Below the pieces are notes generated by a model. It had not been told where the DNA came from and made no database searches. It saw nothing but the letters and a program-made list of their open reading frames with translations. A program made the translations under genes and the position numbers. Shown piece after piece: positions 1-64,000 of a DNA stretch of 64,000 nt (the first letter of the stretch is position 1; the number at the start of each line of letters is the position of its first letter). The stretch comes from Methanoregula boonei 6A8. Lineage in GTDB: Archaea; Halobacteriota; Methanomicrobia; Methanomicrobiales; Methanospirillaceae. The DNA lies in NCBI RefSeq assembly GCF_000017625.1, contig NC_009712.1, forward strand, positions 1,860,001-1,924,000. The letters are read 5' to 3'.

Positions 1-151
1 ACGGTTAGATACCGAAAACCAACCCACCCACACATTCCAAAAAAATACCAGGGGATTCCCAAAAAGGGAAAAAACCGGAAAAGAAACTGTCATCAACCGC
101 AATTAATCTTTTTTGTTCCATACCTTTCATCGCAACCATATACTCGGCACC

Positions 152-925
152 CTAAACCTCCCTCCATCGCGCCTTGTTCCGGGCCAGAACAAACAAGGCA
201 ACCGTGACAGAGATCAGAACGGCCCAGTCGATTATGACCGTAGTCAAAGAAAGGGACAGGTACCCGCCAATCCCCTGGACCAGCTCAGCCGCATAGGTAG
301 TAGGGGAGAGGTAGGCCAGATAGCGGAAAGGAAGGGGGATGTAGGTAATTGGATAATACACGGGAGGGATGGTGGAGAAAAAAGTCGAGATCAGCCTTGT
401 AAAGGCAAAGCTCTGCACGATGTCGCTGGAGAAGGTAGCGAGCGTATAGCCAATGGAGATCGAAGTGATAAAAATAAGCAGCAGTACTGCCACGAATTCA
501 AGGACTCCCACCAGGGTCAGGGACAGCCCGAATGAGGCAAGAACGGTGAGCACTATAAGGGCAGGGATAGCGTACACAATCTCAGCAAAGGAAAGCCCGA
601 GCATATAGGCGAGCCAGCCAGTGGGGGAGCTCACGATCATATCCTGAAGCTTAAAATCGTTCTTTAAGTGGGAAAGATCGGCGGAAAGGGCCATGCCTGC
701 GGAGAACATGGCCATGATGAATCCACCCATGATGCCCACTCCGAAAAGGCTGCCGTGGCTGACGAACACAATCACCACTAATATTGAGAGAGGCGAGACT
801 ACCGTATTCAGGAGTACGATGGGGTAGTTTTGCATCTCGTACACGGAGTTTACAAGAATCCCCGCGAAAACCTGACTGAACAGGTTTCGCTTCCGGGTCA
901 GGTTCTTATCTGCCACCGGTGTCAC
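152..925 (-). CDS. ABC-2 type transporter permease
   Basis: This 257-residue protein is the membrane part of an ABC exporter. About six hydrophobic segments span residues 35-250, including an ABC-2-like stretch around residues 175-215 (STIPPVYYPITYIPLPFRY, then the LSPTTYAAELV region) typical of drug, polysaccharide or Na+ efflux permeases. The start is GTG at 925, overlapping the 3' end of the ATPase gene by 20 bp, so the two are translationally coupled and form one transporter. The substrate cannot be read from the sequence. The family is clear. Confidence 0.85.
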   Translation of the reverse strand: MTPVADKNLTRKRNLFSQVFAGILVNSVYEMQNYPIVLLNTVVSPLSILVVIVFVSHGSLFGVGIMGGFIMAMFSAGMALSADLSHLKNDFKLQDMIVSSPTGWLAYMLGLSFAEIVYAIPALIVLTVLASFGLSLTLVGVLEFVAVLLLIFITSISIGYTLATFSSDIVQSFAFTRLISTFFSTIPPVYYPITYIPLPFRYLAYLSPTTYAAELVQGIGGYLSLSLTTVIIDWAVLISVTVALFVLARNKARWREV

Positions 926-1814
926 CCCCGGGGTGAAGATAGAAGAAAATATCCTCCAGCCCTACAGGATTGATGGTAAACTTAATCCCCTCCCGGGACA
1001 GTTCCTGAGCGATACGGAAGGCCTCACCCTCGGTCGTCAGGATCACCGGGAGATCGTGGTTTCCCTTCACCATCTCCCCCTCAGTAAGGATAACAGGTGC
1101 TTCCGGGATGGAGAGCAGCTTCACACTGTAGTTGTACCGCAATCGTTTTCTCAGTTCGTCCAGCGTACCGAGGGCGATCAGCTTCCCCTCCTCCAGTACA
1201 CCGATCGTATCTGCCAGTTGTTCTGCCTCCTCCATGTAATGAGTGGTTAGTACCACGAAACGGTCCTTGCGGACCTCCTGAAGCACCTCCCAGAACTCAC
1301 GCCGGGCAAGAGGATCAAGCCCGGTGGTAGGTTCGTCCAGGAAGATTACATCTGCTTCCGTGGCAAGGATCATAGCCATCAGCACCTTTCGCTTCATGCC
1401 ACCGGAAAGCGTGCGATTAAGGACCCGCGCCTTCCTGCCGAACTTAAGCTTTTCCAGCACCTCGCCAGCCTTTTGTTTTGCTTCGCCATAGCCCAGACCC
1501 CGCCAGAGAAGATAGGAAAGCACCGACTGCAGGGGAGTCATCCAGGGAACCGGCCGGGCCTCCTGGGGCACGATGGCAATTCGTTCCCGGATCTGATCCG
1601 GTTCCGACATCACATCGATCCCGTTGAGCGTGGCGGTTCCTGAGGTAGCCTCGAGGTTGGTTGCAAGGATGCGGACCAGCGTAGTCTTTCCCGAACCATT
1701 CCGCCCGATGAGTACGAATACTCCCCGGGCGGGAAGAGTGAAGCTGACGGAGTTCAAGGCCGGGACGGGACTCCCCGCATAGATCTTGGTCAACCCTTCA
1801 CATACCAGTGACAA
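906..1814 (-). CDS. ABC transporter ATP-binding protein
   Basis: This 302-residue nucleotide-binding subunit powers the permease encoded just downstream. It has Walker A GRNGSGKTT near residue 38, the signature LSGGMKRKV near 137, Walker B VIFLDEPTTGLD near 155 and the switch His in LTTHYMEEAEQ. The C-terminal 70-80 residues form the extra domain seen in DrrA/CcmA-type exporter ATPases. The start codon is TTG at 1814; no stronger in-frame start is visible. Substrate unknown. Confidence 0.88.
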   Translation of the reverse strand: MSLVCEGLTKIYAGSPVPALNSVSFTLPARGVFVLIGRNGSGKTTLVRILATNLEATSGTATLNGIDVMSEPDQIRERIAIVPQEARPVPWMTPLQSVLSYLLWRGLGYGEAKQKAGEVLEKLKFGRKARVLNRTLSGGMKRKVLMAMILATEADVIFLDEPTTGLDPLARREFWEVLQEVRKDRFVVLTTHYMEEAEQLADTIGVLEEGKLIALGTLDELRKRLRYNYSVKLLSIPEAPVILTEGEMVKGNHDLPVILTTEGEAFRIAQELSREGIKFTINPVGLEDIFFYLHPGGDTGGR

Positions 1815-2209
1815 TGCATCTGCCGGGATGCTCTATCCTCCTGAACTGATCCTGTTGTCCCTTACGATGCTTTGTCGGAAATGAGATCATCTCTGCTCCG
1901 GAACTGATTTTTGGCAGCATGGGGTTTATAGGTAGTTTTTGCTCCGGCGTCAGATAAAGTAAAGGGCCCAGGCAATGCCCCTTTTTAGCTTGTCCATTTT
2001 CCCGGGGATTATGATCCCTCACTGGTCGGAATACAGGTTAATCCCTACAATGGGGATGGGGAATTTTTATCGCTGAAATGGAGTTGGGTTTAAACGACCT
2101 GAATCTGACAACAATGTCAATACAAGCTTCGAGTATAGAAAAATCGTTTATCTGGATTTTAACCCGGGAAAGATGAGGAAAAATATCGTCAGAAAGAGAA
2201 GTACGACAA
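1815..2209. other. gene-free stretch of 395 bp
   Basis: No convincing ORF is visible on either strand. The short open frames lack family-like composition and ribosome binding sites. It separates the transporter from tRNA-Thr and presumably holds the transporter's promoter and the 3' flank of the tRNA. Confidence 0.5.
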
Positions 2210-2282
2210 AGCCTCAGCCGTGATTTGAACACGGGACCTGCTGATTACAAGTCAGCCGCTCTGCCAGCTAAGCCACTGAGGC
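2210..2282 (-). tRNA. tRNA-Thr (anticodon TGT)
   Basis: Read on the minus strand, a 73-nt cloverleaf is complete: acceptor GCCTCAG pairs with CTGAGGC, the anticodon loop is CTTGTAA (anticodon TGT), and the T arm is CCGTG-TTCAAAT-CACGG. The discriminator base is T (U73), as in archaeal tRNA-Thr. No intron and no encoded CCA. Confidence 0.95.
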
Positions 2283-2467
2283 GCCATATACAATAGACCG
2301 TGAGGGGTAAAAAAGATGGTGCTGCCCTGCAGATTTTCCAACCGGAGATCATTCCGGAAAGAAAAAACGTCCCGGTCGAATTGACCTGGGGCAAAAAAGG
2401 ATTGACCTCAAGCCTGCTCGTTTCCAAACACATTATACACATCCTGACAAGTACTGTACCAGCAATA

Positions 2468-3694
2468 ATGGCACAGCTGACCGTGGATATCGGGGGACGG
2501 GCGGGCCTGGACTGCCGGGGGTTCTGCGAGTACTGCTACTTCAAGCGGGTAAAGGCCACCCGTGCGTTCGGCTGCCGGCACTGCCTGCCATTTGCAAAAG
2601 GCTGCGATTACTGCACAAAGGGCGTCCGGGAAGAGTACGCCGGGTTTAAGGATCTCCGGACCATTGCACAGGATACGCTTGCTGCACTCCAGACAAAGAC
2701 CGGCGACCTTGACCGTATCACAATTTCCGGCGGAGGGGATCCCAGCTGCTACCCCCAGTTTACGGATCTGGTCGAACTGCTGGGGGCAACCGAGGCCCCG
2801 CTCCACATCGGTTATACCAGCGGCAAGGGATGGGACGATCCAAAAATTGCCGATCTTCTGGTTGAAAACGGCCTTACCGAATGTTCATTTACCGTCTTTG
2901 CCGCAGATCCCGCACTGAGGAAGCGCTGGATGCATGACCCGACTCCCGAGGCCTCGCTTGAGATTCTCGAACGGCTCTGCGGTGCTGCCGATGTTTACGC
3001 AGCAGCGGTTGTGCTGCCCGGGATAAATGACGGGGAGGTGCTCGAACACACCTGTTCATGGCTTGAAGAACGCGGCGCTAAAGGACTCATCCTCATGCGG
3101 TTTGCCAATACTACTCAGCAGGGACTCATCCTCGAAAACGCACCGGTTATTAAAGGCCAGGTCGTCCAGTCCACAGAATCGTTCCGGGATATGGTCAGCG
3201 ATCTTTCCCACATGTATAAAATGAAGATCTCCGGCACCCCGCTCTGGGACCCGGCCATCGGATCGCCGTTTGCGATCCTGCACGAGCCACACCTCCTCAA
3301 AAAACTGCCCCGGGTCCAGCGCCGCGCCTCGGTGATCAGCGGTTCGGTTGCCGCCCCGTTCATCAATGCAATCCTGTCAGCACGCGGGGCAACAGTCCCG
3401 GTGATCCCGGTGGAAAAAGAGATCGCCTGCCTGATCACGGAAGACGATCTCCGGGAGATCGACTGCTCCATCCTCGAACCCGTAATTATTATCCCGGGCA
3501 GGGCCTTTGTCCACGATACCGAGGCACAAAAGATCGCAAGCCGTGACGGGACTACCCGCACGGTGATCCGGGGGCCGGACCAGCTTACCGCAGATGCCGA
3601 GACAAGCATGGGCATGACAAAAAAAGAGGTGCTTGCGCTGGAGATGGACGGGATCAGTAACCTGATCTGGTGTATCAATCACTATGGGACATAA
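2468..3694 (+). CDS. mmp10: Mmp10, radical SAM arginine methyltransferase of methyl-coenzyme M reductase
   Basis: Predicted 408-residue radical SAM enzyme. The N-terminus reads DIGGRAGLDCRGFCEYCYFK, giving a CX3CX2C cluster motif, followed by the Cys-rich GCRHCLPFAKGCDYC segment typical of Mmp10. In studied methanogens Mmp10 C-methylates an arginine of the McrA subunit of methyl-coenzyme M reductase. An ATG at 2300 is in frame, but the ATG at 2468 gives the family's usual N-terminus and a length near 410 residues. It stands alone between tRNA-Thr and the DUF350 gene. Its presence is strong evidence that the host is a methanogen. Confidence 0.9.
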   Translation: MAQLTVDIGGRAGLDCRGFCEYCYFKRVKATRAFGCRHCLPFAKGCDYCTKGVREEYAGFKDLRTIAQDTLAALQTKTGDLDRITISGGGDPSCYPQFTDLVELLGATEAPLHIGYTSGKGWDDPKIADLLVENGLTECSFTVFAADPALRKRWMHDPTPEASLEILERLCGAADVYAAAVVLPGINDGEVLEHTCSWLEERGAKGLILMRFANTTQQGLILENAPVIKGQVVQSTESFRDMVSDLSHMYKMKISGTPLWDPAIGSPFAILHEPHLLKKLPRVQRRASVISGSVAAPFINAILSARGATVPVIPVEKEIACLITEDDLREIDCSILEPVIIIPGRAFVHDTEAQKIASRDGTTRTVIRGPDQLTADAETSMGMTKKEVLALEMDGISNLIWCINHYGT

Positions 3695-3817
3695 AGTCGC
3701 CGACGCCCGTTGTGGATCCCGGGTATGGCCGTGGCGTAAGAGGGAGAATAACCGTCACTCCCCTTTTTAATCCATCAGAGGTTACCGGTTTTTTGCCACC
3801 TGGATCCGGTCCAGTAA

Positions 3818-3841
3818 GATAAAAACAAAAAAAGGAAAATT
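3818..3841 (-). terminator. T-rich terminator after the DUF350 gene
   Basis: On the minus strand the sequence just past the stop codon is very U-rich (two runs of five to seven T in about 24 nt), matching oligo-T intrinsic termination in archaea. No hairpin is needed for such signals. Assignment is by position and composition only. Confidence 0.45.
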
Positions 3842-3849
3842 GGGTAGGA

Positions 3850-4350
3850 TTAGGCCAGTGATGTCGTGATACCCACGATACCGGACTGGATGATCAGGGC
3901 AACTGCGATAATAACGCCAGCCATCTCGAGCGCGACAGCCACATTACCCTTCTTGAGCTCCTCGAACTCCTCGACTTCCTTGGTGAGCTTATCGAGAATG
4001 TTGAGCGCAAGGTAGATTGCACCGATCGCAAGGAGAACACCAAGGATCAGCTGGATGATCGCAACGGTGATAACGATCAGTCCGTCAACTGAGGTAAAAC
4101 CAAGAACAGATGCCTTGCTGATGCCAACCGAGATGCCGGAAACACCGGACTGGACTACCACAGCAATGGCAACAAAGATTGCGGCAACGACAATACCAAA
4201 TGCCACATTGCCCTTTGCAAGCTCCTTCTGCTCGTCAACCTCCCGGGTAACCTTGCCAAAGACAGAAAAGCCGATGTACAGTGCCACCACGGCAAGGATA
4301 ACTGCGATGACCAACTGGATGATACCGACAGCTGCATTAACAAGAATCAT
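3850..4350 (-). CDS. tandem DUF350 membrane protein
   Basis: This 166-residue integral membrane protein is an internal duplication: residues 1-75 and 85-166 each contain two hydrophobic helices joined by a charged loop (VTREVDEQKELAKGNVAFGI versus LTKEVEEFEELKKGNVAVAL). That charged loop is the DUF350 hallmark. No enzymatic motif is visible and the function of the family is unknown. It appears to be monocistronic, with T-rich DNA after the stop. Translation starts at ATG 4350. Confidence 0.75.
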   Translation of the reverse strand: MILVNAAVGIIQLVIAVILAVVALYIGFSVFGKVTREVDEQKELAKGNVAFGIVVAAIFVAIAVVVQSGVSGISVGISKASVLGFTSVDGLIVITVAIIQLILGVLLAIGAIYLALNILDKLTKEVEEFEELKKGNVAVALEMAGVIIAVALIIQSGIVGITTSLA

Positions 4351-4636
4351 TTTTTTTCACCTCATTTTTTAGTTAGATGGGCTTACGGGATAAATAAATA
4401 TATCTCCGCCGGACAGGCAAAAATACGCAGAAATTCCGGGCGAAATGACATTCCGGGAAACAATCTCCGCCAAAATGGATCGGAAAGCAAACAGGGTTCC
4501 GGCAACAAAAATCTGTACTGTGGGTCCACCCGGCACCCCGCCCTATCTGTTATTGCCTTCTCCCCGGAGAGACCAGCAGGAGTATGAAACAGAAAAAGAA
4601 AGAAAATATCCTCAAAAATTCTCATGAAAACAGGGA

Positions 4637-4766
4637 TGCTGCGAGTGGGTTACGATCCCACGATCTCCAGATGTCCCAGGTATCTTATCGCGCAAAAACC
4701 GGATTGTTTTTGCGCTCCAATAAAACCCTATGAGTCTGGCGCCCTAACCAGCTAGGCCACCGCAGC
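4637..4766 (-). tRNA. tRNA-Met elongator (CAT) with a 56-nt intron
   Basis: Minus-strand exon 1 is 4729-4766 (38 nt, ending CTCATA) and exon 2 is 4637-4672 (36 nt, starting ATCTGG). Together they make a full cloverleaf with acceptor GCTGCGG/TCGCAGC, anticodon stem CCAGA/TCTGG and anticodon CAT. The intron 4673-4728 sits at the canonical 37/38 position and contains a perfect 10-bp hairpin (GCGCAAAAAC/GTTTTTGCGC), consistent with a bulge-helix-bulge substrate for the splicing endonuclease. RtcB, which joins such exons, is encoded at 12.7-14.1 kb. Confidence 0.93.
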
Positions 4767-4835
4767 ACGAAAGTGCATAATTACAACGCCATAAAAACTC
4801 TTAAAGGTTCTCATAAAAGGATTATGAGGATTATT

Positions 4836-6317
4836 TTATCCACCCTTTTTCTGCTGCTGGAGGTACACGTTTACCGCCGCGGTAATTGCCGCCACCTTGT
4901 TGCCCTGCGAGAACGATCCGGCCAGCGTCTGCATCCGCGCCTCCTCATCAAGTTTGTACCGTTCGAGGGTCTTTACGATATGCTCCTCCTGCAGGAAGTG
5001 GGTGTGGGTGTTGCCCTCGATAAACTGCGGGTTGTTCATGATTGCATAATGGAGCGGGAGCGTGGTCTTGATCCCGAGAATAATGTACTCCGAGATCGCA
5101 CGGCGCATCCGCATGATCACTTCGGGACGGGTGCTGTCCCACGCGCAGAGCTTCGCGATCATCGAATCATAGTTGGGCGGGATCATGTATCCCATATGGA
5201 TGCCGCTGTCCACCCGGATGCCCGGGCCACCCGGGGAGCGGTACCGCTGGATTTTGCCCGGGTCCGCAGCAAAGTTATTGAGCGGATCCTCGGCATTGAT
5301 CCGGCACTCGATCGCGTGGCCCCGGATCGAAATATCCTGCTGGTCAAAGGGCAGGGATTCCCCGGCCGCAATGGCGATCTGCTGCTTGACCAGATCAATC
5401 CCCGTGATAAATTCGGTAATGGTGTGTTCAACCTGAAGCCGGGTGTTCATCTCCATGAAGTAGAAGTTCCCGTTGCTGTACAAAAATTCGACAGAGCCGG
5501 CGTTTGTATAATCAGATACTTCTGCTACTTTGAGTGCGGCAGAAGACATGCGTGCCCGAAGCTCGTCGGTCATGATCGCCGAGGGGGCTTCCTCGACCAG
5601 TTTCTGGTGCCGGCGCTGGATGGAACACTCGCGGTCAAAGAGATGGACCGCGTGCCCGTGCTCATCGGCAAGCACCTGGAACTCGATATGCCGGGGCTTG
5701 ACGAGATATTTCTCGATAAAAACCGTCGGATCGCCGAATGCTGACCGGGCAATCCTCATGCTGCCGGTGATCGCCTCTTCGAGTGCGGCCTCGTCATTGA
5801 CGATCTGCATCCCGATGCCGCCACCGCCGGCGCTTGCCTTGACAATCACCGGATAGCCGATCTCCGCGGCCACCTTTTTTGCTGTATCGATATCGCGGAT
5901 ACCGTCATCGGTCCCGGGGAGCACGGGTACCCCGGCCTTCTTCATCATCTGCTTGCTCCCAATCTTGGAGCCCATGGCCTGGATGGTCTTTGACTTTGGC
6001 CCGATGAAGGTCACACCCTCATCAGCACACAACTTTGCAAACCGGTAATTTTCCGCAAGGAACCCGTACCCCGGGTGGATCGCCTCTGCACCGCTCTTTT
6101 TTGCAATGTCAACGATCCGCTCCATGTTTAGGTAGCTCTTTGACGGGTGTGCCTCGCCCACAGCAAATGCCTCATCGGCGTACTTCACGTGGAGGGCGTT
6201 TTTGTCCACCTCCGAGTAGATCGCGACGGTATCGATATCAAGTTCCCGGCAGGCACGCATGACCCGGATCGCGATCTCACCGCGGTTTGCGATCAGGATC
6301 TTCTCGAAAAATTTCAT
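4836..6317 (-). CDS. pycA: pyruvate carboxylase subunit A (biotin carboxylase)
   Basis: This 493-residue ATP-grasp biotin carboxylase carboxylates the biotin carried by PycB, using bicarbonate and ATP. It opens with KILIANRGEIAIRVMRACRE, has the Gly-rich ATP loop ASAGGGGIGMQ near residue 160, the EMNTRLQVEHTITE metal/catalytic motif near 290 and a C-terminal biotin carboxylase domain. It lacks carboxyltransferase and biotin domains, as in two-subunit archaeal PYC. Its ATG overlaps the pycB stop (ATGA), so the order is pycB-pycA. In methanogens this enzyme makes oxaloacetate for the incomplete reductive TCA pathway. Acetyl-CoA carboxylase is an alternative name for such subunits but is less likely next to PycB. 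Confidence 0.93.
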   Translation of the reverse strand: MKFFEKILIANRGEIAIRVMRACRELDIDTVAIYSEVDKNALHVKYADEAFAVGEAHPSKSYLNMERIVDIAKKSGAEAIHPGYGFLAENYRFAKLCADEGVTFIGPKSKTIQAMGSKIGSKQMMKKAGVPVLPGTDDGIRDIDTAKKVAAEIGYPVIVKASAGGGGIGMQIVNDEAALEEAITGSMRIARSAFGDPTVFIEKYLVKPRHIEFQVLADEHGHAVHLFDRECSIQRRHQKLVEEAPSAIMTDELRARMSSAALKVAEVSDYTNAGSVEFLYSNGNFYFMEMNTRLQVEHTITEFITGIDLVKQQIAIAAGESLPFDQQDISIRGHAIECRINAEDPLNNFAADPGKIQRYRSPGGPGIRVDSGIHMGYMIPPNYDSMIAKLCAWDSTRPEVIMRMRRAISEYIILGIKTTLPLHYAIMNNPQFIEGNTHTHFLQEEHIVKTLERYKLDEEARMQTLAGSFSQGNKVAAITAAVNVYLQQQKKGG

Positions 6318-8062
6318 TGCACCACCAGCAGGACATCGCCGTTCTGGACGACATCGCCGGTATCGACAAAGATCTCGGTGACCTTGCCGTCAACCGGGCT
6401 GTGGATGGGATTCTCCATCTTCATGGCCTCGAGCACAAGGAGCGTATCGCCTTTTTTTACGGCCGCCCCCCGGTTGACCATCACCTGGAGAACCATGCCC
6501 TGCATGTTGCTCCGGATCCCGCCGGCGATCTCGCCCCGTGGCGCTTTCTGGGGCACAGCCTGCGTCACCTGCACCTGGTTTCCGCCCACTGAAACGATCC
6601 GGACAGAGAATACCTCCCCGTCGACCTCGACTTCCATCCGGTCCGGAACGCCCCCGGCTCCTGCTGCAGGCTGGGCGGCCGGCTGTTTGCAGGGTATCTG
6701 CTCGGGCGCCCGCTCACCTTTCAAAAACGCCGGGGCAATGGCCGGGTACATGATGTAGGTGAGGACATCCTCCTCTTTTTTTACAAGGCCCGCCTTTTCC
6801 GCTTCTACCTTCATGCGCTCGTACGAGGGTTCGAGCATATCGGCCGGGCGGCAGGTGATCGGCTTTTCATCACCGATGATCAGTTTCCGGATCTCTTCGC
6901 TGACAGGAGCGGGGGAGCGGCCGTACAGACCCCGGACATAATCCTTAACCTCTTTTGTCACATTCGCGTACCGCTGGCCGTTTACGAGCACGTTTAAAAC
7001 TGCCTGGGTTCCCACGATCTGGCTTGTGGGAGTCACGAGCGGAGGGTACCCAAGGTCCTGGCGTACCCGGGGGATCTCGGCGAATACCTCATCGAGACGA
7101 TTAAGCGCGTCCTGTTCCTGAAGTTGCGAGACAAGGTTGCTGATCATGCCGCCGGGCAGCTGATAGATGAGCACGTTGCTGTCCACGCGCTCCGAGATCG
7201 GGTTCACCAGCCCCGCATATTTTTCCCGGATCTGCACGCAGGTGTTCCTCACGGTCCGGAGTTTGAGCATATCGATCCCGGTATCGCGGGACGTCCCGGT
7301 AAGGGAGGCCACCACGCTCTCGGTCGGCGGCTGCGAGGTCCCCATGGCAAATGGCGACATTGCGGTATCAAGAATATCCACGCCTGCCTCGATCGCCGCC
7401 TGGTAACTCATCGGGGCGATCCCGCTCGTGGAATGGGAATGGAGGCAGACTTTGATATCAACCGCCTTTTTGATCCCGCTGATCAGCTCGCGGGCAGCCC
7501 CGGGCATGATAAGCCCGGCCATGTCCTTGATGCAGATGGAATCGCAATCGAGCGCGGCCAGTTCCTTTGCCATCTCGATAAACATCTGCGTGTTGTGGAC
7601 CGGGCTCGTGGTATAGGAAATGGTGCCCTGCAGGTGCGCCCCGGCCTTTTTCACCTGCTCCATCGAGCGCTTCATGTTCCGGATATCGTTGAGCGCATCA
7701 AAGATCCGGAAGATGTCCACACCATTTTTGTGCGAGGCCGAAACAAACCGGTCCACTACGTCATCGGAGTAGTGGCGGTACCCCACCAGGTTCTGGCCGC
7801 GCAGGAGCATCTGGATAGGGGTGTGTGTGAGTTCAGCCTTGAGCGCCCGGAGCCGGTCCCATGGATCGTCGTTTAAGAACCGTATGCAGGTATCAAAGGT
7901 TGCTCCCCCCCATGCTTCGGCAGAAAAAAAGCCGCATGCATCAATCTCGCGGGCGAGCAAAATCATATCTTCAGTGCGGAGCCGGGTGGCGATCAGGGAC
8001 TGGTGAGCGTCACGAAGCGTTGTATCGGTAATATGCACTTTGCGGGAAACGGCAGCACACAT
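6314..8062 (-). CDS. pycB: pyruvate carboxylase subunit B (carboxyltransferase plus biotin carrier)
   Basis: About 582 residues. The N-terminal TIM barrel has ITDTTLRDAHQSL and the metal-binding CLHSHSTSG segment. A PYC-OADA conserved domain spans the middle, a Pro/Ala-rich linker lies near 460-475, and a biotinyl domain ends the protein with EAMKMEN, whose Lys (about residue 548) would be biotinylated by the nearby BirA. It transfers CO2 from carboxybiotin to pyruvate. ATG 8062 is preferred over TTG 8077 because GAGGT lies 6-7 nt before it. Oxaloacetate decarboxylase alpha is the main alternative, but no beta or gamma subunits are present. Confidence 0.92.
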   Translation of the reverse strand: MCAAVSRKVHITDTTLRDAHQSLIATRLRTEDMILLAREIDACGFFSAEAWGGATFDTCIRFLNDDPWDRLRALKAELTHTPIQMLLRGQNLVGYRHYSDDVVDRFVSASHKNGVDIFRIFDALNDIRNMKRSMEQVKKAGAHLQGTISYTTSPVHNTQMFIEMAKELAALDCDSICIKDMAGLIMPGAARELISGIKKAVDIKVCLHSHSTSGIAPMSYQAAIEAGVDILDTAMSPFAMGTSQPPTESVVASLTGTSRDTGIDMLKLRTVRNTCVQIREKYAGLVNPISERVDSNVLIYQLPGGMISNLVSQLQEQDALNRLDEVFAEIPRVRQDLGYPPLVTPTSQIVGTQAVLNVLVNGQRYANVTKEVKDYVRGLYGRSPAPVSEEIRKLIIGDEKPITCRPADMLEPSYERMKVEAEKAGLVKKEEDVLTYIMYPAIAPAFLKGERAPEQIPCKQPAAQPAAGAGGVPDRMEVEVDGEVFSVRIVSVGGNQVQVTQAVPQKAPRGEIAGGIRSNMQGMVLQVMVNRGAAVKKGDTLLVLEAMKMENPIHSPVDGKVTEIFVDTGDVVQNGDVLLVVQ

Positions 8063-8138
8063 GGGAAACCTCGACAATCAAAGGGGCTCCGGTTGTATAA
8101 TTAGCCTCTCAAAACTTCGGCGGGTAAGTATAAAAAAT

Positions 8139-8771
8139 TCACCAACGGGGGAAAATTGCCACGATAAAAGCCGCAACAGCGCAAAGAGTTGCAATAATTC
8201 CTGGAACGGTCACGGCAAACCGGGTGCAGACCGTTCCACCCCCGCGATATCCCCGCACGGCAAGGATCTCTGCAGTTTCATCTGCCCGCCGGAGCGCATC
8301 GCAGATAAGGACCCGGCCGGCCGGAAGCAGGCTGCGCGGTCCCCACACAACGCCTTTCTGTACCGACGCAATCCGGATCCGGGAAAAATCACAAAAGAGC
8401 CCTTCTGCCATCCCCATTGCCATCTCTGCGGTCATGCCCAGTTCAAATCCGGTCTTTTTGCCCCCCATCCAGACCCCGGTTGCAAGGAAATCCCCGGGTC
8501 GGGAATCGGCATATACCCAGGCACCTACGAGCAGGATAGCAGTCATACGGACAAGGTACGAGAGCCCGTCGCTCCCGGATAAGATCATAACCACGGCGAT
8601 CAGGATAAACAGCAGGAACGCTGCGGCAAGCGCCCGCACGTGCCGGATACTCTTCTGCCGCGCGGTAAAGGCCAGCCACCAAAGGAATACTGCTATGGCC
8701 CCGACGATGCTTGCGAATGCTGCAAGAGATAGCAGCAGCACACAGGCCAGTCTTAATCTCGGATCCTGCAT
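8139..8771 (-). CDS. ecfT: ECF transporter T component (EcfT/BioN-like)
   Basis: About 210 residues with four to five membrane helices and the coupling motif AVRGYRG near the C-terminus, where Arg-containing helices dock onto the EcfA ATPases. ATG 8771 is chosen because the longer open frame would run deep into the ATPase gene; this start overlaps the ecfA stop by 19 bp. With the two ATPases and BioY upstream it completes a four-part energy-coupling factor importer, most likely for biotin. Sequence similarity within T components is low, so the context carries much of the call. Confidence 0.82.
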   Translation of the reverse strand: MQDPRLRLACVLLLSLAAFASIVGAIAVFLWWLAFTARQKSIRHVRALAAAFLLFILIAVVMILSGSDGLSYLVRMTAILLVGAWVYADSRPGDFLATGVWMGGKKTGFELGMTAEMAMGMAEGLFCDFSRIRIASVQKGVVWGPRSLLPAGRVLICDALRRADETAEILAVRGYRGGGTVCTRFAVTVPGIIATLCAVAAFIVAIFPRW

Positions 8772-9460
8772 GCGGCCTCCTGCAACCCTTTCGGTGTGAG
8801 CGATGCAGGGATCCTGCCGGTTTCCACAAGGAGCCGCGCCAGCGGCGGGGCGTGCTGCCAGTGCCGGAGCCCGTCCGGCATCCTGCCGCAATCAACCAGG
8901 CTCCCTCCGGTGATCTCCCAGAGATGATCGATCTCCGGGAAAATGCCCTGCTCGTGGGTGAAGATCACCGTGATACCCCCGGCCCGCCGGCTTATCTGCC
9001 GGCAGACCTCCTCTTTTGCCGGGCAGTCCAGCGAGGAGAACGGCTCATCGAGCAGCAGCAGATCGCATTCCTTTGAGAGGATACAGGCAAGGTGCAGGCG
9101 CTTGAGCTCCCCCCGGGAGAGGGAAAGGACCGGTATTTCCGGCAACACATCGATGCCTGCCTGCCGGATCACGGCTCCCGGTTCAAAGCCCCACGATGCA
9201 CACTCCTCTGCCACCGAGAGCCCGGTCACGTGGAACTCGGGAAACTGGAAAGAGACGAGCACGCTCCTGATCCCCTCGCGGACCACTGCGCCACTTGTTG
9301 GGGCATGCAGGCCGGCCATCATCAGGGCAAGAGTGGACTTCCCGCTCCCGACATCGCCGCTTACCAGGTGAATGCCCGTTTCGAAAATCCCGTGCGCCTC
9401 AAGCGACCAGAAAGGGCGACGGGTGTTGCCATGATCGAGTACGAGCCTCAAGGCGTGCAT
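8753..9460 (-). CDS. ecfA2: ECF transporter ATPase, second copy
   Basis: This 235-residue ABC ATPase carries Walker A GDVGSGKST near residue 40, a degenerate signature LSRGE (instead of LSGGE), Walker B LLLLDEPFSSLD and the switch segment IFTHEQG. It overlaps the upstream ATPase by 13 bp and the T component by 19 bp. The divergence of its signature from that of its partner suggests a fixed A/A' heterodimer. Likely energises BioY-dependent biotin uptake. Confidence 0.85.
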   Translation of the reverse strand: MHALRLVLDHGNTRRPFWSLEAHGIFETGIHLVSGDVGSGKSTLALMMAGLHAPTSGAVVREGIRSVLVSFQFPEFHVTGLSVAEECASWGFEPGAVIRQAGIDVLPEIPVLSLSRGELKRLHLACILSKECDLLLLDEPFSSLDCPAKEEVCRQISRRAGGITVIFTHEQGIFPEIDHLWEITGGSLVDCGRMPDGLRHWQHAPPLARLLVETGRIPASLTPKGLQEAACRIRD

Positions 9461-10119
9461 CTCCAGGAAAGAGGATAAAACGGCGTATCGGCCAACCGGG
9501 AAAAGACCTCCCCGGGCGTACCCGCGTGGAGCACCTGCCCTTTTTCAAGAAAAAGCAGGTGATCGCTGCTTGCCGCAGTATCCATCTGCTGCGTGCACCG
9601 GATCACGTACATGGCACCGGAGGCACGGATCGCGCCCTCAAGCCACCCGCACCGGCCAGAATCGAGATGCGAATCGCACTCATCTAGTACGAGAACGCGT
9701 GGCCGGCCGATAACCGCAGCAGCAAAAGCAACCAGCACCTTCTCCCCGCCGCTCAGTTCCCCCATCCGGCGGTCCAGGAGATGTCCGATGCCGAGACGTT
9801 CCGCACATTCCTGCACCATGTGTCCGGTCTCTTCGCAGGGAGTAAACCGGAACCGAAGGGGAGAGGCAAGTTCGTCCTTTACCGTGGAAAATAGGATGTT
9901 GCGGTCCGGGAATTCGTTGACGTACCCGGCGTCCGTTTCCCGTGGGGGTAATGTGTCCACAAAGATGGTTCCGCTCCCGGGTTCTGCAATACCGGCGCAC
10001 AGTTTCAAAAATGTGCTCTTGCCGCTGCCGTTTTTCCCAATCACTGAGGTGATGCCGGGGGAGATATCCAGGGCATCGATAGCAAAGGCTCGGTACCGGA
10101 GATCCCGAATAGTGATCAT
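9448..10119 (-). CDS. ecfA1: ECF transporter ATPase, first copy
   Basis: This 223-residue ABC ATPase has Walker A GKNGSGKST near residue 32, signature LSGGEKVL and Walker B VLVLDECDSHLD. The usual DEP is DEC here, a conservative oddity next to the catalytic Glu. The ATG overlaps the bioY stop (ATGA), so S component and ATPase are coupled. It pairs with the next ATPase in the biotin ECF importer. Specificity comes only from the neighbouring BioY. Confidence 0.86.
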   Translation of the reverse strand: MITIRDLRYRAFAIDALDISPGITSVIGKNGSGKSTFLKLCAGIAEPGSGTIFVDTLPPRETDAGYVNEFPDRNILFSTVKDELASPLRFRFTPCEETGHMVQECAERLGIGHLLDRRMGELSGGEKVLVAFAAAVIGRPRVLVLDECDSHLDSGRCGWLEGAIRASGAMYVIRCTQQMDTAASSDHLLFLEKGQVLHAGTPGEVFSRLADTPFYPLSWRCTP

Positions 10120-10625
10120 GACAAGTCCCGGCCAAGGTAGTAGACTGCACCCACCTTCACCGCTTCACCGGGAATAAAAACTGCCAGTCCAAGGACAAAT
10201 GCCGCAGCCGGGGCCATGCCCGTGGAAACGATCAGCCATGCCATCCCACAGAGAAGAATGAGCAGATCGCCGCTGGCAAGCCCGGCAATCCGGATCACAG
10301 CCTTGCCGGATTCATACGCAAAGCCGGAAACCAGAACTGCCAGGATAAAACCGACAAGATATCCTCCCGTCGGCCCCAGAAGGATACCCATTCCTGCTAC
10401 GCCATTGTGGAAAACAGGCAGCCCGAGCACACCCAGTACTACATACAGGGTGACCGGGATGACGGCGTCGCGCTTCATCACCGCTGCTGCGAGCAGGACA
10501 AAAAATGTCTGGAGGGTAAAGGGGACGGGGATAAACGGAACTGATATCCACCCTCCAAGAGTGATAAGTCCAATAAAGGCCGCTGTATATGCAACGCGGC
10601 GTGAGCGTGCGAGATCGCCAAACAT
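10116..10625 (-). CDS. bioY: biotin transporter substrate-binding subunit BioY
   Basis: This 169-residue membrane protein has six predicted helices and BioY hallmarks: GWISVPFIPVPFTLQTFFVL at the N-terminus and GPTGGYLVGF in the middle. BioY is the S component that binds biotin and docks to EcfT-EcfA-EcfA'. ATG at 10625 follows the birA stop by only 44 bp, and that gap is filled by a palindrome (see the operator entry). The organism therefore imports biotin; no bioF, bioA, bioD or bioB lies in the window. Confidence 0.93.
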   Translation of the reverse strand: MFGDLARSRRVAYTAAFIGLITLGGWISVPFIPVPFTLQTFFVLLAAAVMKRDAVIPVTLYVVLGVLGLPVFHNGVAGMGILLGPTGGYLVGFILAVLVSGFAYESGKAVIRIAGLASGDLLILLCGMAWLIVSTGMAPAAAFVLGLAVFIPGEAVKVGAVYYLGRDLS

Positions 10626-10657
10626 CGTAAACCTCTGAAATTTTGGAGGTTGACGAT
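10624..10657 (-). promoter_or_regulatory. palindromic operator at the bioY start, probable BirA box
   Basis: Two 12-bp arms, ATCGTAAACCTC (10624-10635) and GAGGTTGACGAT (10646-10657), are inverted repeats with one mismatch and a 10-bp spacer. Viewed as GTAAACC-N14-GGTTGAC it resembles the known BirA operator form, GTAAACC and GGTTTAC half-sites about 14-16 bp apart. It overlaps the bioY start codon and the T-rich TATA-like segment, so a bound repressor would block transcription. The adjacent birA encodes an HTH-containing BirA. That BirA binds here is inferred. Confidence 0.72.
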
Positions 10658-10669
10658 AAAAAGGATTGC

Positions 10670-11650
10670 TTACTGGTGGAAACAGTCTCCGGCAATTACC
10701 CGTTCGAGCTTGCCGTTGTCTTTCCGGATGATAAGCGCACCAAACTCATCGATGTCGACCGCCTCACCGGAAAAGCTGTTCTTTAAGGTTCGTATATCCA
10801 CGCGGTGTTCGAGCGTGCAGGAGAGGCTCTTCCATTCCCGGATAATGGTATCGTACTCCCCGCTCTCGACAAGGAGATACTGGCTCTCGAATTCCTTTAA
10901 GACCCGTGCCAGAAACGCAGCCCGGTCCACTTCATGGCCGAGCTCTGCGGAGATCGACGTGATGAGATCCCTTAGCCCGGGTGCAAACTGGGCAAGCGAG
11001 ATATTGGCATCGATGCCCATGCCAAGCAGGCAGTAGTGCACGGTATCGGACTCGGCCGCAAGCTCAAGGAGCAGCCCGGCAACTTTCTTGTTCCCGATAA
11101 AGATGTCATTGGGCCATTTGATCAATGCACTCAGGGAGAACTCTTTTCGTATCGCCCGGGCCACAGCCACCGAGCCGGCCATGGTTATCATAAAGACATG
11201 GTCGATCGGTATATGGGGTTTGAGCACAACGGTTACCCAGATCCCGCCACTGGGCGAGACCCAGGCCCGGCCCATACGACCGACACCGCCGGTCTGCTCC
11301 TCGGCGATGATCACCATGCCGTGCATCTTCTCCACATCGCCCTCGGCACAGAGCTGCTTTCCCGCCCAGATAGTAGAGGGGGTGTTCTCCAGGTACCGCA
11401 TCTTCTTGCCGATGAACTTTGTGTGGAGTTTCTTGTGGATCTCGTAAGGCAGCAGCTTGTTGCTCATCCTTGTCAAGCGGTAGCCTTCCTTCTGCGACGA
11501 CGAGATATCGTACCCCATCATCCGCAGTTCGTTGATATGTTTCCAGACAGCGGCACGGGTGATCCCGAGTTCGTTGCTGATCACTTCGCCCGAGACCGGC
11601 CCATCCGCCTTCTCGAGAACCGCCATGACCTTGAACGCAGAATCGGGCAA
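10670..11650 (-). CDS. birA: bifunctional biotin ligase / biotin operon repressor BirA
   Basis: This 326-residue protein has an N-terminal winged helix (residues 1-60; ISNELGITRAAVWKHINELR) and a biotin protein ligase domain with TGGVGRMGRAW and IKWPNDI, plus the short C-terminal SH3-like domain. It makes biotinyl-AMP, biotinylates PycB and is likely to repress biotin uptake. The start is TTG at 11650: a full Shine-Dalgarno GGAGGTGA lies 6 nt before it and contains the TGA stop of the upstream gene. It is transcribed toward bioY and the transporter. Confidence 0.93.
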   Translation of the reverse strand: MPDSAFKVMAVLEKADGPVSGEVISNELGITRAAVWKHINELRMMGYDISSSQKEGYRLTRMSNKLLPYEIHKKLHTKFIGKKMRYLENTPSTIWAGKQLCAEGDVEKMHGMVIIAEEQTGGVGRMGRAWVSPSGGIWVTVVLKPHIPIDHVFMITMAGSVAVARAIRKEFSLSALIKWPNDIFIGNKKVAGLLLELAAESDTVHYCLLGMGIDANISLAQFAPGLRDLITSISAELGHEVDRAAFLARVLKEFESQYLLVESGEYDTIIREWKSLSCTLEHRVDIRTLKNSFSGEAVDIDEFGALIIRKDNGKLERVIAGDCFHQ

Positions 11651-11656
11651 ACCGCG

Positions 11657-11664
11657 TCACCTCC
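11657..11664 (-). promoter_or_regulatory. strong ribosome binding site fixing the birA TTG start
   Basis: GGAGGTGA on the minus strand is complementary to the 3' end of archaeal 16S rRNA and ends 6 nt before TTG 11650. Its last three bases are the stop codon of the DUF2111 gene, so termination and re-initiation are adjacent. Confidence 0.75.
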
Positions 11665-12079
11665 GGGAATCACTGGCCTCTTCAGGCAGCGGGCAGGGAT
11701 CCTTTCCGCAGACCTGCTTGATGATCGCGGACTGGTCCTCCATGAGCGTAGCAAGATCGAAGATCCCGGTCACATCCACCACCCCAAGCGCCCCGATCAC
11801 CTTTCCCTCGTGATCGCGGATGGGAGCAACGGTTACCGGCACTCCCTTGTACGCACCATTCTCAGGAGTGGTTTTGATCACCCGGTTTGTCGCAATGGCC
11901 TGTTCGAGCACCGGACCCGTATAATTGCGGTCGACTACCCTGCCATCCTCGATCCGGATCCCGGGCTTCTGGAGCGATTTTGCCGTCACCGGCAGGCGGT
12001 GGATGATCTCGTGGATGGCAAGAACCACCGGTTCAAGATCTGCTGCCTCCGCTGTTTCGCAAAACGTGTAACGGTGCAT
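11657..12079 (-). CDS. DUF2111 protein of methanogens
   Basis: This 140-residue protein carries the segment RLPVTAKSLQKPGIRIEDGR and a VAPIRDHEGKVIGALGVVDV stretch that resembles a small PAS/GAF-like sensory fold. DUF2111 is found mainly in methanogens and has no known function. The C-terminal CGKDPCPLP holds two Cys. The ATG at 12079 begins a unit that runs into birA, its stop lying inside the birA ribosome binding site, so it may be cotranscribed with the biotin genes. Confidence 0.75.
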   Translation of the reverse strand: MHRYTFCETAEAADLEPVVLAIHEIIHRLPVTAKSLQKPGIRIEDGRVVDRNYTGPVLEQAIATNRVIKTTPENGAYKGVPVTVAPIRDHEGKVIGALGVVDVTGIFDLATLMEDQSAIIKQVCGKDPCPLPEEASDSRR

Positions 12080-12114
12080 CGGACATACCTCATATCAATC
12101 TGGTAATGTTCTTT

Positions 12115-12690
12115 CTAAAATAAGGTTTGGATGCCGCTACAACAGAAGTTTTTCACAAAGGCACGGGACGGGTACTCGTGTACACTTGTCACGATCACGG
12201 TTCCTTTCCCAAGATTTTTTTCTATGATGAGCGAGGCATCCCCGGAGATGCCCGCAGTGGTACCCCCATGTAAGGGAAATGATCCATCGCATTCGATACA
12301 GGAAGGATCGTAATCCTCCACGAGGGATCCTCCAAGGTCCGATCCACTGCAGTTCACGGACCGGGAAGAGAATTCATGCCGGTACTCGACCGGAAATGGC
12401 AGCCAGTCATAAACTCCGGGCCGATCGATTGCGGCACCATAGACGAGGAGGTTGCCACCATTTTCCACGAACCTCTGGATCCGGCCCGATGATGACCGGA
12501 GCGCCGGGAGCAGCCGGCAGTAGGCCGGGTTTGCAAAGCCGGTAGGAATGATCAGGCAGGAAAATGACCCGCGAAAGTACGGAGCAGCGAGCATATACGG
12601 GGTGACCAGTTCGCAGGGAACACCACATTCCTCAATATAACGGATAAACGGCTGGGGTGTCTCCCAGACAAAGCCCGCCCGGCAGCTCAA
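12115..12690 (-). CDS. uncharacterised protein, possible amidotransferase-like fold
   Basis: This 191-residue protein is not recognised at family level. Segments such as SCLIIPTGFANPAYCRLLPA and FVENGGNLLVYGAA resemble the beta-alpha units of class I glutamine-amidotransferase or ThuA-like domains, but the usual Cys-His-Glu triad is not evident. It starts with TTG at 12690, overlapping the rtcB stop (TTGA), so it is translationally coupled to the RNA ligase. It may have a role in RNA repair or simply share the operon. The stop codon is TAG. Confidence 0.6.
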   Translation of the reverse strand: MSCRAGFVWETPQPFIRYIEECGVPCELVTPYMLAAPYFRGSFSCLIIPTGFANPAYCRLLPALRSSSGRIQRFVENGGNLLVYGAAIDRPGVYDWLPFPVEYRHEFSSRSVNCSGSDLGGSLVEDYDPSCIECDGSFPLHGGTTAGISGDASLIIEKNLGKGTVIVTSVHEYPSRAFVKNFCCSGIQTLF

Positions 12691-14120
12691 CCCTTGATCA
12701 CCCCAAGGGGGGTGAGCCGGGCCACAAGCGTAGAGAGGCCGGCGTCGTGAACTACCTGTACAACCTCGCTGCTGGGCTTGTACACATCCGGCGCTTCATC
12801 GGCAATCGCTGCTTCGTTGGGTGCACGGACAATGATTCCACGGGCAAGGAGTGCGTCTGCCACCTCTTTTCCGGTCAGCTTCTTTTTTGCCTGCGACCGG
12901 CTCATGATCCGGCCCGACCCATGACAGGTACTCCCGAACGTCCGTTCCATTGCCGTTGCTGTCCCTGCAAGGACGTACGAGGAGGTTCCCATGCTCCCGG
13001 GGATGATAACCGGCTGGCCTATTGCCGCAAGATCTCCCGGGAGATCGGGAGCACCGGGCCCGAACGATCGGGTGGCACCCTTTCGGTGCACAAGAAGCCG
13101 GGCACGGCGCCCTTCCACGGTGTGTTCCTCGATCTTTGCCACATTGTGGGCAACATCATATACGAGGGGCATGCTCTCGTAATCCATGCCAAACATCCGG
13201 ACAAATTCCTTGCGGGCCGCATGAAGGATCATCTGGCGGTTTGCCCAGGCATAGTTCGCCGCGGCAGCCATGGCACCATAATAGGCTTGCCCTTCAGGTG
13301 ACCCGGCCGGGGCGCAGGCCAGCTGGCGGTCGGGAAGAGCGATGTTGTATCTTTTTGTGGCGGTTTCCAGCACCTTAAGATGATCAGTACAGACCTGGTG
13401 ACCGAGTCCCCGGGAGCCGCAGTGTATCATGCAGCAGACCTGCCCCATTTTTACGCCAAAGGCTGCCGCTGCTTTCTCATCATATATCTCGCTTACTTCC
13501 TGGAGTTCAAGGAAATGGTTTCCCGAACCGAGCGTCCCTCCCTGGGGGATCCCCCGGGCCCGGGCTTTTTCCGAGACTGCCCGGATATCGGCATCATTCA
13601 TCGCGCCGCCCTCTTCGCACCGGGTGAGATCCCGCGTGGTCCCATATCCCGTCTCCACAGCCCAGCGTGCCCCTTTTACCATCATTGATAAGAGTGCTTC
13701 CTTTGGGATCTTTGCAGTGCTTTTTGCGCCTACGCCGGTAGGTACCGCACGGTACAGAGACTCAATGAGTTCGCGGGGCTTTTTTATATCCGCTCTCACA
13801 AGCGGGGTTGTAAAAAGCCGGACCCCGCAGTTGATATCAAAGCCCACCCCACCCGGAGAGATAACACCCTCATCGAGCGAGAACGCCCCTACTCCCCCTA
13901 TGGGAAACCCGTAACCCCAGTGGAGGTCCGGCATGCCAAGCGAGTACCGCACGATACCAGGCAGCGTGGCAACGTTTGCCAGCTGCTGCAACGCACCCGG
14001 TTCGAGAAGTCCCGCAAGGGCCTCCGAAAGGAAAAATCGCCCCGGCACCCGCATTCCAGGAACATATCCGACCGGAATCTCCCATTCGTCCGTACCAACC
14101 CGTATTATACCGTCAGGCAT
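12687..14120 (-). CDS. rtcB: tRNA-splicing ligase RtcB
   Basis: About 477 residues. RtcB joins 2',3'-cyclic phosphate and 5'-OH RNA ends using GTP and Mn2+, sealing tRNA exons. Visible active-site motifs are GVGFDINCGVRL, GSGNHFLE, HCGSRGLGHQV and CHGSGRIMSR, whose His is guanylylated. No intein is present. ATG 14120 is chosen over an upstream in-frame start at 14180 that would overlap the archease gene by about 50 bp; GGGG lies close before it. It follows archease by 10 bp. Intron-containing tRNA-Met and tRNA-Tyr in this window are likely substrates. Confidence 0.95.
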   Translation of the reverse strand: MPDGIIRVGTDEWEIPVGYVPGMRVPGRFFLSEALAGLLEPGALQQLANVATLPGIVRYSLGMPDLHWGYGFPIGGVGAFSLDEGVISPGGVGFDINCGVRLFTTPLVRADIKKPRELIESLYRAVPTGVGAKSTAKIPKEALLSMMVKGARWAVETGYGTTRDLTRCEEGGAMNDADIRAVSEKARARGIPQGGTLGSGNHFLELQEVSEIYDEKAAAAFGVKMGQVCCMIHCGSRGLGHQVCTDHLKVLETATKRYNIALPDRQLACAPAGSPEGQAYYGAMAAAANYAWANRQMILHAARKEFVRMFGMDYESMPLVYDVAHNVAKIEEHTVEGRRARLLVHRKGATRSFGPGAPDLPGDLAAIGQPVIIPGSMGTSSYVLAGTATAMERTFGSTCHGSGRIMSRSQAKKKLTGKEVADALLARGIIVRAPNEAAIADEAPDVYKPSSEVVQVVHDAGLSTLVARLTPLGVIKG

Positions 14121-14130
14121 TTTTTCCCCG

Positions 14131-14538
14131 TCATACATCAAATAAGATGTCCAGCATATATCCTTTGGCATCCTGAACAATCGACATGCCCGAGTACGAG
14201 ATCCCTTTTACCTCAGTACCCATCGCGTGCCGCGCCCGATCGAACGGTTCGCCTTCGAGAACTGCATGGAGCCGCGTCCCGTCAAGCCGGACGCGGGCAT
14301 CCCGGAAAACCAACCCGTCCACTTCGGAAACATAGAGCACCTCGGACAGGAAATCACAGAGAAGTGATTGTGGGTCATCCGCGCAGAGGTCGATAGTCCT
14401 TGTTACATTGCCGATCCGGTCCTCCCCGTACATCACCTGCATCAGCGCCCGAAATGCTTCCTCAAAAAGCCCTTCCCGGGTGGGCGCACGGGCCCGGATT
14501 TTCACATCGGCCGTATGAGAGAGCTCTTCGTAGCTCAT
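14131..14538 (-). CDS. archease
   Basis: This 135-residue protein is the activator of RtcB, speeding guanylylation and turnover. It shows the family N-terminus YEELSHTADVKIRARAPT and the C-terminal calcium-site region ending DAKGYMLDILFDV, with Asp residues at the expected places. Its ATG overlaps the stop of the upstream 95-codon gene by 4 bp and rtcB follows by 10 bp, giving a classic archease-rtcB operon. Confidence 0.95.
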   Translation of the reverse strand: MSYEELSHTADVKIRARAPTREGLFEEAFRALMQVMYGEDRIGNVTRTIDLCADDPQSLLCDFLSEVLYVSEVDGLVFRDARVRLDGTRLHAVLEGEPFDRARHAMGTEVKGISYSGMSIVQDAKGYMLDILFDV

Positions 14539-14822
14539 TCTCCCTCAAACCCTTCCGGACATTCTTCGAAGAATGGGATCATATCGGCCCGGATCTCATC
14601 GAGAAAACGCGCCTGGTGGATGGAAATGTAGATCGTATGGCGTGCAGCCTGGATCAGGATATCGCTCTTTTTGGGAGGTTTTATGCGCACAGGAAGGAGA
14701 ACCGGCCCACCGCAGGATGTGCAGATCCTAAAATCGCAGTCCCTCTTTTCGATGTACCGGATAACATCGGGTGCAATGGCAATCCGGGAAACACCGGAAG
14801 AATCAGGAGAATAACCTGGCAT
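14535..14822 (-). CDS. small conserved-looking protein with a CXXC motif
   Basis: This 95-residue protein is not assigned to a named family. It contains CTSCGGPVLLPVRIKPPKKSD, one CXXC pair that could bind metal together with other thiols (DCDFRIC upstream), and a charged C-terminal half. It overlaps archease by 4 bp and leads the archease-rtcB operon, suggesting a link to RNA metabolism by context only. Confidence 0.6.
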   Translation of the reverse strand: MPGYSPDSSGVSRIAIAPDVIRYIEKRDCDFRICTSCGGPVLLPVRIKPPKKSDILIQAARHTIYISIHQARFLDEIRADMIPFFEECPEGFEGE

Positions 14823-14879
14823 TATGCCGGTACTATTTCCCTCGTTGGTAAAAAACGGTTATGGTTAGAATGGATACAC

Positions 14880-15188
14880 TCATGCACCGGCAAGCCGTAC
14901 GACCATCGCCGCGTACTTCTCCCTGAGCTCGTAGGTCGTGACCCCGCCGGAATTCCTGCTCACTTTCAGGATGCCGATCCGGGAGGCAATAATCCCGACC
15001 ATCGATGCAATCGTATGGAACGATACGCTGAACTGTCCTTTAAGGTCTTCAAGGATGTCAGCGATGGTGGTCTGCCGGAATCGTAAGAAGAGTCGGAGCA
15101 CTTCCCGCCGGATGCCGGTCTTATCCCGGTGAAGATAGGACTTAAGCCTCCCCTCGATGATCCGTTCGATCTCAAACTGAGATCTCAT
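14880..15188 (-). CDS. DUF2551-like winged-helix protein
   Basis: This 102-residue protein resembles DUF2551 of methanogens: an N-terminal SYLHRDKTGIRREVLRLFLR segment followed by a helix-turn-helix-like stretch (TIADILEDLKGQFSVSFHTIASMVG). A small transcription factor or RNA-binding role is plausible. ATG 15188 is followed upstream on its strand by CATATATATT-like A/T-rich DNA near 15208-15220 that fits a TATA box, so it has its own promoter. Confidence 0.6.
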   Translation of the reverse strand: MRSQFEIERIIEGRLKSYLHRDKTGIRREVLRLFLRFRQTTIADILEDLKGQFSVSFHTIASMVGIIASRIGILKVSRNSGGVTTYELREKYAAMVVRLAGA

Positions 15189-15407
15189 GCGTTAGTATCA
15201 CGGCCTTTTCCATATATATTTTTTGTTTTTTTCCTTTTTACAAACCCCGATTGGAAATCCCGCCATTCCTGCAGGTGACAGGAATATTCTGCGAAATTAT
15301 CGCGCAGCCATCTGCCGCATTTGCTGTACAGGCAGACTCTGCGGAGGCGGGGAATCGTCATCGCGTATCTGGTACTTATTTATCGTTCATGAGCAGATGA
15401 ATACAGC

Positions 15408-16262
15408 ATGGGGTTATTTCATTATAACATCGAGAAATATTCACCAAAGCAACTGGTGATAATCCCGCTGGTGCTGCTGGCCATATCGCTTGTGGTGCTT
15501 GCATATGTCACGCTCACGGCGGGAATGCCGGTCAGGCCGGGGATCGATTTCTCCGGCGGGACTGCCATATCCGTTATCACGCCGGATACCACGGATCAGA
15601 TTCAGGCGACGTTTACCGGGTACCCCCTTGTGAGCATCAGCCAGGGTCTCAACAATGGTAAATTCATCACGTTCGGGCCAATGAGTGATACGCAGTACCA
15701 GAGTCTGACGGCCCTTGTGGAAAGCAAATACCCCGATGCACAGATCAACCAGATCGGGGAATCGTTCGGGAAGACTCTGCAGGACCAGGCATTTATTGCC
15801 TTAATTATTGCCTTTATCGGGATGGCAATTGTGGTCTTTGTCTCGTTTAGGACCTTTATCCCCTCTGTCGCAGTAGTCCTCTCCGCATTTGCGGACATGG
15901 TCATGACCGCTGCGATGATGAACGTGCTGGGCATCCAGCTCACGCTTGGGACGGTTGCGGCGCTCCTGATGCTGATCGGTTATTCTGTGGACAGTGATAT
16001 CCTGCTCACAACAAGGGTACTCAAACGTCAGGGCAAACTCAACGACAAGCTTGCCGGTGCATTCCATACCGGTATCATTATGACCTCAACCACGATTGCG
16101 GCGGTAACGGTGCTGCTGATAGTATCCTGGGCCGGGCAGGTCGAAGTGGTAGAGGAAATATCGGCAGTTCTCCTTATGGGCCTTTTCTTTGATATCCTCA
16201 ACACCTGGCTTACGAATGTCGGTATCCTGAAATGGTATGTTCAGAAGGGAGGCGGGAAATGA
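15408..16262 (+). CDS. secF: protein-export membrane protein SecF
   Basis: This 284-residue subunit has one N-terminal helix, an extracytoplasmic domain beginning GIDFSGGTAISVI and five C-terminal helices, including the conserved LIGYSVDSDILLTTRV segment in the fourth. With SecD it assists late steps of Sec translocation. Its stop overlaps the secD start (ATGA at 16259-16262). The archaeal order secF-secD is kept. Length fits the family. Confidence 0.94.
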   Translation: MGLFHYNIEKYSPKQLVIIPLVLLAISLVVLAYVTLTAGMPVRPGIDFSGGTAISVITPDTTDQIQATFTGYPLVSISQGLNNGKFITFGPMSDTQYQSLTALVESKYPDAQINQIGESFGKTLQDQAFIALIIAFIGMAIVVFVSFRTFIPSVAVVLSAFADMVMTAAMMNVLGIQLTLGTVAALLMLIGYSVDSDILLTTRVLKRQGKLNDKLAGAFHTGIIMTSTTIAAVTVLLIVSWAGQVEVVEEISAVLLMGLFFDILNTWLTNVGILKWYVQKGGGK

Positions 16263-17719
16263 AGCCGGAACGGATCAAGGACATGTTCAGGGACTGGCGG
16301 GTTTTGGTTCTCATTACCCTTCTCGTCCTCGCGATCATCGCCATCTACCCGCACTTCGACAGTAATGGCAACCTCACCACCAATCTCCAGTATGGCCTCG
16401 ATCTCCAGCAGGGAGCCTGGCTCCAGCTTGAATTCAAGGCTGAAGTGGTAGGTTTTACCACAACGGAGCCAGTCGATACGTTCGTGACCAACCTCTCAAA
16501 AAGTCTTGACACGGATGTGGTTCTGGTCGATGCAAACCATGTCGAGATCCGGAAATCCTACACGCAGGACGAACTTGCACCGTATTTTGCCGCTGAAGGA
16601 GGGACCATTGTCTCGTACCAGCCCGGCATCTCCTCGAGTACAGCAGACCTGGTAAAACAGATCCTCGAGCAGAAGATCAATGCGATGGGCACCAAAGATG
16701 CAAAGGTCAATACTCTCACCGGGATGAACAACGTGGCCCGGTACGTGCGCGTGGAGATGGCCGGCGTTGACATGAACCAGGCCCAGCAGATCGTGGGCAA
16801 GCAGGGCAAGTTCGAGATCCGTATCCAGACTACAGGAAACCAGTCCGAGCATGTCCTCTTTGGAGATTCAATAACCAGTGTCCAGTCACCCAGCCAGCAG
16901 CCGGCGGGCAGCGGCGACTGGGGGGTTGGCTTTACCTTAAGCTCAGACGGCGCAGCCACATTCCAGAACGCGGCGATCAAGTACGGTGCCACCACCGACC
17001 CAAGCAACCACAAGCTCACCATGCTGCTCGACAACCAGACCGTGTACTCGGCCCCGCTTTCCCAGCAGCTGGCAGCATCGCTCGTGTCTGAACCCACTAC
17101 CCAGCTCTTCGCATCTACCGGCTCCGGTACATCCGGTGAGCAGCAGGCAACCGACCTTGAAATCCAGCTTCGGGCCGGGGCACTGCCGGTCGATGTCTCA
17201 GTTGCCGGGTCAGGTTCGACTTCTGCGTCGCTTGGCCAGCACTACATGGAGATGTGCCTGCTCGCGGGTATCCTTGCGCTGATCATGGTCGCATTTGTGA
17301 TCTTCTACCGGTACCGCGAGCCGAGGATCGTGCTGCCCATGGTGCTGATCAATGCATCAGAGATCGTGATCCTGCTGGGGTTCATCAGCGTGATCAAGTT
17401 CCAGATGGACCTGCCGACAATCGCCGGTCTCATTGCAGTGCTCGGGACCGGTATCGACCAGCTGGTCGTTATTACCGATGAGATCCTCCACGAAGGGTTG
17501 GTTCCCTCCCCCAATGTATACTTAAAAAGACTGGCCCGGGCGCTCACCATTATCATGATCGCGGCGGCCACGGTGATTATCGCGATGCTGCCGCTCGCAC
17601 TTATGGATCTCTCCACGCTCAAGGGATTTGCCATCATCACTATCATGGGCGTCATCGTGGGCGTCGTGGTGACCCGGCCGGCTTACGGCAGGATCATCAT
17701 GGAGATCCTCTCCGAATAA
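16259..17719 (+). CDS. secD: protein-export membrane protein SecD
   Basis: About 486 residues: one N-terminal helix, the D1 motif YGLDLQQGAWLQLEF, a large periplasmic-like P1 domain and five C-terminal helices with LGTGIDQLVVITDE in the conserved TM4 region. Bacterial SecD has LDLxGG where this protein has LDLQQG, as is common in archaea. ATG 16259 is preferred to the in-frame start at 16232, which lies inside secF. It is translationally coupled to secF. Confidence 0.94.
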   Translation: MKPERIKDMFRDWRVLVLITLLVLAIIAIYPHFDSNGNLTTNLQYGLDLQQGAWLQLEFKAEVVGFTTTEPVDTFVTNLSKSLDTDVVLVDANHVEIRKSYTQDELAPYFAAEGGTIVSYQPGISSSTADLVKQILEQKINAMGTKDAKVNTLTGMNNVARYVRVEMAGVDMNQAQQIVGKQGKFEIRIQTTGNQSEHVLFGDSITSVQSPSQQPAGSGDWGVGFTLSSDGAATFQNAAIKYGATTDPSNHKLTMLLDNQTVYSAPLSQQLAASLVSEPTTQLFASTGSGTSGEQQATDLEIQLRAGALPVDVSVAGSGSTSASLGQHYMEMCLLAGILALIMVAFVIFYRYREPRIVLPMVLINASEIVILLGFISVIKFQMDLPTIAGLIAVLGTGIDQLVVITDEILHEGLVPSPNVYLKRLARALTIIMIAAATVIIAMLPLALMDLSTLKGFAIITIMGVIVGVVVTRPAYGRIIMEILSE

Positions 17720-17730
17720 CAATACCATAG

Positions 17731-17746
17731 ATTTATCTTTTTTTTT
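17731..17746 (+). terminator. T-tract after secD, overlapping a TATA-like box for trx
   Basis: A run of nine T at 17738-17746 follows the secD stop by 19 bp and fits oligo-T termination. The preceding ATTTATC is also a reasonable TATA box for the thioredoxin gene that starts 28 bp further on, so the two signals may be merged. Confidence 0.45.
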
Positions 17747-17773
17747 ACCCACTACTCTAGCGGGTATGATGCT

Positions 17774-18046
17774 ATGACAAAACCTGTTCTGTATGACTTT
17801 TTTGCCACGTGGTGCGGCCCCTGCAAAATGCAGACACCCATTATCGAGGAACTGGCAAAGACACTGGGCGACGCAGTGGAGATAAAAAAAGTGGATGTCG
17901 ACGAGAACATGGAGCTTGCTGAGAAATATGGTATCCGCGTGGTACCCACCCTGATCATCGAAAAGGACGGGAAGATTGTCCAGACACTGGAAGGCGTAAC
18001 CGATGCAGCAACGCTTGAAAAACTGCTCCGGCCGCTGGTGGGATAA
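17774..18046 (+). CDS. thioredoxin
   Basis: This 90-residue thioredoxin has the redox active site WCGPCKMQTP and the cis-Pro segment VRVVPT-like (RVVPTLII). It is of the short archaeal type lacking the first beta-alpha unit, like MJ0307. The next gene begins at the base after its stop, so it is cotranscribed with the F420-dependent NADP reductase, which may supply electrons indirectly. Likely cytoplasmic disulfide reductant. Confidence 0.92.
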   Translation: MTKPVLYDFFATWCGPCKMQTPIIEELAKTLGDAVEIKKVDVDENMELAEKYGIRVVPTLIIEKDGKIVQTLEGVTDAATLEKLLRPLVG

Positions 18047-18697
18047 GTGAAGATTGGCATTGTCGGCGGGACCGGGGATATCGGAGAGGGCATGGCCATG
18101 CGTCTCTCCCCGGTCTTTGACATTGTTGTCGGTTCGCGGGAGCAGGATAAAGCCGAAGCCAGTTGTACTGCCACGCGCGAGATGCTGAAACACCGGGGCC
18201 AGGAATGCACTCTCCATGGCGTCTCCAACCAGGACGCCGTAGACAAGGCAGATATTGTTATCCTTGCAGTCCCGTTTAAGCATGTTGTACCGACCCTTTC
18301 AACACTTCACGGGTTTGAGGACAAGATCGTAATAAGCCCGGTCAACCCAATGGAGAAACATGACCATTTCGTCTTTGTCCCCCCACCGGAGGGATCGGCG
18401 GCACTGCTGATCAAAAAACTCCTGCCAAAAGAGGTGCGGCTCTGCTGCGCATTCAATACCATTGCGGCAAACCGGTGGAAGGCCATTGAGGAGGAACTGG
18501 CATACTCGGTGCCGGTCTGCGGGGATGATGAGGATGCCAAACACCAGGTGATGGCAATGGTGAACCGGATCTCAGATCTCCAGGCGTTTAATGCCGGGCC
18601 GCTCTCTGTCGCGCCGCTGATCGAATCGCTCACGCCGCTGGTGCTCAATATAGCACGGTACAACAGGATGCATGATGTCGGCATCCAGTTCCGTTAA
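18047..18697 (+). CDS. npdG: F420H2:NADP oxidoreductase
   Basis: This 216-residue enzyme transfers hydride between reduced F420 and NADP+. The N-terminal Rossmann motif is MKIGIVGGTGDIGEGMA, followed by GSREQ for NADP phosphate recognition, and a small C-terminal dimer domain. It starts with GTG at 18047 directly after the thioredoxin stop. In methanogens it supplies NADPH for biosynthesis. Its 3' end overlaps the next gene by 26 bp. Confidence 0.92.
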   Translation: MKIGIVGGTGDIGEGMAMRLSPVFDIVVGSREQDKAEASCTATREMLKHRGQECTLHGVSNQDAVDKADIVILAVPFKHVVPTLSTLHGFEDKIVISPVNPMEKHDHFVFVPPPEGSAALLIKKLLPKEVRLCCAFNTIAANRWKAIEEELAYSVPVCGDDEDAKHQVMAMVNRISDLQAFNAGPLSVAPLIESLTPLVLNIARYNRMHDVGIQFR

Positions 18698-19322
18698 GAA
18701 CGCAAAAAAGGCAGGAGAGATCGCGAGTATCCTTGCGGCCATATTCGGCGAAATCCCGTGGTGGCCCGGGGATACCGACGAGGTTATGATCGGGGCTATC
18801 CTGACCCAGCAGACCTGGTGGGAGAACGTGGAACAGGCACTCCGGCTGCTCAGGGAAAAGGATCTCTGCACCTTGGCAGCCATTGTTGCAGCTGAACCTG
18901 ACAGGATCGAAGCCGCGATCCGGTGCACGGGATTTTACCGGATGAAAACGCGCCGGCTCAAGGCTCTTGCGGCATATGCCACCGGACCCTGTGGGGGTGT
19001 GGAGGCCATGGAGACAATGCCCACCGAAGTGCTCCGCGCAGGGCTCCTGGGTGTGAACGGGATTGGCGAGGAGACTGCGGACAGCATTCTCTGTTATGGG
19101 TTTGGCCGGGCGAGTTTTGTGATCGATGCCTATACGGACCGGATATCCCGCTGCGCGGGCATCGCCGCTCCGCGTTGTGGCCTCAAAGATCTTTTTGAGA
19201 GCGTACTTGAAAAAGATCAGTATGTCTATCGCCAGACCCATGCCCATATCGTTGAATACGCCAAAGGCTGGTGTACAAAAAAGAGGTGCGAAGGATGCAG
19301 GATTACGGCTTTGAACGGATAG
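18672..19322 (+). CDS. endonuclease III-related HhH-GPD DNA glycosylase
   Basis: This 216-residue protein shows the helix-hairpin-helix and GPD region LLGVNGIGEETADSILCY...FVIDAYTDRI. The Asp of IDAYT is the conserved catalytic Asp, but the position of the bifunctional lyase Lys of Nth (after the hairpin) is Glu, so it is probably a monofunctional glycosylase. The C-terminus has CTKKRCEGC, three Cys of the usual four in the [4Fe-4S] loop. It belongs with the COG2231-type relatives of Nth. Substrate unknown. Confidence 0.82.
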   Translation: MMSASSSVKNAKKAGEIASILAAIFGEIPWWPGDTDEVMIGAILTQQTWWENVEQALRLLREKDLCTLAAIVAAEPDRIEAAIRCTGFYRMKTRRLKALAAYATGPCGGVEAMETMPTEVLRAGLLGVNGIGEETADSILCYGFGRASFVIDAYTDRISRCAGIAAPRCGLKDLFESVLEKDQYVYRQTHAHIVEYAKGWCTKKRCEGCRITALNG

Positions 19323-19831
19323 GAAAACGGCTGTTTGCAGAACACCTTGTCGGCGGGAACTTCGGGAATATCAGTGTGCGGGACGGGGAGAAAGGATTTT
19401 TTGTCAAACGAACCGGGACCTATCTTGATGATCCCGGGGATCCGGCATTTGTTCCATTCCATGGGGAGGTCCCAAAAGATGCCTCAAGCGAGTACCGCGT
19501 TCACCTCGCAGTGTACAGAAAAACTGCATACAAAGCAATTGTCCATGCCCATCCTCCCTATGCTGTTGCCGCCTCGCTTGAGGCAGACGAAATCCGGCCG
19601 CTGGACAGCGAAGGGATCATGTTCTGTCCACTCATCCCGGTGACCTCAGGCGATCCCGGGACGCAGGGTCTTGCTGACGCGGTGACGGCCGCAATGCTGC
19701 ACCATAAACTGGTCATTGCCCGGGGGCACGGGACATTTGCGGGTGGCGCAACTCTGGACGAGGCATTCCAGCTCACTTCCCTTGCTGAACATGCCTGCCG
19801 GGTAATCGCGTTCAGGAAGATGTTTCTCTGA
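19295..19831 (+). CDS. class II aldolase, L-fuculose-1-phosphate aldolase-like
   Basis: This 178-residue zinc aldolase carries the metal ligands in HAHPPYA and ARGHGTFAGG, an N-terminal NFGNISVRDG phosphate-binding segment and SEYRVHLAVYR. In Methanocaldococcus the homologous FucA makes lactaldehyde on the way to F420, which suits this setting. ATG 19295 is chosen over 19271 because GAGGTG lies 6 nt before it. It overlaps the glycosylase gene by 28 bp, so the gene run trx-npdG-nth-like-aldolase is likely one operon. Confidence 0.82.
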   Translation: MQDYGFERIGKRLFAEHLVGGNFGNISVRDGEKGFFVKRTGTYLDDPGDPAFVPFHGEVPKDASSEYRVHLAVYRKTAYKAIVHAHPPYAVAASLEADEIRPLDSEGIMFCPLIPVTSGDPGTQGLADAVTAAMLHHKLVIARGHGTFAGGATLDEAFQLTSLAEHACRVIAFRKMFL

Positions 19832-20361
19832 ACCTGGCGGATAACCGGATTTTTTCCAGACACTTAAGCAGCGTGGCCGGACATTTTTTTATCCGGTCCT
19901 CTCCCTTGTTAACCAGGGGTTGGGACAATCAATCTCCATGATCGATTGGTCTTATCATTTTTTTTTTTGAACCTCATGGGGGTTGGGGGGCTACCCCTGA
20001 TCCGCGTGCGTTAAGAGTTGCCCCGATCATTTCTGAAATTAGCCGGACCGATCGATTTTGTGTACGATCGGACCGACCACCCCGTCTCTCCTGAAGTTCC
20101 AAGGGAAGTGCTGGTTTTGATACTGGAGCAAAAGAGGTCATCCCGACCAGTTTTGAATTTTATCGGTCCGTCTATTTTTTTTTCGGAGCATCATATTGGG
20201 GGGAGGGGATGACCGTTTTTTTGGGAGTCGGGGTGGCCCATCATAATAAAAGGTGGGGGTACCCTTTCTCTTCACGTATAAGGTGGCTAAAAGAGTCCTG
20301 CTGTTTTTAAAAAATGAGAGCCGCCCTGAAAAAGGTGGGGAAAATAGAATAACGAATGGGA
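19832..20361. other. gene-free, A/T-rich stretch with degenerate repeats
   Basis: About 530 bp with no credible gene. It contains an 11-T run (19958-19968) that may end the upstream operon, several other homopolymer runs, a hairpin (CCGATCG at 20048-20054 with CGATCGG at 20065-20071) and two related 35-38 bp sequences 120 bp apart. Looks like decayed or regulatory DNA. Confidence 0.5.
20022..20176. repeat. pair of degenerate direct repeats
   Basis: Copy A (20022-20059) and copy B (20142-20176) share the pattern CCCGAYCA-TTYTGAA-TT, then CGG-CCG-C and ATTTT, with about two thirds of positions alike by eye. Copy A also forms part of the hairpin. They may be remnants of an old duplication or paired binding sites. 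Confidence 0.4.
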
Positions 20362-21285
20362 TCACTTTGGCTGCCGGGGTTGCTGGTTCAGCTGGATCTC
20401 CCGGATAATCTCCCGGTGGAAGACAAGCAGCATATCAGAGATCATCCCGAACATGAAGATCTCGATCCCTACTACGATCAGGAGCACCGTGAGGATGGTG
20501 AGAGGGATATGCTGGATATTACGAAACCATTCCAGCAGCACATATACCCCGGTGAGCAGCCCCAGGACAGAAATAGACAGCCCCATAATGCCGAAATAAA
20601 ACATCGGGTTGTTGACCCGGGCAAGCCGGTAGATGGTGGTCACGATCCGGATCCCATCGTGGAACGGGGAGAGTTTTGTCGGCGTTCCCGGGCGGCGGGA
20701 GTACCGGATCGGTACAACCATGATCCGCTGGCCGTTTCTGACCGCCTCAACAGACATCTCGGTCTCAATCTCAAAGCCGGTCTCCTTTAAGTTCATCTGC
20801 TGGATGGAGAGCTTGGTAAAGGCCCGGTAGCCGGAAAGAATATCGTGGAGGTCACGGCTGTGGGCAAGCTTGAAAAAGAGATTAAGCATGTGGTTGCCAA
20901 AGAGGTTGAGATGTGAGAACGACCCTTCCTCTGCATTGATAAGCCGGTCTCCGATCACCTGATCGAATCCCAAAAAGAGCGGAGTAAGCATCTTTTCCGC
21001 GTCCTTGGCCGAGTACGTCCCGTCACCATCAACCATCAGGATATAGGGCTCTTCGATGATCTCGAATGCCTCAATGATAGCGTTGCCCTTGCCCTTGCCG
21101 GACTGGGTACGGACTACTGCCCCGGCCTCCCGCGCATTCTTAACGGTATTGTCCGTGCTTTTACCATCGATGACAAGGATGCGGTTAAAGCCAAGGCTTT
21201 TAAAATCCTTAATCACCGGACCGATGGTTAAGCTCTCATTCAGCGTGGGGATAAGGATGCAGACCTCATCTTTGTTAAATTTCAT
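20362..21285 (-). CDS. glycosyltransferase family 2, AglJ-like
   Basis: This 307-residue membrane-bound glycosyltransferase has a GT-A domain (LIPTLNES near residue 12; metal motif VDGDGTYS near 90), LSGYRAF and YSRRPGTPTKLSP, and two C-terminal helices (residues 225-290). The pattern matches archaeal dolichyl-phosphate hexose transferases such as AglJ, which start N-glycan assembly for S-layer or archaellin proteins. The acceptor and sugar are inferred. It stands alone; other glycan genes lie at 52-55.5 kb. Confidence 0.78.
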   Translation of the reverse strand: MKFNKDEVCILIPTLNESLTIGPVIKDFKSLGFNRILVIDGKSTDNTVKNAREAGAVVRTQSGKGKGNAIIEAFEIIEEPYILMVDGDGTYSAKDAEKMLTPLFLGFDQVIGDRLINAEEGSFSHLNLFGNHMLNLFFKLAHSRDLHDILSGYRAFTKLSIQQMNLKETGFEIETEMSVEAVRNGQRIMVVPIRYSRRPGTPTKLSPFHDGIRIVTTIYRLARVNNPMFYFGIMGLSISVLGLLTGVYVLLEWFRNIQHIPLTILTVLLIVVGIEIFMFGMISDMLLVFHREIIREIQLNQQPRQPK

Positions 21286-21323
21286 TGGTATACTATTTTT
21301 ACCGCGGTATCATAAGTGCTTCT

Positions 21324-21965
21324 ATGCACCTCCAGAAAAAGGGCCTGCGGGTGCTCGGTATCGCTGATAGTTATTCCGGGCGGGAGCACTCGATCCTTGC
21401 CGGGATCGTGATGCGCCGGGATCTTGTCATTGATGGAACGGCATTCTCCCAAGTCACCGTCGGCGGAATGGATGCAACGGAGGGCGTTCTTACCCTCATC
21501 CGGGCACTTGATCGCCGGGATATCAACGCGATCTTCCTTTCGGGCTGCGTGATCGCTTTTTTCAACATTATCGATCCCCGGCGCGTACAGGAATGCACGG
21601 GGCTGCCGGTCATCTGCGTGTCCTACGAGGAATCCTTTGGTCTGGAAGGAGACATCCGTCATCATTTTCCCGGGGATACCAAGCGGCGGGACGCCTACCG
21701 GAGCCTTGGGGAAAGGATACCACATACACACCCAAACGGGCAGATGGTGTTCATTCGCAGCTGGGGCATAGGTTTTTGCGAGGCCGCTCAGCTCTGTTCG
21801 GCTTTTACCAGCGAAGGAAAGATCCCCGAGCCCCTCCGCGTTGCACGGATATCAGCCCGGGCGGTCCACGAATTTACCCGGCGGGCGGATACAGGTACGG
21901 GAGGCGATGCAGCGGATTCCCTGGCCTCGTCAGGAGAGTTCATATCTGGCAAGGATGATAAATAG
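21324..21965 (+). CDS. DUF99 protein (endonuclease dU family)
   Basis: About 213 residues with the DUF99 pattern: GLRVLGIADSYS at the start, VTVGGMDATEGVLTLI, and IFLSGCVIAFFNIID. DUF99 proteins are archaeal relatives of endonuclease V with an RNase H-like fold, annotated as endonuclease dU on limited evidence. ATG 21324 fits the family N-terminus better than 21285, which lies at the divergent glycosyltransferase gene. Cellular role uncertain. Confidence 0.8.
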   Translation: MHLQKKGLRVLGIADSYSGREHSILAGIVMRRDLVIDGTAFSQVTVGGMDATEGVLTLIRALDRRDINAIFLSGCVIAFFNIIDPRRVQECTGLPVICVSYEESFGLEGDIRHHFPGDTKRRDAYRSLGERIPHTHPNGQMVFIRSWGIGFCEAAQLCSAFTSEGKIPEPLRVARISARAVHEFTRRADTGTGGDAADSLASSGEFISGKDDK

Positions 21966-21989
21966 AAAAGAAATATCCGAGGTACATGA

Positions 21990-22184
21990 ATGACACAACA
22001 GACAGAAAAACTTTCCCGCTGGGTATGTCTCGAATGCCATTACATCTATGATCCAGAGAAAGGGGATAAAACACAGGATGTCCCTCCGGGGATCCCCTTT
22101 GAGAAACTGCCCGACACCTGGATCTGCCCGATCTGCAAGATCCGCAAGATCAAGAAAGGCGTATTCAAAAAACTCGATGAGTAA
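21990..22184 (+). CDS. rubredoxin
   Basis: This 64-residue electron carrier binds one Fe through CLEC near residue 13 and CPIC near 48, with the family segment [10 protein letters not shown] Lys-rich tail ([15 protein letters not shown]) is unusual and would make the C-terminus basic. It probably serves oxygen or peroxide detoxification partners such as rubrerythrin, none of which is adjacent. Confidence 0.93.
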
Positions 22185-22220
22185 AAACCGGCAATGCCCG
22201 GTTTTCTTTTTTGCCAGAAG

Positions 22221-22727
22221 TTATGCCGTGTACGTGTGACGCGAAAGTAACTGGCGCGTGGTGTTGTCATACACTTCAAAGGTAACCTGATCGCCCGGAT
22301 GGAACGTCCCGTCACGGAAATCAACAAAAATCATTTCAACAGGGTTCCAGAAAAACCCCTGCGATCCCGGCCCGCCCATCGTCTGGATCTTATAATGGTG
22401 GGTCGGAATAAAATCGTGCCCGTTCAGGGTCTCTATCCGGCAGTCCAGTTTTTCTCCGTTCCGGTAGATCTCAGCATAGAGATTGCTGTTACGGTAACTT
22501 GTTGTCCCGGTGTTCATGACCACCATATAACTGTCAAAATTTCTAATGCCATTCTGGTCGTGTTTTATATTTGTAATCTTGAAGATCGCAGGAACAGAAG
22601 GATCATAAAGGTACGGCAGGCGGAACATCAGCAGGACGAGGACAGCAAGGATAAGGGTTATCGCAAGCATCAGCATTATTCCCAGTGCAGGTGAGGCTGC
22701 CTCCTGACGCTTGGCTGATGAGTGCAC
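22221..22727 (-). CDS. archaeal type IV pilin-like protein
   Basis: This 168-residue protein has the archaeal pilin N-terminus: a short charged leader (SSAKRQEAASP) followed by the hydrophobic helix ALGIMLMLAITLILAVLVLL. It would be processed by a prepilin peptidase. The rest is a beta-rich extracellular domain, VFEVY-like at the end (QVTFEVYDNTTRQLLSR). The start is probably GTG 22727. Pilus assembly genes are not nearby, so it may be a minor pilin or a membrane-anchored surface protein. Confidence 0.75.
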   Translation of the reverse strand: MHSSAKRQEAASPALGIMLMLAITLILAVLVLLMFRLPYLYDPSVPAIFKITNIKHDQNGIRNFDSYMVVMNTGTTSYRNSNLYAEIYRNGEKLDCRIETLNGHDFIPTHHYKIQTMGGPGSQGFFWNPVEMIFVDFRDGTFHPGDQVTFEVYDNTTRQLLSRHTYTA

Positions 22728-23383
22728 ATTCTTTGGATCTTTTCATCAAGTGCAATAAACATGTCCGGAAAGAGTACGCGACATTATGTCATGTATAAAA
22801 CCATTTTTTCGATCAGAATAACGAAAAGCCGGGACAAGATTCTCCGGCCGCCCGGGTCCCGGTCATGGATTGCGGATGAGAAAAGAAGTTTGGTCCCGGC
22901 CTGATGCCGGAAATAAGGGCAGGATCCTGTTCAGGGGTGGGCGGGACTTATAGTTTCCTGCAAATCTTTCTCCGACGGAGGCACTCCAGTACCCTTCCCG
23001 GGACAGGGACGTTCCCGGAGAGATGGTGCCAACTCATTCCATGATTTTTCGTTTAAATCGTTCTTTTTAAAAATAACCTGTTTTAATCAAAAACAGACCG
23101 TGCAAATTAGCGGCCTTTGTACGGGCCCCAAAAATGGGATGCTAAATGAGTCCAGCAGGGTCACGAAAGGGGGCTGGATTGCGAATACGGCCCGAAATAA
23201 ACGAGAATCTGCACCCCCGGAATTACAACCGGCAAATCCGGAAAAAAATCCGGGGATCGGCAACCCGGGGCCCCAATGCGGGGTGAGAACGGGCATCCTG
23301 ATGACGAGATCCCCCCCCCGTTTTTCTGCAAGGTACCACAGCTGAATGCCTCCCTAGCCCGGGACATTACCGGGCACTATAAT
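22728..23383. other. gene-free stretch of about 650 bp
   Basis: No ORF with a plausible start and protein-like composition was found on either strand. The stretch contains A/T-rich blocks (around 23040-23090), a run of nine C (23312-23320) and small inverted repeats such as CCGGG/CCCGG near 23243-23275. It marks the border of the signalling island and may be old transfer scar or hold an RNA, but nothing specific can be supported. Confidence 0.45.
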
Positions 23384-25429
23384 TTAGAATTTTTCCGGGA
23401 ATGTGATCACAAAACTTGTCCCTTGTTGGGAGACGATGGCAATCTCCCCGCCGAGCTGGCGCACCAGTACCTGGACCAGCTGCATCCCGAGCGTGGCTGT
23501 GCTGTGGAGATCGAAATTCGCCGGGAGACCGGTCCCATCATCACCTGCCTTAAGAGTGAACCGGTGGTCCGGGGAAAGGTTCAGGGAGATCTTCACAGTC
23601 CCTGAAGCTCTCCCCTTGAAGGCATACTTCAGGGAATTGGTCAGCAGCTCGTTGATGATAAGGCCGCAGGGAATTGCAGTATCCAGGTTGATATTGACAT
23701 TCTCGACATTCACCTCAAACCGGATATCGGCCTGGACCACGTAAGCTTCCTGAAGTTCTGACACCAGGGACTTGATATACTCTGCAACATTGATGAACCC
23801 GAGGTGCCGCGACTGGTAAAGTTTCTCGTGAACCAGTGCCATGGAGCGCACGCGGCGCTGGCACTCGTTGAGCTTCTCGGCCGATTCCGGGTCACTGATA
23901 TAATTGGACTGGAGTTGCAAAAACCCCGAGATCACCTGCATGTTATTCTTGACCCGGTGATGGACTTCCTTGATAATGACCTCTTTTTCCCGGAGAGATT
24001 CTTCGAGCTGGTTCTCGTACCGTCGCCTGTCCGTGATATCCAGGTGGATGCCCACAAAGGAGAGGATCGTTCCTGTACCATCCCGTAAAGGCGAACCGCG
24101 GCTCAAAACGAAGTGCTCTCCCCCGGCCTTATCAAAGAGGCGGTACTCGTAGTCCCAGAACCCGCCGGTCCGCACAGTCTCAATCCAGTCGTTTTTCGTG
24201 CGCTCCGCATCTTCCGGCGAGAGACGTTTCATCCAGCCAAAGTGTGCGCATTCCTCAAGTTTCATGTCAAGAAGTGCCAGGAAGGAATCCGAGCAGTAGG
24301 TAAACTGGCCGGCTGCATCGGCAATCCAGACGCCATAGGGAATGAGCTCGCCGGTCTTCCGGAAGCGCTGTTCGCGTTCGCGGATCTGGGCTTCGGCCCG
24401 TTTTCGCTCCGAGATATCCCGGATAATACTGATAACCGCAGGGCGGCCTCGGAATTCGATAAGGCTGCTGCTGATCTCAGTAGGGATTTTCGTTCCGGAC
24501 CGGTAGTGGTGAATTGTTTCGTAAATCAGGAAACCTTTGTGTTCAAGTTCCCGCAGGGATATACGCGTTTTTTCGGCGCATGACGCAAGATCGAGATCCG
24601 TAAAGTGCATCGTTTTAAGCTCTTCTGCGGAATAGCCCGAGCGCTGGCAGGCAATCCGGTTTGCTGCCAGGATCAGGCCGCTCCTGTCATGGATGACAAT
24701 GGCATCGCCGGCCCGGTCAAAGAGCATCTGGTACTGAAGCTCGGTTTCACGGAGCTGGTCACACACCTTTTTGCGCTCACTGATATCTGCAACCGAAGTG
24801 GTAACAAGGTTCTCAGTACTACAGGACATCGTAATCTGGCACCAGACCCGGCTGCCATCCTTTTTTGCAAACACGGTTTCTGCATCATTTACCGCGCTGC
24901 CCGACCGGATCCGGGAGATGAGTGCATTCATCTCCCCGGGGGATTCCCATATATCAGAGAGTTTTTTATCGTCCAGCTCCCGCTCATCGTACCCCAGGAG
25001 ATTATTGAGCCGGATGTTGTGCTGCTGGATTCTCAGAGTCTCAAGATCAAAAGTGAAGATCCCGGACTGGGAACTCATGAAGATGTCCCTGAATGTACGC
25101 TGCTTTGCCAGCTCGTTTGTGTACGCAGAGATCAGGACACCCAGCGAGACAAAGATATAGAACCAGATACTACTGGAAGCAAGAAGGTGCAGGTCGAGCG
25201 CGCCATACATGTACACGGTGCCCAGATACAGCCACCCAAGAACAATGGTAAAATAAATTCCCATCCTCGGCCACGCATAGGCAACAAGGATAACAGGGAC
25301 GAGGTACAGGTAGGGGTATACATCAACAAGGCCGTTCCTGAGAGAAAAGATCGTAATAAGGATACTGGCAATGGACAGGAGGGCCGCCAGCAGGATGATG
25401 ACAAACCGGGACTTCCTGATTTCTGGCAT
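23384..25429 (-). CDS. membrane PAS sensor histidine kinase (HisKA_2 type)
   Basis: This 681-residue sensor has four to five N-terminal helices (residues 8-105), three PAS domains (about 115-215, 225-340, 345-465; each linked by ISERKRAE-like joints), then the HisKA_2 box KEVHHRVKNNMQVISGF with the phospho-accepting His, and an HATPase with NELLTNSLKYAF and GDDGTGLP. Input signals are unknown; PAS domains often bind haem, flavin or small ligands. It is divergent from the receiver-PAS gene at 25655, a probable partner. Confidence 0.9.
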   Translation of the reverse strand: MPEIRKSRFVIILLAALLSIASILITIFSLRNGLVDVYPYLYLVPVILVAYAWPRMGIYFTIVLGWLYLGTVYMYGALDLHLLASSSIWFYIFVSLGVLISAYTNELAKQRTFRDIFMSSQSGIFTFDLETLRIQQHNIRLNNLLGYDERELDDKKLSDIWESPGEMNALISRIRSGSAVNDAETVFAKKDGSRVWCQITMSCSTENLVTTSVADISERKKVCDQLRETELQYQMLFDRAGDAIVIHDRSGLILAANRIACQRSGYSAEELKTMHFTDLDLASCAEKTRISLRELEHKGFLIYETIHHYRSGTKIPTEISSSLIEFRGRPAVISIIRDISERKRAEAQIREREQRFRKTGELIPYGVWIADAAGQFTYCSDSFLALLDMKLEECAHFGWMKRLSPEDAERTKNDWIETVRTGGFWDYEYRLFDKAGGEHFVLSRGSPLRDGTGTILSFVGIHLDITDRRRYENQLEESLREKEVIIKEVHHRVKNNMQVISGFLQLQSNYISDPESAEKLNECQRRVRSMALVHEKLYQSRHLGFINVAEYIKSLVSELQEAYVVQADIRFEVNVENVNINLDTAIPCGLIINELLTNSLKYAFKGRASGTVKISLNLSPDHRFTLKAGDDGTGLPANFDLHSTATLGMQLVQVLVRQLGGEIAIVSQQGTSFVITFPEKF

Positions 25430-25510
25430 GAGGATTCACTTCCTGGGCAGTGTTTTTGCGCTTGTTATCCAGCGTATCCGTGATTTACCAATCCTTTCAT
25501 CAGAGCCCCG

Positions 25511-25531
25511 GCATTATATAGTTTTATATAA
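25511..25531. promoter_or_regulatory. divergent TATA boxes between the kinase and receiver genes
   Basis: ATTATATA (25513-25520) and TTTATATA (25523-25531) are near-symmetric and give a TATA box in each direction, about 80-125 bp from the starts at 25429 and 25655. Shared control of the two genes is inferred. Confidence 0.5.
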
Positions 25532-25654
25532 ATCGCGTACAACGGTTACTCAAGGGAACTGAACCGGAAACCGCGGGAGTGGTATGTATTAATCCCCTAT
25601 TTCCGGACGTAACTGTACCTTGCCAGATCACAGAAGAGAAGGGATCCGTGGAAC

Positions 25655-26431
25655 ATGCAGCAGAAAAAAATCCTTATCGTGGAGGACGAAGGGGTCGTTG
25701 CCCTCTCGCTCCAGTCCATCCTGACAAAAATGGGATATACGATTATCGGCACCGCCATCACCGGGGACGAGGCCATTTCACTCACCCGGGACCGGCAACC
25801 CGATGTTATCCTCATGGACATCCATATCAAGGGATCGTCTGACGGTATCCAGACTGCCGAGAAGATTAACGAGTTTTCCGATGTACCGATTATTTACCTC
25901 ACAGCCTATGCCGATGACGAGACGGTAGCCCGCGCCATCAAAACACGGTCGCACAGTTACCTGGTAAAACCGGTCAACCAGAGAGAGCTGTACTCGAATA
26001 TCGAATTTGCCATCTACAAGCACCGCCTCCATGACCGCGCAGGAACCTCACGGGAAAACCTCGAGCTGTTCATGACCAAGGTAAAAGATGCCGGTTTTGT
26101 GATCGATCTCAAAAACCGGATCCTTTCCACCAACCCTGCTGCAGAGGTGTTGACCGGGTACAAGACGGAGGAGATGAAAGGGATGAACTTTTTTGATCTC
26201 ATGAATCTTGCTCCCTCTCACCGGGGGGATGCGGGGGACGAAACCATCCAGAGACTCCTTGCTCTTGAGGCCCTCGATTATCTTGCGCCGGTTGCAACGT
26301 TTTCCACAAGGAGCGGAAAACGGAGGACCGGGGTGTTCCGGACCGGGCTGGTCCGGGAAGAAAAAGACGATCATAAGAGCATCTTCATCCTGGTAAGCGA
26401 GATCGATCCGGCGGATTTTACAAAAGAATAA
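25655..26431 (+). CDS. response regulator with C-terminal PAS domain
   Basis: This 258-residue protein has an N-terminal receiver domain (ILIVEDEG; phospho-acceptor Asp55 in VILMDIHIKG; conserved Thr and Lys in YLTAYADDE and YLVKPVNQRE) followed by one PAS domain (about 135-250; GFVIDLKNRILSTNPAAEVL). It has no DNA-binding or kinase output, so it likely acts through protein contacts in a phosphorelay. ATG 25655 has GGGATCC upstream as a weak ribosome site. Confidence 0.88.
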   Translation: MQQKKILIVEDEGVVALSLQSILTKMGYTIIGTAITGDEAISLTRDRQPDVILMDIHIKGSSDGIQTAEKINEFSDVPIIYLTAYADDETVARAIKTRSHSYLVKPVNQRELYSNIEFAIYKHRLHDRAGTSRENLELFMTKVKDAGFVIDLKNRILSTNPAAEVLTGYKTEEMKGMNFFDLMNLAPSHRGDAGDETIQRLLALEALDYLAPVATFSTRSGKRRTGVFRTGLVREEKDDHKSIFILVSEIDPADFTKE

Positions 26432-26462
26432 CTGATGATCCAAAAAACCCAAAAATCCACAC

Positions 26463-28274
26463 TTACCCTTCGATACCGTAGTGCTTTCGCAAAAACATTC
26501 TCACTTTTTCAGAATCAAGGTACCCTGCGTGCATCCGCCCGAGAATCTGATCGATCTCACGGGATTTTTCAATGATCTTCCGGGAGTTCTCATCCTCTTT
26601 GAGCCCGGCCAGCATGACGATAACAGCAAGAGGGTTTCGGATGTGATCGTTAAGGGTTGCAAACTGCTGGAGGTTCTGCTCGATCTGCTGGAAGGCCCTG
26701 CGCTGCTGCTCCTCAATCTCTTTTTTCCGGGTAATATCCCTGCCCACAGACTGGTACTCGGTCACGTTCCCGGCTCCATCGAAAAAGGCGCGGTTGCTCC
26801 ATTGCTGCCAGGCAACAGAACCGTCACCCCGTGTGCACCGATATTCGATGAGACCGACCGGGTGTTCCGGCACCAGCGATGCAAAATGGTCATTAACTGA
26901 CTGCTGGTCATCCGGATGTATGGGGAGACGGAAGATATATCCCACCGTTTTATTCTCATCAAGGGCAAAGTAGTCGAGAAACGCCTTGTTGGCAAAGAGG
27001 ATCCGCCGGTCCACCCGGAACCGGTAGATCAATTCTGACTGGTCCTGGACCACTGCCCGGAACCGCTTTTCACTCTCCGTGAGTGCCTCTTCGGCCCGGA
27101 CACGGTCGCTGATATCCATCCAGACTCCGATGATGCCCAGAGTCCTGCCGCTGCTGTCATTGAATGTGGCTTTTTTAACGATGATATCACGGACCGATGC
27201 ATCCTGGTGAGGGAATTTGATCTGGTAGACCTGAATACCCTGGTGACTGATCAGGTACTGGTCCTTGAGCGCGGTCAGTGCCGCCAGATCCTGAGGCGCA
27301 ATATCATTTGTGGTCTTTCCAATGATGGCATCCCGTGAAAGGCCCAGATAACTTTCAAAGGTCCTGTTGCACCCAAGGTACCTGAAATTACTATCCTTGT
27401 AATATACCGGGCTTGGGATCGTATCGATGAGCTGCTGGAGGAAATGCACCTGGTGATCGAGATCCGCGGTTCGTTTGCAGACCCGTTCTTCCAGTTCTTC
27501 GTTAATCTGCCTAAGATTTTCTTCTGCAATCACACGATCGGTGATGTCTGCAAGCATGGAGAACGATCCGGAGAAAGCACCCTTTTCATCATAGAGTGGA
27601 GTTGATGAGAGGTGCATCCACCGTACTGACCCGTTTCGGTGACGCAACCGCAGCTCATAGTTTCCCCGTTTTCCCAAGTGGCGCTCCGTCCATTCGCGGG
27701 TATATGCTGCCAGGTCATCGGGAACGATGAACTCTGATACATTGCGGCCGACAAGGTCATCAACAGAACAGCCAAGCAGTGCGGCCATCCGCTGGTTGGT
27801 AAAGAGCGTCCGACCCGTGGTATCAATGCACCATATCCCCTCGTTAGCAGTCTCCACGATGCGTCGGTACCGCTCCTCGCTCTCCCGGAGCTGCCGGTCG
27901 AGACGGTATTTGTACAGGGCAATCTCGATGATCGTGTGGAGTTCCCGTTCCTGGTAAGGTTTGAGGATATACCCATAAGGCTCCGTGATCTTTGCCTTGT
28001 CCATGATGGTCGTATCGGCAAAAGCTGTCAGGTAGATCACCGGTACTGCAGAAAACTTCCGGATTTCCCCGGTAGCAGTGATGCCATCCATTTTCCCTGC
28101 AAGAAAAATATCCATCAGGATAAGATCAGGGGAACGCTCCTTCGCAAGAGGGATGGCTTCTTCCCCGGAAGCAACGCTGCCCGTCACTTCATATCCCAGC
28201 TGGAGAAGAGTCAGGCGGAGGTCCTCGGCAACGATCCTTTCATCCTCCACAATCAGGATCCGTGCGGCAGTCAT
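26463..28274 (-). CDS. receiver-PAS protein ending in an isolated H-box helix
   Basis: About 603 residues. A receiver domain (ILIVEDERIV, Asp55 in LILMDIFLAGK) is followed by three PAS domains (about 130-260, 295-420, 425-545), and a C-terminal helical segment LQQFATLNDHIRNPLAVIVM that looks like a histidine kinase dimerisation box with a His. No ATP-binding domain follows; the protein ends 60 residues later. It may be a phosphotransfer or scaffold protein. ATG 28274 matches the receiver start; an upstream in-frame start would add 25 unlike residues. Confidence 0.85.
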   Translation of the reverse strand: MTAARILIVEDERIVAEDLRLTLLQLGYEVTGSVASGEEAIPLAKERSPDLILMDIFLAGKMDGITATGEIRKFSAVPVIYLTAFADTTIMDKAKITEPYGYILKPYQERELHTIIEIALYKYRLDRQLRESEERYRRIVETANEGIWCIDTTGRTLFTNQRMAALLGCSVDDLVGRNVSEFIVPDDLAAYTREWTERHLGKRGNYELRLRHRNGSVRWMHLSSTPLYDEKGAFSGSFSMLADITDRVIAEENLRQINEELEERVCKRTADLDHQVHFLQQLIDTIPSPVYYKDSNFRYLGCNRTFESYLGLSRDAIIGKTTNDIAPQDLAALTALKDQYLISHQGIQVYQIKFPHQDASVRDIIVKKATFNDSSGRTLGIIGVWMDISDRVRAEEALTESEKRFRAVVQDQSELIYRFRVDRRILFANKAFLDYFALDENKTVGYIFRLPIHPDDQQSVNDHFASLVPEHPVGLIEYRCTRGDGSVAWQQWSNRAFFDGAGNVTEYQSVGRDITRKKEIEEQQRRAFQQIEQNLQQFATLNDHIRNPLAVIVMLAGLKEDENSRKIIEKSREIDQILGRMHAGYLDSEKVRMFLRKHYGIEG

Positions 28275-28607
28275 AGGTCTAATCCTCTCCTCTTTTTTGC
28301 CCGTTGGTAAAAGTCCGGGATGAAATACAGGCAGTAACCCGACAATCACAGGGATACCTGTTTTTGCGGCATCATCGTTTCAGGACCGTGAAGAGGTAAA
28401 TACCCACAACGCAGGTTCTTTGCCGGTCGCGGATATCTTCCACCTTACCAGATCACTGATTACCTTCGTCCGGAACTTATCCTTACATATATAGAATCAA
28501 TATATTTACTACAGATTAAAAAGTATATTGTCCTATTACCGGTATGCTCTCTTTATACCCCGGGGAACCGCGTTCCTAAAAGAGTAACGATCAGGAGCCA
28601 GCAGATC
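28275..28607. promoter_or_regulatory. divergent intergenic region with TATA-rich DNA
   Basis: The 333 bp between two oppositely directed signalling genes has no ORF but is A/T-rich (28480-28560), with TTTATAC at 28552-28558 about 50 bp before the rightward kinase and TATATAG/ATATATT near 28485-28503 that could serve the leftward gene. AGGAGC at 28591-28596 is the ribosome site of the rightward gene. Confidence 0.55.
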
Positions 28608-31600
28608 ATGTCTTCTGCCCAAAATGCGAATGATATCCTCCGCGGGGAGGACAGGAAGAACGCCGCATACGTTATCCGTATTCTCCTTATTGTCTCCGGT
28701 GCGGGCACTCTAATTTTGGGAATGGCCGGGCTTTTTGGGCTGTTTTTCGGGATTGTCCCGCTTTCAAGCGTTTTTTCAGGCTACCGGCCTATAGCACTTT
28801 CTGCAGCACTGATCTGGTGTTTTTTCGGTCTGGTCCTGATCTTCTGCTGCAAACGGCCATTCTCCCGGATTGTAAAAGTTCTCCTCGGGACCGTGACAGC
28901 ATTCATCGCGGTCGCTGTAGCGATCGAGTTTCCCCTGGGATTCCTTGGCCGGCATTCTTTTATCGAATCCTTCATCAACACCAACGCATCTCATTTTGTT
29001 CAGACCGCTCTTGTTCCCATCTCGCCGCTGGCAGCGCTCATGATACTCCCTGCGGCAATAGGCCTGTTTTTGCTGATCGTAAAGAAGGAGTACCCGGATG
29101 AGAACAAAAATGAACATTCACTCATTGGAATTTTCGGAGTATTCTGCCTGCTCGCCGGCTTTCTCTTTATCGCAAGCTACCTGTACCAGATGCCGTTCTT
29201 CTATGGCACTTCAATCCTGCCCATAGCCTTCACGTCTGCACTGGCCGGCTTGTTTGTCGGTGTCGGGATGATTGCAGCGGCCGGCCCGGCCGTATTTCCG
29301 CTTGTATATTTTTCCGGCCCATCCACGCGTGCACGTCTTCTCAGGTTCTTTGTCCCCTTCACGATTACGCTCGTCCTTATCCAGAACCAGCTCTCGATCC
29401 TCCTGCTCTCGATCTTCCATGTAAACCAGGCCATTGAGCTTTCCTTAACCCTCATTCTCTTCTGCGTCATTGCAAGCTGGGGAGTTACGATCCTTGCGGG
29501 AAGTATAGGTCATACCATCGATCGCGAGCGGGAACTGAGAGCACAGGCAGAAGAAGAGCTCCGGCAGAACTACGATGAGTTGAATACCACATACGAGCTT
29601 CTGACGTCCACAGAGGAAGAACTGCGGGGGAACTATGAGGAACTGGCAGGAAGCCAGAAAAAACTTCAGGAAAGCGAAGAGCGGCTCCGCCTTTTTATCA
29701 GGCATGCACCGGCGGCGCTTGCGATGTTTGACCGGGAAATGCGTTACCTTGTTGTCAGCCAGAAGTGGATGACCGATTACCAGTTAAAAGACCAGCAGCT
29801 CATCGGTCGATCCCATTACGAGATCTTCCCTGAAATTACTGATGAGTGGAAAGCGGTTCACCGGCGTGGTCTTGCAGGAGAAGTGGTGACTGCACAGGAG
29901 GACCGGTTTGTACGGGGGGATGGGACAGTCCAGTGGCTCTCCTGGGAGGTCCGCCCGTGGTATACTTCGGATCATGCCATCGGCGGGATTGTTATTTTCT
30001 CTGAAGATATCACCTGGCGTAAACAAGCAGAGATGGCACTCGGTGAAAGCCGGACAAAACTTGCCGCTGCGCTTGCCAGCATGACAGATGCAGTCTTTAT
30101 CTCGGATACAGAGGGGAAGTTTATTGAGTTCAACGATGCCTTTGCTACGTTCCACCGGTTTAAGAATAAGGCCGAGTGCGCTACGACCCTCGCAGAATAC
30201 CCGGCATTTCTCGATGTGCTCATGGCCGATGGGACGCCGGCGCCGCTGGATATGTGGGCAGTGCCACGTGCCCTTCAGGGCGAGACCGGGACAAACGTGG
30301 AATTTGCCCTCAAAAGAAAGGATACTGGAGAAACATGGGTGGGCAGTTACAGTTATAGCCCCATCCGCGATGTAACCGGCAGGATCGTCGGTTCTGTGGT
30401 GACCGGCCGGGATATCACTGAAAAAAAGAAAGCAGAGCAGGAACTGCAGGAAAAACATGCGGAACTGAATGCAGCCTATGAGCAGCTGACTTCGACTGAA
30501 GAAGAACTCAGGCAAAACTATGAGCAGCTCGAGGCAAGTGAGAGGGCCCTTCGATCGAGCGAACAGCGCCTGCGGCGATTCTACGAATCAGGCCTCTTTG
30601 GGGTGATCTTCTGGACTACCACCGGGAAGATCACTGATGCCAATGACAAATTCCTTTCCATGACCGGGTACACCCGCGAAGATCTCCTTGCAGACCGGAT
30701 CGACTGGGGCGCCATGACGCCGGACGAGTTCAGGGAGCAGGATGAAAAATCTCTGGAGGAACTCAGGGAACGCGGCGTCAACAGGGCACCCTTCGAGAAG
30801 GAGTACTTCCGTAAAGACGGTACATGTTTCCCGGTTCTCATTGCAGGAGCGATGCTTGACGATCACTTCCTTGAGGGCGTTGCTTTTGTCCTGGATATAT
30901 CAGAACGCAAAACCGCGGAGGCAGCACTGAAAAAGAGCGAGGAGCAGTACCGCTCTCTGTTCGAAAACATGCAGGAAGGGCTTGCCCATTGCCGCATGCT
31001 TTATGATAATGATGGCCAGCCGGTGGACTTCGTATACCTGGCTGTCAACCATTCATTCGATCGGATTATTGGTGCCGGCACCGTGATCGGAAAACCGGTC
31101 ACCGAAGTGTTCCCGGGTATCCGCACTGCATTCCCGCAATTGTTTGAGATTTACGGACGGGTTGCCCGGACCGGGAACCCTGAATCGTTTGATATAGAAT
31201 TCAGTCCCTCATAGAGATGGCTGCATGTTTCTGCATATTCCTCCGCACCGGAACATTTTGTAGCGATCTTTTCCGATATCACTGATCGTAAACGTGCAGA
31301 AGAAGCGCTCAGAGAGAGTGAGGCACGCTTCCACCAGTTCTTTGAAAAGAACAATGCGGTCATGCTTATGCTCGATCCCTGGACCGGCACCATCCTTGAT
31401 GTTAACCCGGCGGCATCAGCCTTTTACGGGTATCCCCGGGATGTCCTCTGCACCATGAAGATAGGAGAGATCAACCAGCTTTCCCCTGAAGAGGTTGCCC
31501 GGCTCCGCAGGGAGATTTCAGAGGGATCCCTGCAGTATTTTGTTGCCCCTCACCGTATTTCCGATGGGAGCGTGCGGACGGTGGAGATTCACTCGTCACC

Positions 31601-32828
31601 CATCAGCGTAGGGAGCAGGCAGTACCTGTTCTCCATTATCCATGATATCACGGATCGCAAAAAAGCAGAGGAGGCGCTCAGGGAGAACGAGGAGCGGCTC
31701 CGTCTCGTTAATGATTCTTCCAAGGATTCTATCTACAGCTACGACAGGGCCGGCAGATTTACCAGCGCCAACCGGAAGCTCTGCGAAAACATGCACATGC
31801 GGCCGGACCAGATAATCGGGAAAACGCATGAGGAACTGGGCTTTCCCCGGGAAATCTGCAGGGAATGGGATGCTCTGCACAGCCGGGTTTATACAACGGA
31901 TATCTCACTTACTGCCGAAACAAAAACACCCATGCCGGACGGCGCTGTCCATGATTACGAGGTCGTACTCAACCCAATCCATGACAGCACCGGTGCAATC
32001 ATGGGAATCTCCGGCATCACGCGGGATATCACGGAACGGAAAGCGATCGAAGCTGAACGCGAGAGGCTGGCACGGCAGCGGGAAGCCCTCATAACGGATC
32101 TCGAGCAGAAAAATGCCGAACTCGAACGCTTTACGTATACCGTGTCCCATGACCTCAAAAGTCCGCTCATCACCATCAGGGGATTTGCCGGTCTTGTCGA
32201 AGAAGACATCCGGAACAATGATACCGCTGCTGTGAAACGCGATCTCGATCGCATTGATGCGGCCACAGAGAAAATGGAGATGCTCCTAAAGGACCTCCTG
32301 AACCTCTCAAGGATCGGTAGGATCGTCAATCCTCCGGAAAACGTGTCATTTACCGAAATCGCACAGGAAGCAATAGAACTCCTGAATGCCCCCTTAAAAA
32401 AACGGGAAGTAACGGTTACTATCTATCCGGATATGCCGGTGGTCAGTGTCGACCGTGGGCGGGTCCGCGAAGTGGTGACAAACCTTGTCGAGAACGCAAT
32501 CAAGTTCATGGGCGACCAGCAGCACCCGGAGATCCACATCGGGGTTCACGAAGACGGCAATCGGCCGGTGTTCTTTATCCGGGACAACGGGATCGGGATC
32601 GACCCGAGATACCACGAGCGGATCTTTAACCTGTTTGAAAAACTGGATGTCCTTAAAGAAGGGTCCGGTGCCGGCCTTGCCATAGTCAAACGGATCATAG
32701 AGGTCCACGGAGGGACGATCCGGGTGGAGTCTGAAGGCCCGGGTAAGGGGACCACGTTCCTGTTTACGCTTCCCCTGGCACTGACGGCAGAGACAGATAC
32801 ACATAATAAGGGAAAAGGAAGAGAGTGA
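28608..32828 (+). pseudogene. membrane PAS histidine kinase split by one in-frame TAG
   Basis: One reading frame of 1,406 codons is broken only by TAG at 31212-31214. The first part (868 codons) has about eight membrane helices (residues 20-315), a coiled coil, and PAS domains near 360-475, 485-600 and 650-770; a fourth PAS (from about 780) runs into the TAG between DIEFSPS and RWLHVSAYS. The frame then continues with the end of that PAS, two more PAS domains, HisKA (FTYTVSHDLKSPLITIRG) and an HATPase (NLVENAIKFM, GSGAGLAIVKRI). Uninterrupted homologous architecture on both sides argues for a nonsense mutation of a Lys or Trp codon, a sequencing error, or readthrough. TAG is used as an ordinary stop elsewhere in the window. 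The second half could also be made from an internal ATG (31362). Confidence 0.85.
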
Positions 32829-32833
32829 TTTAC

Positions 32834-33295
32834 ATGGCGGAATCGCAAGGAGATCCACCGGTTATCCTGCTTGTGGAAGACAACGAGGCTCATGCCGAGC
32901 TGGTGATGCGGAGCTTCCGGGAGCTGGACATAGAGAATGTGATCTTCCATGTCAGTGATGGCCAGCAGGCGCTTGATTTTCTGCATAACAAGGGAGGATT
33001 TGCAAAAACTGCAGAAACGAATCCACGCCCACACTTGGTACTCCTCGACCTCAGGCTTCCCAAGGTCGATGGTCTTGATGTGCTCAGGGAGATAAAAAAG
33101 ACACCCGGCCTCCAGCGCATCCCGGTTGTAATTCTCACCAGTTCCGATGCAGAAAACGATATCCTGCGCTCCTATGATTCCGGTGCAAACAGTTACGTAG
33201 TCAAGCCTACGGAATTCAGAAAATTTACCAGGGTTATGGAAAGCCTCGGGCACTACTGGCTGGGCTGGAATGTCCCCTCCTGTGCCGGCGAGTAA
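32834..33295 (+). CDS. single-domain response regulator, Rcp1-like
   Basis: About 153 residues: VILLVEDNEAHAELVMRSF at the start, phospho-acceptor in LVLLDLRLPKVDG, VILTSSDAE and YVVKPTEF with the conserved Lys. The long first loop (ALDFLHNKGGFAKTAETNPR) is typical of Rcp1-type regulators that partner phytochrome-like or PAS kinases. ATG 32834 is preferred; GTG 32825 overlaps the upstream stop. It is probably the partner of the split kinase just before it. Confidence 0.88.
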   Translation: MAESQGDPPVILLVEDNEAHAELVMRSFRELDIENVIFHVSDGQQALDFLHNKGGFAKTAETNPRPHLVLLDLRLPKVDGLDVLREIKKTPGLQRIPVVILTSSDAENDILRSYDSGANSYVVKPTEFRKFTRVMESLGHYWLGWNVPSCAGE

Positions 33296-33298
33296 TAC

Positions 33299-36200
33299 AT
33301 GAAGAGATCCAAAATACGACAATCACAAAAAAGCCCCCCGGCAAAGCCTCCCCACGATAAAACATTTCATTTTCTTATTGTTGAAGACGATCCATCCCAT
33401 GCCGAGTTGATCCGGCGCGGGCTTCTGGCATACAAAACGCCGTACCGGCTGACGATCGAAACAACCCTTGCAGGAGCACGAAAGAGCATCCTGGCCGATC
33501 CGCCGGACCTCCTGATCCTGGACAGAGGGCTTCCTGATGGGAGCGGCGAAGAACTGCTGCCAGAGAGTCCGGAAGAACTGCAGTTCCCGGTCATTGTCAT
33601 GACCAGTTACGGGAACGAGGCCGAGGGTACCCGGCTGGTCCGGAGGGGCGCTGTCGACTATCTTGTGAAGGGCAAAGCGGTATTTGATGATCTTGCCCAT
33701 ATCACCGAACGTTCGCTCGGGATATGGAAAAACCGCCAGTCAGAACGGGTACTTCTCCACCGGTTGACCACAAGGGAGTCAGTACTGCGCGCCCTCCTGA
33801 ACAATCCTGCCGATTCGATCGCACTTCTCGACCGGAGCGGTACTATCCTCGATCTGAACCCTACCCTTGCAAAAGGAATGGGGAAGACCCCTCCTGAGGT
33901 TTTAGGAACCTGCATTTACGATTATCTCCCGGCCGATCTCGCATCAGTGCGACGCAGGAAAGTTGAAAATGTGTTCAAAACAGGAAAAATGGAACGTTTT
34001 GAGGATGAGCACGCGGGATGCTGGTACGATAATATTATCCAGCCGATACCAGGTGAAAACGACAAAGTCGTCCAGGTCCTTATCATAGCACGGGACATTA
34101 CCGAACGCAGGTGTGCGGAAAAGGCTCTTGCCGAAAGCAGCAAACGGTTTGCCCAGGTAGCCGAGACCGCAGGAGAATGGATCTGGGAAGTGGATGCAGA
34201 CGGCAGATACACCTACAGCAGCCCGGTCGTGAAAAATCTTCTCGGGTATACCCCGGAAGAGATCGTGGGAACGTATTTTTACGATTATTTCGAACCCGGC
34301 CAGAGAGTGACTCTCATGAACGCGGCGCTCGCCGCATTCAAGGAAAAAAAAGCATTCGGTAATTTTATCAATCCCAACCTACACAAGGACGGCCGCATCG
34401 TCATGCTGGAAACCCGAGGCATCCCGGTCCTTGCCTATGACGGCACGCTTCTTGGCTACCGTGGCGCAGATCTCGACGTTACCGATCGGATCCGTGCCGA
34501 AAAAGCCCTGCGCGAGAGCGAGGAGCGGTACCGCACGCTTGTCGATGAACTCCCGGACTTTGTGATCGTCCACCGTGAGGGCAAGCTGCTCTATGTCAAC
34601 GCGGCGATCACACGGCTGGTGGGAAGGCCCGCAGAACAATTACAACACACCAATATCTTAGCGTATATCCCGGAAGAGTCGCAGGAGATTGTCCGCGGGG
34701 CGATAAAAAAACGGGCCGGTGGCGGCCCGGTACTGCCCTATGTTGTTAAGGTTGCTGCCCCGGGTGGCGGTCCTTTGCGTTGGGTTGAGATCCGGGGCGC
34801 AGCCATCCTGTTTGAAGGACAGCCGGCAACCCTCAACGTGCTGACCGACATCACTGAGAAAAAATGGGCACAGGATGCACTCTTTGCAAGCGAGCAGAAA
34901 TTCCGGACCCTTGCCGATTATACTTTTGACTGGGAGTACTGGATCGGTGCCGATGGAAAATTTGTCTATGTATCTCCTTCCTGCGAGCGGATCAGCGGTT
35001 ATCCCCCGGATGAATTCTACCGCAACGAAAAACTCTTCGATGATCTCATCGTCCCGGAGGACAGGGAGAGATTCCGGACCCATTGCGATCAACTCAGTAA
35101 TTCCCCGGATACCGGGATCCTCGAATTCCGCATCCGGACAAAAAAGGGAGACCTCATGTGGATCGGGCATGTCTGCCATCCGATCTATAGCCCCGATGGA
35201 GAATATCTTGGACGCAGAGGAAGTAACCGGGACATCACCCAGAGAAAGGCGGCAGAAGATGCCCTAAAAGGGAGCGAAACCCGGTTCCGTTTGCTCATCC
35301 AGAATGCATCCGATATGATACGAATCCTTGACCGTCAGGGAAAGATCCGGTACGAGTCCCCTTCAACGGAGAGAATACTTGGCTACCCGGAGGGAGCCCT
35401 GACAGGGAAGGAGCCCTGGCCCTATATCCACCCTGACGATGTAGAGCGGGTAAGATCAGATTTCCAGACAATATTTGACCAGACCAACGATGGCATTCCA
35501 ACGGAATTCCGGGTACGCCGTGCAGATGGCACCTATATCTGGGTTGATTCCATTGGCGCAAATCTGCTGGGGGTTCAGGGGGTAGACGGCATTGTGATCA
35601 CAACCCGGCCCATCGGACAGCGCAAGGAGATAGAGCAGGCGCTCCTGGAAAGCCAGGCAAAGGTTCGCGAATCAGAGGAATTCCTGCGCCAGGTGATCAA
35701 CGGTGCGGGAGAAGGCATCATAGGATATGACCGGGATCTCCATATCACCCTCTGGAACCGGTTTATGGAAGAATTGACCGGTTACCCGGCAGAGGAGGTG
35801 CTGGGAAAGGATGTCTTTGAGATCTTCCCGTTCCTCAAAGAGGAGGGGATCGATGTTTTGCTCCTCAAGGCACTCGAAGGAAAGAGCGGGCAGTCTGCAG
35901 ATATCCCGTTCATCTTTGGCCGGACCGGTAAAAAAGGGTGGGGACAGGGGATTTATTCGCCGATCCATGACGCCAACGGCGCAATCGTGGGCGCTATGGG
36001 GATCATCAGGGACATCACGGAGGTCCGTAAGGCACAGCGGGCCCTTGGGGAAAGCGAGGAGAAATACCGGCTCTTTACAGAAACTTCTCCGGATATGATT
36101 TATTTTATCGACCCGGAGGGGCATATCCGGTTTGTCAACCGCCGTGCAGCAGAGGGACTGCTGATGAAGCCGGAAGATATCATAGGTAAACACCTCAACG

Positions 36201-37471
36201 ATATTTTCCTGCCCGATACCGCCCGGAACCATCTCATCGGGATACAGCACATCGTTGAAACACGCGAGCCGTCGGAAACTGAGCTGATCGAGAACCTGCC
36301 TTCCGGCAACATCTGGATCGAAGCCCGGCTTTCTCCGCTGTTTGACGCAGAGAATAACGTGCTGGGGGTCTTGGGAATCTCCCATGATATCACTGACCGG
36401 AAAAAAGCCCAGATCGCCCTTGAGGAAAGTGAGGAGAGGTACCGCAGCCTTTTCCGCCGATCGCCGGTCGGGATCACCCTTACCGATATCGCGGGAAACA
36501 TACTCGAGATAAACGAGACCATGCTCGGGATGTTCGGGTACACCCGGGACGAGATTGGTTCAACCAATATCTCTTCTTTTTACGCGGATTCCGAAATCCG
36601 GCTACAGCTGGCAGGCACCGTCCTTGCCAAAGGCTCTGTCAGCGATTACGAGCTGGTGTGCCGGCGCCGCGATGGCAGTACTTTTCCCGTCCTCCTTAAC
36701 AGTGCCAGGATCCTGCGCGGGGGGGAGCGGTTATTCCAGTCCACATTCGTCGATATCACAGACCGCAAAATGATGGAAGAGGAGATCCGGTCGCTGAACC
36801 GTGCACTTGAACAGCGGGTCATCCAGCGTACCGATCAGCTTAATGCCACCCTTGAGGAAAAAGAGGTCCTGCTCCGCGAGATCCATCACCGGGTAAAAAA
36901 TAACCTCCAGATCATCATCAGCATCCTCCGGCTCCAGAACCGCCATATCACCGATCCCGGGATGCAGGCGATCCTTCTTGACAGCGAGAGCCGGGTCCGG
37001 TCCATGGCGCTGGTCCATGAGAAACTCTACCGGTCTATCGATCTCGCGCATATCGATATCGGCGATTATCTTCGGGATCTCACCCGGTACCTGTTCAATA
37101 CCTATTCGGTAAACCAGGGCCGGGTGGCATTCAAGGTGGAGATTGCCGATCTCTCACTGGATATCAACCGCGCCATCCCGATAGGCCTGATCTTAAACGA
37201 ATTGATCGCCAATGCCCTCAAGCATGCGTTTACTCCGCAGACAGGAGGGGAGATCATGATCACGGGATCGCAGACAATTGATACGATTGTCATCTCAGTA
37301 CAGGATAACGGGGCAGGGATGCCGGTGGATTTTGACTGGCGCAATTCACCGTCACTGGGCATGCACCTGGTGGTGACCCTGATCGAGCAGGTCCGAGGGA
37401 CCATTGAAAAAGAAGAGAACGGCACGGGAACCCGGTTTGTCCTCAGGATCCCCCGGCACGCCGGAACGTGA
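33299..37471 (+). CDS. hybrid receiver - eight PAS - HisKA_2 histidine kinase
   Basis: This 1,390-residue soluble protein begins with a receiver domain (FLIVEDDPSHAELI, Asp75 in LLILDRGLPDG), then about eight PAS/PAC units from residue 155 to 1165, each joined by DITERK- or ALRESEERY-like linkers, then HisKA_2 (REIHHRVKNNLQIIISILRL) and an HATPase (LNELIANALKHAF, DNGAGMP). It follows the Rcp1-like gene by 3 bp and precedes another receiver gene by 3 bp, so the three are one operon. The number of PAS repeats is large even for methanogens. Confidence 0.92.
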   Translation: MKRSKIRQSQKSPPAKPPHDKTFHFLIVEDDPSHAELIRRGLLAYKTPYRLTIETTLAGARKSILADPPDLLILDRGLPDGSGEELLPESPEELQFPVIVMTSYGNEAEGTRLVRRGAVDYLVKGKAVFDDLAHITERSLGIWKNRQSERVLLHRLTTRESVLRALLNNPADSIALLDRSGTILDLNPTLAKGMGKTPPEVLGTCIYDYLPADLASVRRRKVENVFKTGKMERFEDEHAGCWYDNIIQPIPGENDKVVQVLIIARDITERRCAEKALAESSKRFAQVAETAGEWIWEVDADGRYTYSSPVVKNLLGYTPEEIVGTYFYDYFEPGQRVTLMNAALAAFKEKKAFGNFINPNLHKDGRIVMLETRGIPVLAYDGTLLGYRGADLDVTDRIRAEKALRESEERYRTLVDELPDFVIVHREGKLLYVNAAITRLVGRPAEQLQHTNILAYIPEESQEIVRGAIKKRAGGGPVLPYVVKVAAPGGGPLRWVEIRGAAILFEGQPATLNVLTDITEKKWAQDALFASEQKFRTLADYTFDWEYWIGADGKFVYVSPSCERISGYPPDEFYRNEKLFDDLIVPEDRERFRTHCDQLSNSPDTGILEFRIRTKKGDLMWIGHVCHPIYSPDGEYLGRRGSNRDITQRKAAEDALKGSETRFRLLIQNASDMIRILDRQGKIRYESPSTERILGYPEGALTGKEPWPYIHPDDVERVRSDFQTIFDQTNDGIPTEFRVRRADGTYIWVDSIGANLLGVQGVDGIVITTRPIGQRKEIEQALLESQAKVRESEEFLRQVINGAGEGIIGYDRDLHITLWNRFMEELTGYPAEEVLGKDVFEIFPFLKEEGIDVLLLKALEGKSGQSADIPFIFGRTGKKGWGQGIYSPIHDANGAIVGAMGIIRDITEVRKAQRALGESEEKYRLFTETSPDMIYFIDPEGHIRFVNRRAAEGLLMKPEDIIGKHLNDIFLPDTARNHLIGIQHIVETREPSETELIENLPSGNIWIEARLSPLFDAENNVLGVLGISHDITDRKKAQIALEESEERYRSLFRRSPVGITLTDIAGNILEINETMLGMFGYTRDEIGSTNISSFYADSEIRLQLAGTVLAKGSVSDYELVCRRRDGSTFPVLLNSARILRGGERLFQSTFVDITDRKMMEEEIRSLNRALEQRVIQRTDQLNATLEEKEVLLREIHHRVKNNLQIIISILRLQNRHITDPGMQAILLDSESRVRSMALVHEKLYRSIDLAHIDIGDYLRDLTRYLFNTYSVNQGRVAFKVEIADLSLDINRAIPIGLILNELIANALKHAFTPQTGGEIMITGSQTIDTIVISVQDNGAGMPVDFDWRNSPSLGMHLVVTLIEQVRGTIEKEENGTGTRFVLRIPRHAGT

Positions 37472-37474
37472 GGA

Positions 37475-38428
37475 ATGATGATGACAGCACGGATACTGAT
37501 TGTGGAAGACGAACGGGTCGTGGCAGAAGACTTAAGCAGGACGCTTGTATCGCTTGGGTATGAGATCGCCGGCATAGCCGGGTCCGGTGAAGACGCCATT
37601 ACGTTTGCAGAGAGAGAAAAACCGGATCTCATTCTCATGGACATCATGCTTTCAGGAAAGATGGACGGGATTTCCGCAGCAGAAAGGATCCAGACAATCC
37701 GTACCACCCCGATCATCTACGTTACCGCATATGCCGATGATCTTCTCCTTGCCCGCGCAAAAAAAACCGGGCCGTTCGGGTACATTGTCAAACCTTTTAA
37801 TGAGCGGGAGATCCGCTCGAATATCGAGATCGCCCTGTACCGGCACCGGCTGGACCGGGAGATTGAGAAGCGCGATGCCATCCTGCTTGCGCTGGGTTCC
37901 GGGATCGAATGGTTCCTCAGGCAGTTCGCAGACCATCACCGGATTGTCCCGCACCATGACCCTGCACATTCGGGAGAACCGGGATACCGGCCAATCCTTG
38001 AGAGCCTGGGAAACGCCATGGACCTTGCAAGGATTGCCCTGTTTCGCTATAACGGGACAGACCGGTCCATGCTCACTCTGGCTGACGAATGGACATTCCA
38101 GGATTCTGCCGGCCTTGTTCATTCACCCCTTGTCAGGAAGATCGCCCCCTCATCTTTGGGGCTTGAGCCACACATGCACGATCTGGCACGCGGGGCCGCA
38201 GTCACCCTCGGGATTGGGGATTTTGCTCCGGAGATCCGGTCCACCTTTGCCGCATATCGCTTTTCATGCATGGCTGTCCTCGAAATTGAGGTCCGGGAAA
38301 TGCCGTACGGCCTGATCTTCTTTGTCGATGGAACCGACCGTTCTTGGCCGGCAGAGGAGATCGAGGCCATGCACATAGCAGCAAATATCCTGGGAAGTGC
38401 TATTGGCCTGTCAGAACTAGAGAGATGA
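37475..38428 (+). CDS. response regulator with C-terminal GAF-like domain
   Basis: This 317-residue protein has an N-terminal receiver (ILIVEDERVV, Asp56 in LILMDIMLSGKMDG, VTAYADD, YIVKPFNERE) and a C-terminal domain of about 170 residues resembling GAF (LGNAMDLARIALFRYNGTD, then VLEIEVREMPYGLIFFVDG, and a final helix). It is closely similar in its receiver to that of the 26.5-28.3 kb gene, suggesting duplication. Likely last gene of the operon with the eight-PAS kinase. Confidence 0.85.
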   Translation: MMMTARILIVEDERVVAEDLSRTLVSLGYEIAGIAGSGEDAITFAEREKPDLILMDIMLSGKMDGISAAERIQTIRTTPIIYVTAYADDLLLARAKKTGPFGYIVKPFNEREIRSNIEIALYRHRLDREIEKRDAILLALGSGIEWFLRQFADHHRIVPHHDPAHSGEPGYRPILESLGNAMDLARIALFRYNGTDRSMLTLADEWTFQDSAGLVHSPLVRKIAPSSLGLEPHMHDLARGAAVTLGIGDFAPEIRSTFAAYRFSCMAVLEIEVREMPYGLIFFVDGTDRSWPAEEIEAMHIAANILGSAIGLSELER

Positions 38429-38505
38429 GCATGACATGATGTGGGCTCTTTAAAAGAAAAAGGGCACATTCATTAGATACGCTGTATTAAAGAGAAATAA
38501 TATCT

Positions 38506-38904
38506 ATGGACAAGATCGCAGTAATCGACGACGATCCCTCAATTGTCGAGGTTTTCTCCCAGACCCTGACCTTTTTTGGATATGATACCTGTACCTTTAC
38601 GGACCCCGCAGTAGCGCTGGCGAGCCTGCCCTGTGAGGATCCGGCGCCCAGCCTGATTCTTCTTGACCTGATGATGTCCCCGATCACCGGACTCCAGTTC
38701 CTGGAAGAACAGAAAAAAAGTACTTCGATAAACGGGATCCCGGTCATTATTGTGTCGGCATGGGATCTCCCTCCAGAGGACCGCCAGAGGTTTGGCGGAG
38801 TGATCGCCGATGTCATCAGGAAGCCGGTCCATCCGCGGGACCTGGCGGGGTGTATCCAGACAGCACTTGACCGGGAAAAGACAGGATCTGCTGATCAGCA
38901 GTAA
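38506..38904 (+). CDS. CheY-like single receiver domain
   Basis: This 132-residue receiver has the acidic pair in AVIDDDPSIVE, phospho-acceptor Asp54 in LILLDLMMSPITG, VIIVSAWD (Ser in place of the usual Thr region) and VIRKPVHPRDL. No output domain is present, so it acts by protein-protein contact or as a phosphate sink. It is separated from the operon by 77 bp of A/T-rich DNA and may have its own promoter. Confidence 0.88.
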   Translation: MDKIAVIDDDPSIVEVFSQTLTFFGYDTCTFTDPAVALASLPCEDPAPSLILLDLMMSPITGLQFLEEQKKSTSINGIPVIIVSAWDLPPEDRQRFGGVIADVIRKPVHPRDLAGCIQTALDREKTGSADQQ

Positions 38905-39039
38905 GGACTGCCCGCCAGTCTTTGTCAAAATGAACGCTTACAGACAGAATGCGATCACACAGGAAACCGGGCTCGTTTAATGAAAACACAGCGATAGACC
39001 TATCGCAGCAACAGAATAAACACTAAAAAACGTTGTAAA

Positions 39040-39112
39040 CGCCCAGGTCGGAATTCGAATCCGAGTCGATTGCGTGACAGGCAATCATGATAGGCCGCTA
39101 CACTACCTGGGC
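39040..39112 (-). tRNA. tRNA-Asp (GTC)
   Basis: A 73-nt minus-strand cloverleaf: acceptor GCCCAGG/CCTGGGC, anticodon stem ATTGC/GCAAT around loop CTGTCAC (anticodon GTC), T arm TCGGA-TTCGAAT-TCCGA, discriminator G as in tRNA-Asp. It lies 16 bp downstream of tRNA-Tyr on the same strand and is probably cotranscribed with it. Confidence 0.95.
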
Positions 39113-39128
39113 TCTTTGGTACAGTTTA

Positions 39129-39234
39129 TCCCGCCTCCCGGATTCGGACCGGGGACATCGCGGTAGCCGCGCAGTTGCCGATACCGGCAAACCATACTAC
39201 AGCCGCGCACTCTACCAGGCTGAGTTAAGGCGGG
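39129..39234 (-). tRNA. tRNA-Tyr (GTA) with a 32-nt intron
   Basis: Exon 1 is 39197-39234 (38 nt, ending CTGTAG) and exon 2 is 39129-39164 (36 nt, starting ACCGCG) on the minus strand. The spliced form has acceptor CCCGCCT/AGGCGGG, anticodon stem CGCGG/CCGCG and anticodon GTA, with a C1-G72 pair typical of archaeal tRNA-Tyr. Intron 39165-39196 is at 37/38 and contains a TTGCCG/CGGCAA hairpin. Confidence 0.93.
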
Positions 39235-39385
39235 GCACTGCCTAATAATGTAGGGACAGTTTCCTATTAAACATATCGTAGGAGCAGAGAGTTTTTCAGG
39301 GAGAAAGAACCGGCATAAAAGATCGTGGTGCAGGGTTTCTTTAAATAATCCGGGCCCGTATGAATTACCATGGCTCGCAAGGATT

Positions 39386-40903
39386 TTGCGGGGGATCGTC
39401 TTCTTCACCGATAGCCGTGCGAAGAATGACGTGACCGTTTTTGATACGACACTCCGCGACGGGGAACAAACCCCGGGGATTGCCTTCACATTCGAACAGA
39501 AGATCGATATTGCCCGTCAGCTTTCTGACATCGGCGTGCATACCATCGAGGCAGGGTTCCCTGCATCATCTGCGCCTGAGAAAGAGACCGTCGCCGCGAT
39601 CAAACGACTGGGTTTGTCGGCCAACATCTGCGGGCTCGCCCGATCGGTGAAAGCCGACGTGGACGCCTGCATAGACTGCGATGTCGACATGATTCATGTC
39701 TTTATCCCGACCTCGGACATCCAGCGGGAGAACACGATCAACAAGACACGCGAGCAGGTGCTCGGGATCACCGGCGATATCGTCCGCTATGTCCGCGACC
39801 ACGTGGACAAATGCATGTTTTCGCCGATGGATGCAACCCGGACGGACGCGGACTACCTTGTTGAGGTCTGCCGGACCGCAGCAGCAGCTGGCGCCACGAT
39901 CATCAACATCCCGGACACCGTTGGGGTCATCTCTCCCTCGGGCATGAAGACCCTGATGGGCCGGCTCGCCCGCGAGGTCGGCTGCCCGCTCGATGTCCAC
40001 TGCCACAACGACTTCGGGCTAGCGGTGGCAAACACGATCGCTGCGGTGGAAGCCGGCGCCTCAGAGGTGCAGGTGACGGTCAACGGCCTCGGGGAACGGG
40101 CCGGCAATGCCGACCTTGCCCAGACCGTGATGATCATGGAGTCCATCTATGGAATCCGAACCGGGATCACAAAGGAGCGCCTGGTCGAGACATCGCGCCT
40201 GATCTCCCGGTTCTCGGGTATCGGGATCCCTCCCACCCAGCCGGTAGTCGGGGAGAACGTCTTCTCTCACGAGAGCGGCATCCACACGCAGGGCGTCTTA
40301 AAGTGCTCCGAGACCTTCGAACCCGGCATCATGACCCCCGAGATGGTCGGCCACCGCCGCCGGCTGACTCTGGGCAAGCACGTAGGTCGCCATGCCGTGC
40401 GCCAGATGCTTATCGATGTCCATATCGAGCCCGGTGATGCTGAGCTGGATACCATTGTCGAGAGGGTCAAGGCGATCGCAAGCCGGGGGAAACGGGTGAC
40501 CGACGCCGATCTCTACGAGATCGCAGAAAGTGTTATGGGTATTGCTGTCGGCAAAAAAGTGCTCCGGCTGGAAGACATTGCCATCATGACCGGCAACCAC
40601 GTGATCCCAACCGCGAGCGTGCGGGCGCAGGTAAACGGTACCGAGCATGTCTTCTCCAGTGTGGGAAACGGCCCGGTGGACGCGGCGCTCAAGGCGATTG
40701 TCGGGATCATTCCGGCCCGGATCCAGCTTACCGAGTTCAATATCGAAGCTATCAGCGGAGGCTCGGACGCGATGTGCCACGTGACGATTGCTGTCGAAGA
40801 CGAGCACGGGCGTATCTACGATGCAAGCGGGAGCGGGGACGATATCGTTCTTGCCTCGGTCGATGCTCTCGTAAACGCGATCAACCTGACAAGCAGGGAG
40901 TAA
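39386..40903 (+). CDS. 2-isopropylmalate synthase family enzyme (LeuA-like)
   Basis: This 505-residue enzyme condenses acetyl-CoA with a 2-oxoacid. The TIM barrel shows FDTTLRDGEQTPG, the metal ligands in DVHCHNDFG and NGLGERAGN, and a C-terminal LeuA regulatory domain with ISGGSDAMCHVTI. The region IEAGFPASS...ICGLARSVKADVDA is closer to archaeal LeuA than to citramalate synthase, but CimA or the homocitrate synthase AksA (coenzyme B pathway) cannot be excluded by eye. The start at 39386 gives a short extra N-terminus; GTG 39431 is an alternative that begins right at the barrel. Confidence 0.85.
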   Translation: MRGIVFFTDSRAKNDVTVFDTTLRDGEQTPGIAFTFEQKIDIARQLSDIGVHTIEAGFPASSAPEKETVAAIKRLGLSANICGLARSVKADVDACIDCDVDMIHVFIPTSDIQRENTINKTREQVLGITGDIVRYVRDHVDKCMFSPMDATRTDADYLVEVCRTAAAAGATIINIPDTVGVISPSGMKTLMGRLAREVGCPLDVHCHNDFGLAVANTIAAVEAGASEVQVTVNGLGERAGNADLAQTVMIMESIYGIRTGITKERLVETSRLISRFSGIGIPPTQPVVGENVFSHESGIHTQGVLKCSETFEPGIMTPEMVGHRRRLTLGKHVGRHAVRQMLIDVHIEPGDAELDTIVERVKAIASRGKRVTDADLYEIAESVMGIAVGKKVLRLEDIAIMTGNHVIPTASVRAQVNGTEHVFSSVGNGPVDAALKAIVGIIPARIQLTEFNIEAISGGSDAMCHVTIAVEDEHGRIYDASGSGDDIVLASVDALVNAINLTSRE

Positions 40904-41040
40904 ACCCCGGTGGTACCTTTTTTAGTAGCACGAAAAGACCACACGGGGGCCCCGGGCAGAGATTGACGGAGACCTAAAAGAGCGTTCTTACAATTCCCAT
41001 CCGGGATTTCAATAAAGCAAAAAGAGAAGAAAAAATCGAA

Positions 41041-41376
41041 TTATTTTGTTTCTGGTTTTTCCTCTTTTGAGAGTTCCTTTTTTTTCACGCCGTTTTCTTC
41101 CTCTTCTTCATCCCCTTCTTCGTCTTCTTCTTCGTCTTCTTCTTCGTCTTCTTCTTCGTCTTCTTCTTCCTCATCCGCTTCAGTCTGACCCTTCTCTGCA
41201 ACCAGGGTATAAATCAGTGCGGTGATGATCGCTGCCAGTGCTGCGTTAAGAGAGAACGCTTCTATTCCGATGGCACTGGTAAACCCACCATTAAATACAA
41301 ACGCGGTAATCGGGAAGTATACTGCCATAAGGACAAAAAACATCCCAAGTATGAGGCCTGCATCACGTTTTTTCAT
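41041..41376 (-). CDS. small membrane protein with acidic EEED-repeat tail
   Basis: About 111 residues: two membrane helices (residues 5-30 and 40-65) and a long, nearly pure acidic C-terminus, ending with a Lys/Glu-rich stretch. ATG 41376 (MKKRDAGLILGMFF) is preferred over a start 30 codons upstream because the extra residues are not membrane- or domain-like. No family is recognised. The tail could bind cations or basic proteins, by analogy only. Confidence 0.6.
   Translation of the reverse strand: MKKRDAGLILGMFFVLMAVYFPITAFVFNGGFTSAIGIEAFSLNAALAAIITALIYTLVAEKGQTEADEEEEDEEEDEEEDEEEDEEGDEEEEENGVKKKELSKEEKPETK
41121..41168 (-). repeat. four perfect 12-bp tandem repeats
   Basis: The unit CGTCTTCTTCTT on the plus strand occurs four times in perfect tandem and encodes EEED repeats in the small membrane protein. 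Such repeats can change copy number by slippage in multiples that keep the frame. Confidence 0.9.
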
Positions 41377-41566
41377 TCTTGTGTATTTGACATTGTAAAA
41401 AATATACCTGTTGAGAGAACGCGGTTGATGTGGCATTATCTTACAAAAATGTGCTTTGCCCACCACTAACGCAGCAAAGATGCAAAAAGACCTTCACTAC
41501 AGATCCCACAAAAGAGAATGTATCATTTTTGGGCAGCACGTAACCACCCGGTGAAAGGTAAAATTT

Positions 41567-41577
41567 AAAAAAAAAAA
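41567..41577 (-). terminator. oligo-T terminator at the end of the superoperon
   Basis: Eleven A on the plus strand give U11 in the transcript, starting right after the prefoldin stop codon. This matches the oligo-T termination signal of archaeal RNA polymerase. Confidence 0.65.
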
Positions 41578-41578
41578 C

Positions 41579-41941
41579 TTATGCCGCGTTCGGGGCGCCC
41601 TTCCCCTCAAGTGCGGCCTTGATCTGGGACTGAAGCTGCTCGAACTTGCCCTGCAGGAGGGTCTCCTGCTTTTCCAGGGACTTGATCCGGAGTTCGAGCG
41701 TTTCTACCTTCTCGGTCAGCTTCCCGTCAATGTAGTCTTTCTTCTTCTGCACCATGACCGTCCCGATACTCAGGTACATGGGCGTGTCATCGGCAGCGTC
41801 CTTTACCTCTTCTGCGGCGCGCTTGGCCTCGCGTACCGCCATCTCGTACTGGGCTTTTTGAGAGAGAACGGTCTGGAGCTGCTGCTGGACCTGCTGGAGC
41901 ATCGCAAACTGGTTCTGGACCTTGGGGGATATGTTCTGCAT
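41579..41941 (-). CDS. pfdB: prefoldin subunit beta
   Basis: This 120-residue protein has the prefoldin beta layout: an N-terminal coiled coil (NISPKVQNQFAMLQQVQQQL), a short beta hairpin region (MYLSIGTVMVQ) and a C-terminal coiled coil. The alpha2-beta4 hexamer hands unfolded proteins to the thermosome. ATG 41941 matches the family N-terminus. It is the last gene of the archaeal superoperon, where prefoldin beta usually lies. Confidence 0.94.
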   Translation of the reverse strand: MQNISPKVQNQFAMLQQVQQQLQTVLSQKAQYEMAVREAKRAAEEVKDAADDTPMYLSIGTVMVQKKKDYIDGKLTEKVETLELRIKSLEKQETLLQGKFEQLQSQIKAALEGKGAPNAA

Positions 41942-42036
41942 GATTGAATCTTCCGTATCTAGGTTCATCTGCCAGCAATAAAAATGATTCCGCAAAATTC
42001 TTTTTTTGGCGGAAGTGTTCCCGTGCCGGTCTTTTT

Positions 42037-42276
42037 TTATGCAATCTGCTGCATCTCTTCGGCAATGCTGACCAGGCGAAGGAACATATTGAGCGCCGCC
42101 CGGAGCGCTGCAAGATCCTGTGCCTCGATCCGGAGTACCAGCGTGTTGGCCTCCTCTACCCAGCAGGTCGCAACGGATCTCGGATTGACTTCATCTTTGA
42201 GCTCGGGAAGGAGCGAGCGGTAGATCCGATCCGCATGAACGGTAGTGAACCGGAACAGGGCATCGTGCGGCGGCAC
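42037..42276 (-). CDS. pcc1: KEOPS complex subunit Pcc1
   Basis: About 79 residues. Pcc1 is the small dimerising subunit of KEOPS, which makes t6A37 in tRNA. Segments LFRFTTVHADRIYRSLLPE and VLRIEAQDLAALRAALNMFLRLV match the family's beta-alpha-beta-beta-alpha fold. GTG 42276 is chosen because GAGGT lies 7 nt before it and gives the usual length; a longer frame begins at ATG 42345. It follows rpoP, as in other archaeal superoperons. Confidence 0.85.
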   Translation of the reverse strand: MPPHDALFRFTTVHADRIYRSLLPELKDEVNPRSVATCWVEEANTLVLRIEAQDLAALRAALNMFLRLVSIAEEMQQIA

Positions 42277-42350
42277 TTTGAATACCTCGGAAAGGTATAC
42301 GACAAACGGAATAAAAAAGGGAACGGCCGGTTCTCGTGCCGGCACTTCAT

Positions 42351-42485
42351 TTACCTGGCTTTGAGCTCTTTTATCGCTGCGCCGCGCTCTTTAAAGAGAA
42401 TACGGTGGCCGCAGTAGGGACACCGGACGTTAACGTCGATCTCCACTTTCTGTTTGCACCGGGCGCACTTGTAGGTACTTGCCAT
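42351..42485 (-). CDS. rpoP: DNA-directed RNA polymerase subunit P (Rpo12)
   Basis: A 44-residue zinc protein too short for most ORF lists. It reads [17 protein letters not shown] at the start and [13 protein letters not shown] in the middle, giving CXXC and CXXC zinc ligands and the RPB10/RPC10-like fold of subunit P. The Lys/Arg-rich end (AAIKELKAR) is typical. It lies 12 bp after L37Ae and 74 bp before the chosen pcc1 start, the standard order L37Ae-RpoP-Pcc1. Confidence 0.95.
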
Positions 42486-42497
42486 TCTCGGTACCGC

Positions 42498-42797
42498 TTA
42501 CGGGGTCTTGCCTTCGACTGCACGAGTACGGTCGATCGCACGGAGGGCAACACGGAGGGTCGGGGTCTCGGGCTGGTATGCGCCGCCGGCGAACTTATAC
42601 CCGCACTTCCGGCACAGCCAGATACCGGTGCCCTTGCGCTCCACAGACTGGGTGTCGCACTTGGGGCAACGGTGGGATGCACGCGAGATCTTCTCCATCT
42701 CTGCAACACGCTTGCGCACGAAGCGTCCGTACCTGCAGCCGAAACGACCGGCACTGCCGGTTACTTTTCCTTTTGCTGAATGTTCAGAGCCTGCCAT
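42498..42797 (-). CDS. rpl37ae: 50S ribosomal protein L37Ae
   Basis: This 99-residue protein has a basic N-terminus with GSAGRFGCRYGRFVRKRV and a C2C2 zinc finger (RCPKC and LCRKC). The length and motifs match L37Ae. It sits 43 bp after SBDS, at the place where the exosome genes rrp4, rrp41 and rrp42 would usually precede it. ATG 42797 is the natural start. Confidence 0.95.
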   Translation of the reverse strand: MAGSEHSAKGKVTGSAGRFGCRYGRFVRKRVAEMEKISRASHRCPKCDTQSVERKGTGIWLCRKCGYKFAGGAYQPETPTLRVALRAIDRTRAVEGKTP

Positions 42798-42840
42798 GAT
42801 AACTGTCCACCAAACTGTCTTGCTATATTTGTCGTCGCAA

Positions 42841-43545
42841 TTAATATACTTGATTGAGGATCTTTACCTGTCCTTCGCCTTTGGAAAGCTTGTTTATCAG
42901 GTCGTAGAACTCGCCCTGGATGCCGGCCGGAATACGTACAACGCAGACCCAGGAACCGTCCTTCTGCCACTCGTCCTTCTCCATGGTGCATGCAGCCGCT
43001 ATATCCCCGTATGCGCGGGCAGCAAAATCGGGAGGGATCTTCACTGCGAGCCGGAGTTCCTCAAACCGGATAGGGAGGAGCGGGCGCAGCGCCTTAACAG
43101 TCTCCTTGACCTGTTCATCCACGTGCTTGAAAGGATCGATATTGACCCGTGCCTCTTCCATGGCCATCGCGATCCGCTGCGGCGGGTGGGGGTGGCCGGT
43201 CTGGGGGTTGACCGCGTTTCGTGCAATAAACGTGATTACCTGCCGGCGCTTCTCCTCGGTCATCTCCCGGCGCTGGTCTGAGGTCAGGTGGATTTCGCCT
43301 TTCTCGATAATCTTCTTTGCCACAGTTGCAAAATCCGAGGTGTGGAATACCTTTTCCAGCGACTCCTCGGATGCCCGGGTGGCTTTCGAGGAATTCCCGA
43401 ACACGTTTAAGGCTGCGACAGCATCTTCGATATTGATGTCCTCACCTTGTTTTATCCGTGCTGCAAGATGGGGCTCGACTAATATCTCGAAGCGTTCCCC
43501 GTAACTTTCCAGACGGGCAACCACCGCGTTCTCAAGGGGAATCAT
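42841..43545 (-). CDS. ribosome maturation protein SBDS
   Basis: This 234-residue three-domain protein is the archaeal homologue of Shwachman-Bodian-Diamond syndrome protein (Sdo1), which acts in late 60S-type subunit maturation. The N-terminal FYSH domain (FEILVEPHLAARI, EDAVAALNVFGNSSK), the middle helical domain (TSDQRREMTEEKRRQVITFIARNAVNP begins it) and the C-terminal ferredoxin-like domain are all seen. It follows psmA by 6 bp. Confidence 0.95.
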   Translation of the reverse strand: MIPLENAVVARLESYGERFEILVEPHLAARIKQGEDINIEDAVAALNVFGNSSKATRASEESLEKVFHTSDFATVAKKIIEKGEIHLTSDQRREMTEEKRRQVITFIARNAVNPQTGHPHPPQRIAMAMEEARVNIDPFKHVDEQVKETVKALRPLLPIRFEELRLAVKIPPDFAARAYGDIAAACTMEKDEWQKDGSWVCVVRIPAGIQGEFYDLINKLSKGEGQVKILNQVY

Positions 43546-43551
43546 ACCGGA

Positions 43552-44274
43552 TCACTGCTTGAACTGTCCGACGTACGATGCGACTTCTTCCTTGGTCATC
43601 TTCTTAAACTGCGCGGTGCTGCTCTCAACTATGCCCATCTCCACGGTGTCGACATCAAATTTGCCCTCTGTTGCGGAGTGCAGGGCTTTGAGGCCAAGAA
43701 GGATCGCATCCTTGAGGGCGAGATCTGCAGTGTATTCCTCTTCAAAAACCTTCATCGCGGCCGGCCGGCCGATACCAATACCGGTTGCCTTGTACTCAAG
43801 CAGCGTGCCTGAAGGATCGGTCTCGAAAAGCCGGCTTTCGCCATCGCTTACCCCGGCGATAAGGAGGGCAGTGCCGTACGGGCGGATACCGCCGTACTGG
43901 GTAAGGGTCTGCATATGGTCGCAGAGCTTCTTTGCCAGTGCCTCAACTTCGATGCGCTCATCATAGGAGACACGGTTGATCTGGCACTCGATCCGAGCCC
44001 GGTCCACGAGGGCCCGTGCATCCCCGACAAGGCCTGATGAGGCCACCCCGATATGCTCATCGATCTTGAAGATCTTCTCGATCGATGAGGACTCGAGCAG
44101 CTTGGAGCTGACCCGCTTGTCAACAATCAGCACAACCCCGTCATGTGCCTTAATTCCGACTGCGGTTGTCCCGCGCTTTACCGCTTCCCGGGCATACTCT
44201 ACCTGGTACAGCCTGCCATCAGGCGAAAAAACAGTTATCGCCCGGTCATAGCCCATCTGGTATTGTGGTTGCAT
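43552..44274 (-). CDS. psmA: proteasome subunit alpha
   Basis: This 240-residue alpha subunit forms the outer rings and gate of the 20S proteasome. The hallmark [20 protein letters not shown] is at residues 9-28. It has no N-terminal catalytic Thr, as expected for alpha. The start at 44274 overlaps the Pop5 gene by 29 bp; this matches other archaeal PsmA N-termini. The C-terminal part ([12 protein letters not shown]) is short. Confidence 0.96.
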
Positions 44275-44809
44275 GTATAATCTCCAGATCCTCAGTTGTT
44301 AAGAACAATCGGCGTGCATTTTTAAATCCCTTTTCTAATGCATCAACCTTGCGACCGTCCCATACGATTATGTCAACCGGTTCGGAACCGAACCGGTACA
44401 GGGAAGGTTCGCTTGTCCCTTCTGCTGAAGGTAAAACCACATCTTTTGGGCGGTCCCCGGGATCTTTCCGGGATGCGATTTCCGCGATCCGCTCCCGCAG
44501 GCTCTCGATGGTGCCCGAGACGGCAAGAACGCGGAGGGTGAGCAAGGTGTCCCGGCAACCGGAGAGCGTGGAAAGGGCAATCGCAAATTCCCGCTCGGCA
44601 CCCCGGCGGCAACGCAGGATAACGCAGCCCTTCTCCACCGAAAGCACGGAGGGCTGCATTGCTGCCGCGGCCATGTCGCCAAACAGCGAGACTACTGCCT
44701 CGTACACCGCGTAATACAGGTCTTTTGGATCGGGAGATATACCGGCCGGATCGATCCGGGCAAGCACGTACCGTTTCTTTTCCCGGAGCGTAGGGGGGCG
44801 AATGCTCAT
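44246..44809 (-). CDS. rnp2: ribonuclease P protein component 2 (Pop5) with C-terminal extension
   Basis: This 187-residue RNase P protein partners Rpp30 in activating the catalytic RNA. The Pop5 core is residues 1-105 ([51 protein letters not shown]). About 80 further residues, ending [18 protein letters not shown], exceed the typical length and are not part of the known core. It lies between rnp3 and psmA, the normal superoperon position. Confidence 0.88.
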
Positions 44810-45451
44810 CTAGATCACCCTGACGGCTGCCCCGCCCCTCACCATAACCCGGGAAACCCCGGCAAGCGCTGCCTGAACATCGATTTCATCCATCCCAAAG
44901 AGCGAGCAGAGGCCGGCTGCATCCCGTACGGCCCGCAGGCCAAGGACCGAGCAGGCAAAAGACGAGATCGTAAGCGGGAATTCGAACCGCCGGTGCAGGA
45001 CCATGAGATCGAGGTACCGGTGGATTGCTTTCTGCCTCAGGTGTCCGCGCCCGAAGATAATGGGAGAGAGATCTATATCGAGGGCGGTGTTGTTGTCGGC
45101 AGCGATCTTTGCGGCTACATGATCGAATGCCTGCTTGTCGGCTGTCGCAATCCCCCGCAGGATATGGATACCGCTTGTCCCGGCAACGGCCCGGTTAAAG
45201 CCATTGTCTCCCATCTGGACGGAGATGATTCCCCCGGTGCCCCGGCTCTTTTTTGCCCGGCTCTGGACATCCTTTGCGGAAACGCCGACAAGTATCACGC
45301 CGGGGATAATATTGACACCGCAGATCGTGGCCGCTGTGGCATCTGCCGCAACGAGACTGTCATACCCGAGCGAGCGGGCTTCTAGCGCAAAACGGCGCAC
45401 TGATGAGTCACCGACAGGATACGGGAACACACAGGCATCGGTGATCTTCAT
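44810..45451 (-). CDS. rnp3: ribonuclease P protein component 3 (Rpp30)
   Basis: This 213-residue TIM-barrel-like protein has segments typical of archaeal Rpp30: DACVFPYPVGDSSVRRFALEA at the start, GVNIIPGVILVG and FDHVAAKIAADNNTALDIDL. It joins Pop5 as a heterotetramer on RNase P RNA to process tRNA 5' ends. It stops with TAG, 1 bp before the Pop5 ATG region, and follows L15e by 30 bp. Confidence 0.92.
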   Translation of the reverse strand: MKITDACVFPYPVGDSSVRRFALEARSLGYDSLVAADATAATICGVNIIPGVILVGVSAKDVQSRAKKSRGTGGIISVQMGDNGFNRAVAGTSGIHILRGIATADKQAFDHVAAKIAADNNTALDIDLSPIIFGRGHLRQKAIHRYLDLMVLHRRFEFPLTISSFACSVLGLRAVRDAAGLCSLFGMDEIDVQAALAGVSRVMVRGGAAVRVI

Positions 45452-45481
45452 GAGATACCCTTGCCGTAAAAAAAGATAAGA

Positions 45482-46072
45482 TTATTTGCCCTGGTTTGCG
45501 TGGGAGCGGATGCTCGGGCGGGTCTTTTCGGTGCCCCGGCCCCGTGTCCGCATGCCACGGCCCTTCCGGCCTGCCGAAGTCTTGCCGCGCTCTGCCCGGC
45601 CGCGGTGAGTCGGGTTTGCAAGCCATGCAAGGTTCTTGTCGCTCTGGATCGAGGGGTGGTGGCCGTCAACAAGTATAACCTCGTAATACTTCAGCTTACC
45701 ATCCTGGCCGACCCAGTAGGAGTTGAGCACTTCCATGTTCGGGTATCTGACGGATGCACGCTCCTCGGCAATCCGCTGGATGCTTTTGCCCGGAGTGGAA
45801 CTGTTCTTGCCCATGCGTGCGGACCGGCGGGCGCGGACATACCGTGAAGCACGGCGGCCGCCACGGCGCACATGCACGCGGACAACTGCAATACCCTGCT
45901 TGGCCTTGTACCCGAGCGCGCGGGCGCGGTCGATACGGGTCGGGCGGTCGATGCGGGTAACGCTGCCCTCGCGGCGCCACACCTGCATCCGGTCCCAGAG
46001 CAGTGCTTTTACATCAGACTTGTCAGGGCGGGCCCATGCCTCCCTGACATATGCGTACATCGATTTTACCAT
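45482..46072 (-). CDS. rpl15e: 50S ribosomal protein L15e
   Basis: This 196-residue, very basic protein matches archaeal L15e: [13 protein letters not shown] at the start, [21 protein letters not shown] and an Arg/Gly-rich tail ending [11 protein letters not shown] 46072 is preferred over an in-frame start 41 codons upstream because GAGGTG lies about 10 nt before it and the family begins with MVKSMY. It is the first gene of the superoperon. Confidence 0.95.
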
Positions 46073-46433
46073 GTGCGATAACACCTCAAGGTTCGGCCCA
46101 TGACGGGCTACATTCCTTTGTAACGGGACGAATCCCGCGGTTCTATAGAATTGGATAAGGGGGATATTAAAGTACGCAGGCCATTTCACAAGCACTTCAC
46201 TGACAAGGAGACCACACTTTCCCGAAGGGATTTCTGCTGCCGCCCCGAAGGAGTACTCCTGCAGCGGCTCAATTACCCGCTAAAATCTGCTCCGGCAATG
46301 GGTAGCACAAAACCCGATAAGGAATTTTGCGCGTAGGGATATCACAGGGAGGAGCACAGCGGCCGGGGCAAAACCCCCAAGAGAAGCACTTTGGGATAAT
46401 AGTGAGAGACAAACAAAAAAATGTTGACGAAAC
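46073..46433. other. gene-free stretch of 361 bp before L15e
   Basis: No ORF is supported. It must contain the superoperon promoter: on the minus strand TTTAATATCC (about 46166-46175) is a TATA-like box roughly 95 bp before the L15e start. It also has CCGAAGGGATTTC and CCGAAGGAGTACTCC repeats of modest length near 46214-46260. Nothing else is evident. Confidence 0.45.
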
Positions 46434-46901
46434 TCACTGCCCCTTCTTCTTCTCCACAACCCGAATCCCCTCGATACAGGTCACAGGGTACTGGCCGTTC
46501 TCATCCTTTTCCGCGGACTTGACCATGTCCCAGATGGTAAGGAGCGCCACCGAGACACCGGTCAACGCCTCCATCTCAACGCCAGTCTTCCCGGTCGATT
46601 TGGTGACAACCGTCGCCTCGATGTACCCGTCACCTTCAGTAAAGTCCACCGTGACAGCGCCAAGCGGGATCGTATGACACATCGGGATGATCCGGGGCGT
46701 ATCCTTGACCGCGAGGGTGGCGGCAACCCGGGCCGTGGCAAGCACATTGCCCTTGACCACCGAACCCTCCCGGATCGCGGCAAGGGTGGCCGGCCGCAGG
46801 TAGATCCTCCCCTGTGCCACCGCTTCGCGCACCACATCGGGTTTTGCGCTGATATCCACCATCTGTGCCCTGCCATCCGATATATGGGTAAACTCGACCA
46901 T
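46434..46901 (-). CDS. moaC: cyclic pyranopterin monophosphate synthase MoaC
   Basis: This 155-residue molybdopterin enzyme has TPRIIPMCHTIPLGAVTVDF and VEMEALTGVSVALLTIWDMVK, the two conserved active-site regions, with Lys-rich end. It makes cPMP from the MoaA product; the cofactor is needed by formylmethanofuran and formate dehydrogenases of methanogens. It starts at ATG 46901, sharing a base with the upstream stop (TAATG). Confidence 0.95.
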   Translation of the reverse strand: MVEFTHISDGRAQMVDISAKPDVVREAVAQGRIYLRPATLAAIREGSVVKGNVLATARVAATLAVKDTPRIIPMCHTIPLGAVTVDFTEGDGYIEATVVTKSTGKTGVEMEALTGVSVALLTIWDMVKSAEKDENGQYPVTCIEGIRVVEKKKGQ

Positions 46902-48346
46902 TACGCATGCCTCACGAACAGTTCTTCCGGGATATGGTTCACGAGATCGGAAGCAAGCATCCCTTCTCCCCGCATTTCCGCTACGCGCTCTCCTGCCCGC
47001 CCGGTCACGTACGCGGCAATGCAGGCTGCTTCAAACGCCGGTAGGTGGCAGAGGAGCGCACCCGTAACCCCTGCCAGAACATCCCCGGTCCCGCCCACGC
47101 TCATGGCCGGATCGCCGGTCCGGTTGAACCGCGTACGGCTCCCGTCCGTGATCACATCCACCGGGCCCTTGAGAAGGATCGTGGCGCGAAGATTCTTTGC
47201 CGCCGCGCGCGCCGCACGCGCCCTGCCGCAGGCATCGGTTGCATCACCGGGGAGAGGGAATTTTCCCGCGATCCGGGCAAACTCGCCGGCATGGGGGGTG
47301 TACACCGTCTCCTGTGCGGCCCGGGGAATGGGCAGCCGGAGGGCGTCCGCGTCAAAGACCACTTTTTTACAGTACGGGGCCACCGCCAGCACCGCCCCAT
47401 GACTCTCTTTCCCGAGGCCGTTCCCGCAGACAACCACATCCGCATGCTCCGCGAGGGCGATGAGCAGTTCCGTGTGCTCCTCACCAATCCTGTCCCCGAA
47501 CAGGCGTTCATAGATAAGGTCCGGCACCGGTTCAAAAACAGGCGATGCCACCCGGACGATATCCGCGCCGGCGCGGAGCGCCCCGAGACCGGCAAGGTAC
47601 GGTGCACCCTGGTACGGCCCGCCCCCGATGATGAGCACCTCGCCGCCATCCCCCTTGTGACGGGTCCGTTGCCGGGCCGGGAGAAGAGTGATCTCTCCCG
47701 GGCCGGTGCAGATCTCCGCCTCGATCGGGATCCCGATATCAGCGGCTGTCGATCCTTCAACCTTGGGACGGTGGAAGGCGCAGATCCGGTCCGCTCTCAT
47801 CCCCGATGTCGGAATATCAGCTGCGACAATCCTTGCCTGAGACGCGTTTGCCATAGCGATACAGGTGGCAAGGGGTTCCCGGGGTACCCCCGCTGTCCCG
47901 GTCCCAAGCAGGGCATCAACGATCACATCCGCTTTGCCAAAAAGGGGGGCGAGGGAGCGCAGATCGTCGCTTGAAATAAACGGGGAAAGCCTGACCCGGC
48001 ACCCCAAAAGAGCCTTGAGTTGCAGGGAGCAGGAGGGGCTGCGGTCGCCATGGTCTAAGTAACATACCGTTGTATCCACCCCATGCTGGAGGTACCTGGC
48101 CGCGGCCATCCCGTCGCCTCCGTTGTTGCCCCGGCCACACACCACGAGCACATTTTTTGGCGTGTACTCAAGCACGGCATCTGCAAGTGCCCTCCCTGCG
48201 CTCTCCATGAGCTGGAGTCCGGAGACCCCCAGTGCCCGGGCGTTCGCGTCTATTACCCGCATCCGCTCGTGAGTGACGATGCCGGTCTCAGTGAACTCCT
48301 CAGCACAGGTGGAAAGGTCGGGCCGCATAATGCTACACTTCATCAA
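46901..48346 (-). CDS. nnr: bifunctional NAD(P)H-hydrate epimerase / dehydratase
   Basis: This 481-residue fusion repairs hydrated NAD(P)H. The N-terminal epimerase (YjeF_N) shows LGVSGLQLMESAGRALADAV and VCGRGNNGGDGMAAARYL. The C-terminal ADP-dependent dehydratase has VIIGGGPYQGAPYLAGL-like sequence, ADALRLP, YTPHAGEFARI and GTGDVLAGVTGALL. The start could be 48346 or ATG 48328; the promoter is likely leaderless. Divergent from the DHH gene by 25 bp. Confidence 0.92.
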   Translation of the reverse strand: MMKCSIMRPDLSTCAEEFTETGIVTHERMRVIDANARALGVSGLQLMESAGRALADAVLEYTPKNVLVVCGRGNNGGDGMAAARYLQHGVDTTVCYLDHGDRSPSCSLQLKALLGCRVRLSPFISSDDLRSLAPLFGKADVIVDALLGTGTAGVPREPLATCIAMANASQARIVAADIPTSGMRADRICAFHRPKVEGSTAADIGIPIEAEICTGPGEITLLPARQRTRHKGDGGEVLIIGGGPYQGAPYLAGLGALRAGADIVRVASPVFEPVPDLIYERLFGDRIGEEHTELLIALAEHADVVVCGNGLGKESHGAVLAVAPYCKKVVFDADALRLPIPRAAQETVYTPHAGEFARIAGKFPLPGDATDACGRARAARAAAKNLRATILLKGPVDVITDGSRTRFNRTGDPAMSVGGTGDVLAGVTGALLCHLPAFEAACIAAYVTGRAGERVAEMRGEGMLASDLVNHIPEELFVRHA

Positions 48347-48371
48347 TTAAGAACTCCCTAAATATTAGGCA

Positions 48372-49772
48372 ATGGGTTTTTCCGATGAGGTGAAGGCTGC
48401 ATCCGAACAGATTGCGGCCGCACACGAAATTACCATCATCTCCCACATCGATGCCGACGGCATCTCCTGTGAAGCTATTCTTTCGCAGGCAATAGCAAGG
48501 CAGGGTATTCCGGTCCGCTCCGTTTTTGTCCGGCAGCTTGAACCGCTCACCATGCCCCAGGTGCCTGACGATTCCTCGTTTAAGATCTTCACGGATCTTG
48601 GCGCCGGCCAGCAGAACCTCCTTGCAGCAAAGGGACTTAAGGAAAAGGACGTCCTGATTGTGGATCATCACGTCAGCCAGCCCGGTGAGATTACGTACCC
48701 GCAGGTCAACTGCCTCCCCTACGGGTACACAAAGATGAGCGCTGCTGGTGTCTCGTATCTTATTGCAAAGGCACTGGACGAAGCAAACATCGACCTTGCA
48801 AAACTTGCGGTGATAGGAAACGTCGGAGACATGATGGCGCGGGAAACCTGCGGCCTTGTCGGCCCGGTCCGCGAACAGATCGTGGAGGATGGTGTCCGGC
48901 ACCGCTCGGTGAAGGTCTGCAAAAAAGACCTCAACTGTTATGGAACAGCCACGCGGCCGGTCCACCTCTCGCTTGCCTACAATGACGACCCGTTCATTAA
49001 AGGAATCAGTAACAACCCTGACGGCGCAAAACAGTTCTTAAAGAAACTCGGGATCGTCCAGCAGACATCTGACGGACGCTGGTACGTATGGGAAGAACTC
49101 TCCGATGATGACCGGCGCCAGATCATCTCCGCGCTTGCCCAGCAGTTGATCGCAAACGGCGAGAGCGTGGACCGGCTCCTGGCGGAGACCTACCGGTTCC
49201 CGGATGAGATCCCCAGAACCCCGCTCCGGAATGCGCAGGAGTACGCAACGGTCCTCAACGCCTGCGGCCGGTGGACAAAACCCGCGGTAGGGAGTGCCAT
49301 CTTAAAAGGTGACCGGGGGCAGGCCTACCGGGAAGCGGAGCACATGCTGGGGAACCACCGTGCGATTATCCGGGACCTCCTCCAGTACATCATTGAGACC
49401 GGTGTGACCGAGCTTGAACACGTCCAGTACATCGATGTCGGGGGGAAGTACCCGGACACCATCGTTGGGATCGGGGCAGGAATGGCACTTTCCAAGCTGA
49501 ACGCGAACAAACCCATCCTGATCCTGTGCGAGGTGCCGGAGGACAAGAACCTCTTGAAAGTCTCGATGAGGACAAACGAACGGGTGATAGCCCGGGGCGT
49601 CGACCTCCAGCAGGCAGTAAGCGAAGCCTCGTCAGAATACGGAGGCAGCGGCGGGGGTCACAAGATCGCCGCCGGAGCATTTATCCCGAAAACCGCAGAA
49701 CAGGAGTTTGTCAACCGTGTCAACAGGATACTCGGAGAACAGTTCGCTCGCACGGGTGCAGGCAATCGCTGA
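48372..49772 (+). CDS. DHH-family RecJ-like phosphoesterase/exonuclease
   Basis: This 466-residue DHH protein has ISHIDADGISCEAIL, DLGAGQQNLL, the DHH motif VDHHV near residue 100 and a C-terminal DHHA1 domain with YGGSGGGHKIAAGAF. It resembles the archaeal RecJ-like GINS-associated nucleases that act in replication or on RNA. It heads a cluster with PUA, NAC and TrmI genes. Strand and substrate preference cannot be told from sequence. Confidence 0.88.
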   Translation: MGFSDEVKAASEQIAAAHEITIISHIDADGISCEAILSQAIARQGIPVRSVFVRQLEPLTMPQVPDDSSFKIFTDLGAGQQNLLAAKGLKEKDVLIVDHHVSQPGEITYPQVNCLPYGYTKMSAAGVSYLIAKALDEANIDLAKLAVIGNVGDMMARETCGLVGPVREQIVEDGVRHRSVKVCKKDLNCYGTATRPVHLSLAYNDDPFIKGISNNPDGAKQFLKKLGIVQQTSDGRWYVWEELSDDDRRQIISALAQQLIANGESVDRLLAETYRFPDEIPRTPLRNAQEYATVLNACGRWTKPAVGSAILKGDRGQAYREAEHMLGNHRAIIRDLLQYIIETGVTELEHVQYIDVGGKYPDTIVGIGAGMALSKLNANKPILILCEVPEDKNLLKVSMRTNERVIARGVDLQQAVSEASSEYGGSGGGHKIAAGAFIPKTAEQEFVNRVNRILGEQFARTGAGNR

Positions 49773-50271
49773 CTACCAGTTCGGGGGCCTGTGCGGCACT
49801 GCGCTCTTCCCTGAAGGGTGCAGGTTTCTGCTCTCTACTACGGGAAGGGTACGCCAGATCCTGTACAATGATGTCCGGCTTGCAACCATCCGTGCATCTG
49901 ATGGCAGGCTTACGCTCGGGATTGAGGGGGCGCGACGGCTCCACGCGGCCCTTCCGGCACCCGGCTACCGGGTAGTGATCCGTGAAGACGTGGCCGGGTT
50001 TGTTGCACAGGGCAAGAACACGTTTGCAAAGCACGTGCTCGAAGCCGACCCGCAGATCCGCGCGGGAGATGATGTGCTTGTGGTTGCAGGTGGCGATCGG
50101 CTTTTAGCCTGCGGCGCTGCGCTCCTTTCAGGTAAGGAGATGCTTGCATTTAATTACGGTGCAGCGGTAAGAGTACGGCAGGGGAGTGAGAAAAATGCTT
50201 CCAGGAAACATCAATCCGCGCCAGATGAAGACGATGATGAAGAAGCTCGGCATGCAGGTCGAGCAGATTGA
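49756..50271 (+). CDS. PUA domain RNA-binding protein
   Basis: About 171 residues: an N-terminal domain of 75 residues (FGGLCGTALFPEGCRFLLS...GRVRQILYNDVRLAT) followed by a PUA domain (RVVIREDVAGFVAQGKNTFAKHVLEADPQIRAGDDVLVV). GTG 49756 is the likely start, inside the end of the DHH gene. The final 26 residues (acidic and low complexity) are read from DNA that also encodes the NAC N-terminus in another frame. It probably binds tRNA or rRNA; the family function is not established. Confidence 0.8.
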   Translation: MQAIADYQFGGLCGTALFPEGCRFLLSTTGRVRQILYNDVRLATIRASDGRLTLGIEGARRLHAALPAPGYRVVIREDVAGFVAQGKNTFAKHVLEADPQIRAGDDVLVVAGGDRLLACGAALLSGKEMLAFNYGAAVRVRQGSEKNASRKHQSAPDEDDDEEARHAGRAD

Positions 50272-50536
50272 GGACGTCCAGAGTATTGTCATTAAGACCC
50301 CGAAGGGGAACTGGGTTTTTGATGAGGCAGAAGTGACCGTGATGACCATGCAGGGGTCCACCAGTTACCAGGTCACGGGCACCCCGCACTTTGAGGAAGC
50401 GGCAGTCGAGATTCCTGCTGAAGACATCGCGATGGTGGCCGAACAGGCACAGGTGCCGCCAGAGAAGGCAAAAGAGGCGCTTGTCGCCACCAGGGGCGAT
50501 ATCGCTGAAGCGATCGTGAAACTTTCCTCGCCATGA
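50195..50536 (+). CDS. nac: nascent polypeptide-associated complex protein
   Basis: This 113-residue alpha-NAC homologue binds ribosomes and nascent chains. It has a NAC domain (NPRQMKTMMKKLGMQVEQIEDV, IKTPKGNWVFDEAEVTVM) and a C-terminal UBA domain (DIAMVAEQAQVPPEKAKEAL). ATG 50195 (MLPGNINP) matches the family; GTG 50186 is also in frame. It overlaps the PUA gene by 77 bp and the trmI start by 4 bp. Confidence 0.94.
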   Translation: MLPGNINPRQMKTMMKKLGMQVEQIEDVQSIVIKTPKGNWVFDEAEVTVMTMQGSTSYQVTGTPHFEEAAVEIPAEDIAMVAEQAQVPPEKAKEALVATRGDIAEAIVKLSSP

Positions 50537-51258
50537 TCGAAGCCGGCGATCGTGTCCTTTTAGTCGGCGCAGGAAGGGAATTTTTTGTCCGCGCCGGCCC
50601 GGGAAAACTCTCAACCGACAAGGGCCAGCTCGAGCTTGAACCGCTGGTCGGTGCGGCCCCGGGCGATGTTTTTACTACCCATACGGGACAGGAGTTCGTG
50701 CTCCGGCTCCCGCGCCCGACAGACTTTTTCGTGCACGGCAAGCGTTCGGGAGCCCCGATGCTCCCCAAAGACATCGGCCTTGTGATCGCGTTTACCGGGA
50801 TGAACAGGAACGACGAGGTGCTTGACGCCGGCACCGGCAGCGGAATCGCTGCGATCTATTTTGGAGGGATCGCAGCACATGTGAAGACCTATGAGGTCAG
50901 GCCAGAATTCTCGGCGCTCGCGGCAAAGAACATCAAAGAAGCAAAACTCGAAAACGTGGAGGCTGTCGCTGCTGACGTGCTTACCGCGGAGGGCATCTAT
51001 GATGTGATCCATCTCGATCTGCAAATCGAGACGGCGCACGTTGACTTTGCCTGCGACCACCTCCGGGCCGGGGGATACATGGCCTGCTACACGCCATTCC
51101 TGGAACAGATGGCGATCGTTGTCGATGCTGCGCAGGCACGGTTCCCTGAGGTCCATACCCACGAGCTCATCGAGCGTGAGATGACCCGGTCCAAGAGGGG
51201 AACCCGGCCCTCAACAAGCGTGAGCCATTCGGGGTATATCACGATTGCAAGGAAATAG
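50533..51258 (+). CDS. trmI: tRNA (adenine-N1)-methyltransferase TrmI
   Basis: This 241-residue class I methyltransferase has a small N-terminal beta domain, the substrate region TDFFVHGKRSGAPMLPKDIG, SAM motif VLDAGTGSGIAAIYF and motif IV VIHLDLQ. It makes m1A at position 57/58 of archaeal tRNA. Its ATG overlaps the NAC stop (ATGA). Stop codon TAG. The last conserved region RSKRGTRPSTSVSHSGYI agrees with the family. Confidence 0.92.
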   Translation: MIEAGDRVLLVGAGREFFVRAGPGKLSTDKGQLELEPLVGAAPGDVFTTHTGQEFVLRLPRPTDFFVHGKRSGAPMLPKDIGLVIAFTGMNRNDEVLDAGTGSGIAAIYFGGIAAHVKTYEVRPEFSALAAKNIKEAKLENVEAVAADVLTAEGIYDVIHLDLQIETAHVDFACDHLRAGGYMACYTPFLEQMAIVVDAAQARFPEVHTHELIEREMTRSKRGTRPSTSVSHSGYITIARK

Positions 51259-51295
51259 ATCTGACCTTCTCTTTTTTCGAAAATTTTGGCATCTC

Positions 51296-51321
51296 TTTTT
51301 CCAACTTCCCGGGATTTATAT
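51296..51321 (+). promoter_or_regulatory. promoter of the 47-codon ORF
   Basis: TTTTTCCAACTTCCCG followed by GGATTTATAT gives a BRE/TATA-like element with TATA at 51315-51321; a start of transcription about 25 bp on would lie near 51343. The same block recurs at 51655-51680. Confidence 0.6.
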
Positions 51322-51377
51322 CGCGGCCGGGTCCACAGAGGATCAGCGGATATACCCGCTAAAAGGAGGATACCATA

Positions 51378-51521
51378 ATGCTCACCCAAACCATTGGCAC
51401 AATTATCAACGAAACGATTCCGGCCCGCCACACCATTCCCCCTGCCATCCACCTGGCAGGAATCCTGCTCCTTATCGCAGTTACCGCAGTGTGCGGACCG
51501 CTCTCCGCAGTTCTCCCTTAA
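51378..51521 (+). CDS. short single-helix membrane protein, 47 residues
   Basis: Starts ATG 51378 and stops TAA 51519-51521. The Shine-Dalgarno AAGGAGG lies at 51362-51369, about 8-9 nt before the ATG, and a TATA box lies 57 bp upstream. The protein has a polar N-terminus (MLTQTIGTIINETIPARH) and one hydrophobic segment, HLAGILLLIAVTAVCGPLSA. The leader contains a small hairpin AGCGG/CCGCT directly before the ribosome site. It belongs to no family I recognise and is too short for usual gene callers. Signals for expression are better than for many annotated genes. Confidence 0.65.
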   Translation: MLTQTIGTIINETIPARHTIPPAIHLAGILLLIAVTAVCGPLSAVLP

Positions 51522-51653
51522 ACCTTTAGATCTCTCCTCTCTTTTCCTGTTCAATACCCGGTCAGATTCACCTCAAAATTGCCGGGAAAGCGTGTATCTC
51601 ATGGCACCGCTGGTGACCCGGGAATGCCACCCCGATGGAAACAACGGAGCCAC

Positions 51654-51680
51654 TTTTTTCCAACTTCCCGCGCTTTATAA
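51654..51680 (+). promoter_or_regulatory. second copy of the same promoter block
   Basis: TTTTTTCCAACTTCCCGCGC then TTTATAA (51674-51680) matches the 51296-51321 block in 22 of about 26 positions. Transcription would start near 51700-51706, exactly where the hairpin series begins. Confidence 0.55.
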
Positions 51681-51699
51681 CCAGCCCTGCCCAACCCAT

Positions 51700-52040
51700 G
51701 GATCAGGCCTGCAGGAATACCACAGACACGTGGAACCATTCTGCAGGCCCACGCGGAAAGGATACCCGCGTGGCATTCCCCTCATCTCATACCGGCAAAC
51801 CCGGTGGTCCGGTACAGCAGCAGACCCAAAGGGAAAACCTTCCCTGACCTCCCCTTCGGGTCCTGTCCCCCGGATCCATGCGCACGGTTCCGGAAACGGG
51901 GAGGAGAAAATGACCCCAGACATTTCAAGCCTCCTCCAAAGCCCCATACCTGGTTGCTCCAGACTCCCCGTTCCCGGTAATTGCGCAAGTACCGGCGTTT
52001 TGTTCTCCCGATATTTTGTTCTGCCTTGCCGCAGGTACGG
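51700..52040 (+). ncRNA. candidate structured RNA of unknown type
   Basis: No credible protein is encoded. Consecutive inverted repeats are strong: GGCCTGCAGGAAT (51706-51718) with ATTCTGCAGGCC (51738-51749); CACGCGG (51750-51756) with CCGCGTG (51766-51772); TACCGG (51790-51795) with CCGGTA (51809-51814); further GC-rich complementary segments follow (GGGAAAACCTTCCC near 51831-51844; ACCTCCCCTTCGGGT). Together with the promoter this suggests a stable RNA. SRP RNA and RNase P RNA signatures were looked for and not found. Length and strand are uncertain. Confidence 0.45.
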
Positions 52041-52052
52041 CCAAAAAAGAGA

Positions 52053-53483
52053 TTAATCCCGTACCGGGTGGCTGTTCTTGTCCCCGCGCCCGATTCCCTT
52101 GTACACGAACCCGGCAGCAATCCACGGGTCCGGGTCAATGAGGTTCCGACCATCCACGACGACCGGGTGTTTTTTGCCGCTCAGCTTTTTTACCTGCCGG
52201 GGGTCGAGCGAGCGGTACTGGCGGTGGCCGGCAAAGACAACCACGGCATCTGCGCCCCGGATCGTTTCATCGATGGAGGGGGTGAGCGTGATGCCCGGCG
52301 CATGCTCCACGTACGGGTCGTGGAGGGTAACGTGTGCCCCAGCTGCAAGCAGCTCGTCCCGGTACGGCTCTGAGGGGGTGTTCCGGGTGTCATCGGAGTT
52401 TGCCAAAAATGCCCAGCCAAGGAGTGCAATCCTTGCCCCTGCAAGCGGCGTACCTACCCGGGCAAGGCCTTCCCGGGTGAGGCGGAGCATGTGCCGGGGC
52501 ATGAAATCATTGATCCGCCGGGCAAGTACAAAGAGCGAGGGCTCGCCTGCCGGGTAATCCAGCTGATCCTTTCCCAACTGCTGCACCCCGCGTTCCAGGT
52601 GGTAGGTGTCCTTGGTCAGGCAGTGGCCGCCAACGCCGGCGCCCGGCCAGAGCATGGCCCGGGTGATCCCCTCGCCCTTGAGGCTGTCGATCCCGGTCCG
52701 CACATCATAGAAGTTGATCCCCATTGCCTCGCAGTAGAGGGCAAGCTCGTTTGCCGCTGCGATCTGGAGATCGCGGAAGGTGTTCTCCGCGGTCTTGGTG
52801 GCCTCTGCCGCGGTCGCGCTCATCGGGATCACCCTGCCGGTTGTCAACACAGGAGAGTACAGCTCGGTTGCCCTTGCTGTGCTCACCGGGTCGATCCCGC
52901 CCAAGATCCGGTCGTGCTCCCGGATATTCCGCAGGAGCCTGCCCACCATCACCCTTTCCGGGGCATGGGCGAGCGCAAAATCTTTGCCCGCAACAAGGCC
53001 GGACTCCTCTTCGAGCATCTGCCGGGCCGGTCCTTCCGTTGTCCCCGGGGTGATGGTGGATTCGAGCACCACAAGCATCCCGGGCCGGAGGTACTTTCCG
53101 ACATTCCGGATTCCTTCATACAGGGCAGAGAAATCTGGGATCAGGTCGTCCTTGTTCGCAAACGGCGTCTGGATCGAAAGGGTAACTGCATCGAGCCCGG
53201 CGATCTTCGAGAAATCCGGGGTGCACGCGAACTTTCCTGCCCCCACCACTTTTTTGAGCAGGTCCTCAAGGCCCGGCTCCTCGCCTTTGAGCGGGCTCTC
53301 GCCACGATTGAGCATCGCGATCTTGTATCCCGAAGATGGCGAATCCCGCTGGAAGCCGTACACGTGAGAGAACTGAGAGGCATCGGCAAAAAGGGCAGCA
53401 GCCGGGATGCCGACGTATCCCATGCCGAGCACACCGATCTTTTTAATCGGGCCGCGGCCCCTGATGAGATCCGCAAGGGTCAT
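52053..53483 (-). CDS. UDP-N-acetylhexosamine 6-dehydrogenase (WecC/WbpA type)
   Basis: This 476-residue nucleotide-sugar dehydrogenase oxidises C6 of a UDP-HexNAc to the uronic acid. The N-terminal Rossmann fold is IGVLGMGYVGIPAAALFA, the catalytic Cys is in GVGGHCLTKDTYH and the C-terminal binding domain starts ARIALLGWAFLANSDDTRNTPSE. UDP-ManNAc or UDP-GlcNAc dehydrogenase activity is most likely. Its ATG overlaps the next gene upstream by 4 bp. It ends a three-gene operon with a 3-dehydrogenase and an aminotransferase. Confidence 0.9.
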   Translation of the reverse strand: MTLADLIRGRGPIKKIGVLGMGYVGIPAAALFADASQFSHVYGFQRDSPSSGYKIAMLNRGESPLKGEEPGLEDLLKKVVGAGKFACTPDFSKIAGLDAVTLSIQTPFANKDDLIPDFSALYEGIRNVGKYLRPGMLVVLESTITPGTTEGPARQMLEEESGLVAGKDFALAHAPERVMVGRLLRNIREHDRILGGIDPVSTARATELYSPVLTTGRVIPMSATAAEATKTAENTFRDLQIAAANELALYCEAMGINFYDVRTGIDSLKGEGITRAMLWPGAGVGGHCLTKDTYHLERGVQQLGKDQLDYPAGEPSLFVLARRINDFMPRHMLRLTREGLARVGTPLAGARIALLGWAFLANSDDTRNTPSEPYRDELLAAGAHVTLHDPYVEHAPGITLTPSIDETIRGADAVVVFAGHRQYRSLDPRQVKKLSGKKHPVVVDGRNLIDPDPWIAAGFVYKGIGRGDKNSHPVRD

Positions 53484-54403
53484 GCCGGTGCCCCGGGCGC
53501 GAAACCGGCCCGGATCTGCTCGCAGATATCAAGGTTCCGGATTGCCTGGGCCGGGGTGACCGGGAAGGACCGGCCGTATTTTGCGCAGTCGATAAAAGCC
53601 GAAAGCTCGACCTTTAAGGGCTCAACCTTGTTAACCATCACCTTCTCGATGATGTTCTCCTGCACGTACCGTTCATTCTCGAACCGGTACTGCCCGGGCT
53701 TACGGTAGATCGTGACCTCCTGGCTCATGAAGTCGCCTTCTACCGTGAACTCCTCGTCCTCGACGTAGATAAGCCGGATTTTCTTTGAGGCCTTCCGGCT
53801 TGCAGAGAGCATGACCGGGACGCCTCCTGCATCCATCTGCACGCTGCAGAGGTCGGCATTGCCCATGGACCGGATCGTGCCGATCTCCGGGAAAAAGACG
53901 TTTGCCACGATATCAATATCATGGATCATCAGATCCTCGACAACAGAGCTCCCGGTCACCCGGGCGGATGCCGGGTTATGTCTCTTGAGCTCCACGTACA
54001 GGGGTTTTGTCACGATTTTCCTGATCTCAGAAACTATCGGGTTGAACCGCTCGATATGCCCGACACCGACCACGATCCCCTTCGGAACCGATGCCATGAG
54101 CGCCCGGGCCTCGGCTGCGGTGGCACAGATCGGCTTTTCGATAAATGCATGCTTTCCTGCGGCAAAGACCTCGCGCACCACACCCGCGTGGAACGGGGTC
54201 GGGACGCAGATGTTGACCGCATCAACGTGCCGCAGGAGTTCGGCAACCGAGGGGTACACCTCGGCACCGTGCTGCTTTCCTATTGCCTGTGCCGCTGCCG
54301 CATTCACATCGCAGACAGCCAGAGTGCCTACGCTCTTTAACTCCGAATAGACCCGGACATGGTTCTTACCCATTGCCCCGACACCGATGACCCCGACATC
54401 CAT
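53480..54403 (-). CDS. Gfo/Idh/MocA sugar dehydrogenase (WbpB-like)
   Basis: This 307-residue NAD-dependent oxidoreductase has the fold motif DVGVIGVGAMGKNHVRVYSEL and the catalytic EKPICATAAEA Lys. In the UDP-diacetamido-uronic acid pathway (WbpA-B-E-D), a member of this family oxidises C3 for later amination. The aminotransferase next to it supports that role. The start ATG 54403 follows the aminotransferase stop by 1 bp. Confidence 0.87.
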   Translation of the reverse strand: MDVGVIGVGAMGKNHVRVYSELKSVGTLAVCDVNAAAAQAIGKQHGAEVYPSVAELLRHVDAVNICVPTPFHAGVVREVFAAGKHAFIEKPICATAAEARALMASVPKGIVVGVGHIERFNPIVSEIRKIVTKPLYVELKRHNPASARVTGSSVVEDLMIHDIDIVANVFFPEIGTIRSMGNADLCSVQMDAGGVPVMLSASRKASKKIRLIYVEDEEFTVEGDFMSQEVTIYRKPGQYRFENERYVQENIIEKVMVNKVEPLKVELSAFIDCAKYGRSFPVTPAQAIRNLDICEQIRAGFAPGAPA

Positions 54404-54404
54404 C

Positions 54405-55496
54405 TTATTTCACCTTATTTACTGCCTCGCAGACCGTGGCAAGATCTTTTGCGTCAAGCGATGGGTGCACCGGAAGGGAAAGAACCGTCCCGGCAAGCTT
54501 TGTTGCCACCGGGCAGGGATCAGGTTCGGCCACCGGGGCATAGAGGGGCTGGCGGTGGATCGGGATGGGGTAGTGCACCGCCGAGCCGATCCCTTTTGCT
54601 TTGAGATAGTCCATAAACGCCTCCCGGGAGAGGGGGAATTCCTCGGTGAGCCGGACAACGTACTGGTGGTATACGTGCTGCACGTTGTCGGCTACTTTTG
54701 GCTTGATTAGGCCCTTTGCAGAAAGGTTTGCCGCGTAGTACTCCGCGTTCTTTTTCCGGCGCAGGTTGAACTTATCCAGTTTCCTGAGCTGGACAATCCC
54801 GATCGCCGCCGCAATATCGGTCATCCGGTAATTGTACCCGAGCACGGTATGGAGGTATTTCTCGCTCTGGCCGTGGTTGACTATCAGGCGCAGCCGGTCA
54901 GCCGTGGGCTTGTCGCTTGTGGTCACCATCCCTCCCTCACCAGTGATCATATTTTTTGTGGCATAGAACGAGAAGCACCCGCACCTTCCGAAATTGCCCA
55001 CCTTTGTGCCATGATACAGGGCGCCATGGGCCTGGGCCGCATCCTCGATGAGCACGAGGCTGTGCGCTTCGCAGATCTCCTGGACGGGGTCGACATCAAA
55101 GGGCTGGCCGAAGAGGTGGACACCGATAACGGCCTTGGTTTTGGGGGTGATGCGCTCTTTTACCTGGTCAGGACGGATGTTGAAGGTCTCCTCGTCCACA
55201 TCGGCAAAGACCGGTTTTGCCCCGCACATCGAGACCGCGGTCGCGGTAGCGATAAACGAGAAGGCCGGGACGATCACCTCGTCGCCGGGCCCGATCCCGC
55301 AGGCAAGCAGGGCGGCATGGAGAGCGGCGGTGCCATTGTTGACCGCAATCCCCTGGGCAGTGCCGCAGTACGCCGCGAATTTGCTTTCAAGCTCGGCGAC
55401 CCTCTCCCCCTGTGCAAGCATGCCGGACAGCAATACTTCCGAAACGGCCGCCACTTCATCCGGGCCGATGACCGGCCGCGCTACGGGTATCTGCAT
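54405..55496 (-). CDS. DegT/DnrJ/EryC1/StrS aminotransferase (WbpE-like)
   Basis: This 363-residue PLP enzyme transfers an amino group to a keto-sugar nucleotide. The PLP Lys is in CFSFYATKNMITGEGG, with NNGTAALHAALLACGIGPGDEVIVP upstream and HPSLDAKDLATV near the end. ATG 55496 (MQIPVARPVIGPDEV) fits the family; an open frame 63 codons longer has unrelated sequence. With the two dehydrogenases it should make a 3-amino sugar nucleotide; the acetyltransferase for the next step is not in the window. Confidence 0.9.
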   Translation of the reverse strand: MQIPVARPVIGPDEVAAVSEVLLSGMLAQGERVAELESKFAAYCGTAQGIAVNNGTAALHAALLACGIGPGDEVIVPAFSFIATATAVSMCGAKPVFADVDEETFNIRPDQVKERITPKTKAVIGVHLFGQPFDVDPVQEICEAHSLVLIEDAAQAHGALYHGTKVGNFGRCGCFSFYATKNMITGEGGMVTTSDKPTADRLRLIVNHGQSEKYLHTVLGYNYRMTDIAAAIGIVQLRKLDKFNLRRKKNAEYYAANLSAKGLIKPKVADNVQHVYHQYVVRLTEEFPLSREAFMDYLKAKGIGSAVHYPIPIHRQPLYAPVAEPDPCPVATKLAGTVLSLPVHPSLDAKDLATVCEAVNKVK

Positions 55497-55644
55497 GGCT
55501 TTTTTGTCTCCCTTAAATGGTAAAAGATATCCTTCCAGGTACATTGCCCCCAAAGGGATAATATCATTTTGTCGCCCACCGTCGTTTTCCCGGCGTGGGT
55601 TTTTACCGTGATCGCGTGAAGATAGGTACATTAGGCCGGAACGT

Positions 55645-55677
55645 GCATATATTTCCGGAAAATACCGCGCGGGAGGA
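55645..55677 (+). promoter_or_regulatory. pyrB promoter and ribosome binding site
   Basis: CATATATTT (about 55646-55654) is a good TATA box. GGGAGGAG at 55670-55677 is a strong Shine-Dalgarno sequence, 6 nt before the ACG at 55684 that best fits the protein start. Confidence 0.6.
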
Positions 55678-55683
55678 GTTGCC

Positions 55684-56580
55684 ACGCATCACATCATTTC
55701 CATCGGGGATTTTGATCGCAGCGCAATTGACCGGCTGCTGGATCATGCACAACAGATAGGAAAGAAAAAATACGATACAAACGCCCTCAATGGCAAGATT
55801 CTTGCCGTCCTCTTTTTTGAACCCAGTACCCGGACACGGATGTCTTTTGAATCAGCCATGGCGCGACTCGGAGGGAGCTCGATTGCGGTGAGCAGCGTGG
55901 AAGCCTGCTCCATGGCAAAGGGCGAGACGCTTGCCGACACCATCCGCGTGGTGAGCGGGTACGCAGATGCGATCGTGATTCGCCACCCCAAGGAAGGCGC
56001 GGCGCGGCTTGCCGGGGAGTTTGCCACGGTGCCGGTCATCAACGCCGGCGACGGTGCCGGCCAGCACCCCTCCCAGACGCTCCTTGACCTCTACACCATT
56101 CGCCAGTCAATGAAGATCGACGGGATTGATGTGGCGCTCGTAGGCGACCTGCGGTACGGGAGGACGGCGCACTCCCTTGCCTCGGCGCTCTCCCTCTATG
56201 GGGTCCGGCTCCACACGATCTCCCCGCCCGGGCTCGAACTCCCCCCGGCGCTTGTGGGCACCCTTACGGCAAAGGGCATGGAGATCATCGAGCACGACAC
56301 CATTGAAGAGGTCGTAAAGGATCTCGACGTCCTCTACGTAACCCGGGTGCAGCGGGAGCGGTTTCCGGACCCGGCCTCGTACTTCAACGTGGCCTCCAGT
56401 TACCGGATCACCCCGGAACTCCTCGTGGGGGCAAAAAAGCACCTGATTGTCCTCCACCCGCTGCCCCGGGTTGACGAGATCGACCCACGCCTGGACTCCT
56501 CTCCCCATGCAAAGTACTTCGAACAGTCCAAGAACGGGGTTCCCGTGCGGATGGCAATGCTCCTGGACGTGATGAAATGA
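55684..56580 (+). CDS. pyrB: aspartate carbamoyltransferase catalytic subunit
   Basis: About 298 residues of full-length ATCase: FFEPSTRTRMSFE binds carbamoyl phosphate, HPSQTLLDLYTI and LVGDLRYGRTAHSL are conserved, HPLPRVDEI near the end. The reading frame is open well upstream of its first ATG (55840) and conserved protein begins at HHIISIGDFDRSAID, yet the frame has no ATG, GTG or TTG before it. A Shine-Dalgarno 6 nt before ACG 55684 points to an ACG start. The alternative, a 246-residue product from ATG 55840, would lack the first domain strands and is unlikely to work. Confidence 0.9.
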   Translation, partial: THHIISIGDFDRSAIDRLLDHAQQIGKKKYDTNALNGKILAVLFFEPSTRTRMSFESAMARLGGSSIAVSSVEACSMAKGETLADTIRVVSGYADAIVIRHPKEGAARLAGEFATVPVINAGDGAGQHPSQTLLDLYTIRQSMKIDGIDVALVGDLRYGRTAHSLASALSLYGVRLHTISPPGLELPPALVGTLTAKGMEIIEHDTIEEVVKDLDVLYVTRVQRERFPDPASYFNVASSYRITPELLVGAKKHLIVLHPLPRVDEIDPRLDSSPHAKYFEQSKNGVPVRMAMLLDVMK

Positions 56581-57074
56581 GGCATATCGCAGCAGCAGAT
56601 ACCGGGGATGACGAAGGCGAAGGCCTTCTTGTGCGGCGGATCAAAAACGGGACCGTGATCGACCATATCGACGGGGGCGAAGCACTCAATGTCATACGGA
56701 TCCTCGGGATCTCGGGGACCACAAATGAGGCACTCTCGATTGCCACCAATGTTCCCAGTAAGCACATGGGGAGTACCAAGGATATCGTCAAGATCTCCAA
56801 CCGTGAGCTCTCCAAGGAAGAGGTGGACCGGATTGCACTCATCTCCCCAAATGCAACAATCAACATCATCCGGCACTTCAAGGTCTGCGAGAAGCAGGGC
56901 GTCGAGATCCCCACCGTGATCGAAGGGAGCGTGCGGTGCCCGAACCCCGGCTGTATTACCCGCACAAACGAGCCGATCCGGACCCGGTTTGCGGTGCTGC
57001 CGGACGGGAAAGGCCTGCGCTGCCTTTACTGCGACTCGGTGATCACAAAAGACCTGACCAGTTACATCATCTGA
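56577..57074 (+). CDS. pyrI: aspartate carbamoyltransferase regulatory subunit
   Basis: This 165-residue subunit has an N-terminal nucleotide-binding domain (GLLVRRIKNGTVIDHIDGG, LNVIRIL) and a C-terminal zinc domain with CPNPGC and CLYC. It binds PyrB trimers and confers allosteric control by nucleotides. ATG 56577 overlaps the pyrB stop (ATGA), giving a coupled pyrBI operon. A few extra residues before LLVRRI make the N-terminus slightly long. Confidence 0.95.
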   Translation: MRHIAAADTGDDEGEGLLVRRIKNGTVIDHIDGGEALNVIRILGISGTTNEALSIATNVPSKHMGSTKDIVKISNRELSKEEVDRIALISPNATINIIRHFKVCEKQGVEIPTVIEGSVRCPNPGCITRTNEPIRTRFAVLPDGKGLRCLYCDSVITKDLTSYII

Positions 57075-57110
57075 TTTTATCTGCTTTTTTTCTCCCCGGC
57101 AGACCCGGGC

Positions 57111-57608
57111 TTATTCCGGCTGCGGGCTGTGGATCAGGTGCCCGTGCACATCGATCTCCCCGCGCCAGATACGGGTGGACGAAATCCAGCGGCCATCCTC
57201 GGCAAGCACGCAGGTAATCTGGTGGATATCCACCTTGCGGAGGTTCTTTTCCCTGCGCATCTTGTTGATCTCTACGGCAACAGGGAGCGTTTCCTCGGAG
57301 ACCACGATCGCATCAAAGTCCGCGTCGAGTGCCGAACCGAAACGGTCGCTTAAGGGTTCGATCTCCCAGAGAGTTGCATACTTTCGCTCCGGGATCTGCG
57401 CGATGATATGCCCGGTAATGAACTTTTCAAGATCGGCCCGGCGCTCTGCAAAAGGATGGATCGGGTGGGTCTTGCGGCTCGCAAACGGATCGGTCGTAAG
57501 CCCGATCACGACTTTTCCGCCCGGCCCGGCCAGTTCGAACGAACGGGTCAGAAGGCGCTTGTGGCCGTCGTGGAGCGGGTCGAAGGTGCCCCCTACCATA
57601 ACCTTCAT
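57111..57608 (-). CDS. coaD: phosphopantetheine adenylyltransferase, archaeal type
   Basis: This 165-residue nucleotidyltransferase has GGTFDPLHDGHKRLL, where HDGH is the HxGH site, and ISSTRIWRGEID, the C-terminal ISSTxI site. It makes dephospho-CoA from 4'-phosphopantetheine, the eukaryote-like PPAT form used by archaea. It is divergent from the carbonic anhydrase gene by only 30 bp, so the promoters must overlap or be leaderless. Confidence 0.93.
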   Translation of the reverse strand: MKVMVGGTFDPLHDGHKRLLTRSFELAGPGGKVVIGLTTDPFASRKTHPIHPFAERRADLEKFITGHIIAQIPERKYATLWEIEPLSDRFGSALDADFDAIVVSEETLPVAVEINKMRREKNLRKVDIHQITCVLAEDGRWISSTRIWRGEIDVHGHLIHSPQPE

Positions 57609-57638
57609 GTTACCTGTACGTTAAGTTCCTATGGTATT

Positions 57639-58133
57639 ATGGGTATGGATAAGAGGATCGCAGGCACGCCGCTCTGGTGTGCGCCGAATGCAACGGTGAT
57701 AGGCAGCGTGACCTTGGGAAAGGATGTCGGCATCTGGTACGGGGCAGTGATCCGGGCAGACAAGGACCGGGTCATCATCGGCGACCGGTCAAATGTCCAG
57801 GACAACTGCGTGGTCCACACAAGCGCTGCATTTCCGACCACGATCGGGTGCGATGTCTCCGTGGGTCACGGAGCGATCCTCCACGGGTGCACCATAAAAG
57901 ACCGGGTGCTGGTCGGCATGGGTGCTATTGTCCTCAACGGTGCCGTGGTGGGAGAAGATTCCCTGATCGGCGCGGGAGCTGTAGTTACCGAGGGCATGCA
58001 GGTACCGCCCGGTTCGGTCGTGCTCGGGGTCCCGGGGAAAGTCCTCAAAACTACCACCGATGCCCAGAAGGCACACATCCTCGAAAACGCGCAGTCCTAC
58101 GTCAGGCTCGCCGGGGAATATGCCCATGGGTGA
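57639..58133 (+). CDS. gamma-class carbonic anhydrase family protein
   Basis: This 164-residue hexapeptide-repeat protein forms a left-handed beta helix trimer. The three metal-binding His are visible in NCVVHTSA and SVGHGAILHGC. Cam-type enzymes interconvert CO2 and bicarbonate; some relatives are acyltransferases or have no known activity. It lacks the acidic loop of Cam. ATG 57639 and ATG 57645 are both possible. It leads a run of four overlapping genes, and bicarbonate could supply pyruvate carboxylase or CO2 fixation. Confidence 0.87.
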   Translation: MGMDKRIAGTPLWCAPNATVIGSVTLGKDVGIWYGAVIRADKDRVIIGDRSNVQDNCVVHTSAAFPTTIGCDVSVGHGAILHGCTIKDRVLVGMGAIVLNGAVVGEDSLIGAGAVVTEGMQVPPGSVVLGVPGKVLKTTTDAQKAHILENAQSYVRLAGEYAHG

Positions 58134-59427
58134 CGCGGTCGTGATCGGAGGCGGCGTTGCCGGCATCCAGGCAGCGCTCGACCTCGCAAACCACGGTATT
58201 ACCGTCCACCTCATTGAGCGGGAGCCCACGATAGGAGGGCACATGGCCCAGCTCGACAAGACCTTTCCCACAAACGACTGCTCCATGTGCATCCTCTCAC
58301 CCAAGATGGTGGATGTCCAGCGGCACAAAAACATCAGGATCCATACCCTTGCAGAAGTGGAACAGGTCGAGGGAAAGGCCGGTGATTTTAAGGTAACCGT
58401 CCGCGAACACCCGCGCTATATCGACATGGTGGCCTGCACCGGCTGCGGCGACTGCATCGAGGTCTGCCCGGTCGAGGTGTATAACCGGTTCGATGCCGGG
58501 GTAGGGGTTCGAAAAGCAATCTACAAACCCCATCCGCAGGTGGTACCCGACCGCGTAGTCAAGGACAATGAGCACTGTATCGAGTGCGGGCTCTGCTATG
58601 ATTCGTGCGGCCCGCAGGCGATCCTGCGCGAAGATACGGAGAAAGAGACCATCATCACCGCATCGACAATTGTCGTTGCCACCGGTTACGATGTCTTTGA
58701 CGCACAAAAGAAAGGCCCGCTCGGGTACCTGAAATATCCCGATGTGATAACAAGCCTGGAACTGGAGCGGATGATCAATGCCAGCGGGCCGACCAGCGGG
58801 AAAATCCGGCGCTTAAGCGACGGCAGGGAACCCGAAAGTATTGTCTTTATCCAGTGCGTGGGTTCGCGGGACGCCCCCTTACGCCGGCCCTGGTGCTCCT
58901 GTGTCTGCTGCATGCAGGCAATGAAAAACGCAATGCTTATCCGGGAGAAGCACCCGGAGATCGCAGTCACGATCTTCTACATGGACGTCCGTGCCTACGG
59001 CAAGGGGTACGAGGAGTACTACGAGCGGGCAAAGAGTGTCGGTGTAAAGTTCCTGCGCGGGATGCCCTCCGATCTCCATGCAGACGCCAGCGGAACCGGC
59101 CTCTCCTTCCAGGTGGAGAACACCGAGACCGGGGAGATCGAGGTCCTCCGCCCGGGCCTTGTGGTGCTCTCGGTGGGAATTGAGCCCTCGGGTGCCACCG
59201 CGGCACTTGCGGAGAATCTCGGCCTTCCACTTGAGGAGAGCGGGTTTTTGCGCTCTCTGCATGACGCTGTCGATACCGCGGGGACGGTCCGGCCGGGAAT
59301 CTTTGTTGCCGGTGCGGCAGTCTCTCCCAAGGATATCCCCGACAGCGTGGCCTCGGGCGGGGCTGCGGCCATGCGGGCATTTGCAGGGGCAAAAAAGAAA
59401 ACGGCAGCGAGGGCGCGATCCCGGTGA
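58126..59427 (+). CDS. HdrA-like FAD/iron-sulfur protein, short form
   Basis: This 433-residue flavoprotein resembles heterodisulfide reductase subunit A: FAD site VVIGGGVAGIQAALDLA, GGHMAQLDKTFPTNDCSMCILSPKM, two ferredoxin-like clusters (CTGCGDCIEVCPVEVYN and CIECGLCYDSCGPQA) and a third Cys region (CVGSR, then CSCVCCMQAM). It stops before the C-terminal ferredoxin domain of full HdrA (about 650 residues). No HdrB, HdrC or MvhD is adjacent, so it may serve a different electron-bifurcating or transfer role. ATG 58126 overlaps the carbonic anhydrase gene by 8 bp. Confidence 0.88.
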   Translation: MGDAVVIGGGVAGIQAALDLANHGITVHLIEREPTIGGHMAQLDKTFPTNDCSMCILSPKMVDVQRHKNIRIHTLAEVEQVEGKAGDFKVTVREHPRYIDMVACTGCGDCIEVCPVEVYNRFDAGVGVRKAIYKPHPQVVPDRVVKDNEHCIECGLCYDSCGPQAILREDTEKETIITASTIVVATGYDVFDAQKKGPLGYLKYPDVITSLELERMINASGPTSGKIRRLSDGREPESIVFIQCVGSRDAPLRRPWCSCVCCMQAMKNAMLIREKHPEIAVTIFYMDVRAYGKGYEEYYERAKSVGVKFLRGMPSDLHADASGTGLSFQVENTETGEIEVLRPGLVVLSVGIEPSGATAALAENLGLPLEESGFLRSLHDAVDTAGTVRPGIFVAGAAVSPKDIPDSVASGGAAAMRAFAGAKKKTAARARSR

Positions 59428-60470
59428 AGGAGACAAAGACACTCTGGTGGGACGAGTCCCTCGGGGGCATCCGGTACATCGACCAGACCCTCCTTCCCAC
59501 GGAATACGCAATCGCTGGGTGCACGGACATAGACCAGCTCATCACCGCGATACAGCGGCTGGAGATCCGGGGAGCACCGGCCCTTGGCGTTGCCGGGGGA
59601 TACGGGGTGGCCCTTGCCGCACGTACCTGCACCGGGCCCTCGTTTGATGATTATGCCCGGGCCGTGCTGCGTGCTGCCGACCGGATCCGGGAGAGCCGGC
59701 CTACCGCGGTCAACCTGAGCTGGGGTGTGGACCGGGTGGTGGCCCGGTTCCTTGCAGCAAACGATGAGACATCCGCCAAGACCGTCACTCTTGCCGAAGC
59801 TGAATCAATCGCCGCGGATGACACCCGCTGCTGCCATGCTATCGGGGAGCACGGGGCAGCCCTCCTCCCCGACCAATGCACCGTGCTCACCCACTGCAAT
59901 GCCGGGGCCCTTGCCTGCTCATCGTGGGGGACGGCGCTCGGGGTGATCCGGTCTGCGGTTGCGGCAGGAAAGCAGGTAAAGGTGATCGCCTGCGAGACCC
60001 GCCCGCTCCTGCAGGGCGCACGCCTCACCGCGTGGGAACTCGCCCGGGACGGGATCGATGTCACGGTGATCACCGACTCTACTGCCGCACACATGATGCG
60101 GAGCGGGGCGATCGATGCCGTGATCGTAGGAGCGGATCGCATCACCGGGGATGCTGTCTTCAACAAGATCGGTACCTACATGCATGCCGTCTGCGCAAAA
60201 CACCATGTAATTCCCTTCTATGTGGCAGCCCCGCTCTCGACCTTCGATGCCACCCGCAAGGAGTCGGAGGTCACCATCGAGGAGCGGGGACGCGGTGAGC
60301 TCGCGGTGGTGGGGAACCGGACCCTCATTCCCGAGGGTGTCCCGGTAAAGAATTACGCATTCGATTCCACCCCCATGGACCTTGTCAGCGCGATTGTAAC
60401 CGAACAGGGCGTTGTCCGCCCGCCCTTTGATATCGGGGCACTTCTTTCCCGTTCCGGCCCGGTGCCCTGA
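59424..60470 (+). CDS. mtnA: S-methyl-5-thioribose-1-phosphate isomerase
   Basis: This 348-residue eIF2B-alpha-like isomerase has IRGAPALGVAGGYGVAL, catalytic Cys in LTHCNAGALA and Asp in VIVGADRITGDAVFNKIGTY, and FYVAAPLSTFD near the end. It converts methylthioribose-1-phosphate to the ribulose form in methionine salvage. Ribose-1,5-bisphosphate isomerase, a relative in archaeal AMP metabolism, is less likely given RGAPALG and NKIGT. GTG 59424 overlaps the HdrA-like stop (GTGA). Confidence 0.9.
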   Translation: MKETKTLWWDESLGGIRYIDQTLLPTEYAIAGCTDIDQLITAIQRLEIRGAPALGVAGGYGVALAARTCTGPSFDDYARAVLRAADRIRESRPTAVNLSWGVDRVVARFLAANDETSAKTVTLAEAESIAADDTRCCHAIGEHGAALLPDQCTVLTHCNAGALACSSWGTALGVIRSAVAAGKQVKVIACETRPLLQGARLTAWELARDGIDVTVITDSTAAHMMRSGAIDAVIVGADRITGDAVFNKIGTYMHAVCAKHHVIPFYVAAPLSTFDATRKESEVTIEERGRGELAVVGNRTLIPEGVPVKNYAFDSTPMDLVSAIVTEQGVVRPPFDIGALLSRSGPVP

Positions 60471-60472
60471 CC

Positions 60473-61186
60473 ATGTCGCTTTTTGATATCGACCTTACCC
60501 CCTGGCACAGCCTCATGTACATCATCGGGGAGATTACGGTTCTCTTTATCCTTGGGGCCCTTCTGGTATCGTTCATCCTTGTGGTCATCTCCCTGTACTC
60601 GATACGGCGGGGGCACCTCTACTTCCCCACGTTCATCAAAGCGGGGATCGTGTTCCTGGAAGGCTTTATGAAAGCATTCTTCCGGCTCCTGGGCCTTGAG
60701 GACCGGGAGATGCTTACCTTCTTTATCAAGATCCACAACACGATGAACACGAGCGCATTCTCGAAGATCCCGCTTGCAGAGCGGGCGATCTTCTTCCCCC
60801 AGTGCCTGCGGTCCGCAAAGTGCCCGGCCCACCTTACCCCGGAAGGGCTCAAGTGCGTGAACTGCGGGGAGTGTACCGTGGGGGAGGCCAGGGCCCGGCT
60901 CGAACAGATGGGATACCGGGTCTTTATCATCCCGGGCTCGTCCTTTATCAAGAGAATGGTGAAAAAATATCATCCCCGGGCGATCATCGGGGTTGGCTGC
61001 CTGACTGAGGTAAAAGAAGGGATCGACATGGCCGACAAGATCGGTCTTGTTGCCATGGGCGTGGTAACCATAAAAGAAGGGTGCGTGGAGACACTCGTGA
61101 ACTGGCAGGATATCTATGACGTGGCAATCCTCGGGCTCGACCCAAAGGCCTCAGTTCCCGAGGACCTTCATGCTCTTGCCGGTTAA
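60473..61186 (+). CDS. DUF116 membrane protein
   Basis: This 237-residue protein has one or two membrane helices (residues 15-45) and a cytoplasmic Cys-rich domain: CLRSAKCPAHLT, KCVNCGECTVGE and VGCLTEVKEG. The Cys pattern suggests an iron-sulfur or metal site. DUF116 has no established function. It follows mtnA by 2 bp and overlaps the convergent bactofilin-like gene by 36 bp at its 3' end. The only membrane partner in this operon, so it might anchor the HdrA-like protein; that is speculation. Confidence 0.78.
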   Translation: MSLFDIDLTPWHSLMYIIGEITVLFILGALLVSFILVVISLYSIRRGHLYFPTFIKAGIVFLEGFMKAFFRLLGLEDREMLTFFIKIHNTMNTSAFSKIPLAERAIFFPQCLRSAKCPAHLTPEGLKCVNCGECTVGEARARLEQMGYRVFIIPGSSFIKRMVKKYHPRAIIGVGCLTEVKEGIDMADKIGLVAMGVVTIKEGCVETLVNWQDIYDVAILGLDPKASVPEDLHALAG

Positions 61187-61573
61187 CTTCCCGCTTTTTA
61201 CCTTCCCGTGGACGATGATGGTATCGGCACTGGTCACGTCGCCGACATGGACATCAGGGCGGAGCATGACCTTTCCCCCCGCCGTTACCGTGTAGACCAC
61301 GCAATGGTCAAGCAGGCTCACGTCCCCGGCAGAGACCAGGGGACCCTTGATCCGGGCATGGCTTCCGATGATTGCGCTCCCGCATTCCACGTCAAGGGCA
61401 ACACTGGATTTTTTGCCCAGCTCCAGCCGCCCGGTCACCACGAGCCGGCCCCAGAAATGGGTCCGGGCCGGCACGATGAAATCGCCGTCAATCCTGACAT
61501 TTCCTTCGTAATACGCCCCTTTTGGGGCATAAAACGTGCTGCCTTTCTGGATGACGCGTGCCATGCGGGCCAT
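61151..61573 (-). CDS. polymer-forming (bactofilin-like) beta-helix protein
   Basis: This 140-residue protein is made of short beta-helix repeats: YEGNVRIDGDFIVPART, WGRLVVTGRLELGKKSSVAL, and HVGDVTSADTIIVHGKVKSGKL. The pattern fits DUF583/bactofilin-like proteins, which assemble into filaments or scaffolds. The function in methanogens is unknown. It converges on the DUF116 gene with a 36-bp 3' overlap. Confidence 0.68.
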   Translation of the reverse strand: MARMARVIQKGSTFYAPKGAYYEGNVRIDGDFIVPARTHFWGRLVVTGRLELGKKSSVALDVECGSAIIGSHARIKGPLVSAGDVSLLDHCVVYTVTAGGKVMLRPDVHVGDVTSADTIIVHGKVKSGKLTGKSMKVLGN

Positions 61574-61644
61574 GTGTATATCAAGGTAGATGAGGCATGA
61601 CCTTGGGCATAAAGGTTGTTGTTACGTAAAACAGACGTTATAAC

Positions 61645-62484
61645 TTACAGGAATACCGCAGAAAGCGTGAAAACGACAAGGGATGCAAACATCCCCAGCT
61701 TGAGGAGCGTTGTGGATCCAGTGGCTTTAAGGGATACAGGATCGGTGCAGCCCAGAGAGCGCCCGGCTGCAAAAAGGATTACCAGATCGACTGCCGCGAT
61801 CCCGGCAAGGTACCAGCCCCCCCACCAGAGGTACGGGACTGCGCTTGCCGCGATGGCAAATGCAGTGCACGCAAAGGCGATAAGCGCAGTCTTACGGACA
61901 CCGATCCGGATGGCAAGGGTGTCAGCCCCGTGGGCCCGGTCCCCCTCAATATCCTCGGCGTCCTTCAAGAGCTCGCGGGCAAGCATGGCAAGGAAGGTGA
62001 TGGCCGCAATCGGGAGCATGTCGAGAAGTGCGTGCCACCCGGCGTACGCCCCGCCAAAGAGAAAGATGCTTGCCGAGAGAAAGGCAACCGCAGCGTTCCC
62101 GAAAAACGGCGTGCTCTTGAGCCGGGCGGCGTAGAGGACAAGGAGCAGGGCGTTCACAAGAGCAATGCCCATGCAGAGGGGCGTGGTGAATACACTTACC
62201 GCAAGGCCGAGAAGGAAGAGGGAAAACGCCCAGGCAAGCGCTGCGTTCCGGCTGACAGCTCCCGACGGGATAGGGCGATCGGGGCGGTTGATCGTGTCGA
62301 TCGCGGCATCGAAATAATCGTTGATAACGTTCCCGGCAGCAGTTACCAGGAGTACAACTGCCATGAGCAGGAGGACGCCGTACACAAGCGTCCCGGTCGC
62401 GATCAGGTACGCGACAATGGCTGCAAGGCCGGCAACAACCGAGTTGGCCGGGCGGGTAATGGCAAAAAAGCCCCTGACTCCCAT
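61645..62484 (-). CDS. geranylgeranylglycerol-phosphate geranylgeranyltransferase (UbiA family)
   Basis: This 279-residue integral membrane prenyltransferase has eight to nine helices and both Asp-rich motifs: NVINDYFDAAIDTINRPDRP and LLKDAEDIEGDRAHG. It adds the second geranylgeranyl chain to GGGP, the second ether bond of archaeal membrane lipids (DGGGP synthase). Other UbiA activities are possible but this form is typical of methanogens. ATG 62484. Confidence 0.92.
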   Translation of the reverse strand: MGVRGFFAITRPANSVVAGLAAIVAYLIATGTLVYGVLLLMAVVLLVTAAGNVINDYFDAAIDTINRPDRPIPSGAVSRNAALAWAFSLFLLGLAVSVFTTPLCMGIALVNALLLVLYAARLKSTPFFGNAAVAFLSASIFLFGGAYAGWHALLDMLPIAAITFLAMLARELLKDAEDIEGDRAHGADTLAIRIGVRKTALIAFACTAFAIAASAVPYLWWGGWYLAGIAAVDLVILFAAGRSLGCTDPVSLKATGSTTLLKLGMFASLVVFTLSAVFL

Positions 62485-62576
62485 ATACAGGATCCGGTTC
62501 GGGCTTGCCAGATATTAACCTGCGTACCCGTTGACGGAGGATGGCCTGGTATCAGGAGGCCCGGGCAGGAAAAAAG

Positions 62577-63134
62577 TCAGGGGAAATCCGCCGGATCCAG
62601 CGTCCACGTGGCCGAGAAACTGGCCGGGGTCTGGTTACCGGACGGTTCGGTGAAGAAGTTCACTGTCAGAGCAGCTCCGTTTTTCAGGGACTGGTAATCC
62701 TGGTCGGAAGTAATCGTTACATAGTCCCTTCCTGACGCTGGCTGTCCCGGCCCGAGAGGAGGAGTCTCTGACCCGTCACCGCCATGGGAAACCCCGATGC
62801 CGCCAAATGAGGACCCTTTTGCATTGGTCAGGGTGCTGTACCATTGCAGCTGGAGAGGGGTTGTTCCCGTATCGGTTACCCGCACAAAAATATCCACCTC
62901 GTGACTGCCGGATGGCAGGACGGTTGTGGATATCTGGTCGATACTCGCGTTGAAGGAGTACGTCCCGTTCGTGAGGCTGATCACGCGATCCTGATCAACT
63001 GCTGCCTGACCCGATGCGCCGGCAGCGGATGATGGCACGGTTGTTCCGTTGCTTCCCGTGCCGGATGTGCACCCGGCAGCAAGAATCAGGCCGATACAAG
63101 CAAGAGCACAAAGACAAATGATTACGGTCTTCAT
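62577..63134 (-). CDS. lipoprotein of unknown function
   Basis: This 185-residue secreted protein has a signal sequence with lipobox LAAGC (Cys about residue 22) and a Gly/Ser/Thr-rich spacer to about 48. The mature domain is a beta-rich fold (HEVDIFVRVTDTGTTPLQLQ, ALTVNFFTEPSGNQTPASF) like DUF4352-type or immunoglobulin-like domains. It probably sits on the outer face of the cytoplasmic membrane. Not part of an evident operon. Confidence 0.75.
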   Translation of the reverse strand: MKTVIICLCALACIGLILAAGCTSGTGSNGTTVPSSAAGASGQAAVDQDRVISLTNGTYSFNASIDQISTTVLPSGSHEVDIFVRVTDTGTTPLQLQWYSTLTNAKGSSFGGIGVSHGGDGSETPPLGPGQPASGRDYVTITSDQDYQSLKNGAALTVNFFTEPSGNQTPASFSATWTLDPADFP

Positions 63135-63249
63135 GATTTTTCTCCGGTCTGTATTTTTTCCGGATATTTTTTGTGTTTTTCCATAAAATCCTGTCGAAAA
63201 ACAGAGCCGGGAGATGCGGGTGAAGGCAGGGAAAAAAGTGCCGGAGAGA

Positions 63250-63324
63250 CGGGCGAGGGGGGATTTGAACCCCCGACCATTAGCTTAGGAGGCTAACGCT
63301 CTATCCGGACTAAGCCACTCGCCC
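63250..63324 (-). tRNA. tRNA-Arg (CCT)
   Basis: A 75-nt minus-strand cloverleaf: acceptor GGGCGAG/CTCGCCC, anticodon stem TTAGC/GCTAA around loop CTCCTAA (anticodon CCT), T arm GGGGG-TTCAAAT-CCCCC, discriminator G. No intron. It is divergent from trm1. Confidence 0.94.
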
Positions 63325-63388
63325 ACTGCTCATACCAATTGCGGGGGAATATGTATAAGTTTTGCGCGCTGCAATCTCTCTCCTCACC

Positions 63389-64000
63389 ATGGACGTTATC
63401 GAGGCCACGGAAGGCACAACAACGTTTCTTGTCCCGGTGCAGGACAGCACCGGGCAGTTCCCGCCCGGAACAGCCCCGGTCTTTTTCAACCGCCGTATGG
63501 AGCTCAACCGGGACGCAACTGTGCTCCTCCTTTCGGTACTCCAGCCGTCCGATTACCTGGATGCCATGGGGGCTACCGGTGTCCGGGGGCTCCGGGTAGC
63601 ACACGAGGTCGGGATCCCGGTCACCATCAACGACCGGGACCCGGAGGCAATCCCCCTGATCCGGGAGAACGTGGCCCGGCTCGGGCTTCCCGTTACCGTC
63701 ACCTGCCGGGATGCCTGTTCGCTCCTTTTCGAGCAGGCATTTGACGCGGTGGACATCGACCCCTTTGGAACGCCGGCGCCCTTTACCGATGCCGGGATCC
63801 GGGGCACGCGAAGGTTCCTGCTCCTGACTGCCACCGACACAGCACCACTCTGCGGGGCACACCTTAAGGCCGGGATCCGCCGGTACTTTGCCCGCCCGGG
63901 AAACACCGGTTACCACGGGGAGGTGGGCCTTCGGATCCTCCTTGGGTTTGTTGCCCGGGAGACCGTGAAGTACGATCGGGGGATAGAACCGCTCTTCTGC
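63389..64000 (+). CDS. trm1: tRNA (guanine26-N2)-dimethyltransferase Trm1, 5' part
   Basis: The first 204 codons of Trm1; the gene continues past the window edge. Visible are VPVQDSTGQFPPGTAPVFFNRRMELNRD at the start, the SAM region LDAMGATGVRGLRVA and the catalytic motif VDIDPFGTP. The enzyme makes m2,2G26 in tRNA. ATG 63389 is preceded by TATAAGTTTT (about 63354-63363), a likely TATA box, so transcription may be nearly leaderless. Confidence 0.93.
   Translation, partial: MDVIEATEGTTTFLVPVQDSTGQFPPGTAPVFFNRRMELNRDATVLLLSVLQPSDYLDAMGATGVRGLRVAHEVGIPVTINDRDPEAIPLIRENVARLGLPVTVTCRDACSLLFEQAFDAVDIDPFGTPAPFTDAGIRGTRRFLLLTATDTAPLCGAHLKAGIRRYFARPGNTGYHGEVGLRILLGFVARETVKYDRGIEPLFC

Follow-up and report, generated by a model that had tools for sequence, protein, structure and literature searches.

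We analyzed a stretch of 64,000 nucleotides (the window) from the closed 2,542,943-bp genome of Methanoregula boonei 6A8, a methane-producing archaeon from a peat bog. Our subject is the spacer between a tRNA methyltransferase-like gene and a convergent nucleotide-sugar dehydrogenase. The dehydrogenase forms a sugar-nucleotide operon together with a MocA-type oxidoreductase and a DegT aminotransferase. An initial annotation of the spacer had suggested a stable regulatory or housekeeping RNA. The features of the locus are:

50533-51258, upstream of the sRNA region: tRNA methyltransferase-like gene (trmI; Pfam GCD14)
51296-51322, + strand: sister promoter TTTTTCCAACTTCCCGGGATTTATATC of a small-protein gene, from the promoter alignment
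51378-51521, + strand: gene for a small protein of 47 amino acids whose C-terminal half is hydrophobic, behind the sister promoter and separate from the RNA
51637-51668, + strand: operator GGAAA-N14-TTTTCCAACTTCC, common to other promoters of the genus
51673-51680, + strand: TATA box CTTTATAA of the sRNA promoter, from its sequence and from identical spacing across the aligned promoters of this class
51701-52020, + strand: predicted small non-coding RNA, from promoter geometry, folding (z = -3.16), non-coding codon usage and a syntenic ortholog
52053-53483, - strand: nucleotide-sugar dehydrogenase, convergent and downstream of the sRNA region

The 47-aa ORF is clearly coding, as its codon usage has z = 4.4 (the reference for this score is the 41 genes of the window). 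It has no match in Pfam. An ortholog of this protein is found in a metagenome-assembled genome (MAG) from SPRUCE peat (contig G009:C175, L002), behind the same type of promoter but at a different genomic place. Elsewhere in the window, Rfam models matched a tRNA of 130 nt at 4637-4766 (- strand) that ARAGORN did not report, which is probably an intron-containing tRNA gene, and the eL15-Euryarchaeota ribosomal protein leader (RF03144, 39.5 bits) at 46085-46137 (- strand).

The initial annotation placed a TATA box at 51674 and a transcript starting behind it, and the sequence agrees: the box spans 51673-51680, so transcription is expected to start near 51700. In the aligned promoters, the spacing from the operator half-sites to the TATA box and to the GATCA start is constant. 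The pattern GGAAA-N(12-14)-TTTTCCANNTTCC occurs at 24 sites in 14 of the 39 Methanoregula genomes and at none in the reversed control, and nearly all of the 24 sites have the identical spacing (GGAAA-N14-TTTTCCANNTTCC). Judging from its promoter, the predicted sRNA is a member of a regulon with a common operator, so it would be made under one particular condition only. The two half-sites lie at a fixed spacing just upstream of the TATA box, which suggests that the regulator is an activator.

Downstream of the other copies of the operator are STAS-domain proteins, small proteins of about 49 amino acids, and other short ORFs. The transcripts for the ~49-aa proteins start with a GATCAGGCC hairpin leader. 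The sRNA region shares the operator, the TATA box, the GATCA start, and the 5' hairpin with these small-ORF transcripts; a Shine-Dalgarno (SD) sequence with a short coding ORF directly 3' of the hairpin was not found in either the window or the ortholog.

Other members of this promoter class also caught our attention. Unannotated small-protein families of ~49-57 amino acids (L003, L004, L065, L074, L075, L224, L238, and L240) have the same promoter and the conserved 5' hairpin, with motifs such as ALNGFEALP..EKQWFLIR and DPSLFSLWQLLNATPLPSL. At G006:C16:164162-164700 (L073/L078), two tandem paralogous transcripts have the same operator, no evident ORF, and a terminator-like hairpin each; these are possibly further sRNAs of the regulon.

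The 5' end of the RNA would be at GATCAGGCC. The 3' end is not sharp; termination is likely at the T-rich tracts at 51996-52021, and the region continues into the convergent dehydrogenase gene. The predicted elements within the RNA, all on the + strand, are:

51706-51749: 5' hairpin of 11 bp directly after the start, from the fold; other transcripts of the class likewise have GATCAGGCC and a hairpin
51750-51772: second hairpin, from the fold; does not align with the ortholog
51791-51805: hairpin, from the fold
51806-51876: third, branched hairpin, from the fold; does not align with the ortholog
51890-51977: conserved stem-loop domain, with arms at 51890-51903 and 51964-51977 and the 25-nt element in its loop
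51920-51949: predicted pairing region with an S-layer mRNA leader (ACATTTCAAGCC at 51920-51931, TCCTCCAAAG at 51932-51941, AGCCCCATAC at 51940-51949)
51928-51952: conserved loop element AGCCTCCTCCAAAGCCCCATACCTG of 25 nt, or AGCCUCCUCCAAA[G/A]CCCCAUACCUG in the two species, which contains the 16S anti-SD core

The fold also has a long stem-loop at 51879-51986, so the at least three strong hairpins in a row that had been noticed by eye are indeed predicted from the start onward (51706-51986). For the + strand of 51700-52050, the predicted folding energy is -127.6 kcal/mol (z = -3.16 versus dinucleotide shuffles), and the - strand of the same region folds equally well (z = -3.26). Because both strands fold alike, folding energy does not by itself choose the strand; the promoter does. 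For the same reason, we did not take folding energy to prove that there is an RNA.

A covariance search with Rfam 15 did not match any known family at the gathering score, and at E ≤ 10 there were only two spurious matches below 15 bits. This excludes SRP RNA and RNase P RNA, as the initial annotation had surmised. Its view that the region codes for no plausible protein also holds: the open frames in it have non-coding codon usage, in contrast to the neighboring 47-aa gene (z = -0.1 for a 48-aa ORF at 51910, 1.1 for a 108-aa frame from GTG at 51730, and 1.8 for a 49-aa ORF at 51698; the ORF in the ortholog has z = -0.2).

One ortholog was found at the syntenic place, on a 7,077-bp contig (JACTVF010000121.1; G009:C440, L007) of Methanoregulaceae archaeon SPRUCE.2016.34.maxbin2.041, the SPRUCE peat MAG. 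It adjoins the orthologous dehydrogenase (87% identity) in the same convergent arrangement, and the distance from the promoter to the 25-mer is 276 nt in the window and 291 nt in the ortholog. The two spacers can be aligned at the promoter, at GATCAGGCC, and over a block of 38 nt, and have diverged everywhere else. The 25-nt element is identical at 24 of 25 positions, whereas the two genomes differ at 41% of third codon positions. At this divergence, one change or fewer in 25 nt has p of about 4e-5 at a given place. The single G/A change is nonsynonymous in the only shared frame, and it removes a base pair in the ortholog without compensation.

A DNA search of 40 relatives gave only pieces of the promoter and one 25-nt match. 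Searching 39 genomes for the 25-mer (allowing 3 mismatches) and with a covariance model found the two known copies and one chance match. (In the alignment behind the model, the variable loop section is padded with N because MAFFT did not align the left arm.) Synteny with TrmI in 37 genomes gave no useful further orthologs, and among 80 loci with the dehydrogenase in GTDB genomes, the element was in the SPRUCE MAG only. With just two copies in 39 genomes, the RNA would have arisen recently or been retained in few lineages, and the evidence from covariation stays thin until there are further orthologs.

The flanks of the 25-mer form a strong duplex in both species. In the window, the flank duplex has -37.3 kcal/mol versus -21.8 ± 3.6 for shuffled flanks (z of about -4.3; 1 of 2,000 shuffles was as strong), and in the ortholog it has -31.8 versus -16.1 ± 3.1 kcal/mol (z of about -5.0; 0 of 2,000). 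The alignment with the ortholog shows compensatory changes as well: among 11 aligned stem pairs, three have double compensatory changes, one has a single change (GC/GU), and none is broken. If the partner is slid by -1 to -3, +2, or +3 columns, there are no double changes, and at +1 there is one. With only two sequences, the covariation rests on the three double changes, and a control on it (control a) gave 62/500, with little power. The pairing probability in the outer stem is 0.56-1.0 and mostly above 0.8, and the middle of the loop element is predicted to be mostly unpaired in both species.

The original suggestion is supported in its regulatory form. A regulatory RNA is favored by the lack of an Rfam match, by the non-coding codon usage, and by a syntenic ortholog that keeps the promoter, the 25-nt loop element, and the compensatory stem. 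A housekeeping role is unsupported, because the RNA is in only 2 of the 39 genomes of the genus and is driven by a common operator. We consider it likely that the region is a genuine non-coding RNA.

The conserved loop points to a possible target. The genome contains the 16S 3' end ...ATCACCTCCT (GCGGCTGGATCACCTCCT), whose core is contained in the loop (CCUCCUCC). In both genomes, TTTGGAGG is found before the ATG of two orthologous pairs: mcrB and a gene for a 941-aa protein. The latter is an S-layer glycoprotein (NF041431, 1061 bits with a cut-off of 600, plus PGF-CTERM). Upstream of this gene (L265:3555), the leader matches the 60-nt terminal loop in perfect blocks of 12 + 10 + 10 nt. The complements in the leader are GTATGGGGCT for block A, GGCTTGAAATGT for block C, and the SD sequence CTTTGGAGGA for block B, so the loop has a 10-nt perfect complement to the S-layer SD. 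The blocks sum to 32 nt, of which A + B or A + C can pair together in antiparallel fashion while B and C are mutually exclusive.

Among 813 leaders (about a third of the genome), the next best sum after the S-layer leader's 32 nt is 18 nt; the S-layer leader was first noticed by its TTTGGAGG before the ATG. Shuffled loops never reached 32 nt (0 of 10,000), also with the anti-SD held fixed. The ortholog pair keeps blocks of 9 and 8 nt, and if the anti-SD is fixed there, the second block is not significant (651 of 10,000, p = 0.065). The 12-nt complement ACATTTCAAGCC (51920-51931), which adjoins the conserved element in M. boonei, is absent from the ortholog. Extended anti-SD matches alone, used as a screen for targets, gave no more hits than the reversed control.

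Structure predictions suggest that block A (the GUAUGGGG site) is buried in a hairpin of the leader (unpaired probability 0.02) and that block B is roughly half accessible in M. boonei, with lower accessibility in the ortholog. When the loop domain and the leader are cofolded, the gain is just about 2 kcal/mol. Given the buried block A and the small gain, an effect may depend on a helper protein or on co-transcriptional pairing.

The S-layer leader has some features of its own. Its ~120 nt (L265:3435-3554; L244/L245) are near-identical in two species that differ by 41% at third positions. At its start is a strong hairpin, and the 5' arm of this hairpin (CUCCUCCAUA) could pair with the SD as well; the leader has no match in Rfam. 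This leader may be a regulatory switch in its own right.

We propose that the locus gives rise to a small RNA of about 310-320 nt that acts in trans and would be transcribed from the operator-bearing promoter and expressed only in a particular condition. A stable 5' hairpin would open the RNA, and the long stem near its 3' end would present a single-stranded loop with the anti-SD CCUCCUCCAAA followed by CCCCAUAC. The loop could base-pair with the S-layer mRNA, masking its ribosome-binding site (SD CUUUGGAGGA) and also binding GGCUUGAAAUGU and GUAUGGGG farther upstream in the leader, and the expected outcome is less synthesis of the S-layer. As the loop is complementary to the start of the S-layer mRNA, the RNA probably controls the amount of the coat protein. 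An inducible sRNA that masks this ribosome-binding site and lowers S-layer synthesis is our best explanation of the sequence evidence, and we rate its chances as about even. We are similarly balanced on the narrower point that the S-layer mRNA is the main target and is repressed.

In Methanosarcina mazei, sRNA154 and sRNA41 mask ribosome-binding sites (PMC5867862, a review of Prasse 2017), and sRNA162 does so by pairing a single-stranded region with the mRNA (PMC3510493). Like sRNA154, which is an intergenic methanogen sRNA with condition-specific expression and an anti-RBS loop that masks the RBS of its target (PMC5867862), our candidate is predicted to have these features; however, sRNA154 is from another genus, is under nitrogen control, and also stabilizes mRNAs (PMC5867862), and we compared the two by description. 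sRNA41 also represses translation by masking ribosome-binding sites, but it targets the ACDS operons (PMC5867862; again compared by description). In sRNA162, the pairing region is a linker instead of a stem-capped loop, and it also acts in cis on the neighboring mRNA (PMC3510493). The alpha-r14/NfeR1 sRNAs of Rhizobiales are similar in that the anti-SD loop CCUCCUCCC is invariant while the stems diverge (PMC10746234), but they are bacterial and have three copies of the loop (PMC10746234), and we do not expect any relationship. The M. boonei region, with its predicted transcript, has its own promoter and non-coding codon usage, and its modeled fold shares with the RBS-masking class a mostly unpaired loop complementary to the RBS of the putative target. 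By analogy, the best reading of the M. boonei RNA is an RBS-masking sRNA with the mechanism of sRNA41, sRNA154, and sRNA162. It would be a new, previously undescribed sRNA of a known mechanism class.

A real non-coding RNA with the same loop might have other main targets. It could be a general anti-SD RNA acting on mRNAs with strong SDs such as mcrB, it could act on genes outside our sample of leaders, or its 3' part could be antisense to the convergent dehydrogenase. We take this to be a realistic possibility, if a doubtful one. In both species, mcrB has TTTGGAGGA before its ATG, a 9-nt match to the loop, but this is one block only. The loop would suit many SDs, yet TTTGGAGG sites are not generally enriched in the genome (11 versus 8 in the reversed control). 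The RNA does end close to where the dehydrogenase gene ends on the opposite strand, and in the S-layer leader site A is hidden by structure; on the other hand, that leader is a far outlier among the 813.

The region might instead be the mRNA for a small protein with a long structured leader, namely the 48-aa ORF at 51910 (51910-52053) after GGGGAGGAG. A majority of the transcripts of this promoter class do encode short ORFs behind the GATCAGGCC hairpin, this ORF has a strong SD, and SLLQ[SN]PIP can be read in both species. We think this is unlikely: codon usage is non-coding in both species (z = -0.13 and -0.20), the ortholog has no ATG with an SD at the matching place, the similarity is limited to 8 residues, and the predicted fold has the SD of the ORF paired with the loop. 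Also, the sole change in the 25-mer is nonsynonymous in the 51910 frame, with no third positions changed. That the hairpins are by-products of a GC-rich spacer, with neither transcription nor selection, would fit the equal folding of the two strands, the mostly unconserved spacer, and the absence of the RNA from 37 of the 39 genomes. However, the operator-bearing promoter is conserved, the 25-mer is at a similar distance from it, and the stem covaries, so we view this as quite improbable. Least probable by far is a functional RNA on the minus strand, with the 25-mer as an SD stretch: this strand of the window reads TTTGGAGGAGGCTTGAAATG, but the ortholog lacks the start codon, while both species retain the + strand promoter.

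Targets are known for few archaeal sRNAs, and in a literature search we found no report of one that acts on an S-layer mRNA. Our preferred reading, the RBS-masking sRNA on the S-layer mRNA, comes with a defined loop, a named predicted target site, and an operator, and the operator also points the way to a not yet described transcription factor and to a group of small proteins. More tentatively, a genus-level regulon with a palindromic operator might switch the envelope of Methanoregula through small proteins and STAS proteins, and a peatland lineage might have recruited to it an sRNA that turns down the S-layer glycoprotein by multi-block pairing with a strongly conserved leader able to form rival structures. 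If the proposal is true, the principal protein on the surface of a peatland methanogen would be tied to some stress or growth signal.
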